A DNA stretch of 36,122 nt from assembly GCA_022796475.1 (NCBI GenBank), contig JAAWIS010000032.1:1-36122 (forward strand), written 5' to 3'. Numbering within the stretch: the first letter of the stretch is position 1; each line of letters starts with the position of its first letter. The notes below the pieces were generated by a model. It worked only from the letters and a program-made list of their open reading frames with translations. It searched no databases and was not told the origin of the DNA. Shown here in pieces: positions 1 to 36,122 of the stretch. Origin of the DNA: Lachnospiraceae bacterium (GTDB lineage: Bacteria > Bacillota > Clostridia > Lachnospirales > Lachnospiraceae). Made by a program: the position numbers and the translations under genes.

Positions 1-43
1 ACCACGCTGATTCGTCATGAGCCAGTACAGTTATGGTGGCAAA

Positions 44-126
44 GCATATGCCCCATCGCCGCCAGGCGATTTTAAATGGGCATATGCGGTTACGTTCACC
101 TGGTAACTGTGAACAGTAACCAGGTG
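44..126. other. Hairpin-dense intergenic segment with two competing stems
   Basis: A two-step hairpin is seen: GCATATGCCC at 44-53 pairs with GGGCATATGC at 78-87, and inside it ATCGCC 55-60 pairs with GGCGAT 65-70. Directly after it two overlapping stems exclude each other: 88-99 with 109-121, or CACCTGGT at 97-104 with ACCAGGTG at 119-126. The following stretch is only weakly T-rich, so a simple terminator of a gene left of the window is possible but not clear. Bases 1-75 are open in frame 1 up to a TAA at 73-75, so they could be the tail of an upstream gene, but I do not recognise the peptide. Confidence 0.5.
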
Positions 127-159
127 GCTTTCTCCTTTAAGCCTGTGTTACATTTCGTG

Positions 160-188
160 TTGCATAACTGAATTATATATGCTAAAAT
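160..188 (+). promoter_or_regulatory. Predicted sigma-A promoter of the histidinol-phosphatase gene
   Basis: TTGCAT at 160-165 and TAAAAT at 183-188 are separated by 17 bases. Transcription would start near 195, giving a leader of about 65 bases. Confidence 0.5.
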
Positions 189-221
189 ACATGAAAAATT
201 ATAAGAACACACCAGATACGG

Positions 222-242
222 AAATTTTGCAAAGCAAAATTT
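222..242 (+). promoter_or_regulatory. AT-rich leader hairpin next to the ribosome-binding site
   Basis: AAATTTTGC at 222-230 pairs with GCAAAATTT at 234-242 around a 3-base loop. It ends 3 bases before the GGAG ribosome-binding site at 246-249, so it could affect translation of the next gene. Confidence 0.4.
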
Positions 243-259
243 TATGGAGATAAAATCAT

Positions 260-1075
260 ATGATTAAAACAGATTTTCATACTCACACAACTTACTGCGA
301 CGGAGAAAATACCCCCAGGGAAATGGTAGAAGCAGCGTACAGGAAAGGCTTTACTGACTTTGGCATTTCCGGGCATGGGGATTTTTCTTTATACGATCCA
401 GGTTTTGGAATGTCGGATTTGGCCTTTGAGCAGTATAAACAGGAATTATATGCTCTCCGTGAAGAATATGCCGGAAGGCTGAATCTATATATTGGCATTG
501 AACTGGACTGTTTAGGTCCGGTTCAGAAAGCAGAATATGCCATCGGATCTACACACTACGTGAAAAAAAACGGAGAGATATTAGCTGTAGATGATTCGGA
601 AACGAAGCTGGCAGATGGCGTCAGGCGGCTGTGGAACGGTGACTGGTATGCTTTTGCCAGAGAGTACTTTGAATTAGAAGCAACCGTTTTTGACAGAACC
701 GGCTGTGACTGGGTAGGGCATTTTGATCTGCTTACCAAGTTTAACGAAGGGTTTCGGTATTTCGATGAAACAAGGGATGAATATCTGGAACCGGCTCTGA
801 TGGCCATGAAGCGGCTGAATCAGGCCGGGCTGCCGTTTGAGATCAATACAGGAGCCATTTCCAGAGGCTATCGAAGCGCGCCCTACCCCTCTAAAACGTT
901 GCTGAAAGAACTGTTTGCCATGGGAGGGAGAATTATGATTCATTCCGACAGCCATAGTGTAAAAACCATAGGAAACGGATTTGAGCAGGCAAGAAGACTG
1001 GCGCTGGAATGTGGCTTTACCCGAGTGACCGTGCTAAAGCCCCATGGAGGATTCCGGGAGGTGCCCATAGAATAA
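260..1075 (+). CDS. hisK: Histidinol-phosphatase, PHP family
   Basis: This is a metal-dependent phosphoesterase of the PHP superfamily. Family members of this length (about 270 residues) hydrolyse L-histidinol phosphate to histidinol in histidine synthesis. The PHP metal ligands are visible: His-x-His at residues 7 and 9, the ISGHGD motif near residue 39, GIELD in the first third, GSTHY, DWVGHFD, and the terminal HSDSHS motif. The start is supported by GGAG at 246-249, ten bases upstream. No other his genes are nearby, so this is a stand-alone gene. Its last 42 bases overlap the 3' end of the convergent regulator gene. The family is clear; the exact substrate is inferred, since other PHP phosphatases look alike. 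Confidence 0.85.
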   Translation: MIKTDFHTHTTYCDGENTPREMVEAAYRKGFTDFGISGHGDFSLYDPGFGMSDLAFEQYKQELYALREEYAGRLNLYIGIELDCLGPVQKAEYAIGSTHYVKKNGEILAVDDSETKLADGVRRLWNGDWYAFAREYFELEATVFDRTGCDWVGHFDLLTKFNEGFRYFDETRDEYLEPALMAMKRLNQAGLPFEINTGAISRGYRSAPYPSKTLLKELFAMGGRIMIHSDSHSVKTIGNGFEQARRLALECGFTRVTVLKPHGGFREVPIE

Positions 1076-3418
1076 ATGGTGCTGCCGTACAACCCGTTCT
1101 TTTAACTGAAGCAAAAAAGTTTCAGGCCCAAGGATCCGGATTACAGGGCCAAAGGAAAGCAGATCAATCAAAAGTTCTGACTCATCTGCCAGATCGTAAT
1201 AAATCTGGCAGATCCAGGTATGTGTTTGCTCTTGATAGCAGGTGTGTTTTTCGTAATTTGCAAAATGGAGCATGCAGCGCTCTAAGGAATTCCGTTCTCC
1301 GCTGATCTCGATTACAACTGGATCTTGACAGCGTTTGACCGGACAAAATAAGTAAGAAGAGATCGTTTCAGGCGATTCCAGGCGGGATAAGTGGCAAGCT
1401 TTTATCCGACACAGATTCAGTACGGTATTTTGCCGGAAGCCGTGCTTTGTGTGCTTTAGGCAGCAAAGCCGGAATTTATTATCTTTCGCCGAATACTGTA
1501 GCTGATAAGGTGCGGCTTCAAATGTAGATAATGCATGGTATCGGTTTTCGTATACCAGGATCAAGGCACGTTTTTTGCGCAGCGCTGTTAAAACCGTAGA
1601 GAAATTTTCCTGATAGGAGGGAGAGGCGTAGTCATCGCCATCTAAATATTGGTCAAAATAGTAAAAGCTGTCTTGAGAGTAAAGGGCTTCTGTGCTGGAA
1701 AGCCAGTTTAGTAGCTGCTCTCTCTGCTGACTGGAGAGGAAAAGGGAAATTCGAGAATCTGCCAGCAGAGCTTTCAGCCATGACTTTTGAAGGCGGGTAA
1801 GAGGCAATCCTTTTGGGAGCAAAGGCTCAGAATGGATCAAAACCGTGGAAAAATGCTTGTCTGACATTTCTTTTAGCAGGGGCCATTCGCCATTCATTAA
1901 TTTAGGAATAATCACCAGCCCGCTTTCCAGATAGCCGTATTTCATAGAAAGTTCTGTCATCCGCTCCTTGTTAATAGGATTTTTCCTGGCATCTGCCAAG
2001 ATACGGCGGACAGCTTGGTAATAGCAGCCGTATATTTTATCAAAGAGTTCCGGGTGGCTGACAGGTTTCATACAGCGTTTAGGTTTCTCTATAAAAGCAG
2101 AAGAAGAGATAAGAGAGCCCTTAGTTTTTGGGCTGTGGGCAGTTTTTTGCCAGTTGGCAGGAAACTGCCTGTTCGTTTGGACTGTTCCATACATTTCATA
2201 CATTTTTTCTAAGTCGCCGGTAACTTTTTCTATGGCAGCGCTGCTGGTTCCCTGAATATCTAAAATTCGCCCGGTAAAGGATTTGATCCAGCCAAGCATT
2301 TCGTTTGTATCAAAAAAAGTACCGCTGTAAAGATATTCGTTTCTTCTGATTTTTAATACTTCTCCGCCCCGGCCTTCCCGGTACAGCCGGTTTATGATAT
2401 AAGGTTCCGTTTTCTCGTTTAGATAAAGTTTCAGATAAATTTCTTCTTTACGGTTATTTCCGCCAAATGAAACCCCCCAGCATTGCCCCAGATTCGTTTC
2501 AAGCTGCTGTTGTTTTTGCTCAAAGTCATGAAACACTTCCAGAAATGTTACATTTGCCATACAATCCAGCCGGTAATTGGTAAAGCGCCGCCGTTCTTCC
2601 AGATAAAGACAGGCATATCGCCGCCCGGTCTGAGTACTGACAAAAATTTTTAAAGGAATGCCCGTTACAATCGTAAGCCGCCTGGTGCGGCTGCTTTTAT
2701 TTTCAAACTGGATTTTTCTGTGCTCTTTCATAGCAGACAGCACATCAGCCAATACCCTGTCTTCCAATGTATGTACTATAAAGTGATGCTTAAATTGAAA
2801 CCATTTATTTTCCTCATTTTCCCGATCCAAAATGGTACTGCCGATAAAACCAAAAGGAGCAGCCTCCTGGAAAAAGGAAATTGCACAAAGCAGGTTCTGC
2901 CAGGTTTGCGCAGCCAGAGATTCAGGACCAGGGCACAGGCAGTATTGTAACCGCTTTCCCTTCTTTTCCGTTTTTAAAATTTCTAAGTCTTCATATTCTT
3001 TTAATTTCAGCCGGACTGTTTGAGCATCAAATACAAGACCATATTTTTGTGAAATTTCATCACACAAATCGCCGGCAGTCATTCCGTCAAACCGATCCCA
3101 CAGCAGATCAAGAAGAAAGAAATGAAGCAAAATATCATTATCCGTAAAACTTTTGGATTTCCAGGCAGCATAAAGGGGATTTTGCGGAATGGTTTTGCTG
3201 TCAACACTGATGTATACATGCTTTTCCTTTTGGGTATAGCCGGATTGGACGTAGCCAGACAGCCAGCTTTCTATCCGGCGCCGTTCATTATCATAAGTCC
3301 TGGCGCTTTTTTCTCCATAGTCGCTGCGGCTTTTAAAACCATAAATAAAAAATTGGCGCATATAGTCACGGATTCGGTCAAAATTTTTTATTAATTCCTG
3401 AAATTCTGTCATTGGCAT
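1034..3418 (-). CDS. Large tandem WYL-domain regulator
   Basis: A 794-residue cytoplasmic protein, probably a transcriptional regulator sensing a nucleotide-like or other ligand. A winged-helix region is seen around residues 111-160. A first WYL-like domain lies about 228-295 (MKEHRKIQFEN through RRFTNYRLD). A second WYL-like domain with a C-terminal extension lies about 635-790 (ALRKKRALILVYENRY onward). WYL regulators are usually 300-350 residues, so this resembles two such proteins fused. The start at 3418 (MPMTEFQEL) is chosen because AGGAAGGA sits 4-6 bases upstream; an in-frame ATG at 3478 would add 20 residues without a clear ribosome-binding site. It is divergent from the LacI-type gene and converges on hisK with a 42-base overlap. 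The target genes are unknown. Confidence 0.75.
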   Translation of the reverse strand: MPMTEFQELIKNFDRIRDYMRQFFIYGFKSRSDYGEKSARTYDNERRRIESWLSGYVQSGYTQKEKHVYISVDSKTIPQNPLYAAWKSKSFTDNDILLHFFLLDLLWDRFDGMTAGDLCDEISQKYGLVFDAQTVRLKLKEYEDLEILKTEKKGKRLQYCLCPGPESLAAQTWQNLLCAISFFQEAAPFGFIGSTILDRENEENKWFQFKHHFIVHTLEDRVLADVLSAMKEHRKIQFENKSSRTRRLTIVTGIPLKIFVSTQTGRRYACLYLEERRRFTNYRLDCMANVTFLEVFHDFEQKQQQLETNLGQCWGVSFGGNNRKEEIYLKLYLNEKTEPYIINRLYREGRGGEVLKIRRNEYLYSGTFFDTNEMLGWIKSFTGRILDIQGTSSAAIEKVTGDLEKMYEMYGTVQTNRQFPANWQKTAHSPKTKGSLISSSAFIEKPKRCMKPVSHPELFDKIYGCYYQAVRRILADARKNPINKERMTELSMKYGYLESGLVIIPKLMNGEWPLLKEMSDKHFSTVLIHSEPLLPKGLPLTRLQKSWLKALLADSRISLFLSSQQREQLLNWLSSTEALYSQDSFYYFDQYLDGDDYASPSYQENFSTVLTALRKKRALILVYENRYHALSTFEAAPYQLQYSAKDNKFRLCCLKHTKHGFRQNTVLNLCRIKACHLSRLESPETISSYLFCPVKRCQDPVVIEISGERNSLERCMLHFANYEKHTCYQEQTHTWICQIYYDLADESELLIDLLSFGPVIRILGPETFLLQLKERVVRQHHLFYGHLPESSMGL

Positions 3419-3515
3419 AGTTCCTTCCTCGATTGCAGGGCTGTATGGTTGGGCTGTATATTCGGGCTCGCCAAACAAAGGCAGCCGATTGATACGGCAT
3501 TCTGCCTATAATAAA

Positions 3516-3544
3516 AGTGTATCGGCATTTAATAAAAAAATCAA
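3516..3544 (-). promoter_or_regulatory. Predicted promoter of the WYL regulator
   Basis: On the minus strand TTGATT (3539-3544) and TACACT (3516-3521) are 17 bases apart. This implies a leader of about 90 bases. Confidence 0.45.
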
Positions 3545-3572
3545 GGGAAGGATGGTATTTTTGCTCTTTTTG

Positions 3573-3602
3573 TTGCAAAAGTTGCAGATTTCGTTGTATA
3601 CT
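3573..3602 (+). promoter_or_regulatory. Predicted promoter of the LacI-type regulator with a small inverted repeat
   Basis: TTGCAA at 3573-3578 and TATACT at 3597-3602 are spaced by 18 bases. The -35 region lies in the palindrome TGCAA-AAG-TTGCA, a possible autoregulatory operator. The predicted transcript starts only about 10 bases before the ATG at 3619. Confidence 0.5.
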
Positions 3603-3618
3603 GATAGACAATATAACT

Positions 3619-4632
3619 ATGTTGGGGGTGAGAACCATAACCATATATGATATTGCAGAATTAGCTGGTGTTTCGCCAAGTACCGTATCACGTGCCCTTA
3701 ATGGAAAGCCAGGGGTCAGCAGGAAAAACCGTGACAGGATTCAAAAGGTGCTGGAGGAAAACCGCTATATTCCAGATGAGAATGCCAGAAGTCTTGTGAT
3801 GCAGAGAACTCATACAGTTGGTATTTTGACAGACGATCTGGGATCCCAGCATCAAAACGAAGCTCTTTCCCGCTGCCAGAATGAACTGATTGTTCATGGA
3901 TACCAGTGTATTTCCCGGTATGTGAATGGTGAACCAGATGCAATGGAAAAGGCAATCTCTGAGCTAAGTATCCGGCGGGTTGCAGGCGCCCTGTTTATCG
4001 GGCTGTCCTTTACCGATCACGATCGACTAAAAGGGATTTTGAACCGGTGGCTTCCGGATACGCCAGTAGTTTTGGTTTACCAAAATGAACGGATTCAGCA
4101 GAATAATATCTATTGTGTGGGCGCAAATGAAAAAAAGGGATTTCGTTACTGTGTTCAGCGTATGGCAGACCAGGGGCGGAAAAATCTGGTCTTAATTGTA
4201 GAGAGGAATCGTGCCAGTGAAACAAAAATACAGGATATTTTTGAAACTGCAGTTCAGGATTATCCGGGAGTTAAGTATGGGATTTATACGAATATTGAAC
4301 CCTGTATGGAAGAAGCCAATCAGGTAGTAGACCGGATCTTACAGGAAAGGCCGGAAACAGACGGGATCTTATGCGTACAGGATCGGCTGGCAATAGAGGT
4401 GATGTATGCGCTGCTGGAGCGGGGGAAACAAATTCCCCGGGACATTTCTGTAATTGGCGAAGATAACTCCCAGTTATGCGAGGTCTGCCGGCCAAAGCTG
4501 ACTTCACTGGATACTATGGTGGACGTGGCAACTATGATGTCAGTCCGAATGCTGGTGGATGTGCTGGAAGGGCGTTCCCAGACTCATAAGGTAACTCTGG
4601 ATATGGAGCTTGTTGAGAGGGAAACGCTGTAG
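3619..4632 (+). CDS. LacI/GalR-family transcriptional regulator
   Basis: A DNA-binding regulator of 337 residues. The N-terminal helix-turn-helix reads TIYDIAELAGVSPSTVSRAL, followed by the usual hinge helix and a periplasmic-binding-protein-like ligand domain (HTVGILTDDL onward; ISVIGEDNS near the C terminus). The open frame extends upstream to 3517, but that stretch contains the predicted promoter, so the start is placed at ATG 3619; GTG 3628 is an alternative, and neither has a strong ribosome-binding site. It lies immediately before the cupin and PEP-mutase/Liv genes and is therefore the likely local regulator of that catabolic locus. This role is inference. The ligand is unknown. Confidence 0.85.
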   Translation: MLGVRTITIYDIAELAGVSPSTVSRALNGKPGVSRKNRDRIQKVLEENRYIPDENARSLVMQRTHTVGILTDDLGSQHQNEALSRCQNELIVHGYQCISRYVNGEPDAMEKAISELSIRRVAGALFIGLSFTDHDRLKGILNRWLPDTPVVLVYQNERIQQNNIYCVGANEKKGFRYCVQRMADQGRKNLVLIVERNRASETKIQDIFETAVQDYPGVKYGIYTNIEPCMEEANQVVDRILQERPETDGILCVQDRLAIEVMYALLERGKQIPRDISVIGEDNSQLCEVCRPKLTSLDTMVDVATMMSVRMLVDVLEGRSQTHKVTLDMELVERETL

Positions 4633-4682
4633 CCTGTTCTGGGATTCAGGTTTCTGAACAGATATGAATAAAAGGACAAATA

Positions 4683-4725
4683 AAAAACCACGGATGCCGA
4701 AGTGGACAGGCATCCGTGGTTTTTT
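4683..4725. terminator. Bidirectional terminator between the LacI-type and cupin genes
   Basis: A long stem is formed by AAAACCACGGATGCC (4684-4698) and GGCATCCGTGGTTTTTT (4709-4725) around a 10-base loop. It has A-rich and T-rich flanks, so it can serve both convergent genes. Confidence 0.85.
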
Positions 4726-4775
4726 CGCCTATCGCAGAAATAAGGGCTCATTGTCTGCAAACGAATTCTGTATGA

Positions 4776-5126
4776 TTATTCGTATAGAATCAGGGCAATC
4801 ATTTCAATCGGCTCATCGCCAATACATGCTATGCCATGCCCTTCTCCAGGGGCACAGTAGGCCACATCTCCTGCTGAAATAGTAGTAATGGCGCCATTAT
4901 CGTTATAGCGTCCTGAACCGCTTAAAATATAATAAGTTTCGCTGTCGCCGGTATGGATATGATAACCTATTTCCGAACCAGGATAAACGGTGGTGTGGCC
5001 GAATACCCGTCCTTTTTGACTCATTTCCTCCGGCCCGTTTAACAGGCTGCGAACCGTGATTTCTCCGATTCCGTTAAATGGGGCAGGCTTGCGGATTGTT
5101 TCTTTTTCATTGCTTTTTCGTATCAT
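4776..5126 (-). CDS. Small cupin-domain protein
   Basis: A 116-residue single-domain cupin. The metal-binding cupin motif 1 is visible as GYHIHTGDSETYYILSG, with the His, His and Glu ligands, and motif 2 as VAYCAPGEGHG. Small cupins of this type are isomerases, decarboxylases, or sugar/acid-binding proteins. The start at 5126 (MIRKSNEK) is preferred because AGGAG lies 8-10 bases upstream; the longer frame from 5180 lacks this and would cover the operator. It is transcribed divergently from the PEP-mutase/Liv operon and carries a LacI-type operator in its leader. A role in handling the same substrate, for example converting a sugar-acid or keto-acid isomer, is inference. Confidence 0.75.
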   Translation of the reverse strand: MIRKSNEKETIRKPAPFNGIGEITVRSLLNGPEEMSQKGRVFGHTTVYPGSEIGYHIHTGDSETYYILSGSGRYNDNGAITTISAGDVAYCAPGEGHGIACIGDEPIEMIALILYE

Positions 5127-5163
5127 ATTTAATAGCTCCTTTCTAGAAAATAGTAGATATAAT

Positions 5164-5177
5164 TGGAATCGATTGCA
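5164..5177. promoter_or_regulatory. LacI/CcpA-type operator upstream of the cupin gene
   Basis: Read on the minus strand, TGCAATCGATTCCA fits the pseudo-palindrome TGNAANCGNTTNCA at every fixed position. It lies 38 bases upstream of the cupin start. It could bind the adjacent LacI-type regulator or CcpA; the sequence alone cannot separate the two. Confidence 0.5.
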
Positions 5178-5296
5178 CATAGACCTGTTGCTAGTTTATC
5201 ATAGATAAAATTGAAATTCACTGGTAATTATTTATAAAAAATGTGAAATTCTATTGTGCAATATTCAAGAAAGTACGAAGAAAAATACAATGGGTA

Positions 5297-5357
5297 TTGC
5301 AAAGATTAACAAATAGTGCTATGCTATAACTGCAACATAAATGAAATAAAATGCAAC
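5297..5357 (+). promoter_or_regulatory. Predicted promoter and phased TGCAAC repeats before the PEP-mutase/Liv operon
   Basis: TTGCAA at 5297-5302 and TATGCT at 5320-5325 are 17 bases apart. Directly downstream, TGCAAC occurs at 5331-5336 and again at 5352-5357, exactly 21 bases apart, on the same helix face. These would overlap the transcription start and look like regulator-binding half-sites. The leader is about 110 bases. Confidence 0.4.
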
Positions 5358-5442
5358 AAAATATTGCGTTTAGTTTCATAAGACTGTTGGTTTATTGAAA
5401 AAAGCAATATGAAATAATGAAACAGGCAAGGAGGAGATTGTT

Positions 5443-6426
5443 GTGGCAAGTAAGAAAACGTTACGGCAGATTTTAGATGAAAGTAAGGAGTGTTTCCTGG
5501 TTCCCTGTGTGTATGATTGTGCATCGAACCATGCAGTAGAAATGTGCGGGTTTCCGGTAAGCCTGCTTTCTGGCGGTGAAGTTTCCATCTCCCTTAATGG
5601 GGTAATTGACTATGGATTTACAAATTTATCAGATTTAGAGCGGGTGGTAAGCCGTGTATCACAGACCAGTTCTATTCCGCTGATTGCAGATATTGAGGAT
5701 GGGTTTGGCGGGCCGCTGGCTGTTTACCGTGCAGCAAAGATTCTTTCCGCGGCAGGAGCAGCAGCGATCCAGTTAGAAGATTCAGCAGATATGGAAGAAT
5801 CCACGAAAATTCTTCCCAGAGATAAGTACATAGCAAAGGTACGGGCAGCGCTGGATGGTCTTCAGGGAACAAACTGTCTTTTGATTGCCAGAAGCAATGC
5901 AGATCCTTCTGATCCGGAACAGATGAGGGAAGGCTGTGAGCGCCTTCAGGAAGCAATCGAGATTGGAGCCGAGATGGGGCAGTATGTACTGGCTATGATG
6001 GTTCTGGTAGGAAGCTTAGAGCAGGCAAAGGAAATGGCAGAGATTGTAACTGGGCCGAAAATCTATGCAGATGTACGGGCTTATAAGGGAGAGGATGGAC
6101 ATTATCATCCCACAGTTACGATGGAAGAGTTAACACCTCTTGGATTTAAGATGTGCAGCAGCCATTATACGATGAAAGCAGCCATGGAAGGAATGTTAGA
6201 GCATGGACTGGTAAACTATAAGGCTCAGAGTGTGGCGTATTCTTTTGAAAATGCTCCTGCTTCCGGAATTGAAAGTTTCTCCTGCTCCGGTATGTTTGAT
6301 CCCCAGGCATATCTGGCTTTGGAAAATACCTTTACAAAAGGAAATAAAGAGTATACGATTGTGGGCCATCAGGTAGAAGACTATCCGGAAGGATTTGCAC
6401 GCCCGGATATTAAAGAGCGCCTGTAA
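5443..6426 (+). CDS. Isocitrate lyase/PEP mutase superfamily enzyme, first paralogue
   Basis: A 327-residue TIM-barrel enzyme of the superfamily that forms or cleaves C-C or P-C bonds in 2-keto and hydroxy acids using Mg2+. The metal-site motif is IADIEDGFGG (residues 81-90), with a second site QLEDS (110-114) and LLIARSNA after it. The gating loop that in 2-methylisocitrate lyases carries Lys-Lys-Cys-Gly-His is replaced by ADMEESTKILPRDK, without the catalytic cysteine. An ordinary (methyl)isocitrate lyase is therefore unlikely; a decarboxylase, hydrolase or atypical lyase is possible. It starts at GTG with AAGGAGGAG about 8 bases upstream. It is first in the operon with a second paralogue and a Liv-type importer. 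Confidence 0.8.
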   Translation: MASKKTLRQILDESKECFLVPCVYDCASNHAVEMCGFPVSLLSGGEVSISLNGVIDYGFTNLSDLERVVSRVSQTSSIPLIADIEDGFGGPLAVYRAAKILSAAGAAAIQLEDSADMEESTKILPRDKYIAKVRAALDGLQGTNCLLIARSNADPSDPEQMREGCERLQEAIEIGAEMGQYVLAMMVLVGSLEQAKEMAEIVTGPKIYADVRAYKGEDGHYHPTVTMEELTPLGFKMCSSHYTMKAAMEGMLEHGLVNYKAQSVAYSFENAPASGIESFSCSGMFDPQAYLALENTFTKGNKEYTIVGHQVEDYPEGFARPDIKERL

Positions 6427-6451
6427 CAACAGTATACTTTCTGAAAAATAA

Positions 6452-6476
6452 TCCAGACAGCGAAGGAGCGTCTGGA
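6452..6476 (+). other. Intercistronic hairpin between the two PEP-mutase-like genes
   Basis: TCCAGAC at 6452-6458 pairs with GTCTGGA at 6470-6476 around an 11-base loop. No T-tract follows, so it is more likely an mRNA-stability or processing element than a terminator. Confidence 0.4.
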
Positions 6477-6583
6477 AATTCACTCCGGCCATGCCTGTTT
6501 GACTTAAGTGAAGCGGGGGATACAATGCTGTGAAGCATATGAAAAATGGAGGATATGATAGAGAAAAGAAGGAGGGAAAGAAA

Positions 6584-7624
6584 ATGGGATTGCCTTATAT
6601 TCTTACACCAGAAAAAAAGGAGCCAGCCGCCAAACGTCTGCGGAGTATGGTTGCAGATCCTAAGGTAAGGATTGTGCCAGAACTTCATGACTGTATGTCA
6701 GCCAAGGCAGCAGAGATGAACGGATTCGAGGTAATTATGGTTTCCAGCGGGGATTTGGCCTGTGCGTTAACAGGGATTCCGGATCTGCAATTACTGTCCA
6801 TTGATGATTTTGTCCGTGTAACAGAGCAGATTACCAGGATGACTCCTATGCCGTTAATTATTGATGCAGATGACGGCTTTGGGCTGGGCCGGGCTTTAAA
6901 TGCCCAGTATGGCTGCATGCGAATTATGCAGGCAGGAGCAGCAGGGGTTTTGGTTACCGACACATCGGAACTGGCCCGCAAAGGACAGCTTTCCATACCG
7001 GATGCCTGCTTACGGTTTCAGGCTGCCAGAGCTGGATTGGATGCCAATGGGCACCATGGTTTCCTAATTGCCCGCTGTGACAGCGATCTGGTTCACCAGT
7101 TTGAGGAAACAGTAGAACGGTGTAAGGCATATATCGATGCAGGGGCAGATATGCTCTGCATATTATGGATGCATAAGATACCGGATCGGGGCCTGAAATT
7201 GGAAATGTGCAGAAAGTTAAGAGATGCATTAAATGCAGAAGGTGAAAAATATGCAGATTTCCCCATGTGGTATCCGGATTTGTGCGGAAAAGCCCATGAC
7301 CCGGAAGAAGTTTCCATGAAGGATTTAAAGGAACTGGGTGTATATAAATTAGTAGGGATCCACTACAGTGCCCATGCAGCCATGCTGGCCATGCTGGATG
7401 TAGGCCGCCATGTGATGCAGGAACAGACAAATGATTATGTGGACTATCATTTTGACGATACCGGATACAAAACGTTTACCACTATGAGTATGTTTGGCCT
7501 GACAGACGGAAGCTGGGTTGAAGCAGAGAATGCTTTCGTCCGGGAACCGCAGGATTCTGTGGCACAGAGGAATGCAGATTATTTTGTACGTACAGATGAT
7601 GTTCATGATCCGGATAGAAAGTAA
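6584..7624 (+). CDS. Isocitrate lyase/PEP mutase superfamily enzyme, second paralogue
   Basis: A 346-residue relative of the preceding enzyme. The Mg2+ motif is IIDADDGFGLG (92-102) and FLIARCDSD corresponds to the superfamily IARTDA strand. The position that is Glu-Asp in almost all members reads GVLVTDTSE here (121-129), and the Lys-Cys-Gly-His loop is absent. The enzyme has therefore either a changed reaction or works only with its partner, for example as a heteromer. The start at 6584 is chosen for GGAGG 7-11 bases upstream; an in-frame GTG at 6530 would add 18 unconserved-looking residues. It is co-directional with the first paralogue and with the Liv-type importer, which suggests it acts on an imported substrate. 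Confidence 0.75.
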   Translation: MGLPYILTPEKKEPAAKRLRSMVADPKVRIVPELHDCMSAKAAEMNGFEVIMVSSGDLACALTGIPDLQLLSIDDFVRVTEQITRMTPMPLIIDADDGFGLGRALNAQYGCMRIMQAGAAGVLVTDTSELARKGQLSIPDACLRFQAARAGLDANGHHGFLIARCDSDLVHQFEETVERCKAYIDAGADMLCILWMHKIPDRGLKLEMCRKLRDALNAEGEKYADFPMWYPDLCGKAHDPEEVSMKDLKELGVYKLVGIHYSAHAAMLAMLDVGRHVMQEQTNDYVDYHFDDTGYKTFTTMSMFGLTDGSWVEAENAFVREPQDSVAQRNADYFVRTDDVHDPDRK

Positions 7625-7635
7625 ATGGGGGCTGC

Positions 7636-7663
7636 GGCTGTTTAAGTTGCAATTTCAACAGCC
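7636..7663 (+). other. Intercistronic hairpin before the binding-protein gene
   Basis: GGCTGTT at 7636-7642 pairs with AACAGCC at 7657-7663, with a possible inner GTTG/CAAC pairing. No T-run follows. Such hairpins often protect the abundant mRNA of a binding protein. Confidence 0.4.
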
Positions 7664-7735
7664 GATCATCCATATAGAGGTATAAAGAAGGGATTCGCTT
7701 TTGAGAACTGACTAAGAAAATAGGAGGAGAAGATA

Positions 7736-9130
7736 ATGAAAAAAGCAATATCTGTAACCATGGCAGCCATTATGGCCTTTTCACTGACAGCATGTACCGG
7801 GACAGTAAATGATTCGCCGGGAACAACAGCAGCACCAGACGCTGCAGCGGCAGAAACGACGAAAGCGGCATCTTCTGATTCCGGCTCAGGCGATGCACAG
7901 AAAGAAGAGAATAAAGGCGGGGAGGCTGCTTCTGGAGAAACCATTAAGATTGGTGTATTGACAGACCGTTCTTCTGTAGCAGCAGCAACAGTTACCTGGG
8001 CTGAGGCTGGAGCGATCCTGGCTTTGGAAGAAGCAAACGAAGAAGGCGGCTTAAACGGAGTACCTTTTGAGCTGGTATATCGTGATACAGCAAGTGATTC
8101 TGCTAACGTGGCACAAAAGGCTACCGAGCTGGTAAACGAAGGCTGTATCGCTATTTTAGGACCGAAATCGGATGGTGAAGCACCTACTGGTGCAACATGG
8201 GCAGAGGAGAATAAATTCCCTATGGTTACCCCATGTACCATGAATACCCGCGTTACCATTGAAAATGCTTCAAAGTATATGTTCTCCTGCGGTTATGTGG
8301 CTTGGCCGATTGCGAAAATGAATGCGAAATATGCAAAGGATCAGGGATTTGGCAGTGCATTCTTCATTGGAAACGATGGCGGAGCTTCTGGCGACAGCCG
8401 TGATTTCTTCTATCGGGAACTTGGCGACAGCTTCCAGAATTTTGGTTCTAATCAGGTATCCAGCAACTCCACAGAGTTTTCCGCTATTATTTCTTCTGTA
8501 GTAGGAAAGGATCCAGATGTGATTATCGGTGCTGTAGCAGGTCCTAACTTTGTATCTTTAGTAAACCAGGGCGGACAGTTTGGGCTTTGGGATATGTGTG
8601 ACTATTTAGGCTGGTATACTTGTGATTCTACCAATACCTCTGCATTAGCAGAAGCAGGAAACTATCCTTACGGCAAGGTTCACGGAGTTGATTTGTGGCC
8701 CTTCTGGATGGATGAGATTGAAGGCAATGCTGAGTTTGTTCAGGCTTATTCTGATATCGGCAAAAAGTATTATAACCAGGAAATTTATCCTTCTGATATG
8801 GGTTATACCTGGTATGTAGGGATTAAAGCGATTGTAGAAGCTGCCAGAACCACTCCCGATGATTTAACTCCTGAGGGAATGACGAATGCTCTGAGCAAAG
8901 TTCATTTCAGCACCATGTACGGCGATGATCTGTACTTCCGTGATTTTGACCATTTAATGGCTCATGCATACTATTATGTAACAGCAGTTGAAGATACCAC
9001 CGGAAAATGGTCGATCCCAGTAGGTGATGTATACGCTGTATATGAAGGCGATGAAATGCTGCCTTCAAAAGAAGAAGTTCAAAAGTATGCTGAGGAAAAC
9101 GGCTATGTATTCAAAGATTTGAGCCAATAA
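7736..9130 (+). CDS. Liv-type ABC transporter substrate-binding lipoprotein
   Basis: A 464-residue extracellular solute-binding lipoprotein of the branched-chain amino acid (type I, Leu/Ile/Val-binding) family. The signal peptide ends in the lipobox SLTAC with Cys20 as lipidation site, followed by a low-complexity Ala/Thr/Ser/Glu linker to about residue 68. The mature fold begins at IKIGVLTDRSS, with GCIAILGPKSDGEA and PMVTPCTMN as typical lobe-1 strands. The start is supported by AGGAGGAG 8-10 bases upstream. It precedes the two permeases and two ATPases of the same importer and follows two PEP-mutase-like enzymes. Proteins of this family also bind amides, urea and aromatic or dicarboxylic acids, so the ligand is open. 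Confidence 0.85.
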   Translation: MKKAISVTMAAIMAFSLTACTGTVNDSPGTTAAPDAAAAETTKAASSDSGSGDAQKEENKGGEAASGETIKIGVLTDRSSVAAATVTWAEAGAILALEEANEEGGLNGVPFELVYRDTASDSANVAQKATELVNEGCIAILGPKSDGEAPTGATWAEENKFPMVTPCTMNTRVTIENASKYMFSCGYVAWPIAKMNAKYAKDQGFGSAFFIGNDGGASGDSRDFFYRELGDSFQNFGSNQVSSNSTEFSAIISSVVGKDPDVIIGAVAGPNFVSLVNQGGQFGLWDMCDYLGWYTCDSTNTSALAEAGNYPYGKVHGVDLWPFWMDEIEGNAEFVQAYSDIGKKYYNQEIYPSDMGYTWYVGIKAIVEAARTTPDDLTPEGMTNALSKVHFSTMYGDDLYFRDFDHLMAHAYYYVTAVEDTTGKWSIPVGDVYAVYEGDEMLPSKEEVQKYAEENGYVFKDLSQ

Positions 9131-9199
9131 CAGCCAAAGCGGTTTTTGACAGCAGGAAGTCATTCAGGCTTTCTGCAAGATAGAAGCAACAGGCAGTCT

Positions 9200-9325
9200 G
9201 CATCCTGCAGCAAATAAGCATTCCTGTAAGCTTCCATGTTGGTGTGCCGGATACTTTGCTTGTATGCAAACCACCTTATAATGACAGGCGGATAACGGCG
9301 TGCTGCACTGGGGCTGCAGGAATGC
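9200..9325 (+). promoter_or_regulatory. Structured 220-base spacer before the permease genes
   Basis: The gap 9131-9350 holds no gene. GCTGCAGGAATGC at 9313-9325 can pair either with GCATCCTGCAGC (9200-9211, one bulge) or with GCATTCCTG (9218-9226), two alternative long-range stems. A perfect TATAAT lies at 9277-9282 with only a weak -35 (TTGCTT 9256-9261, 15-base spacer). It may uncouple permease expression from the more abundant binding protein. Confidence 0.35.
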
Positions 9326-9350
9326 ATCCAGATAAATTGAGGGTAAACAT

Positions 9351-10217
9351 ATGACAGTATCGTTCTTTTTTCAAACGTTAATATCAGGAATCAGCAATGG
9401 CATGGTTTCCTATTTGATGATTGCCGGAGTATCCCTGATTATCAGCGGTATGAATATGGTTAACTTCGGCCAGGGGGCATTTTATGTGCTTGGTACGTAT
9501 CTTACTTATACGATAGCAGCCAAAATCGGCTTTTTTCCGTCGCTGGTTCTGGTTCCGGTTATCGTTGCTGTAATCGGTTACTTTATTGAAAAAGCAACCC
9601 GGCCCCTGTTTGGCAAGGATATGCTTTATATCATGCTTCTGACCTATGGAGCAGCTTATATGCTCTGCGATATGATTGTTATGTTCTGGGGATACAGTAT
9701 CCGTCTGCTTTCCTTGCCTTCTTTCTTAAATGGCGGGGTTAAGATTTTCGGCATTAATTTCCCTGTTTATTACATTTTTGAAATTGTAATTTCCGGCATT
9801 ATAGCTGCGGCTTTCTGGTACATGATTAATAAAACCAAGCTGGGGATGCTGACCCGTGCGATTATCAGTGACCGTCCAATGGTTGCAAATCTGGGGGTTA
9901 ATGTAAACGGATTGTTCAGCATTCTGTTTATGATTGGAATTGGAATAGCCGGGCTTGGCGGAGTATTGAACGCTCCTGTAACTGGTATGAGTCCGAAAGA
10001 AGGACTGTCCGTATTCGGCAATGTTATGCCCATTCTCTGTATCGGCGGCCTGCGTAATATGGATGGATGCCTTCCGGCAGCTCTTTTAGTAGGGCTGGTA
10101 AATGCGTTCGGTGCAGTCTATCTGCCGCAGTATTATAATATTCTGCCTGCTGCGCTGATGGTTATCTGCATGTTCATTAATCCCAGAGGGATTTTTACAA
10201 AGAAGGAGGGACGTTAA
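9351..10217 (+). CDS. livH: Branched-chain amino acid-type ABC permease, LivH family
   Basis: An integral membrane permease of 288 residues with about eight hydrophobic segments, the usual size for LivH. The N-terminal half has the family pattern GISNGMVSYLMIAGVSLIIS and MNMVNFGQGAFYVLG. The cytoplasmic loop that contacts the ATPases is seen in TRAIISDRPMVANLGVNV, and the C terminus in GLRNMDGCLPAALLVGLV. It pairs with the next gene to form the transmembrane heterodimer of the importer. Only one base separates the two genes. The ribosome-binding site is GAGGG about 7 bases from the ATG. Confidence 0.85.
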   Translation: MTVSFFFQTLISGISNGMVSYLMIAGVSLIISGMNMVNFGQGAFYVLGTYLTYTIAAKIGFFPSLVLVPVIVAVIGYFIEKATRPLFGKDMLYIMLLTYGAAYMLCDMIVMFWGYSIRLLSLPSFLNGGVKIFGINFPVYYIFEIVISGIIAAAFWYMINKTKLGMLTRAIISDRPMVANLGVNVNGLFSILFMIGIGIAGLGGVLNAPVTGMSPKEGLSVFGNVMPILCIGGLRNMDGCLPAALLVGLVNAFGAVYLPQYYNILPAALMVICMFINPRGIFTKKEGR

Positions 10218-10218
10218 G

Positions 10219-11199
10219 ATGAAAGGATTTAAAACGCTCCCTAAGATTAAAAAAGACGGAATCATTGGCGGTATATTAATTATTGGAGCACTGCTTTATT
10301 CACAGTTTGCATCGGATTCTGTGCTGGACTTCATGAGCCGTACCGTAATTATGATGCTGTTTGCTTCTGCATTAAATATAATCCTTGGATTTGGCGGTTT
10401 GCGGCCTCTTGGTATGGCTACTTACTTCGGTATGGGTTCTTATGTATATGTTCTCTTGTGCGTCAGGGGCGGTTTGGATAAAACCATTGCTATTATTGGA
10501 GCTATTGTTATTTCCATGGCGATTTCCCTGTTTATCAATGTGCTTTGCTTAAGGGCGAATGACGATTTAACCTTTGCCTTTGTCAGCATGGGAATTAATA
10601 CTCTGCTTTATACCATGGTATTTAAAATTCAGTACGTAGGTTCCGATACGGGACTGACAGGAAATGTACGGCTGCCATTTGCCAGCAGTGCCAGCGGAAA
10701 TTTTTACTTAAGCTTTTTTGTAAGCGTGATCTGTATTGTCCTTATTTACTTGTTTTTCCACAGCCCCTTTGCCACTGTGTTAAAGGGCAGCCGGGATAAT
10801 ATTGAACGGCTAACTTTTGTGGGGATGAATACCATGCATGTTCGTCTGTGTGCCTGTATGGTTTCCAGCTTTTTTGTTACAATAGCGGGCATTTTGTACG
10901 CAATGCGAAATATGGGGGCATTCCCTGTTATGTTTTCCACCAATACATCTACAGAAGGGCTGATTATGTGTCTGATCGGTGGAATGTACAGCTTTTTCGG
11001 CCCTATTTTAGGGGCTGTTATTGTTACCTTTATCTCTACTCAGCTATCGATTTTAACCAATTATTACCAGTTTGTGCTGGGGTTAATTATTGTGCTGTGT
11101 GTACTCTTTCTCCAGGGCGGCCTTCTTCGCGATAAGGCCACAAAGGATCTGGGAGAGGTTTCCGGCAAAACGGCGAAAAAGGAGGTGGCGGAGAAATGA
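10219..11199 (+). CDS. livM: Branched-chain amino acid-type ABC permease, LivM family
   Basis: The second transmembrane subunit, 326 residues with 8-10 hydrophobic segments. Family signatures include LNIILGFGGLRPLGMATYFG (N-terminal half) and the coupling region FATVLKGSRDNIERLTFVGM. The C terminus ends in a charged tail. AAGGAGGG lies 8 bases before the ATG. Its stop codon overlaps the start of the first ATPase gene (ATGA), which implies translational coupling and equal stoichiometry. Confidence 0.85.
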   Translation: MKGFKTLPKIKKDGIIGGILIIGALLYSQFASDSVLDFMSRTVIMMLFASALNIILGFGGLRPLGMATYFGMGSYVYVLLCVRGGLDKTIAIIGAIVISMAISLFINVLCLRANDDLTFAFVSMGINTLLYTMVFKIQYVGSDTGLTGNVRLPFASSASGNFYLSFFVSVICIVLIYLFFHSPFATVLKGSRDNIERLTFVGMNTMHVRLCACMVSSFFVTIAGILYAMRNMGAFPVMFSTNTSTEGLIMCLIGGMYSFFGPILGAVIVTFISTQLSILTNYYQFVLGLIIVLCVLFLQGGLLRDKATKDLGEVSGKTAKKEVAEK

Positions 11200-11948
11200 G
11201 CGAACCCATTTTAAAGGTAGAAAAACTGAATCGTTTCTTCGGCGCTCTCCACGCTACCAAAGATGTTTCGTTTGAGGTAAAAGAAGGGGAAATTCGGGCA
11301 ATCATCGGACCAAACGGCGCCGGGAAAAGTACGCTTATGGATTTAATTACCAACCGTACCAAACCCTCCAGCGGCAAGGTGATTTTCAGAGGGATGGATA
11401 TTACCGGAATGGAGCCCAATAAAATCGTGCACAAAGGGATGACGAAATGCTTCCAGATCTCCAAGCTCTTTGGCAATCTTACTGTATATGAAAATGTACA
11501 GATTGCCAGGATCGAGATGAATAAAAAGACATTCAGCCTTTTTCCGGTCAGAGATACTTATCTGAAACAGGAGGTGGCCCAGTATTTGTCTTTTGTTGGT
11601 CTGGAAGATAAGATGAATGAGGTGGCTGCTTACCTTTCTTATGGAGATCAAAGACGGCTGGATATTGCTATTGCCTTAGCTATGGATCCGAAGCTGCTGA
11701 TTTTGGATGAACCTGCAGCAGGCGTTGCCAGGGAAGAAGCCTACACCTTAATGCAGCTTATCCGAAATCTGGCAGAAAAACGGAACATGACCATTATCTT
11801 TATTGAGCATGATATGGATATTGTGTTTAATTATGCTGATGTGATCTCAGTGCTCCGGGACGGAGAATTGATTGCCAGCGGAACTCCAGAGGAAATTAAG
11901 AACAATACTTATGTACAGGAGGCATATTTGGGAGGTGGCGACGTATGA
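11196..11948 (+). CDS. livG: ABC transporter ATP-binding protein, LivG family
   Basis: A 250-residue ATPase that powers the importer from the cytoplasmic face. The Walker A motif GPNGAGKST is at residues 38-46. The signature is LSYGDQRRLDIA, Walker B is LLILDEPAAGV, and the switch His is in IFIEHDMD. The sequence LSYGDQRR and the AAGV after Walker B are typical of LivG rather than LivF. It overlaps livM and livF by ATGA at both ends. Confidence 0.9.
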   Translation: MSEPILKVEKLNRFFGALHATKDVSFEVKEGEIRAIIGPNGAGKSTLMDLITNRTKPSSGKVIFRGMDITGMEPNKIVHKGMTKCFQISKLFGNLTVYENVQIARIEMNKKTFSLFPVRDTYLKQEVAQYLSFVGLEDKMNEVAAYLSYGDQRRLDIAIALAMDPKLLILDEPAAGVAREEAYTLMQLIRNLAEKRNMTIIFIEHDMDIVFNYADVISVLRDGELIASGTPEEIKNNTYVQEAYLGGGDV

Positions 11949-12658
11949 TTCTTGAATTAAAAGAAGTCCAGGGCTATTATGATAAAAGCCACATCTTAAA
12001 CGGTGTAGATCTTTCCGTGGAGCAGGGAACTTCCGTATGCCTTTTGGGCAGAAATGGTGTGGGAAAGTCTACCACCATGAAAACCATTATGGGGATGCTG
12101 AATCCGAAGGAGCACTGTAAGACAGAAGGGAGCATTCAGTTTGAGGGCAAGGAGCTGGTTGGAATGCCAAGCCATGCCATTGCGCAGCTTGGAATCGCTT
12201 ATGTGCCTCAGGGACGCCATATATTCCCTACTTTGACCACAGAAGAAAATCTGCGGGTAGCAGCAAGAACTGGCGTGGATGGCAGTGATAAATGGAATCT
12301 GGAATCAGTATACGAATTTTTTCCGCGGCTGAAGGAGCGGAGAGATTCAAAAGGAGATAAGCTTTCAGGAGGGGAAAAGCAGATGCTGGCAGTAGCCAGA
12401 GGATTGATGCAGAATCCCAAAATGATGCTTTTGGATGAGATTACAGAAGGCCTGGCGCCTATTATTGTGGATCAATTGGCAGTTATGGTTCAGAATCTGC
12501 TGGAAGAAGGGGTAACGATTCTGATAGCAGAACAGAATGTAAAATTTGCTATGAAGGTCAGCAGTGACTGTTATATTCTGGAACGGGGCAGAACGGTACA
12601 TCATGAGGCTACCAGTGAACTGACTCCGGAAACCAGAAAGCGGTATTTAGGGCTGTAG
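11945..12658 (+). CDS. livF: ABC transporter ATP-binding protein, LivF family
   Basis: The second ATPase of the importer, 237 residues. Walker A reads LLGRNGVGKST, the signature LSGGEKQMLAVAR, and Walker B MMLLDEITEGLAP, the last being typical of LivF. The start overlaps the livG stop in ATGA. It is the last gene of the operon; an intrinsic terminator follows within 60 bases. Confidence 0.9.
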   Translation: MILELKEVQGYYDKSHILNGVDLSVEQGTSVCLLGRNGVGKSTTMKTIMGMLNPKEHCKTEGSIQFEGKELVGMPSHAIAQLGIAYVPQGRHIFPTLTTEENLRVAARTGVDGSDKWNLESVYEFFPRLKERRDSKGDKLSGGEKQMLAVARGLMQNPKMMLLDEITEGLAPIIVDQLAVMVQNLLEEGVTILIAEQNVKFAMKVSSDCYILERGRTVHHEATSELTPETRKRYLGL

Positions 12659-12709
12659 AGCTAAATCGTGTTAAAAATAATCCTGAAAAGGGATGCATAA
12701 ATGCTGATA

Positions 12710-12747
12710 AAGGCTGTGGGTAAATAAGTTTACCTTCAGCCTTTTTT
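12710..12747 (+). terminator. Intrinsic terminator of the PEP-mutase/Liv operon
   Basis: AAGGCTG at 12710-12716 pairs with CAGCCTT starting at 12737, with an inner TAAA/TTTA pairing, followed by six T at 12742-12747. Confidence 0.85.
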
Positions 12748-12920
12748 GCTTTATAAGAACTTGCGTCTTATAAAGCAAAAACCCTCCGGGGGGATGCGCA
12801 CTTCGCGCTTAAGGAAACTGTCTGCTGGCGCAGACGCGCTCCGGCGCGAGAGTCCGGCAAGCCGGACTCTTTGTTCTTTATAAGAACTTGCGTCCTATAA
12901 AGCAAAAACCCTCCGGGGGA
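12748..12920. repeat. Dispersed hairpin-rich repeat, copy 1 plus a partial unit
   Basis: The element begins with a perfect 10-bp stem (12748-12757 with 12767-12776), then AAAAACCCTCCGG and four GC-rich hairpins: GCGC/GCGC near 12796-12808, GTCTGC-TGGC-GCAGAC, GCGC-TCCG-GCGC and a 10-bp stem 12849-12858/12861-12870. A second near-copy of the leading hairpin plus AAAAACCCTCCGGGGGAT follows at 12876-12921, so about 46 bases are directly repeated at both ends. A second full copy lies at 29501-29625. No coding capacity is seen. It fills most of the gap before rtcB. Confidence 0.8.
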
Positions 12921-12997
12921 TTTATAAGTTCGCAACTTTTTTTAAATGATAAATTTTTCTGTTTCCGGTAAGATATGGGAAGAAAGGATGTGAGGGT

Positions 12998-14233
12998 ATG
13001 TTTGTATTATACGAAAAAGAACAAATGAAGTTTCCGGTAAAGGTCTGGCTGGAAACGAGAGAGGATTTAGAAAGCAGTTGCATGGAGCAGGCATATCATT
13101 TGTCAAAACTGCCCTTTCTCCATAAATGGGTCTGCCTGATGCCGGATACCCATGCCGGGAAAGGGATGCCTATCGGAGGAGTAATTGCCGCAAAGGATGT
13201 GCTGATTCCCAATGCAGTAGGCGTGGATATCGGATGCGGGATGGCATATACGGAAACCAATATCCGTTTGGAAGAAGTGAAGGGAATTGTAACCGGAAAT
13301 GGAACCTTAATACAGGCAATCATCGGTGATATTATGCGGAATATTCCGGTGGGGTTTGCTCACCATAAAATGGGAATGCCCTGTTATACATTGGATCAGG
13401 CTTTCGAGGAAATGGAGCGGTATGAAAAGGACGGGGAGCTTCTTGGACAGTTAGAAGCAGGATATTTCCAGATAGGAACATTGGGAGGCGGGAACCATTT
13501 TATTGAGCTTCAGGCAGATGAAAAGGGCTTTCTATCTGTCATGCTCCATTCCGGAAGCCGGCATTTTGGCAAGTCTGTATGTGATTATTTTCATAATAAA
13601 GCCAGGATATTAAATCAGAGGTGGTACAGCCAGGTTCCGGAAGAATACCGCCTGGCCTTCCTTCCGGCAGATTCGGATGAAGGGGAGCAGTACAAAAACT
13701 GGATGAACCTTTCTATGGAGTTTGCCCGGGAAAACAGAGAGAAAATGATGCTTGCGGTAAAAGCGATAATTGAAAAATGGATTGGAAAATATACTTCTAT
13801 TTCCTTGGAATTTTCCCATGACATAAACTGCCATCATAACTATGCAGCCCTGGAAAACCACTATGGGGAAAATGTGTGGGTTCACCGGAAAGGCGCTGTC
13901 CGGGCAAGAGATGGAGAATTAGCTGTGATCCCGGGAGCAATGGGCTCTTACAGTTATGTAGTTATGGGAAAAGGGAACCCGGAAAGCTTTTGTTCTTCCT
14001 CTCATGGAGCAGGAAGGCGCTATTCCAGAAAAGGGGCAATGGCTGCATTTACCTGTGAGCAGGTAATACAGGATTTAACAAAACAGGGAGTTGTTCTTGG
14101 GAAAAAGGGAAAGGCAGATGTGGCGGAAGAAAGCCGGTTTGCTTACAAAGATATTGAAACAGTTATGGATAATCAGCAGGATCTGGTTGTTCCGGTTAAA
14201 CGGTTGAAAACAGTAGGTGTTGTAAAAGGCTGA
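12998..14233 (+). CDS. rtcB: RNA-splicing/repair ligase RtcB
   Basis: A 411-residue GTP/Mn2+-dependent ligase that joins RNA 2',3'-cyclic phosphate or 3'-phosphate ends to 5'-OH ends. All family motifs are present: MPDTHAGKG (48-56), GVDIGCGM with Asp77 and Cys80 as metal ligands, GGGNHFIE (163-170), LHSGSRH (183-189), HRKGA (296-300), PGAMGS (312-317) and the guanylylation site SSHGAGR with His336. The length fits the shorter bacterial RtcB group. The ribosome-binding region is weak (AAAGGATGTGAGGG). No RtcA, RtcR or sigma-54 promoter is seen. The gene is followed by a permuted tRNA-like RNA and a slipin gene on the same strand, an association known for RNA-repair systems. Confidence 0.95.
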   Translation: MFVLYEKEQMKFPVKVWLETREDLESSCMEQAYHLSKLPFLHKWVCLMPDTHAGKGMPIGGVIAAKDVLIPNAVGVDIGCGMAYTETNIRLEEVKGIVTGNGTLIQAIIGDIMRNIPVGFAHHKMGMPCYTLDQAFEEMERYEKDGELLGQLEAGYFQIGTLGGGNHFIELQADEKGFLSVMLHSGSRHFGKSVCDYFHNKARILNQRWYSQVPEEYRLAFLPADSDEGEQYKNWMNLSMEFARENREKMMLAVKAIIEKWIGKYTSISLEFSHDINCHHNYAALENHYGENVWVHRKGAVRARDGELAVIPGAMGSYSYVVMGKGNPESFCSSSHGAGRRYSRKGAMAAFTCEQVIQDLTKQGVVLGKKGKADVAEESRFAYKDIETVMDNQQDLVVPVKRLKTVGVVKG

Positions 14234-14351
14234 CAAAATAAATTTGGCTAAATGGCCAAAGTAAGGATATGCTCCTAAGCTTTAGGGTTTGCTTTTAGAA
14301 GCCGCCCTTGGGGTGCCGGCAGCCATGCTGCCTGGTATACCGGGCATAGCC

Positions 14352-14428
14352 TTGACACGATGTTCGCAGGTTCAAATCCTGCCCATGTTTTAGGAACATG
14401 CGTAGCTAAGTGGTATAGCAATCGTCAA
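14352..14428 (+). ncRNA. Circularly permuted tRNA-like RNA between rtcB and slipin
   Basis: Every tRNA arm is present but the order is permuted. Read 5' to 3': anticodon-stem 3' strand ACGAT (14357-14361), variable loop GTTC, T arm GCAGG-TTCAAAT-CCTGC (14366-14382), acceptor 3' strand CATGTT (14384-14389), a 5-base loop TTAGG, acceptor 5' strand AACATG (14395-14400), the U8-A9 equivalent TA (14403-14404), D arm GCTA-AGTGGTA-TAGC (14405-14419), and anticodon-stem 5' strand ATCGT (14421-14425). The T loop has the TTCRANT form and the D loop has the GG needed for the elbow contact. The helix continues outward with TTG (14352-14354) and CAA (14426-14428) across a 2-base bulge. The full transcript is probably longer (about 14290-14533). 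No normal tRNA can be drawn here. Confidence 0.8.
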
Positions 14429-14432
14429 TGTA

Positions 14433-14533
14433 TTTCTTGCTGTATGCAGGAGAAACCAAAAAAGGAAGAACCCCGGCGCCGGGCCATTAGGCATTTCGGC
14501 TGCAGCCAGCGCCGGACTGGATACCGCTTTTTT
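14433..14533 (+). ncRNA. 3' hairpins and possible terminator of the tRNA-like RNA
   Basis: TTTCT-TGC (14433-14440) pairs with GCA-GG-AGAAA (14446-14455) around TGTAT. CCGGCGC (14473-14479) pairs with GCGCCGG (14509-14515). Six T follow at 14528-14533 after a 12-base gap, so termination here is plausible but not textbook. On the 5' side, GGCAGC-CAT-GCTGCC (14318-14332) and CCTGG-TATA-CCGGG (14331-14344) overlap as alternative stems. Confidence 0.4.
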
Positions 14534-14581
14534 CAATGAAAGTTCAGCCATGCCAAGGTGAGAGGGAGGCATGACGAAATG

Positions 14582-14626
14582 ATTGTGCTGATACATTTAG
14601 CTGAAATGTAAAGGTGTCAGCACAAT
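14582..14626. other. Long bulged hairpin in the rtcB-slipin gap
   Basis: A 10-bp stem ATTGTGCTGA/TCAGCACAAT (14582-14591 with 14617-14626) encloses a 7-bp stem TACATTT/AAATGTA (14592-14598 with 14604-14610), leaving a 6-base bulge AAGGTG on one side only. A second 8-bp stem lies at 14647-14654/14663-14670. No terminator T-run follows either. Confidence 0.6.
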
Positions 14627-14689
14627 AGAAAGAGAAAAAAGCTGAAAGTCCGGCCCCTGACAGCCGGATTAGAGTGTGTCTGAAAATTC

Positions 14690-14726
14690 ATTCCCGCTCT
14701 AGGGCCGGGGAATTTCTTTTGTTTTT
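14690..14726 (+). terminator. Possible intrinsic terminator before the slipin gene
   Basis: ATTCCC (14690-14695) pairs with GGGAAT (14708-14713), followed by TTCTTTTGTTTTT. It would end the RNA unit started upstream and separate it from slipin. Confidence 0.45.
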
Positions 14727-14776
14727 GAAACCGGGGTAAAGAGGAAAGGGTTAATCGGCCAGAAGGCTGTAACCTA

Positions 14777-14785
14777 TGGTATAAA
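14777..14785 (+). promoter_or_regulatory. Possible extended -10 promoter of slipin
   Basis: TGGTATAAA at 14777-14785 fits an extended -10 (TGnTATAAT-like). No good -35 is seen. Transcription would begin near 14792, just before the regulatory stem in the leader. Confidence 0.4.
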
Positions 14786-14794
14786 ACAGAGAAC

Positions 14795-14853
14795 GATTAC
14801 CCTCAGCAGACTGTGTGTAATCTATTCTGCTGAGGGCAGCAAAAGGAGGGTAA
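14795..14853 (+). promoter_or_regulatory. Slipin leader with competing anti-SD and anti-anti-SD pairings
   Basis: CCCTCAGCAGA (14800-14810) forms an 11-bp stem with TCTGCTGAGGG (14826-14836). The same strand, TTACCCTC (14797-14804), is perfectly complementary over 8 bases to GAGGGTAA (14846-14853), which contains the ribosome-binding site of slipin. The two pairings exclude each other, and GATTAC (14795-14800) can also pair with GTAATC (14817-14822). This is the layout of a translational switch. The hairpin form, with the ribosome-binding site free, should be the more stable one. Confidence 0.5.
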
Positions 14854-14860
14854 GATAATT

Positions 14861-15973
14861 ATGAAAATAATGATCCAGGAGCAGGAATGCGGATATTTAT
14901 TAAAAAATGGATGCTTTCAAAAGATTTTGCTGGCTGGCAAATATACATATTTTAAAAAGCTGGGGTATGAAGTAATTACAGTTTCCATGACTGGTCAGGT
15001 AAAAACTTCTGGAATTCCGACAGAAGTTTTGATGAAATGTCCTGATTTTGCATCTCGTGTGATAAAAGTACAAATTCCCGATACATCAATTGCCATCCGT
15101 TTTGTGAATGGTGCTTATCGGGAAGTGCTGACAGCAGCAGAAACCTATTTTTGGAATGTATTTGAAGCGAATGAATTCCAGGTGATTGATATTACCAGCC
15201 CATATATGGAAAACTCGCTGCCAAGAATGTATATGGATTTAATGCCTGTAAAGTTTTATAAGAAAATTACGGTTAAGGAAGGAGAGATTGGCCTGCTGTA
15301 TTTTGACAACCGGATGGAGAAAAGGCTGGAAGCTGGAACTTACTATTTTTGGAATTATGGGACTGAGGTAACCTGCAGAGTCTTTAATATGAAACTGCAG
15401 CAATTGGAGATTTCCGGGCAGGAGATTCTGACAGCCGATAAAGTTGGAGTCCGCTTAAATGTTATCTGCAACTACCGGATAACAGAGCCGGAAGAATTGG
15501 CGAAAAAGATAGACAGTGTATCTTCGCAGCTTTACACATGTGCACAGTTGATTATCCGGGAATACGTGGGCCGTTACCGCCTGGATGAATTGCTGGCTCA
15601 GAAGGAGGCGATCAGCGGATTGATTTTGGAATCCATGAGAGCACACCAGAAGGAACTGTGTGTGGAAGTGGTAAATGGAGGGATTAAAGATATGATCTTG
15701 CCAGGAGAAATCAGAGATATTATGAATACCGTGCTGGTTGCTGAGAAAAAAGCCCAGGCAAATGTAATTATGCGCCGGGAAGAGGTAGCTTCCACCAGAA
15801 GTCTTTTAAATACGGCAAAGCTGATGGAGGAGAACCAGACACTGTTTCGGCTCAAGGAGCTGGAATATGTGGAACGAATTTGTGATAAAGTAGGAAACAT
15901 TTCGCTAAATGGAGGAAACAGCATTTTAGAACAGCTATCAAAGCTTACAGGCGCGAAAACAGATTTTGCTTGA
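14861..15973 (+). CDS. Slipin / SPFH (Band 7) domain protein without membrane anchor
   Basis: A 370-residue protein with an SPFH/Band-7 domain at about 138-320 (VKEGEIGLLYFDN, then EILTADKVGVRLNVICNYRI), followed by a helical C-terminal part from about 270. Unlike most slipins it has no N-terminal hydrophobic anchor, so it should be cytoplasmic or only peripherally bound. The head strand pattern occurs three times: residues 7-42, 70-110 and 138-175, each with an Asn or Asp-Asn turn and an aromatic Tyr-x-Phe/Phe-Trp pair. SPFH proteins form large oligomers. Its neighbourhood with RtcB and a tRNA-like RNA matches the proposal that such proteins scaffold RtcB-based RNA repair; that role is inference. 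AAAGGAGGG precedes the ATG by 10 bases. Confidence 0.85.
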   Translation: MKIMIQEQECGYLLKNGCFQKILLAGKYTYFKKLGYEVITVSMTGQVKTSGIPTEVLMKCPDFASRVIKVQIPDTSIAIRFVNGAYREVLTAAETYFWNVFEANEFQVIDITSPYMENSLPRMYMDLMPVKFYKKITVKEGEIGLLYFDNRMEKRLEAGTYYFWNYGTEVTCRVFNMKLQQLEISGQEILTADKVGVRLNVICNYRITEPEELAKKIDSVSSQLYTCAQLIIREYVGRYRLDELLAQKEAISGLILESMRAHQKELCVEVVNGGIKDMILPGEIRDIMNTVLVAEKKAQANVIMRREEVASTRSLLNTAKLMEENQTLFRLKELEYVERICDKVGNISLNGGNSILEQLSKLTGAKTDFA

Positions 15974-16054
15974 ATCTTCGTGAGATTTCGTCTATGATGG
16001 ATGGTGAGAGTGGCAGTTAAGGAAGATACTGGATGAAATCAGGAGGATTGCGTT

Positions 16055-16540
16055 ATGGAGCAGGAAAAGAAAGAAGGAAAAGAGAGTTACCTGGTGGCAT
16101 GCCCAGTGGAGGGGGAAGTAATTCCTCTGGCCCAAGTGCCGGATACCTCTTTGGCTTATGGAATGTTAGGGCCAGGTGTGGGAATTCTTCCGGAGAAGGG
16201 AATAGCAGTAGCACCTTTTGACGGTGAGGTATCCGCACTGTTTGATACGAAACATGCTATGGGTCTTACCAGTGACGACGGCGGTGTGGAAGTGCTGATT
16301 CATATTGGGATTAATACTGTTGAATTAAAAGGAATGTATCTGTCAGCCCTTGTAGAAGCAGGAGATCATGTGAAAAAAGGGCAGCCGCTGCTGAAATTTG
16401 ATATTGAAAAGATTAAAGAAGCCGGATATGATACAACAGTGGCTGTGGTAGTATCAAACTTATACCTTTTTCCAAAGATTGAGGTATTGGGATATGGCCG
16501 GAAACAGGAACTGGAGGATCTTTTGGCCTGCGGACAGTAA
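16055..16540 (+). CDS. Stand-alone PTS EIIA component, glucose family
   Basis: A 161-residue EIIA-Glc-type phosphocarrier. It takes phosphate from HPr and passes it to a membrane EIIB/EIIC. The phosphorylated His lies in EVLIHIGINTVEL (His83) and the second conserved active-site His in TKHAMGLTS (His67). GPGVGILPEKG and APFDGEVSALF are further family blocks. No EIIB, EIIC or HPr gene is close, so it must serve a transporter encoded elsewhere or act in regulation. CAGGAGGA precedes the ATG by 8 bases. Clustering with the RNA-repair genes may be accidental. Confidence 0.9.
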   Translation: MEQEKKEGKESYLVACPVEGEVIPLAQVPDTSLAYGMLGPGVGILPEKGIAVAPFDGEVSALFDTKHAMGLTSDDGGVEVLIHIGINTVELKGMYLSALVEAGDHVKKGQPLLKFDIEKIKEAGYDTTVAVVVSNLYLFPKIEVLGYGRKQELEDLLACGQ

Positions 16541-16545
16541 AATAA

Positions 16546-16574
16546 AGCGGAAACCGGCAAAACTGGTTTCCGCT
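16546..16574. terminator. Stem after the EIIA gene
   Basis: A perfect 10-bp stem AGCGGAAACC/GGTTTCCGCT with a 9-base loop lies right after the stop codon. The tail is A-rich rather than T-rich on the plus strand, so it may be an mRNA 3'-end stabiliser rather than an intrinsic terminator. Confidence 0.5.
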
Positions 16575-16647
16575 GAAATAAAACTCTTTGCTGATAGGAT
16601 ATTTTAACACTTTAACCGCTTGTATAAGGCTTTTTCTCATGCTATAG

Positions 16648-16741
16648 AAAATAAATAAGCCTACCTTGTACTTGGCGGTCTGGGTAGGCTTAAAAACATA
16701 ACCTGGAGGCTAACCACTTTGTGGGCGGTTGTTTTCCTTAT
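16648..16741 (-). ncRNA. Candidate small RNA, about 92 bases
   Basis: A minus-strand unit with its own promoter (16748-16775) and a terminator made by TAAGCCTACC/GGTAGGCTTA (16656-16665 with 16683-16692) followed by TTTATTTTC. A first hairpin contains CCAC-AAAG-TGG. No ribosome-binding site plus open frame is evident inside. The size and two-hairpin form resemble antitoxin RNAs of type I toxin-antitoxin loci, but I find no hydrophobic toxin peptide opposite or beside it. Confidence 0.5.
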
Positions 16742-16747
16742 GCGTAT

Positions 16748-16775
16748 AATATAGCATATTCTGAAAAAAATTCAA
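16748..16775 (-). promoter_or_regulatory. Promoter of the candidate small RNA
   Basis: TTGAAT (16770-16775, minus strand) and TATATT (16748-16753) are 16 bases apart in an AT-rich context. Confidence 0.6.
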
Positions 16776-16804
16776 GTTTTTTGCTTCTTCCTAATTTGAT
16801 ATAG

Positions 16805-16999
16805 AAATATTGTCAGTGCTTGAGAAAAAACTATTATAGAATTCGTAAGACTTTGGCCAGCCGGCTAAGTGCTTCCGATGTTCCCTTAGACTGTATCCGT
16901 GAAATGCTTGGCCATTCTGACCTTAAAACAACTCTTGGCTATATTTACAACCCGCTTTCTGACAAAGAAACGTATATGTTGCTTACAAAAGCACTTTAA
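16805..16999 (+). pseudogene. 3' remnant of a tyrosine recombinase (integrase)
   Basis: The frame ending at TAA 16997-16999 encodes the catalytic end of a phage-type integrase: YRIRKTLASRL with the box II Arg (the usual first His is Tyr), then DCIREMLGHSDLKTTLGY with His and nucleophile-region Tyr, then IYNPLSDKETYML. A stop codon at 16802-16804 cuts it off and no start or N-terminal domains are present. It ends 88 bases from the 3' end of tRNA-Gly, the classic position of an integrase next to its attachment site, so it is probably the scar of a lost integrative element. Confidence 0.75.
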
Positions 17000-17087
17000 T
17001 TTTAAATGTATTCAAAAATGCATTCAAATTTACAAGACAAAAAAGAAAAGAACCCTGATAGAATCAAGATTCCCCTCCATAAAAAGA

Positions 17088-17160
17088 AGCGCGAGACGGG
17101 ACTCGAACCCGCGACCCCGACCTTGGCAAGGTCGTACTCCACCAACTGAGCCACTCGCGC
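17088..17160 (-). tRNA. tRNA-Gly (anticodon GCC)
   Basis: Read on the minus strand, the acceptor stem GCGCGAG/CTCGCGC has discriminator T. The D arm, the anticodon arm CGACC-TTGCCAA-GGTCG (anticodon GCC) and the T arm GCGGG-TTCGAGT-CCCGT follow in normal order. CCA is not encoded. Confidence 0.95.
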
Positions 17161-17184
17161 ATACACTTATTTTGAACAATCATT

Positions 17185-17213
17185 ATATTAGCATAAGGCG
17201 TCCTTGGTGTCAA
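17185..17213 (-). promoter_or_regulatory. Promoter of tRNA-Gly
   Basis: TTGACA (17208-17213, minus strand) and TAATAT (17185-17190) are separated by 17 bases. Confidence 0.75.
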
Positions 17214-17344
17214 GAGTTTTTTTACTTTTTTTCGTTGCCTTTTTTTCATTTCTGTTTCCTGCTGGAAAAAGTCCTGCAAATAGTGTATGATGATAAAAGA
17301 AAATTCCGGTCAGGGTGTATGCAGGATACAAGGAGGAAAATAGG

Positions 17345-18223
17345 ATGAAAAAGAAACGTTTGTATGATATCCTTCTGGGGATTTGTATAGTAGCATTTCT
17401 GGTCAGCGGCGGAATGCTGATGTACCAAATTCAGGAGCAGAAGAAAAATGACAGCCGCCTGGAAGATTTATCTGATTTGGTGATGGAGCAGTTAGAAATA
17501 GAGGATGGAGAGAATGGGGCAGAATCGATTGCCGGAACAGGAAAAGAAAGCCAGGAGGAATTGCTGGTAATGCCGAAAGAAGAAAAAGTCCATGAGAAAC
17601 GCCAGGCCAGGGTAAGGGCGTATGACAAAATAAAAGAGCAGAATTCCGATTTGGTAGGCTGGATTAAAATAGAAGGGACAAAGATTGACTATCCGGTGCT
17701 TCAGTCCATTGACAGGCCTAATTTTTACCTGAATCACGATTTTGATCAAAAGAGCAGTATTTATGGAGCTCCGTATGTGGCAGAAGAATGCGATTTAACA
17801 AGTGACTGCAGAAACATTTTAATATATGGTCATCACATGAAAAACGGAAGCATGTTTGCTGCATTGGATGGATACTTAGACGAGGAATTCTGGGATTCTC
17901 ATGGGGTTATTCAGTTTGATACGCTGAAAGAATACGGAAATTACCAGGTAGCAGCAGTATTTTCCATGAGCGCAGTAGATTCGTCGAACCCCCTCTATGA
18001 CTGGATCACAGCAGGAACAGAGGAAAGCTTCACAAATTATGTGTCTTATATTAAGCAGCATTCCGTCTACGACAAGGGAGTTGATATCCAATGGGGAGAT
18101 CATCTGATTAGCTTAATCACCTGTGAATATACCCATCAGGACGGAAGGCTGATTGTGGTGGCAAAAAGGATAGAAAGTACGATAGAAGAAAATGGAAAAA
18201 AGCAGGAAAAAAAGGAGGAATAA
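17345..18223 (+). CDS. srtB: Class B sortase
   Basis: A 292-residue membrane-anchored transpeptidase that attaches LPxTG-like (often NPxTG) proteins to the cell wall. One N-terminal membrane segment is at about 5-25 (YDILLGICIVAFLVSGG), followed by a charged linker to about 95. The catalytic His is in ILIYGHHM, the Cys in LISLITCEYTH and the Arg in GRLIVVAKR. The start at 17345 has AAGGAGG 8-10 bases upstream; the frame extends 10 codons upstream without support. No substrate with a sorting signal is in the window, so it probably serves proteins encoded elsewhere. The C-terminal tail is Lys/Glu-rich. Confidence 0.85.
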   Translation: MKKKRLYDILLGICIVAFLVSGGMLMYQIQEQKKNDSRLEDLSDLVMEQLEIEDGENGAESIAGTGKESQEELLVMPKEEKVHEKRQARVRAYDKIKEQNSDLVGWIKIEGTKIDYPVLQSIDRPNFYLNHDFDQKSSIYGAPYVAEECDLTSDCRNILIYGHHMKNGSMFAALDGYLDEEFWDSHGVIQFDTLKEYGNYQVAAVFSMSAVDSSNPLYDWITAGTEESFTNYVSYIKQHSVYDKGVDIQWGDHLISLITCEYTHQDGRLIVVAKRIESTIEENGKKQEKKEE

Positions 18224-18305
18224 CAGTTCACAGCTATAGAAAGGACAGGAAAGCCCCATTGACTATTTTTATCGATGAGAAAGCAGGAAATTATTTGAAA
18301 TGTGC

Positions 18306-18335
18306 TGGACAAAACAGAAAAACATTGTATATAAT
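18306..18335 (+). promoter_or_regulatory. Predicted promoter of the ATP synthase operon
   Basis: TGGACA (18306-18311) and TATAAT (18330-18335) are 18 bases apart. It lies 38 bases before the first operon gene. No terminator separates it from the sortase gene. Confidence 0.55.
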
Positions 18336-18373
18336 ATGCTTATGCGATGTACAGCTAGAAAGCAGGTGGAATT

Positions 18374-18733
18374 ATGGGGCATAAAAAGCAGGTTTTCCGC
18401 AGTCTTGCCATGGTGACCCAGCTTGGTATCAGCGTAATGACGCCTATTTTTCTGTGTATTGTTGCAGGCTATTACGTTGATACTTATTTTGGGACGAAAA
18501 CCATGATTTTCTTTCTTATTCTTGGAGTGCTGGCCGGATGCCGCTGCGGCTATCAGATGGCTAAGATGACGGTTCTGGCAGGTGAGCGGGAGGAGAAGAA
18601 GGAAAGAGAGGAGCAGCAAAAGCAAATGGAAGCCTATCCGAAATATGAAGCCGTATCAAAGCCTAAGGAGCCAAGCCGCGTAAGGACAGGCAGCAGGCAG
18701 GCTGGCAAAACGGAGGCAGACCATGACAGTTGA
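18374..18733 (+). CDS. AtpZ/AtpI-like small membrane protein
   Basis: A 119-residue protein with two hydrophobic segments (about 14-33 and 42-62) and a charged, Glu/Lys-rich C-terminal tail. The pattern GISVMTPIFLCIVAGYYVD fits the AtpZ/AtpI group found at the start of bacterial ATP synthase operons. Such proteins are thought to help assemble the c-ring or to supply Mg2+ and Ca2+. It overlaps the next gene by 11 bases. The ribosome-binding site is CAGGTGG, moderately good. Confidence 0.7.
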   Translation: MGHKKQVFRSLAMVTQLGISVMTPIFLCIVAGYYVDTYFGTKTMIFFLILGVLAGCRCGYQMAKMTVLAGEREEKKEREEQQKQMEAYPKYEAVSKPKEPSRVRTGSRQAGKTEADHDS

Positions 18734-19136
18734 AACACGAAAGCTGGTTTTGCAGATGTCAGCAGGAACTTTTTTATGGAATCTGCTGCTTGGAGCGGCA
18801 GGCTGGTTCTTAGCTCCGGTTTTAGGATGGGGCAGGATGTCTGTATATTTAGGGCTGCTTGTGGGATGGGCCTCGGCTGAGGCTATGCTGGTTCATATGG
18901 CAATAATCACAGAGCGGGTTTTGGAAAGCGGAAATGAAGCTTATGCCAATAAAACTACAGTGATCCATTCCATAGGACGCAGGCTGATTTATATCCTGAT
19001 GCTCCTTATTATTTTGCGTTGGATTCCCCAGGTAAATGTAATGGCAGTGGTTTTAGGCACTATGGGACTTAAAGCCGGGGCATACCTTCAGCCAATTCTG
19101 TCCGGCAGGAACAAGCATTCCAGTCAAACGGAATAA
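18723..19136 (+). CDS. atpI: ATP synthase subunit I (AtpI-like)
   Basis: A 137-residue, four-helix membrane protein (segments near 14-32, 38-58, 86-103 and 105-124) located directly before the a subunit gene. In sodium-type and other ATP synthases AtpI acts as a chaperone for c-ring assembly. The identification rests on size, topology and position rather than on a strong motif. It overlaps the preceding gene by 11 bases, which implies coupled translation. Confidence 0.65.
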   Translation: MTVETRKLVLQMSAGTFLWNLLLGAAGWFLAPVLGWGRMSVYLGLLVGWASAEAMLVHMAIITERVLESGNEAYANKTTVIHSIGRRLIYILMLLIILRWIPQVNVMAVVLGTMGLKAGAYLQPILSGRNKHSSQTE

Positions 19137-19174
19137 AGGAAGGTAGCAAATATTTTGAGAAAGGAGGAGCGCGT

Positions 19175-19882
19175 ATGGGTATGGGGACGGTAGTCCAGAG
19201 GGAAGCCGATTTTATGATACATGGTATTGTGAAATACAATATCGGAGGCCATGAACTGTGGATTACTACGACAACAATCGGAATGCTGATTGTGTCGATT
19301 ATCATTCTGGTTTTAGCCTTTATGGCAAAGAGAACCATGGAGAACGCCACAGATGTGCCAGGTACATTTCAAAATATCGTGGAACTTGGCGTGGAAATGC
19401 TGGAAAAGATGACACAGGGAATCCTGGGAAACCACGCAAGGAAGTTTGCAAATTATGTGGGAACCATCTTTTTGTTTATCCTTTTCTGCAATTTAAGCGG
19501 GCTTCTGGGACTTCGGGCACCGACTGCAGATTATGGAGTTACCTTTTTACTTGGTCTGGTGACATTTGCAATCGTACAGTACCAGGGTGTGAAAAACCGC
19601 AAGCTGCACCATTTTACCAGCCTGTTTGAACCGGTTCCGCTGCTGTTTCCGATCAACCTGATCGGTGAGGTAGCAAATCCGATCTCGATTTCGTTGCGTT
19701 TGTTTGCGAACCTGCTGTCCGGTGTTATTATAATGGGACTTTGGTATGGAATGCTGCCGATCTTTGTAAATATTGGTATTCCGGCAGCACTGCATGTATA
19801 TTGCGATTTGTTCTCAGGCTGCATTCAAACTTATGTATTCTGTATGCTGACCATGGTTTATATTAACGATAAGATGGAATAA
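19175..19882 (+). CDS. atpB: ATP synthase F0 subunit a
   Basis: The 235-residue ion-channel subunit. The essential Arg is in NPISISLRLFANLLSG in the fourth or fifth membrane helix, facing the c-ring. The flanking PINLIGEVA and IPAALHVYCDLFSGCIQTYVF blocks are typical. GGAGGAG lies about 8 bases before the ATG. Together with subunit c it forms the ion path. Confidence 0.92.
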   Translation: MGMGTVVQREADFMIHGIVKYNIGGHELWITTTTIGMLIVSIIILVLAFMAKRTMENATDVPGTFQNIVELGVEMLEKMTQGILGNHARKFANYVGTIFLFILFCNLSGLLGLRAPTADYGVTFLLGLVTFAIVQYQGVKNRKLHHFTSLFEPVPLLFPINLIGEVANPISISLRLFANLLSGVIIMGLWYGMLPIFVNIGIPAALHVYCDLFSGCIQTYVFCMLTMVYINDKME

Positions 19883-19927
19883 ACCGTGGACAGAAGGGAA
19901 ACCTTCCCGATTCAAATTTTCATTTAG

Positions 19928-20194
<267 letters not shown>

Positions 20195-20232
20195 TGAAAG
20201 AAAAATGATAGTGCAGGAGAGGAGGCAAGGTC

Positions 20233-20757
20233 TTGGACGAATTTTTAAGAATTATAGGATTTGACTGGCAGTTACTCCATGATGCGGTGTTAACTGGCAT
20301 CAATATTTTCATCCTGTTCTTTGCGCTGTCCTACCTGTTGTTTAACCCTGCCCGTGACTTTTTGGAGAAACGGCGCCAAAAAATAGCCGGAGATTTGGCT
20401 GAGGCTGCTGATAATAAGAAGACGGCACAGGAATTGAAAGCAGAGTATGAAAGCAAACTTAAGGAAATAAGTAAAGAAGCAGATGCAATCTTAGCGGAAG
20501 CAAGGAAGAAGGCTATGGTCAAGGAGGCTGATATTCTGGAAGAAGCCAGGGCGGAAGCAGCAAGGATTATTGAACGGGCAAACCGCCAGGTAGAGCTGGA
20601 TCGCAAGAAAGCATTAGACGATATGAAACAGGAGATTATCTCCATCGCATCCCTGATGGCAGGAAAAGTTGTGGCAAATTCTATGGATGTGAAGGTGCAG
20701 GATCATCTGGTTGATGAAACATTAAAGGAGATGGGTGAGAGCACATGGCTAAGCTAG
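20233..20757 (+). CDS. atpF: ATP synthase F0 subunit b (TTG start)
   Basis: A 174-residue peripheral stalk protein. One N-terminal membrane helix (about 20-40) is followed by a long Ala/Glu/Lys-rich helix (about 42-140) that forms the right-handed coiled dimer, ending in a region that binds delta. The start is TTG at 20233, fixed by AGGAGG about 9 bases upstream; no ATG fits before the membrane helix. It overlaps atpH by 13 bases. Confidence 0.9.
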   Translation: MDEFLRIIGFDWQLLHDAVLTGINIFILFFALSYLLFNPARDFLEKRRQKIAGDLAEAADNKKTAQELKAEYESKLKEISKEADAILAEARKKAMVKEADILEEARAEAARIIERANRQVELDRKKALDDMKQEIISIASLMAGKVVANSMDVKVQDHLVDETLKEMGESTWLS

Positions 20758-21293
20758 TGTCTAAGGTATACGGCGATGCCTTGATGGAAGCAGCCTTAGA
20801 AGGCCAGAAAGTGGACGCTTTGTATGAAGAAGCGAAAGCGCTGGCCGGGATTTGGGAGGAGAACCGGCCCCTTGCAGCTCTTTTGGATAATCCAAAGGTT
20901 GTAAAGGAAGAAAAGCTGGAGCTTTTGGAACATATTTTCCAGGGCCGGCTTTCACCGGATTTGCTAGGCTTCCTGACCACTGTTGTGGAAAAGGGCAGGC
21001 ATAAGGAAATTCCCTCCATCCTGGAGTATTTCATCAGCCAGGTTAAGGAGTTTAAGAAAATCGGCACTGCTTATGTGGCAAGCGCCGTGTCCTTAAGTGA
21101 TGCGCAGAAGGCGCAGGTAAAAGAACGATTATTGGCAACTACCAGTTATGTGGAATTCGAGATCCACTATACCATAGATCCATCTTTGATTGGAGGCATG
21201 GTGCTTCGAATCGGTGACAGGGTAGTAGATTCCAGCATTAAGACCAAACTTTATGAGCTTCAGAAGGAGCTTGTTAAGATTCAGTTGGCTTAA
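20745..21293 (+). CDS. atpH: ATP synthase F1 subunit delta
   Basis: A 182-residue stator protein linking the top of F1 to subunit b. The N-terminal helical domain begins VSKVYGDALMEAA and the C-terminal part ends in the family block DPSLIGGMVLRIGDRVVDSS. The length is normal. The start lies inside the end of atpF, implying coupled translation. Confidence 0.92.
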   Translation: MAKLVSKVYGDALMEAALEGQKVDALYEEAKALAGIWEENRPLAALLDNPKVVKEEKLELLEHIFQGRLSPDLLGFLTTVVEKGRHKEIPSILEYFISQVKEFKKIGTAYVASAVSLSDAQKAQVKERLLATTSYVEFEIHYTIDPSLIGGMVLRIGDRVVDSSIKTKLYELQKELVKIQLA

Positions 21294-21299
21294 TATTGA

Positions 21300-22832
<1,533 letters not shown>

Positions 22833-22849
22833 AAGGCAGGTGAACCATC

Positions 22850-23710
22850 ATGGCATCCATGAGAGATATAAAAAGAAGACGTGCCAGTATTCAGAGCACG
22901 GAGCAGATTACCAAGGCCATGAAGCTGGTTTCCACGGTTAAGCTGCAAAAATCCAAGGCAAGGGCAGAGGAGTCAGCAGATTATTTTAATCTGATGTATG
23001 ACACAATTTGTTCCATCCTGCGTCGTTCCGGAAGCATTGAGCATAAATATTTAAAGGCGGGTGACTCCAAAAAGAAGGCTGTAATTGTTATCACCTCAAA
23101 TAGAGGTCTGGCAGGAGGATATAACAATAATATTATCCGGCTGATTAACGGAAGCAAGGAGCTGCCTGCCGAAGATACTTATGTATATGCCATCGGAAGA
23201 AAGGGCCGGGATGGCCTGGCACGTAAAGGGTATACCATTAAGGCAGATTATTCGGAAGTGATTAACGAACCCATGTACCGGGATGCTGCCGATATTACGG
23301 CAGAGCTTCTGGATTCATTTACCCAGGGCGAAATCGGAGAGATCTATCTGGCTTATACCTTCTTTAAAAACACGGTGACCCATATTCCAAAGCTAGTTAA
23401 GCTTCTTCCAGTGGAAGCGGAAATTTCCGGGGAAGCTTCCGGCAATGAAAACCTTCTGATGAATTATGAGCCCAACGAGGATGAAGTGCTGAATGCTATT
23501 GTCCCCAAGTATATGAGCAGCCTGATTTACGGCGGACTGCTGGAAGCGGTAGCCAGCGAAAACGGCGCCCGTATGACAGCGATGGATTCTGCAACCAACA
23601 ATGCAGAAGAAATGATCGGAAAGTTGAGCCTGCAGTATAACCGGGCCCGTCAGGGAGCAATCACCCAGGAGCTGACCGAGATTATTGCCGGAGCCAATGC
23701 GATTGGGTAA
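22850..23710 (+). CDS. atpG: ATP synthase F1 subunit gamma
   Basis: The 286-residue rotor shaft. The N-terminal helix MRDIKRRRASIQSTEQITKA and the C-terminal helix with MTAMDSATNNAEEMI form the coiled coil inside the alpha/beta ring; the latter contains the family signature. The middle domain includes VITSNRGLAGGYN. Length and position are normal. GCAGGTGA lies about 8 bases before the ATG. Confidence 0.94.
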   Translation: MASMRDIKRRRASIQSTEQITKAMKLVSTVKLQKSKARAEESADYFNLMYDTICSILRRSGSIEHKYLKAGDSKKKAVIVITSNRGLAGGYNNNIIRLINGSKELPAEDTYVYAIGRKGRDGLARKGYTIKADYSEVINEPMYRDAADITAELLDSFTQGEIGEIYLAYTFFKNTVTHIPKLVKLLPVEAEISGEASGNENLLMNYEPNEDEVLNAIVPKYMSSLIYGGLLEAVASENGARMTAMDSATNNAEEMIGKLSLQYNRARQGAITQELTEIIAGANAIG

Positions 23711-23727
23711 TCATGAAAAAAAGTTAG

Positions 23728-25140
<1,413 letters not shown>

Positions 25141-25151
25141 GGAGGACCGCT

Positions 25152-25550
25152 ATGGCTGAAAACTTTAAATTGCAGATCATCACCCCAGATCGGAAATTTT
25201 ATCAGGGGGATGTGGAGATGGTAGAGCTTACTACCACAGAAGGTCAGATTGGTGTCTATGCCAGGCATATTCCCCTTACTGCAGTTGTAGCGCCCGGGAT
25301 CTTAAAGATTCACGAAAATGCAGAGGTAAAGGCGGCGGCTTTAATGAGCGGCTTTATCCAGGTGATGCCGGAGCAGGTAACAATTATGGCTGAGATTGTG
25401 GAATGGCCGGAGGAGATCGATGAGAACCGGGCCAAGGAAGCAAAAATCCGTGCAGAGCGCCGGATCCAGTCCCACGATGCTGAGATGGATGTAGCCCGTG
25501 CTGAGCTGGCTCTTAAGCGGGCACTGGTGCGTCTGGAAGCCAGACAGTAA
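25152..25550 (+). CDS. atpC: ATP synthase F1 subunit epsilon
   Basis: The 132-residue subunit that binds gamma and the c-ring and inhibits ATP hydrolysis. The N-terminal beta-barrel (FKLQIITPDRKFYQGDVEMV, then EGQIGVYARHIPL) is followed by a two-helix C-terminal domain rich in Ala/Arg/Glu. GGGAGGA lies a few bases before the start. It is the last gene of the operon. Confidence 0.93.
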   Translation: MAENFKLQIITPDRKFYQGDVEMVELTTTEGQIGVYARHIPLTAVVAPGILKIHENAEVKAAALMSGFIQVMPEQVTIMAEIVEWPEEIDENRAKEAKIRAERRIQSHDAEMDVARAELALKRALVRLEARQ

Positions 25551-25605
25551 TATGCCCGGGTAGGCAGGGAGTTTTATGCTTCTGACCGAAACGATTAAGA
25601 AGGAG

Positions 25606-25704
25606 GGAGTGCTGCATAATTTGGAAATTTTACAAGTATAGGGAAAAATATCAGAATACCCTTGCCATATTTGTAGGAACTCCACATTTTGCAGCACTCC
25701 TTTT
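25606..25704 (+). terminator. Terminator-like stem with a 75-base loop after the atp operon
   Basis: GGAGTGCTGC (25606-25615) pairs perfectly with GCAGCACTCC (25691-25700), followed by TTTT. The loop is unusually long and contains a smaller AGGG/CCCT pairing, so it may be a structured RNA end rather than a simple terminator. Confidence 0.55.
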
Positions 25705-25771
25705 CAGATATATGACTGTAAGAGTGGTGTCATTCCTTTTTAAGTGATTTCGATTATTTCCTGAAAACTTC

Positions 25772-25800
25772 TTGTCATATTTGGAAAAAGGATGTATAAT
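25772..25800 (+). promoter_or_regulatory. Promoter of tRNA-Ala
   Basis: TTGTCA (25772-25777) and a perfect TATAAT (25795-25800) are 17 bases apart, 50 bases before the tRNA. Confidence 0.75.
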
Positions 25801-25849
25801 CAGGAAGGAATCATAAAGAAGCTTATTTTAAAAACGGCAGTACATATAA

Positions 25850-25922
25850 GGGCTCGTAGCTTAGCTGGGAAAGCGCTGCGTTCGCAACGCAGAGACCGTG
25901 GGTTCGAATCCCATCGGGTCCA
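25850..25922 (+). tRNA. tRNA-Ala (anticodon CGC)
   Basis: The acceptor stem GGGCTCG/CGGGTCC has discriminator A. The D stem is GCTT/AAGC, the anticodon arm CTGCG-TTCGCAA-CGCAG (anticodon CGC) and the T arm GTGGG-TTCGAAT-CCCAT. CCA is not encoded. Position 3-70 is G with T (G-U in the RNA), the known identity element for alanine. Confidence 0.92.
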
Positions 25923-25935
25923 TATTCAGTAAGGA

Positions 25936-25960
25936 AAGTCTGGCAGATGCCGGGCTTTTT
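25936..25960 (+). terminator. Terminator after tRNA-Ala
   Basis: AAGTCTGGC (25936-25944) pairs with GCCGGGCTT (25949-25957), including G-U pairs, followed by further T. Confidence 0.7.
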
Positions 25961-26099
25961 GCTTTGCACAGGAGCAGCCGGACATGCTCTGGCGTACTGA
26001 CTGAGGGATATTTGCAGATTAAATCCAGCAGGTTAAAGATTGGCCTGTTTTGCCGGACATAGGCGAAAAACTTTGGATATCAGAGGGAGTAATTTAATT

Positions 26100-26858
26100 T
26101 TGTCTGCTATGATACAGGATTATTTGGCTGGAAGAACTACAGTATTGCTGCTTCTCCCGATTGTTTTTGGGATTTTAATCATATCTGTGATTATAATAAA
26201 ACGTATGATGAAGCGGAAGGCTTTTCAAAGAGAGCAGCTTCGCCGTCTTTTGCAAATCGGAAAGCAGGGAGAAGAAGACACGATTTATCAGCTATCCCGT
26301 GTTCGGGGGCCTAAATATATACTTCACAACCTTTATGTGCCTTTAAACAATGGAGCAGGAACCACAGAAATTGATATGATTTTGATTCATAAGACCGGGA
26401 TTTTTGTGATTGAAAACAAGAACTATGCTGGATGGATTTATGGAGATGAGTCAGAATCCAGATGGCTTCAGGTACAAACAAAAGACGGAAAACGCTGGGA
26501 AAAGCTGTTTTATAGTCCGATCCGCCAAAATCAAAACCATATCCGAAATTTAAAGCATTTTCTGGAAGAAGCATTTGACTGGGACATTCCATACTGTTCT
26601 GTGATTGTTTTTAATGATAAAGCGAAGTTAAAAAGGATTCGGATTACATCAGAAGAATTGCTGGTATCAGAAAGCAGAAAAATAAAAAGGCGGCTCCACA
26701 AAAAGATGAGGCGTATGAAGCGGGTATTCGGCAAGCGCCAGATGGCTGCTCTTTATCAACGTCTGGCGCCGTTGGAAAATCCTGGAAAACGAGTGAAAAG
26801 GCAGCATGAGAAGTACGTTAGCCAGGCAGGAGCCAGACACAGACATTTTATGCACTAA
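26100..26858 (+). CDS. Membrane-anchored NERD-domain protein
   Basis: About 252 residues. A single hydrophobic segment near residues 13-36 (TTVLLLLPIVFGILIISVI) is followed by a NERD domain, a PD-(D/E)xK-like fold named for nuclease-related proteins. Key residues are visible in TEIDMILI and FVIENKNYAGWIYG, with the Asp and Glu-x-Lys. The C terminus is strongly basic. The start is uncertain: TTG 26100 has AGGGAG 10 bases upstream, ATG 26109 is the next candidate, and the frame is open to 26040. The function of NERD proteins is largely unknown; DNA processing at the membrane is the family guess. It stands alone after the tRNA. Confidence 0.75.
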   Translation: MSAMIQDYLAGRTTVLLLLPIVFGILIISVIIIKRMMKRKAFQREQLRRLLQIGKQGEEDTIYQLSRVRGPKYILHNLYVPLNNGAGTTEIDMILIHKTGIFVIENKNYAGWIYGDESESRWLQVQTKDGKRWEKLFYSPIRQNQNHIRNLKHFLEEAFDWDIPYCSVIVFNDKAKLKRIRITSEELLVSESRKIKRRLHKKMRRMKRVFGKRQMAALYQRLAPLENPGKRVKRQHEKYVSQAGARHRHFMH

Positions 26859-27029
26859 AAAAATTTCAGGCAGTCGTCTGTATACGAGTCTGTGATGTTC
26901 CATTTCGTTTTTATGGGAGAACGATTCAGAAAATAGATCAATACGATTCATTTTATTAAGTGAAATAAAGGAAGATGGAAGAATTTTATAGAAAAATAGT
27001 TACAAATTTAATTTTTTGCAGATTCGCTA

Positions 27030-27059
27030 TTGACAAAAGAAAATAGTTAACGCTATAAT
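27030..27059 (+). promoter_or_regulatory. Promoter of the aspS T-box transcript
   Basis: TTGACA (27030-27035) and TATAAT (27054-27059) are both consensus, with an 18-base spacer. The stretch 26859-27029 before it is AT-rich and I see nothing else in it. Confidence 0.85.
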
Positions 27060-27066
27060 TTGTGCA

Positions 27067-27538
27067 ATGGCTATGACGGAGAGAAGTAGCGTATTTTATC
27101 GTTCCCAGTGAGCGGAGGATAGTGAGAACTCTGCAAAGTGAATTTACGTGAATAACACTCCTGAGCTGCAAACAGAACGTTGCGGTTGTCTGAAGATTAT
27201 GTATGGTCTGTATGATATCCAGATAGCGGATCTTCATAGTAACCGTCATGTCCCGCTTAGCTCAACCATAAATGAAAGGGGCATCTGTGAATCCTCAAGG
27301 AGATATGCAGAAAATGGGGCAGGCGCTGCAATCAGTAAGGGAGCCGTGCGCTGTACGAAAATCAGCAAGGTTTTTCAACAAGGTTCATTAGAATTCCAAA
27401 AGCTGCATACGAATATTGAATGTGAGGCAGCATATGGGTTGAAATGACCAGTGAGCGACTGCAAGACAGTAATTCAGGTGGTACCGCGGACAATGGCTGT
27501 TCGTCCTGAGCATTTTGTTCAGGAGGGGCAGCTTTTTT
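27067..27538 (+). promoter_or_regulatory. T-box leader of aspS with an apparent Asn (AAC) specifier
   Basis: The T-box sequence AGGTGGTACCGCG is at 27476-27488. The terminator is formed by GCTG..TCCTGA (27496-27509) and TCAGGA..CAGC (27519-27532) with six T. Stem I starts with GACGGAGAGAAGTAGC; its AGTA (27085-27088) faces GAA (27150-27152), and the outer helix pairs GGAG (27078-27081) with CTCC (27158-27161). The codon in the specifier position is AAC (27154-27156), that is Asn, not Asp. The stretch between stem I and the T-box is about 300 bases, longer than usual, and includes nested CGGTT/AACCG and GAAGAT/ATCTTC stems. A further 7-bp stem (27552-27558/27583-27589) lies between terminator and gene. 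Confidence 0.9.
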
Positions 27539-27692
27539 GCGTTGCAGCGTGCTGTCTGTCTGCTTACTTCGTAAAATTTTTACAGACAGAGTGCTAAACG
27601 GAAAACGATTTAAAATGTTTGCCGGCCAGTGCAATGCAGAAAGCTGCTCATTCTGTACAGGAACTACTGTTATAGGAAGTGAGGAGAAGACT

Positions 27693-29441
27693 ATGAGCAA
27701 AGGAAACATGTATCGAAGCCGGACACTAGACAAAATTAGCGAGCAGGATGTAGGGGCTGTAATAAAAGCAGCAGGATGGGTGGAAAATATCCGGGATCAC
27801 GGAGGCGTGTCTTTTATCGATCTGCGGGATATGTACGGAGTGCTGCAGGTAGTACTTAAAGATTCCAGCTTGTTAAAAGGGATTGGCAGAGAAGACTGCG
27901 TATCTTTTGAAGGGGTGATTGACCTTCGGGATGAAGAAACCTACAATCCTAAGATACCCACAGGAACCATTGAACTAGAAGCTAATTCGGTAACTGTTTT
28001 AGGCAAGGTCCGTCAGGCGCTGCCCTTTGACATTATGACTTCAAAAGAAACAAGAGAAGATTTGCGTCTGAAATACCGCTATCTGGATCTGCGGAATAAA
28101 AAGGTAAAGGATGGCATCATCTTCCGTTCCAATGTTATCAGCTTTCTGCGGCAGAAGATGACAGATATGGGATTTTTGGAAATTCAAACACCAATTCTCT
28201 GTGCTTCTTCACCAGAGGGTGCCAGGGACTATATCATTCCTTCCCGCAGGCATAAGGGAAAATTTTATGCGCTTCCCCAGGCGCCCCAGCAGTTTAAACA
28301 GCTTCTGATGGTGTCTGGTTTTGACAAGTACTTTCAGATCGCTCCATGCTTCAGGGACGAAGATTCCAGGGCAGACCGTTCTCCGGGGGAATTTTACCAG
28401 TTAGATTTTGAGATGAGTTTTGCTGCTCAGGAAGATGTGTTCCGGGCAGGCGAGGAGGTTTTAACAGCAGTATTTGAACGGTTTGCGCCGGAAGGCTTTT
28501 CGGTATCCCAGGCGCCTTATCCGGTTATTAGCTACCGGCAGGCTATGCTGGAGTTTGGAACGGATAAGCCAGATTTTAGGAATCCTCTGAGAATTATTGA
28601 TGTAACTGACTTTTTCCAGCGATGCAGCTTCCGCCCCTTCCATAAAAAGACGGTCCGTGGAATCCGGGTTCACGCTGAGATGTCCAAAGGGTTTCATGAA
28701 AAATTGCTGCAGTTTGCCCAGTCTATCGGCATGGGCGGTTTGGGATATCTGGAAGTGGAAACAGATATGAGCTATAAGGGGCCTATTGATAAGTTTATCC
28801 CAGAAGAGATAAAAGGCGAAATTGCTCAAATTGCAGGCCTCAAACCGGGAGATACCTTGTTTTTAATTGCTGATAAAGAGGCGCGTGCTGCCCATCTTGC
28901 AGGGCAGATTCGTACAGAATTAGGAAAGCGGCTGGATATTTGTGAGAAAGATGCATATCGTTTCTGTTTTGTAAATGATTTCCCTATGTATGAGTATGAT
29001 CCGGAAGAAAAAAAGATTGTGTTTACCCATAATCCATTTTCTATGCCCCAAGGCGGTTTAGAGGCTCTTTTAACGAAAGATCCCCTGGATATTCTGGCTT
29101 ATCAGTATGATATTGTATGCAATGGGGTAGAGCTTTCCTCTGGTGCAGTCCGCAACCATGATTTGAATATTATGGTAAAGGCATTTGAGATTGCCGGATA
29201 TACGGAGGAAGAATTAAAGACGAAATTTGGAGCGCTGTACTATGGGTTCCAGTTCGGTGCACCGCCTCATGCAGGAATGGCTCCGGGGGTGGATCGGATG
29301 ATTATGCTTCTTCGGAATGAGGATAATATACGAGAAATCATTCCCTTCCCTATGAATGGAAACGGACAGGATCTTATGTGCGGGGCACCAGGAGAGGTAA
29401 CGGAAACGCAGCTTCGGGAAGCCCATATTAAAATAAGATAA
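27693..29441 (+). CDS. aspS: Aspartyl-tRNA synthetase, probably non-discriminating
   Basis: A 582-residue class II synthetase of bacterial type that attaches Asp to tRNA. It has an N-terminal anticodon-binding OB fold (about 1-105), motif 1 around FLEIQTPIL, motif 2 in YFQIAPCFRDEDSRADR, the bacterial insertion domain (about 290-420), and motif 3 in GMAPGVDRMIMLL. His36 in RDHGGVSFIDLRD corresponds to the position where discriminating enzymes such as that of E. coli have Leu; His there is associated with enzymes that also charge tRNA-Asn. This fits the Asn-type T-box upstream. GGAGAAG precedes ATG 27693; the open frame upstream to 27537 lies in the leader. Confidence 0.95.
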   Translation: MSKGNMYRSRTLDKISEQDVGAVIKAAGWVENIRDHGGVSFIDLRDMYGVLQVVLKDSSLLKGIGREDCVSFEGVIDLRDEETYNPKIPTGTIELEANSVTVLGKVRQALPFDIMTSKETREDLRLKYRYLDLRNKKVKDGIIFRSNVISFLRQKMTDMGFLEIQTPILCASSPEGARDYIIPSRRHKGKFYALPQAPQQFKQLLMVSGFDKYFQIAPCFRDEDSRADRSPGEFYQLDFEMSFAAQEDVFRAGEEVLTAVFERFAPEGFSVSQAPYPVISYRQAMLEFGTDKPDFRNPLRIIDVTDFFQRCSFRPFHKKTVRGIRVHAEMSKGFHEKLLQFAQSIGMGGLGYLEVETDMSYKGPIDKFIPEEIKGEIAQIAGLKPGDTLFLIADKEARAAHLAGQIRTELGKRLDICEKDAYRFCFVNDFPMYEYDPEEKKIVFTHNPFSMPQGGLEALLTKDPLDILAYQYDIVCNGVELSSGAVRNHDLNIMVKAFEIAGYTEEELKTKFGALYYGFQFGAPPHAGMAPGVDRMIMLLRNEDNIREIIPFPMNGNGQDLMCGAPGEVTETQLREAHIKIR

Positions 29442-29452
29442 GATATAAAAAT

Positions 29453-29500
29453 AAGGATGCTGCAAAGCAGGTTTTACGGTCTGCTTGCAGCATCCTTTTT
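29453..29500 (+). terminator. Terminator of aspS
   Basis: AAGGATGCTGCAAAGCAG (29453-29470) pairs with CTGCTTGCAGCATCCTT (29481-29497) around a 10-base loop, followed by a T-run. Confidence 0.9.
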
Positions 29501-29625
29501 CAATTGATAGGAAGCAATTTCCTATTAATTGAAAACCCTCCGGGAGATGCGCACTTCGCGCCTAAGGAAACTGTCTGCTGGCGCAGACGCGCTCCGGCGC
29601 GCGAGTTCGATTCATCGGACTCTTT
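29501..29625. repeat. Dispersed hairpin-rich repeat, copy 2
   Basis: It begins with a 13-bp stem CAATTGATAGGAA/TTCCTATTAATTG (29501-29513 with 29519-29531), then AAAACCCTCCGG and the same four GC-rich hairpins as at 12780-12875, almost base for base. The last stem (29603-29611 with 29614-29622) differs from copy 1 by paired changes: two G-C/C-G pairs have become A-T/T-A and one C-G has become T-G, so the helix is kept. The leading stem is different in sequence from copy 1 but in the same place. Confidence 0.8.
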
Positions 29626-29671
29626 GTTCGAACCTGTCAGAAACAAAATGGTTAAGCCTTATCTGTGGAAC

Positions 29672-30061
29672 TTACACAAGCCGGTTAATAAAAAGGCTTA
29701 ATGAAGAAGCTTCCGAGAGCCGTCCGTAGATATTTGACGGATTTTCTTCCCTTTCCTGACTGCTGTTTTTTTGCTCCTCTTCCTGTGCGGCTTTCTGCTT
29801 TTGCGCCTCTTCCTGCAAAGCGTTCTGTTTTTGCGCTTCTTTCTGCTTTAACTGCTCAAGGCGTGCTTGTGCTGCCTGGATTTCTTTTTCCAGTTCCCGC
29901 ACCTTGTCGCTGTCATGGTTTTGAGAAGCTTCTTTTTTTTCCTGATTCAATTTTTGGATCTTTTTTTCCAAAGCTTTTATTTGGGGATTGCCGCCATTGG
30001 AACTTTGGGATTTCATCATACTGGCTGAAAACGCCGGAGAAATAACAGGTGTTATGCTCAT
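29672..30061 (-). CDS. FlxA-like coiled-coil protein
   Basis: A 129-residue hydrophilic protein. The N terminus MSITPVISPAFSASMMKSQ is short and unstructured, and a coiled coil runs from about 25 to 100 with ALEKKIQKLNQEKKEA and repeated Lys/Gln/Glu/Ala-rich segments. This matches the FlxA-like family, of unknown function. The start at 30061 has GGAGGTGA 5-8 bases upstream; a GTG three codons earlier would overlap that site. It lies downstream of the agr-like two-component pair on the same strand, with a 255-base gap, and may be one of its targets. An inverted repeat TTAAGCCTT/AAGGCTTAA (29652-29660, 29693-29701) spans its end. Confidence 0.65.
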   Translation of the reverse strand: MSITPVISPAFSASMMKSQSSNGGNPQIKALEKKIQKLNQEKKEASQNHDSDKVRELEKEIQAAQARLEQLKQKEAQKQNALQEEAQKQKAAQEEEQKNSSQEREENPSNIYGRLSEASSLSLFINRLV

Positions 30062-30316
30062 ATAGGTCACCTCCCTTTTGTTATTATGTACGCTGGGAAT
30101 CTCTCCTGCACATGCTTTTGCAGCAGCTCATTTGTCATATGTACATAAATTTAATCAATGCTGGTTCCACATACACTGCATAAATTTTGCACACCTGACA
30201 AATGCTCATGTCACAAAACCGGGCACGAAAAGACTTCGAGTGTACATGATTGAGCACCCGCTCTAAATATGTTATCGGCAGCAACAAAAGTAGAATAACA
30301 AAATTGATGCAGTCAG

Positions 30317-31678
30317 TCAGTTTTCTGTTGTAAAAGGCGGAAGAAGGAACAGCAATTCTAATCGATATATTCCATCAGAAACCTGGTTGTGAATCGTGCC
30401 ATTTTGCTTTTCCATAACAGCCCGGATATTGGAAAGCCCAATTCCGTCCTTTGGCAAATCAGCTAAGCGGGGATCGCAGCTATTTTCAATTAAGATCAGG
30501 TAAAAATTCCCCTTTTTTCTGCCGGATATGTGGAGGAACCGATTTTCTTCTGGAAGTTCATCACAAGCGGCCAGGGCATTATCTATGGCATTCGCCAAAA
30601 CGATACACCAGTCATAGTCATGAACACTGCTTTCCTTTGGCAGCGTCAACTGGCAGGAAACTGAAATTTTCTTCTGTTTTGCAACTGAAAACTTACTTCC
30701 AAGAAGGGCGTCTACTGCGGCATTTCCAGTCTGAACAGGAGAGGAAAGAAGGGACAGGCTTTCTTCCAGGCAAATCAGATATTCATAGGCTTGACGGCTG
30801 TTATCTGCTTTCAGCAATTGTGCCAGCACAGTTAAGTGGTTTTTGATATCATGGCGGAAGGCAGCAGTTTGTTCATAGCGGAGTTTTGATTCCTGAATAT
30901 AGATTTTCTGCTGCTGGATCTGCTGCTGGAATCTTTGAAGATTTTGCCAGGCATAAAAAGAGGCGATGATTTTTTGGTAAGCAATCAGAGCAAAAAACAA
31001 GCATCCGCAGGCAAATATCTGCAGAAAGAGTATTTCTGCATGGTTAATAACCGGATATAGCAGTCCGGAGCTGGAATCAACCATAATCGTGGAACCGTAG
31101 ATGGTGTTTTGAATAGTTTCCTCTACCAGAGAGATAAAAAAAACAGGGACAGTCAAAAGCGCCAATTCCGTATGTGCCGGGATATGGATGGGACATTGGA
31201 AATGCTTTAAAATGATCCGGGAAAAAAGAAGAAACAAAAAAAGGTTCAGCAGTTCTCTTGCCGTATCAGATATTAATATCAGAATGGGGCTGGACAGTAT
31301 AAAATTAAAAGAATAGAAAGCAGCCCATTGGGCGATGCCGCGGCATAAGCTGGATGCAGAGATGGTCAGGGCAGAAGCATAAAAAGCAGAGGCATGCGTC
31401 TGCTTTTGAAACAGCAGCCCTACAACAAAAAGCAGAAGGATTTCTGACAGCAGCAGAAAGATTCCCGCAATTGAAACTTTAAGTGCCAGCGCGGTGAGAA
31501 TTCCGTGAAAAGCAACATACCCAATGCCTAAGCCCCGGCGAAAGGGGACTTGCCTTAAGCGGCAAAAAAAATAAAAAGAAGCTAAGGGTATGAAAAGATG
31601 GCCGATGATAATTGGCAGAACAAACTGCCACGGAATCTGATATGAACTATCAGGAATTGCCTGAAATAACATGTCCAA
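30317..31678 (-). CDS. Agr-like sensor histidine kinase, GHKL type
   Basis: A 453-residue membrane kinase. Six to seven hydrophobic segments fill residues 15-240, then a coiled linker and the dimerisation helix AAFRHDIKNHLTVLAQLL with phosphorylated His276. The GHKL ATPase domain has ANAIDNALAAC and DGIGLSNIRAVMEK. This architecture is that of AgrC and related peptide sensors. The start is TTG 31678, 6 bases after AGGAGG; ATG 31672 is the alternative. It follows the response regulator gene by 13 bases. No agrB or agrD-like gene is seen, so the signal is unknown. Confidence 0.85.
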   Translation of the reverse strand: MDMLFQAIPDSSYQIPWQFVLPIIIGHLFIPLASFYFFCRLRQVPFRRGLGIGYVAFHGILTALALKVSIAGIFLLLSEILLLFVVGLLFQKQTHASAFYASALTISASSLCRGIAQWAAFYSFNFILSSPILILISDTARELLNLFLFLLFSRIILKHFQCPIHIPAHTELALLTVPVFFISLVEETIQNTIYGSTIMVDSSSGLLYPVINHAEILFLQIFACGCLFFALIAYQKIIASFYAWQNLQRFQQQIQQQKIYIQESKLRYEQTAAFRHDIKNHLTVLAQLLKADNSRQAYEYLICLEESLSLLSSPVQTGNAAVDALLGSKFSVAKQKKISVSCQLTLPKESSVHDYDWCIVLANAIDNALAACDELPEENRFLHISGRKKGNFYLILIENSCDPRLADLPKDGIGLSNIRAVMEKQNGTIHNQVSDGIYRLELLFLLPPFTTEN

Positions 31679-31691
31679 AAAAATCCTCCTT

Positions 31692-32402
31692 TTAGATACC
31701 GTTTTGCTTTGCCATGTATTCCAGCATTTGATTCATAAGAAGAGAATGATGCTGTCTGGAAACCGGAAGCTTCTCCCCGTTTTCCAGTGTAATTAATCCG
31801 TTTGTATACTGGGACAGGTAGTCTGGATTTACAAGGAAACTTCGATGGCATTTAATAAAATGGGGGCCGGACTGCTGCTCCAACTCTTTCATTTTTCCGT
31901 AATAGTCAATGATTCCCTGCTTCGTATGGAGATAAATTTTCCGGTTCCTAACCTCGCAGTAATAGATATCGCCAAACTTAACGGATTTGCACCAGTTTGC
32001 CGTTTGTATAAAAAGGGAACTTTCCAACCGGTCATCCAGACGTTTCAGTACCCGCTGCAAGGTGCGCCGAAACCGTGTTTGATCAATTGGCTTTAATAAA
32101 TAGTCTGTGGCTTCTACCTCAAACGCATCCGGCATATAGTCAGCCAGTACAGTTACAAAAATCAATACGCCGTCAAATTTCTGGGAACGCAGACGTTTTG
32201 CAAGCTCTACCCCATTTAAATTCGGCAGTTGGATATCCAGAAAAATCAGATCATAATGGAATGGGGAAGCTAAAAGAGAAAGCCCGCTTGCAAAACAGGA
32301 AATATCAAAAGGCCGGTTTTCAAAGGTAAAAAATTCTGAAAGAAGCTGTTTTAACTGCTGGCACATTACAGGTTCATCATCGCAAACCGCAATCTTAATC
32401 AT
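31692..32402 (-). CDS. LytTR-family response regulator
   Basis: A 236-residue regulator. The receiver domain (1-120) has the acidic pair in VCDDEP, phosphorylation site Asp56 in LIFLDIQLP, and Lys in YLLKPID. The LytTR DNA-binding domain (about 135-232) includes YCEVRNRKIYLHT and FIKCHRSFLVNPDYL. The start at 32402 (MIKIAVCDDE) has GGGAGGTAA about 9 bases upstream; the frame to 32471 has no support. It forms an operon with the GHKL kinase and is divergent from topB. Confidence 0.9.
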   Translation of the reverse strand: MIKIAVCDDEPVMCQQLKQLLSEFFTFENRPFDISCFASGLSLLASPFHYDLIFLDIQLPNLNGVELAKRLRSQKFDGVLIFVTVLADYMPDAFEVEATDYLLKPIDQTRFRRTLQRVLKRLDDRLESSLFIQTANWCKSVKFGDIYYCEVRNRKIYLHTKQGIIDYYGKMKELEQQSGPHFIKCHRSFLVNPDYLSQYTNGLITLENGEKLPVSRQHHSLLMNQMLEYMAKQNGI

Positions 32403-32442
32403 AAGAATATTACCTCCCAGGATTTTGATTGGCTTTTTTACC

Positions 32443-32471
32443 ATTTTACCTGTTCGATGCGGGTTTTTCAA
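32443..32471 (-). promoter_or_regulatory. Promoter of the two-component operon
   Basis: TTGAAA (32466-32471, minus strand) and TAAAAT (32443-32448) are 17 bases apart. Confidence 0.6.
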
Positions 32472-32501
32472 TAAAAATGCTGCGGAAAGTTATGGAAATG
32501 A

Positions 32502-32530
32502 TGCAAATAGCCGGACAATTGTGTTATACT
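32502..32530 (+). promoter_or_regulatory. Predicted promoter of topB
   Basis: An extended -10, TGTTATACT (32522-32530), with a weak -35 TGCAAA (32502-32507) at 17 bases from TATACT. Confidence 0.5.
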
Positions 32531-32564
32531 TTCAGCAGGACTGGAAACAAGAAAGGATTTAAGT

Positions 32565-34901
32565 ATGAAATCATTAGTGATCGCGGAAAAGCCTTCCGTA
32601 GCCAGAGATATTGCCCGGGTATTAAAATGCAGAAATAACAGAAACGGAGCCATTGAAGGCGATGCCTATGTGGTAACATGGGGGTTAGGGCATCTGGTAA
32701 CATTAGCAGATCCGGAAGGATACGATAAAAAGTATAAGGAATGGAAGATGGAAGATCTTCCTATGATGCCGGAACCTTTTAAACTGGAGGTGATCCGCCA
32801 GACGGCTAAGCAGTTTCAGGCTGTGAAGGCACAGTTATTCCGGAAAGATATTCACCAGGTGATTATTGCCACAGACGCCGGACGGGAGGGGGAACTGGTA
32901 GCCAGGCTGATTCTGAAAAAAGCGGAATGCAGAAAGCCCATCAAGCGTCTTTGGATTTCTTCCGTAACTGATAAAGCTATTCGGGAAGGATTTGACCACT
33001 TAAAAGAGGGAAAAGAATATGAAAATCTGTACGATGCGGCAATGTGCAGAGCAGAGGCAGACTGGCTGGTGGGAATGAATGCAACCAGGGCACTTACCTG
33101 CAAATACAATGCCCAGCTTTCCTGCGGAAGGGTACAGACTCCTACTTTGGCTATGATTGCAGCCAGAGAAAAGGAAATCAAAGAATTTGTTCCGAAATCG
33201 TATTATGGCCTGCAGGCCGGATGGAAACAGGCAGGGGGAGAAGTACTGTTATTTACCTGGCAGGAAGAAAAATCTGGAAGCAGCCGTTCCTACGACCAAA
33301 ACCGGATGAAAGAGCTTAAGAATCAGCTTCAAGGGCAGAAGGGAAGGGTAGAAGAGTTAAAATCTTCTCTTAAAAAGACTCAGGCACCCCTTCTGTATGA
33401 TTTAACGGAGCTGCAGAGAGAGGCGAACAGAAGATTTCAATATTCCGCTAAAGAAACCCTGAATATTATGCAGCGGCTGTATGAAAATCATAAAGTGCTT
33501 ACCTATCCACGAACCGATTCCCGGTATTTAAGCAGTGATATCCTGCCTACCATAAAGGAACGGCTGAAGGCCTGCGGCGTAGGTCCTTATAAAAAGCTGG
33601 CTGGCCAGCTTATGCGGCAGCCGCTTCCGGCCAAGCCCTTTTTTGTGGATAATAGCAAAGTATCCGATCACCATGCCATTATCCCCACAGAACAATTTGT
33701 ACAGCTTGATCATATGACAGTTGACGAACGCCGGATTTATGATTTGGTTGTAAGGCGTTTTTTGGCAGTGCTGTACCCGCCGTACCAGTATGAACAGATA
33801 AGCCTGACGCTAAAGGTAGGAAATGAGCAGTTTAAGGCCCGCAGCATAGCAGTGAAAGATCCCGGTTGGAAATCGGTATATGAAAATGAAATGGACAGTT
33901 CGGAGGGAAGGAACGGAGGCAGCAGAAATGGAAATTGGGATGAATTTGGAAACTGGGAGGAAGAGGAGTTTTGGGAAACAGGCGGTTTCCAAAATAATCA
34001 TTTACGGGAAGACGGCTGCTACAGGGAAGCAGATCAAAAGACCCTGACCTCCCTAACGAAAGGTGACTGGCTGGCGCCTTTAGCGATTACCATAACAGAA
34101 GGAAAAACCAAGCCGCCGGCCTTATTTAACGAGGCAACCTTGTTATCAGCCATGGAAAAGCCAATCGCATATCTGGAAACGAAGGATCAGGCAATGGTAA
34201 AAACATTAGGAGAAACGGGCGGCTTGGGAACAGTGGCAACCAGAGCAGATATTATTGAAAAGTTATTTGCAAGCTTTCTGGTGGAAAAGCGGGGAAAGGA
34301 TATTTTGTTAACATCAAAAGGACATCAGCTTTTGAAGCTGGTTCCGGAGGACTTAAAAAAACCGGAACTGACGGCTGTTTGGGAGATGAAACTGGGAAAA
34401 ATCGCCAAAGGAAACTTAAAGCGGAATGTATTTATGAAGGAGATCCGGGGATACTCCCAGCAGTTGACGGATCAGATTAAAGGTGGAGAGGGAACCTTCC
34501 GCCATGATAATTTAACGAATACCAAATGTCCCAACTGCGGCAAACGGATGCTTCTCGTTAAAGGAAAAAACAGCCAGATGCTGGTATGCCAGGACAGGGA
34601 ATGCGGTCATCGGGAAACGATTGCCCGCACATCCAACGCCCGCTGCCCTGTATGCCATAAAAAGATGGAGCTTCGGGGAAAAGGAGAAGGACAGATTTTT
34701 GTGTGCGGATGCGGTTATAAGGAAAAACTGACCGCTTTTCAGGAACGGAGAAAACGGGAGGGGGCAGGCGTTTCGAAAAAGGATGTAGCCCGGTATTTAA
34801 ACCAGCAGAAAAAAGAAGCCAGCCAGCCCATTAATAATGGATTTGCCCTGGCTTTGGCAGGGATAAAATTAGATGAAAAGCAGGATGGGCAAAAGGGATG
34901 A
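32565..34901 (+). CDS. topB: DNA topoisomerase III
   Basis: A 778-residue type IA topoisomerase that passes and decatenates DNA strands. The Toprim domain starts MKSLVIAEKPSVARDIA and includes IIATDAGREGE. The catalytic Tyr is in VLTYPRTDSRYLS at about residue 310. A hydrophilic, Glu/Gly/Asn-rich insertion of about 45 residues (around 445-490) looks like an unstructured spacer. Two C-terminal zinc ribbons follow: CPNCGKR..CQDRECGH and CPVCHKK..CGCGYKE. The gene is on the chromosome next to no conjugation genes, though TopB is also common on integrative elements. AGAAAGGA precedes the ATG. The stop overlaps the next start. Confidence 0.93.
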   Translation: MKSLVIAEKPSVARDIARVLKCRNNRNGAIEGDAYVVTWGLGHLVTLADPEGYDKKYKEWKMEDLPMMPEPFKLEVIRQTAKQFQAVKAQLFRKDIHQVIIATDAGREGELVARLILKKAECRKPIKRLWISSVTDKAIREGFDHLKEGKEYENLYDAAMCRAEADWLVGMNATRALTCKYNAQLSCGRVQTPTLAMIAAREKEIKEFVPKSYYGLQAGWKQAGGEVLLFTWQEEKSGSSRSYDQNRMKELKNQLQGQKGRVEELKSSLKKTQAPLLYDLTELQREANRRFQYSAKETLNIMQRLYENHKVLTYPRTDSRYLSSDILPTIKERLKACGVGPYKKLAGQLMRQPLPAKPFFVDNSKVSDHHAIIPTEQFVQLDHMTVDERRIYDLVVRRFLAVLYPPYQYEQISLTLKVGNEQFKARSIAVKDPGWKSVYENEMDSSEGRNGGSRNGNWDEFGNWEEEEFWETGGFQNNHLREDGCYREADQKTLTSLTKGDWLAPLAITITEGKTKPPALFNEATLLSAMEKPIAYLETKDQAMVKTLGETGGLGTVATRADIIEKLFASFLVEKRGKDILLTSKGHQLLKLVPEDLKKPELTAVWEMKLGKIAKGNLKRNVFMKEIRGYSQQLTDQIKGGEGTFRHDNLTNTKCPNCGKRMLLVKGKNSQMLVCQDRECGHRETIARTSNARCPVCHKKMELRGKGEGQIFVCGCGYKEKLTAFQERRKREGAGVSKKDVARYLNQQKKEASQPINNGFALALAGIKLDEKQDGQKG

Positions 34902-35959
34902 AGATTATTTATGGGAATCGAAATGACGGAATTTGCATCCTGCGATGCTTTGGGTATGATGGGCAGGTGGAACTGCCAAAAGAGATACATGGTACTTTTG
35001 TGACGGAATTGGGACCGTATCTATTTTCGGAAACGGTAAGGCGTCAGGAGCCGGGAAGACTGTATTTTGCGGATCTTTCGGAAGAGGAGGCTGGAAATGG
35101 TTTTACGGGGGAAAATGGAAATGAGCAGCAGGAAGAAAGGGAACAGGAAACTTTAAGAGCGCTGCTTCGGGCAGATGCATTGGCGGACGGAACACCCGCC
35201 TTAAAAGGAATGGCCTTACGTTCTCTTTCCCTTCCGGAACATCTGAAAAAAATCGGTGCTTATGCCTGCTATAACTGTGGGAATCTGGAGTTTCTGGAGT
35301 TTTTTGGAGCGCTGAAAGATTTAGGAGCCGGACTTTTCACAGGATGCCACAGGATGGCCCGTATTCACCTGCATATGGAATTTGGCGAAACCTGCTGCCT
35401 GAAAGAAGTATTGGCAGAGCTGCGCCAAACGCTCCGTGTGGCCTTTATCGATCAGCAGGGAACAATTTGGGCCAAGCTGCTGTTTCCGGAATATTATGAG
35501 GAGTCCATTGAAAATACACCAGCCAGAATCCTGACTCAGGAAATGCATGGATGCGGCCATCGATACCGGAATGCCTTTAGTGGGAAAGAGTTTCAGTATT
35601 GGACTTATGATAAACTGTTCCCTCATATTCAGGTTCAGGAAAAACCGGAGCTGGTAACCGAATTAGTAATGGGGAGGCTGATGTACCCGGTGCAGCTAAA
35701 AGAGGACAGGAAGAGAATTTATGAGGAATATTCTTCTACCCATGGCCGGGAGATTTTAAGGGTGGCACAAAAGCAGCAGGATATGGACCTGCTGAAATTT
35801 GCGGCTGCTTCCTCCTGGTGTAGTGAGGAATGTCTGGAGGAAATGTTAGAAGAAGGAGGCTGTGAAGGAAATGCACAGGCACTGGGGATACTAATGGATA
35901 TCCGCTATCAGAAAAAGGAGAATTCCAGGAAAAAAGGGAAGAATCGGTTTACACTGTAA
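34898..35959 (+). CDS. Unrecognised protein with a short BspA-type leucine-rich repeat region
   Basis: A 353-residue protein whose ATG overlaps the topB stop (ATGA), so the two are probably translated together. Residues about 105-165 have a BspA/LRR_5-like pattern: LRSLSLPEHLKKIGAYACYN, LEFLEFFGALKDLGAGLF and MARIHLHMEF. A Glu/Gln-rich stretch lies at about 65-85. The C-terminal third is helical, rich in Glu and Cys (WCSEECLEEMLEEGG), and ends in a basic tail. No signal peptide or membrane segment is seen, so it should be cytoplasmic, unlike surface BspA proteins. I cannot assign a function; coupling with topB hints at DNA or structural regulation. Confidence 0.6.
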   Translation: MKIIYGNRNDGICILRCFGYDGQVELPKEIHGTFVTELGPYLFSETVRRQEPGRLYFADLSEEEAGNGFTGENGNEQQEEREQETLRALLRADALADGTPALKGMALRSLSLPEHLKKIGAYACYNCGNLEFLEFFGALKDLGAGLFTGCHRMARIHLHMEFGETCCLKEVLAELRQTLRVAFIDQQGTIWAKLLFPEYYEESIENTPARILTQEMHGCGHRYRNAFSGKEFQYWTYDKLFPHIQVQEKPELVTELVMGRLMYPVQLKEDRKRIYEEYSSTHGREILRVAQKQQDMDLLKFAAASSWCSEECLEEMLEEGGCEGNAQALGILMDIRYQKKENSRKKGKNRFTL

Positions 35960-36039
35960 ATATTGCCGTCAGGAATGTGACGAAAACCTGGCATTCAAGC
36001 TGTATCATTGGGTAAAATGAATGCTAGTGTTCTGTCTGC

Positions 36040-36068
36040 TTGATAAATATGGTAATATATGGTATCAT
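36040..36068 (+). promoter_or_regulatory. Predicted promoter of the last, partial gene
   Basis: TTGATA (36040-36045) and TATCAT (36063-36068) are 17 bases apart in an AT-rich stretch. Confidence 0.5.
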
Positions 36069-36090
36069 AAAAATAAAAAGGTGTGATACT

Positions 36091-36122
36091 ATGGCAAGAC
36101 CAAAAAAATATATTATCTCTTT
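36091..36122 (+). CDS. Start of a probable transposase, cut by the window edge
   Basis: Only the first ten codons are present: MARPKKYIIS. This N terminus resembles IS630-type transposases, which begin with a similar basic peptide before the helix-turn-helix. AAGGTG lies 8 bases upstream. With so few residues the family is a guess. The gap 35960-36090 holds its promoter but no recognised inverted-repeat end. Confidence 0.4.
   Translation, partial: MARPKKYIIS

Follow-up and report, generated by a model that had tools for sequence, protein, structure and literature searches.

In 2016, Burroughs and Aravind reportedly proposed that SPFH/Band-7 proteins act as scaffolds together with tRNA-like RNA. 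The work of Burroughs and Aravind (2016) is cited in PMC13404743, and a preprint describes bacterial MVP homologs in common operons with RtcB and ncRNAs. A cassette combining SPFH/Band-7, RtcB, and a tRNA-like RNA is already known, and all three parts of such a module were found here: an RtcB with its catalytic motifs, an SPFH/Band-7 operon partner, and a conserved tRNA-like RNA. They lie together in the window, a stretch of 36,122 nucleotides from a Lachnospiraceae bacterium of the gut.

The rtcB gene (12998..14233, + strand) encodes an RNA 3'-phosphate/5'-OH ligase of 411 aa, which matched Pfam PF01139 at 363.5 bits and could be aligned over residues 22-411 with the solved RtcB structure 1uc2. 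The ORF carries DIGCG, GGGNHFIE, HSGSRHFG, HRKGA, IPGAMG, and SSHGAGR, the motifs of RtcB. The 370-aa product of the slipin gene (14861..15973, + strand) is a soluble SPFH protein, and it matched Band_7 at 80.5 bits. No membrane segment was detected in it, the highest 19-residue Kyte-Doolittle mean being 0.92. Both proteins thus agree with the earlier note, which had claimed an intact RtcB with all motifs and a slipin with an SPFH domain and no membrane anchor. The slipin fold resembled the stomatin/prohibitin core and the vault-protein shoulder with cap helix; taken by themselves, its N-terminal repeats did not clearly match any fold. No slipin relatives were found in viral contigs and phages.

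The RNA is located between rtcB and slipin, and its arms follow a circularly permuted tRNA order. The permuted unit (14357..14425, + strand), defined by sequence, aligned cores, and a core model, contains a T arm (14366-14382), a sealed acceptor-like hairpin (14384-14400), and a D arm (14405-14419), enclosed by an anticodon-stem-like closing helix (14357-14361/14421-14425). The acceptor-like stem has about 5 pairs and a short closing loop and lacks CCA. Behind the unit we observed an anticodon-like hairpin, UCUUG.CUGUAUG.CAGGA (14435..14451, + strand; candidate listing, by eye), with GUA as its triplet by position. An ncRNA folding as a tRNA with swapped halves had been proposed, and its arms were located in the sequence, with pairing and covariation above chance. 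The further claim that every arm was present is right in essence, with the closing stem as anticodon stem and the anticodon-like hairpin following it. Speaking against it, the single-sequence fold of 14234-14560 was unremarkable (z −1.40; 10 of 100 shuffles folded equally well). When the bacterium's entire genome was searched with the core model, one strong match was obtained, the window RNA itself (60.5 bits); the second-best match (32.5 bits) adjoins tandem tRNAs.

The RNA was conserved and covarying 5' of slipin across phyla. Of 94 de-duplicated loci, 83 have a T loop 5' of slipin, and 3 have one in antisense; de-duplication dropped identical ends only, and these counts ignore kinship and are phylogenetically non-independent. 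In the alignment of 39 permuted cores, changes on both sides were seen for 16 of the 19 pairs, and 95.2% of the pairing cells were paired, compared with 69.0% when partners were shuffled and 39.5-48.4% when they were slid. The covariation value was 0.665, against 0.209 in the control. In this alignment, the closing stem of the window row is one base out of register. The permuted unit exceeds chance. Conserved, covarying structure in homologous gaps had been named as a test, and its presence in the 39 cores and the slipin loci supports the reading as an SPFH/RtcB/tRNA-like RNA repair system. The RNA occurred in slipin-drawn loci regardless of a nearby rtcB, which was upstream in 12 of 50 such loci, downstream in 20, and not found nearby in 18 (some on short contigs). 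Among 5426 E. coli genomes, 1624 (~30% of the complete genomes) carry a relative, and its RNA appears reduced.

The conserved RNA extends beyond the tRNA-like part. A frame, formed by a 5' hairpin with a UG/UAUR internal loop and a 3' GGATACCG, surrounds a tRNA-like insert, and this insert can be absent. In the window, the first part of the frame is the hairpin at 14312..14341 (+ strand; internal loop UG/UAUA), assigned by the hairpin rule. The second part (14473..14526, + strand; from sequence and locus comparison) combines a 3' hairpin, with a stem by eye at 14473-14479/14509-14515, and the conserved GGATACCG at 14519-14526. Of 82 loci, 44 satisfied the 5'-hairpin rule, compared with a mean of 6.3 and a maximum of 12 over 20 shuffle runs, although some of the 44 seem accidental, e.g. 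L018, L050, L067, and L076.

Anticodon-like arms were found in 22 of 83 RNAs, compared with 3.0 in shuffles, and 13 of the 22 carried GUN triplets. The set comprised 91 loci, 83 of them with a T arm in the region used; L117 was added, and L042 and L043 (RNA not seen) and L078 and L079 (partial matches, taken as other SPFH proteins) were omitted. A looser run, which left acceptor hairpins unmasked, likewise gave more arms than chance. The window arm (loop CUGUAUG) fails the strict rule at U37, fits by eye only, and is outside the 22. By eye, relatives of the window locus carry arms at a like place with GUA, GUC, GUU, AGG, UCC, UUC, and GAA. Sixteen of 41 hand-listed loops, the window loop not among them, were identical to real anticodon loops of the 95 tRNAs that lie in the loci analysed; as the list was picked by eye, this is an illustration rather than a test. 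The hand-listed GUC loops were mostly CUGUCAA, compared with CUGUCAC in the single real tRNA-Asp there. GUN tRNAs are the queuosine tRNAs, which are cut by colicin-E5-type nucleases. An anticodon-like arm present in some relatives from other bacteria and differing between species suggests that the arm may be a bait or sensor for tRNA-cutting enzymes.

A putative conserved promoter element, AGTTCGCAACTTTTTTT (12927..12943, + strand), lies 5' of rtcB, with a -10-like TAAGAT (12969-12974, + strand) 3' of it. The putative element recurs in many slipin loci, 5' of rtcB or of the RNA. A genome-wide search for it with 3 mismatches was rejected as noise (37 forward and 36 reverse matches; 64 and 56 for the reversed-pattern control). 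Scans of 12700-16060 were near chance for consensus promoters (5 vs 5.4) and for terminators (5 vs 3.6). An 814-aa ORF with a WYL domain match (1034..3478, − strand) apparently consists of two WYL/WCX-type regulators, known beside related cassettes and, by eye, fused here.

Taken together, the cassette may be a stress-induced ribonucleoprotein for damaged tRNA; we give this full model, the leading one, a probability of about 0.45. Cut tRNA would lead the WYL regulators to turn on transcription of the cassette. The RNA would work in trans as a tRNA mimic with a sealed acceptor end, whose chain would enter and leave at the site where an anticodon nuclease would cut. A vault-like SPFH cage would hold the RNA, which would guide RtcB to broken tRNAs or keep the nuclease away; it may thus be a decoy, sensor, or scaffold. 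With the anticodon arm added in some relatives, the mimic would resemble a particular tRNA, mostly a GUN species, and for this reason it may serve as bait or gauge for the damaging nuclease. A more specific version appears rather doubtful: a modular impostor with a constant frame and a swappable insert, whose anticodon arm switches triplet with a bias to GUN, resealed by RtcB inside the SPFH cage when cut. If true, a repairable fake tRNA would be displayed to match the prevailing anticodon nuclease, and through cleavage of this fake the attack would be sensed or absorbed. If a sealed tRNA mimic bears an anticodon arm whose triplet varies, the RNA partners of bacterial RNA-repair operons would have a direct, testable rationale, and the E. 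coli relative, despite its apparently reduced RNA, offers a handle.

Four rival explanations are less probable. Least probable is a permuted tRNA gene that yields a functional tRNA by circularisation and processing, or else a relic of tandem tRNA genes. Tandem tRNAs do imitate the unit: a core-model search for the RNA without slipin matched 298 of 299 family genomes and was rejected as unspecific because tandem tRNAs match, and most of the weaker matches are taken to be such. ARAGORN found tRNA genes at 4 of 13 matched loci checked (L123, L128, L141, L142), and the relatives L031, L045, L047, L048, L083, and L084 exceeded the Rfam tRNA cut-off. However, the window RNA received no tRNA call and matched no tRNA model, its acceptor-like stem differs from the 7-bp stem with CCA of a tRNA gene, and strong covariation and a fixed frame argue against this origin. 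Almost as improbable is an RNA without any tRNA role, merely structural glue of the SPFH cage like vault RNA. The vault-like fold of the SPFH part would suit it, but the anticodon-like arms are above chance, and the frame is kept without the insert in L056 and L019, so the insert is dispensable for the frame.

It is improbable, too, that the RNA acts in cis as a 5' leader of the slipin mRNA, a T-box-like sensor of broken or uncharged tRNA that controls slipin. Wherever it was found in the upstream regions searched, the RNA was sense and upstream of slipin, GGATACCG is often 120-200 nt from the slipin start, and by eye conserved patches continue toward the start codon. Yet the RNA is separated from slipin by a ~210-aa gene in L093, L094, and L096. 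T-boxes bind tRNA through stem I, whereas the arms here form a permuted tRNA; Rfam gave no T-box in the window, two tRNAs being the only gathering-score matches. Unlikely, though less so, is a tether, in which the tRNA-like part anchors either PNPase, an exonuclease, or RtcB to the SPFH cage and the arm is a docking hairpin rather than bait. Its precedent is YrlA, which tethers Rsr to PNPase (PMC8394870). The T, acceptor, and D arms equal those of YrlA, and scores against RF02553 (cut-off 69) were below threshold at 25.6 bits for the window RNA and 40.6 bits for L117, a locus with rtcB, RNA, and a slipin remnant. Slipin loci made up four of the 13 checked (L111, L112, L113, L121), and five came from genomes without a match in the slipin search: L117, the YrlA-like RNAs L118, L125, and L126 (46.5-53.6 bits, also below 69), and L120 (33.8 bits). 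Against the tether, the own genome had no YrlA match at E<=0.001, and no TROVE/Rsr match was obtained in the whole assembly (95.6% complete), which bears out the reported absence of a TROVE gene from the window. Docking also leaves the varying triplet and its GUN bias unexplained.

Compared with known RNAs, the window RNA shares with the Y RNA YrlA (Rfam RF02553) the permuted order of T, acceptor-like, and D arms, but differs from YrlA with Rsr in its other flanking parts, its added anticodon-like arm, and the lack of Rsr. Circularly permuted tRNA genes likewise place the T half ahead of the D half, whereas this RNA has a sealed short acceptor hairpin, no CCA, and no tRNA-model match. With the vault particle, the cassette has in common the SPFH shoulder and cap helix fold that mark MVP, and a small RNA partner; unlike the vault, the slipin is 370 aa long with two short beta repeats that match vault repeats weakly, and the RNA is tRNA-like. 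The SPFH/Band-7 repair modules reportedly proposed by Burroughs and Aravind (2016) likewise have RtcB, a vault-related soluble SPFH protein, and a tRNA-like ncRNA in the operon. Relative to these, the cassette may add a permuted order with covariation, a frame with an exchangeable insert, a variable anticodon arm, and a putative common promoter element with WYL regulators.

The rtcB gene (12998-14233; Pfam RtcB, 363.5 bits) and the gene of the slipin, a 370-aa Band_7 protein (14861-15973; 80.5 bits), were separated in the window by a gap of 627 bases. The RtcB motifs were all unbroken, in agreement with the intact ligase of the earlier note, and the slipin, described there as lacking a membrane anchor, indeed had no membrane segment. 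The same genome held a second, distant rtcB gene (locus L002, C54:43024-44103) with 29% identity to that of the window.

ARAGORN and Rfam at its gathering score gave no match in the rtcB–slipin gap, and a permissive scan gave a YrlA match of 25.6 bits (cut-off 69). In the gap sequence the T arm came first, followed by a sealed acceptor-like hairpin and finally the D arm, in keeping with the swapped tRNA halves of the earlier note. A 5-bp helix closed this permuted unit at the place of the anticodon stem; judged from its sequence, the unit has the layout of a tRNA whose chain comes in and goes out at the anticodon. The hairpin UCUUG.CUGUAUG.CAGGA was observed about ten bases 3′ of the unit. The free-energy test on the window RNA alone was not significant (z −1.40).

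The slipin genome scan yielded 50 loci, and loci added from more genomes and plasmid records brought the set to 94 de-duplicated stretches upstream of slipin. A T loop was found at most 640 bases upstream of slipin in 83 of the 94 stretches (antisense 3/94), and a GATACCG-like sequence at most 500 bases upstream in 70 (antisense 7/94). Permuted cores from 39 of 44 listed stretches, the window included as L001 and loci L054, L063, L078, L083, and L084 omitted, were aligned by sequence alone. The structure expected from the earlier note was conserved and covarying in these homologous gaps: 95.2% of cells paired, against 39.5–48.4% in slid controls, in rows that are related and with a structure itself suggested by such sequences. 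Among these cores 16 of 19 pairs changed on both sides, as did all five pairs of the closing helix, and covariation was 0.665 versus 0.209 for shuffled data.

The tRNA-like part was set inside a frame formed by a 5′ hairpin and GGATACCG close to the 3′ end. The hairpin rule (internal loop UG/UAUR or CAUG) held in 44 of 82 loci, with a mean of 6.3 and a maximum of 12 in shuffles. Loci L056 and L019 kept the frame and had no T arm, apparently natural losses of the insert; L095 had lost the RNA, an apparent natural loss with the promoter present. One gene intervened between RNA and slipin in L093, L094, and L096. Permuted loci had the order T-acceptor-D, a second T arm was frequent in Clostridial and Lachnospiraceae relatives, and some Oscillospiraceae (L018) showed, by eye, AC-T-acceptor-D. 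Arms of the Photobacterium and Burkholderia RNAs followed the normal tRNA order. The permuted unit is mimicked by tandem tRNA genes, which makes its origin from a tandem tRNA plausible. Six inserts scored above the Rfam tRNA cut-off, and genome annotations may list them as genuine tRNAs (L083 2660-2729, L084 2662-2799, L045 7383-7453, L047 7672-7743, L048 1154-1235, and L031 7550-7606).

For anticodon-like arms a fixed rule was applied (loop YU-NNN-A[AC] on a stem of 4 or more, after masking of the T, acceptor, and D arms). Such hairpins occurred in 22 of 83 RNAs, compared with 3.03 ± 1.50 and at most 7 in 100 dinucleotide shuffles; the other 61 failed the rule. GUN triplets accounted for 13 of the 22 arms versus 0.19 expected (GUC 5, GUA 5, GUU 3, GUG none), followed by GAA (3), GAC (2), CAA (2), UUU (1), and UCC (1). 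Requiring stems of 5 or more left 16 arms in the 83 RNAs versus 0.89, eight of them GUN. A looser earlier run, with acceptor hairpins unmasked, had found 25 CUNNNRA loops in the 83 RNAs versus 0.81 (maximum 4; antisense 2). Across relatives the arm stems varied and the loop form was constant. By eye, the triplet varied among window-type loci (GUA in the window and L003, GUC in L004, AGG in L005, GUU in L009). Against such arms count the 61 failing RNAs, the window's own loop, which failed the rule at position 37, the loops of L004 and L009, with lengths other than 7 nt, and the E. coli and Citrobacter loci, which had no such arm. Colicin E5 is a nuclease of GUN-anticodon tRNAs. GUN anticodons carry queuosine, according to the abstract of PMC12313893.

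The promoter element GTTCGCARCTTTTTT, with a −10-like site downstream of it, preceded rtcB in loci of the window type (12927 in the window) and preceded the RNA in Oscillospiraceae, both placements being without a chance control. Exceptions were L018, with the element some 2.3 kb upstream, and two loci with a match elsewhere on the opposite strand (L035 and L040). WYL/WCX regulators adjoined the cassettes of L016, L035, and L049 (Pfam); the second regulator protein scored slightly below the WCX cut-off in L016 and had no Pfam match in L035. Regulator-like proteins were seen by eye in L012, L020, L026, L030, L039, and L047. In the window an 814-aa WYL-domain ORF (1034-3478, minus strand), some 9.5 kb away from rtcB, resembles the paired WYL/WCX-type regulators that adjoin related cassettes, joined into one protein. 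A Citrobacter relative adjoined rtcR, with an RlaP nucleotidyltransferase, and sigma-54-like sites were seen by eye ahead of the RNA in E. coli, Citrobacter, Burkholderia, and Photobacterium.

Slipin relatives occurred in 16 of 299 family genomes and 12 of 391 class genomes (own genome included in both; two of the latter weak and partial), 19 of 345 genomes in the order of genome G436, and 9 of 72,556 plasmid records; none were found in phages or viral contigs. In E. coli, 1624 of 5426 complete genomes carried the slipin region, at 1629 places, all chromosomal. In E. coli WAT (L148 4001-6217), slipin and a nucleotidyltransferase gene were flanked by rluF/yjbD and lysC; a T arm and an acceptor-like hairpin preceded them, and a gene of the zeta toxin family lay close by. 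Of the 50 loci, 12 had rtcB upstream and 20 had it downstream, and in 18 it was not found nearby; because slipin was used to collect these loci, the count would miss RNA accompanied by rtcB alone. YrlA-like RNAs were observed in L125, L126, and L118 (46.5–53.6 bits, cut-off 69); that of L125 adjoined rtcB and that of L126 a protein weakly matching WCX. The L125 and L126 RNAs also lay next to proteins of about 480 aa that had no Pfam match and resembled one another by eye. These loci may hold an alternative RNA and partner controlled by the same regulators.

An induced ribonucleoprotein for tRNA damage is the best-supported reading of the cassette: we observed its parts, conservation, and context, and we infer the mechanism. 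The boldest reading compatible with the evidence is that the anticodon arm would serve as bait. Two live rivals concern the RNA, which may be a YrlA-like tether, with YrlA itself as the precedent (excerpt of PMC8394870), or a cis leader.

Related gene pairs are described in excerpts of several papers. In P. aeruginosa an SPFH gene lies within the rtc locus (PMC13086221), for Anabaena, rtcB and a slipin gene are listed in the same table within a section about TrcR-controlled genes (PMC10272220), and both genes changed in another study, with erythromycin a possible cause (PMC9938897). Among the literature matches listed, none was found to describe a variable anticodon arm for the cassette RNA; Burroughs and Aravind 2016 may contain one. 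An excerpt of PMC13404743, citing that paper, states that bacterial MVP homologs and RtcB form common operons and that the homologs, with operon ncRNAs, are implicated in RNA repair. Given this literature, we place the cassette within an already known kind of system.
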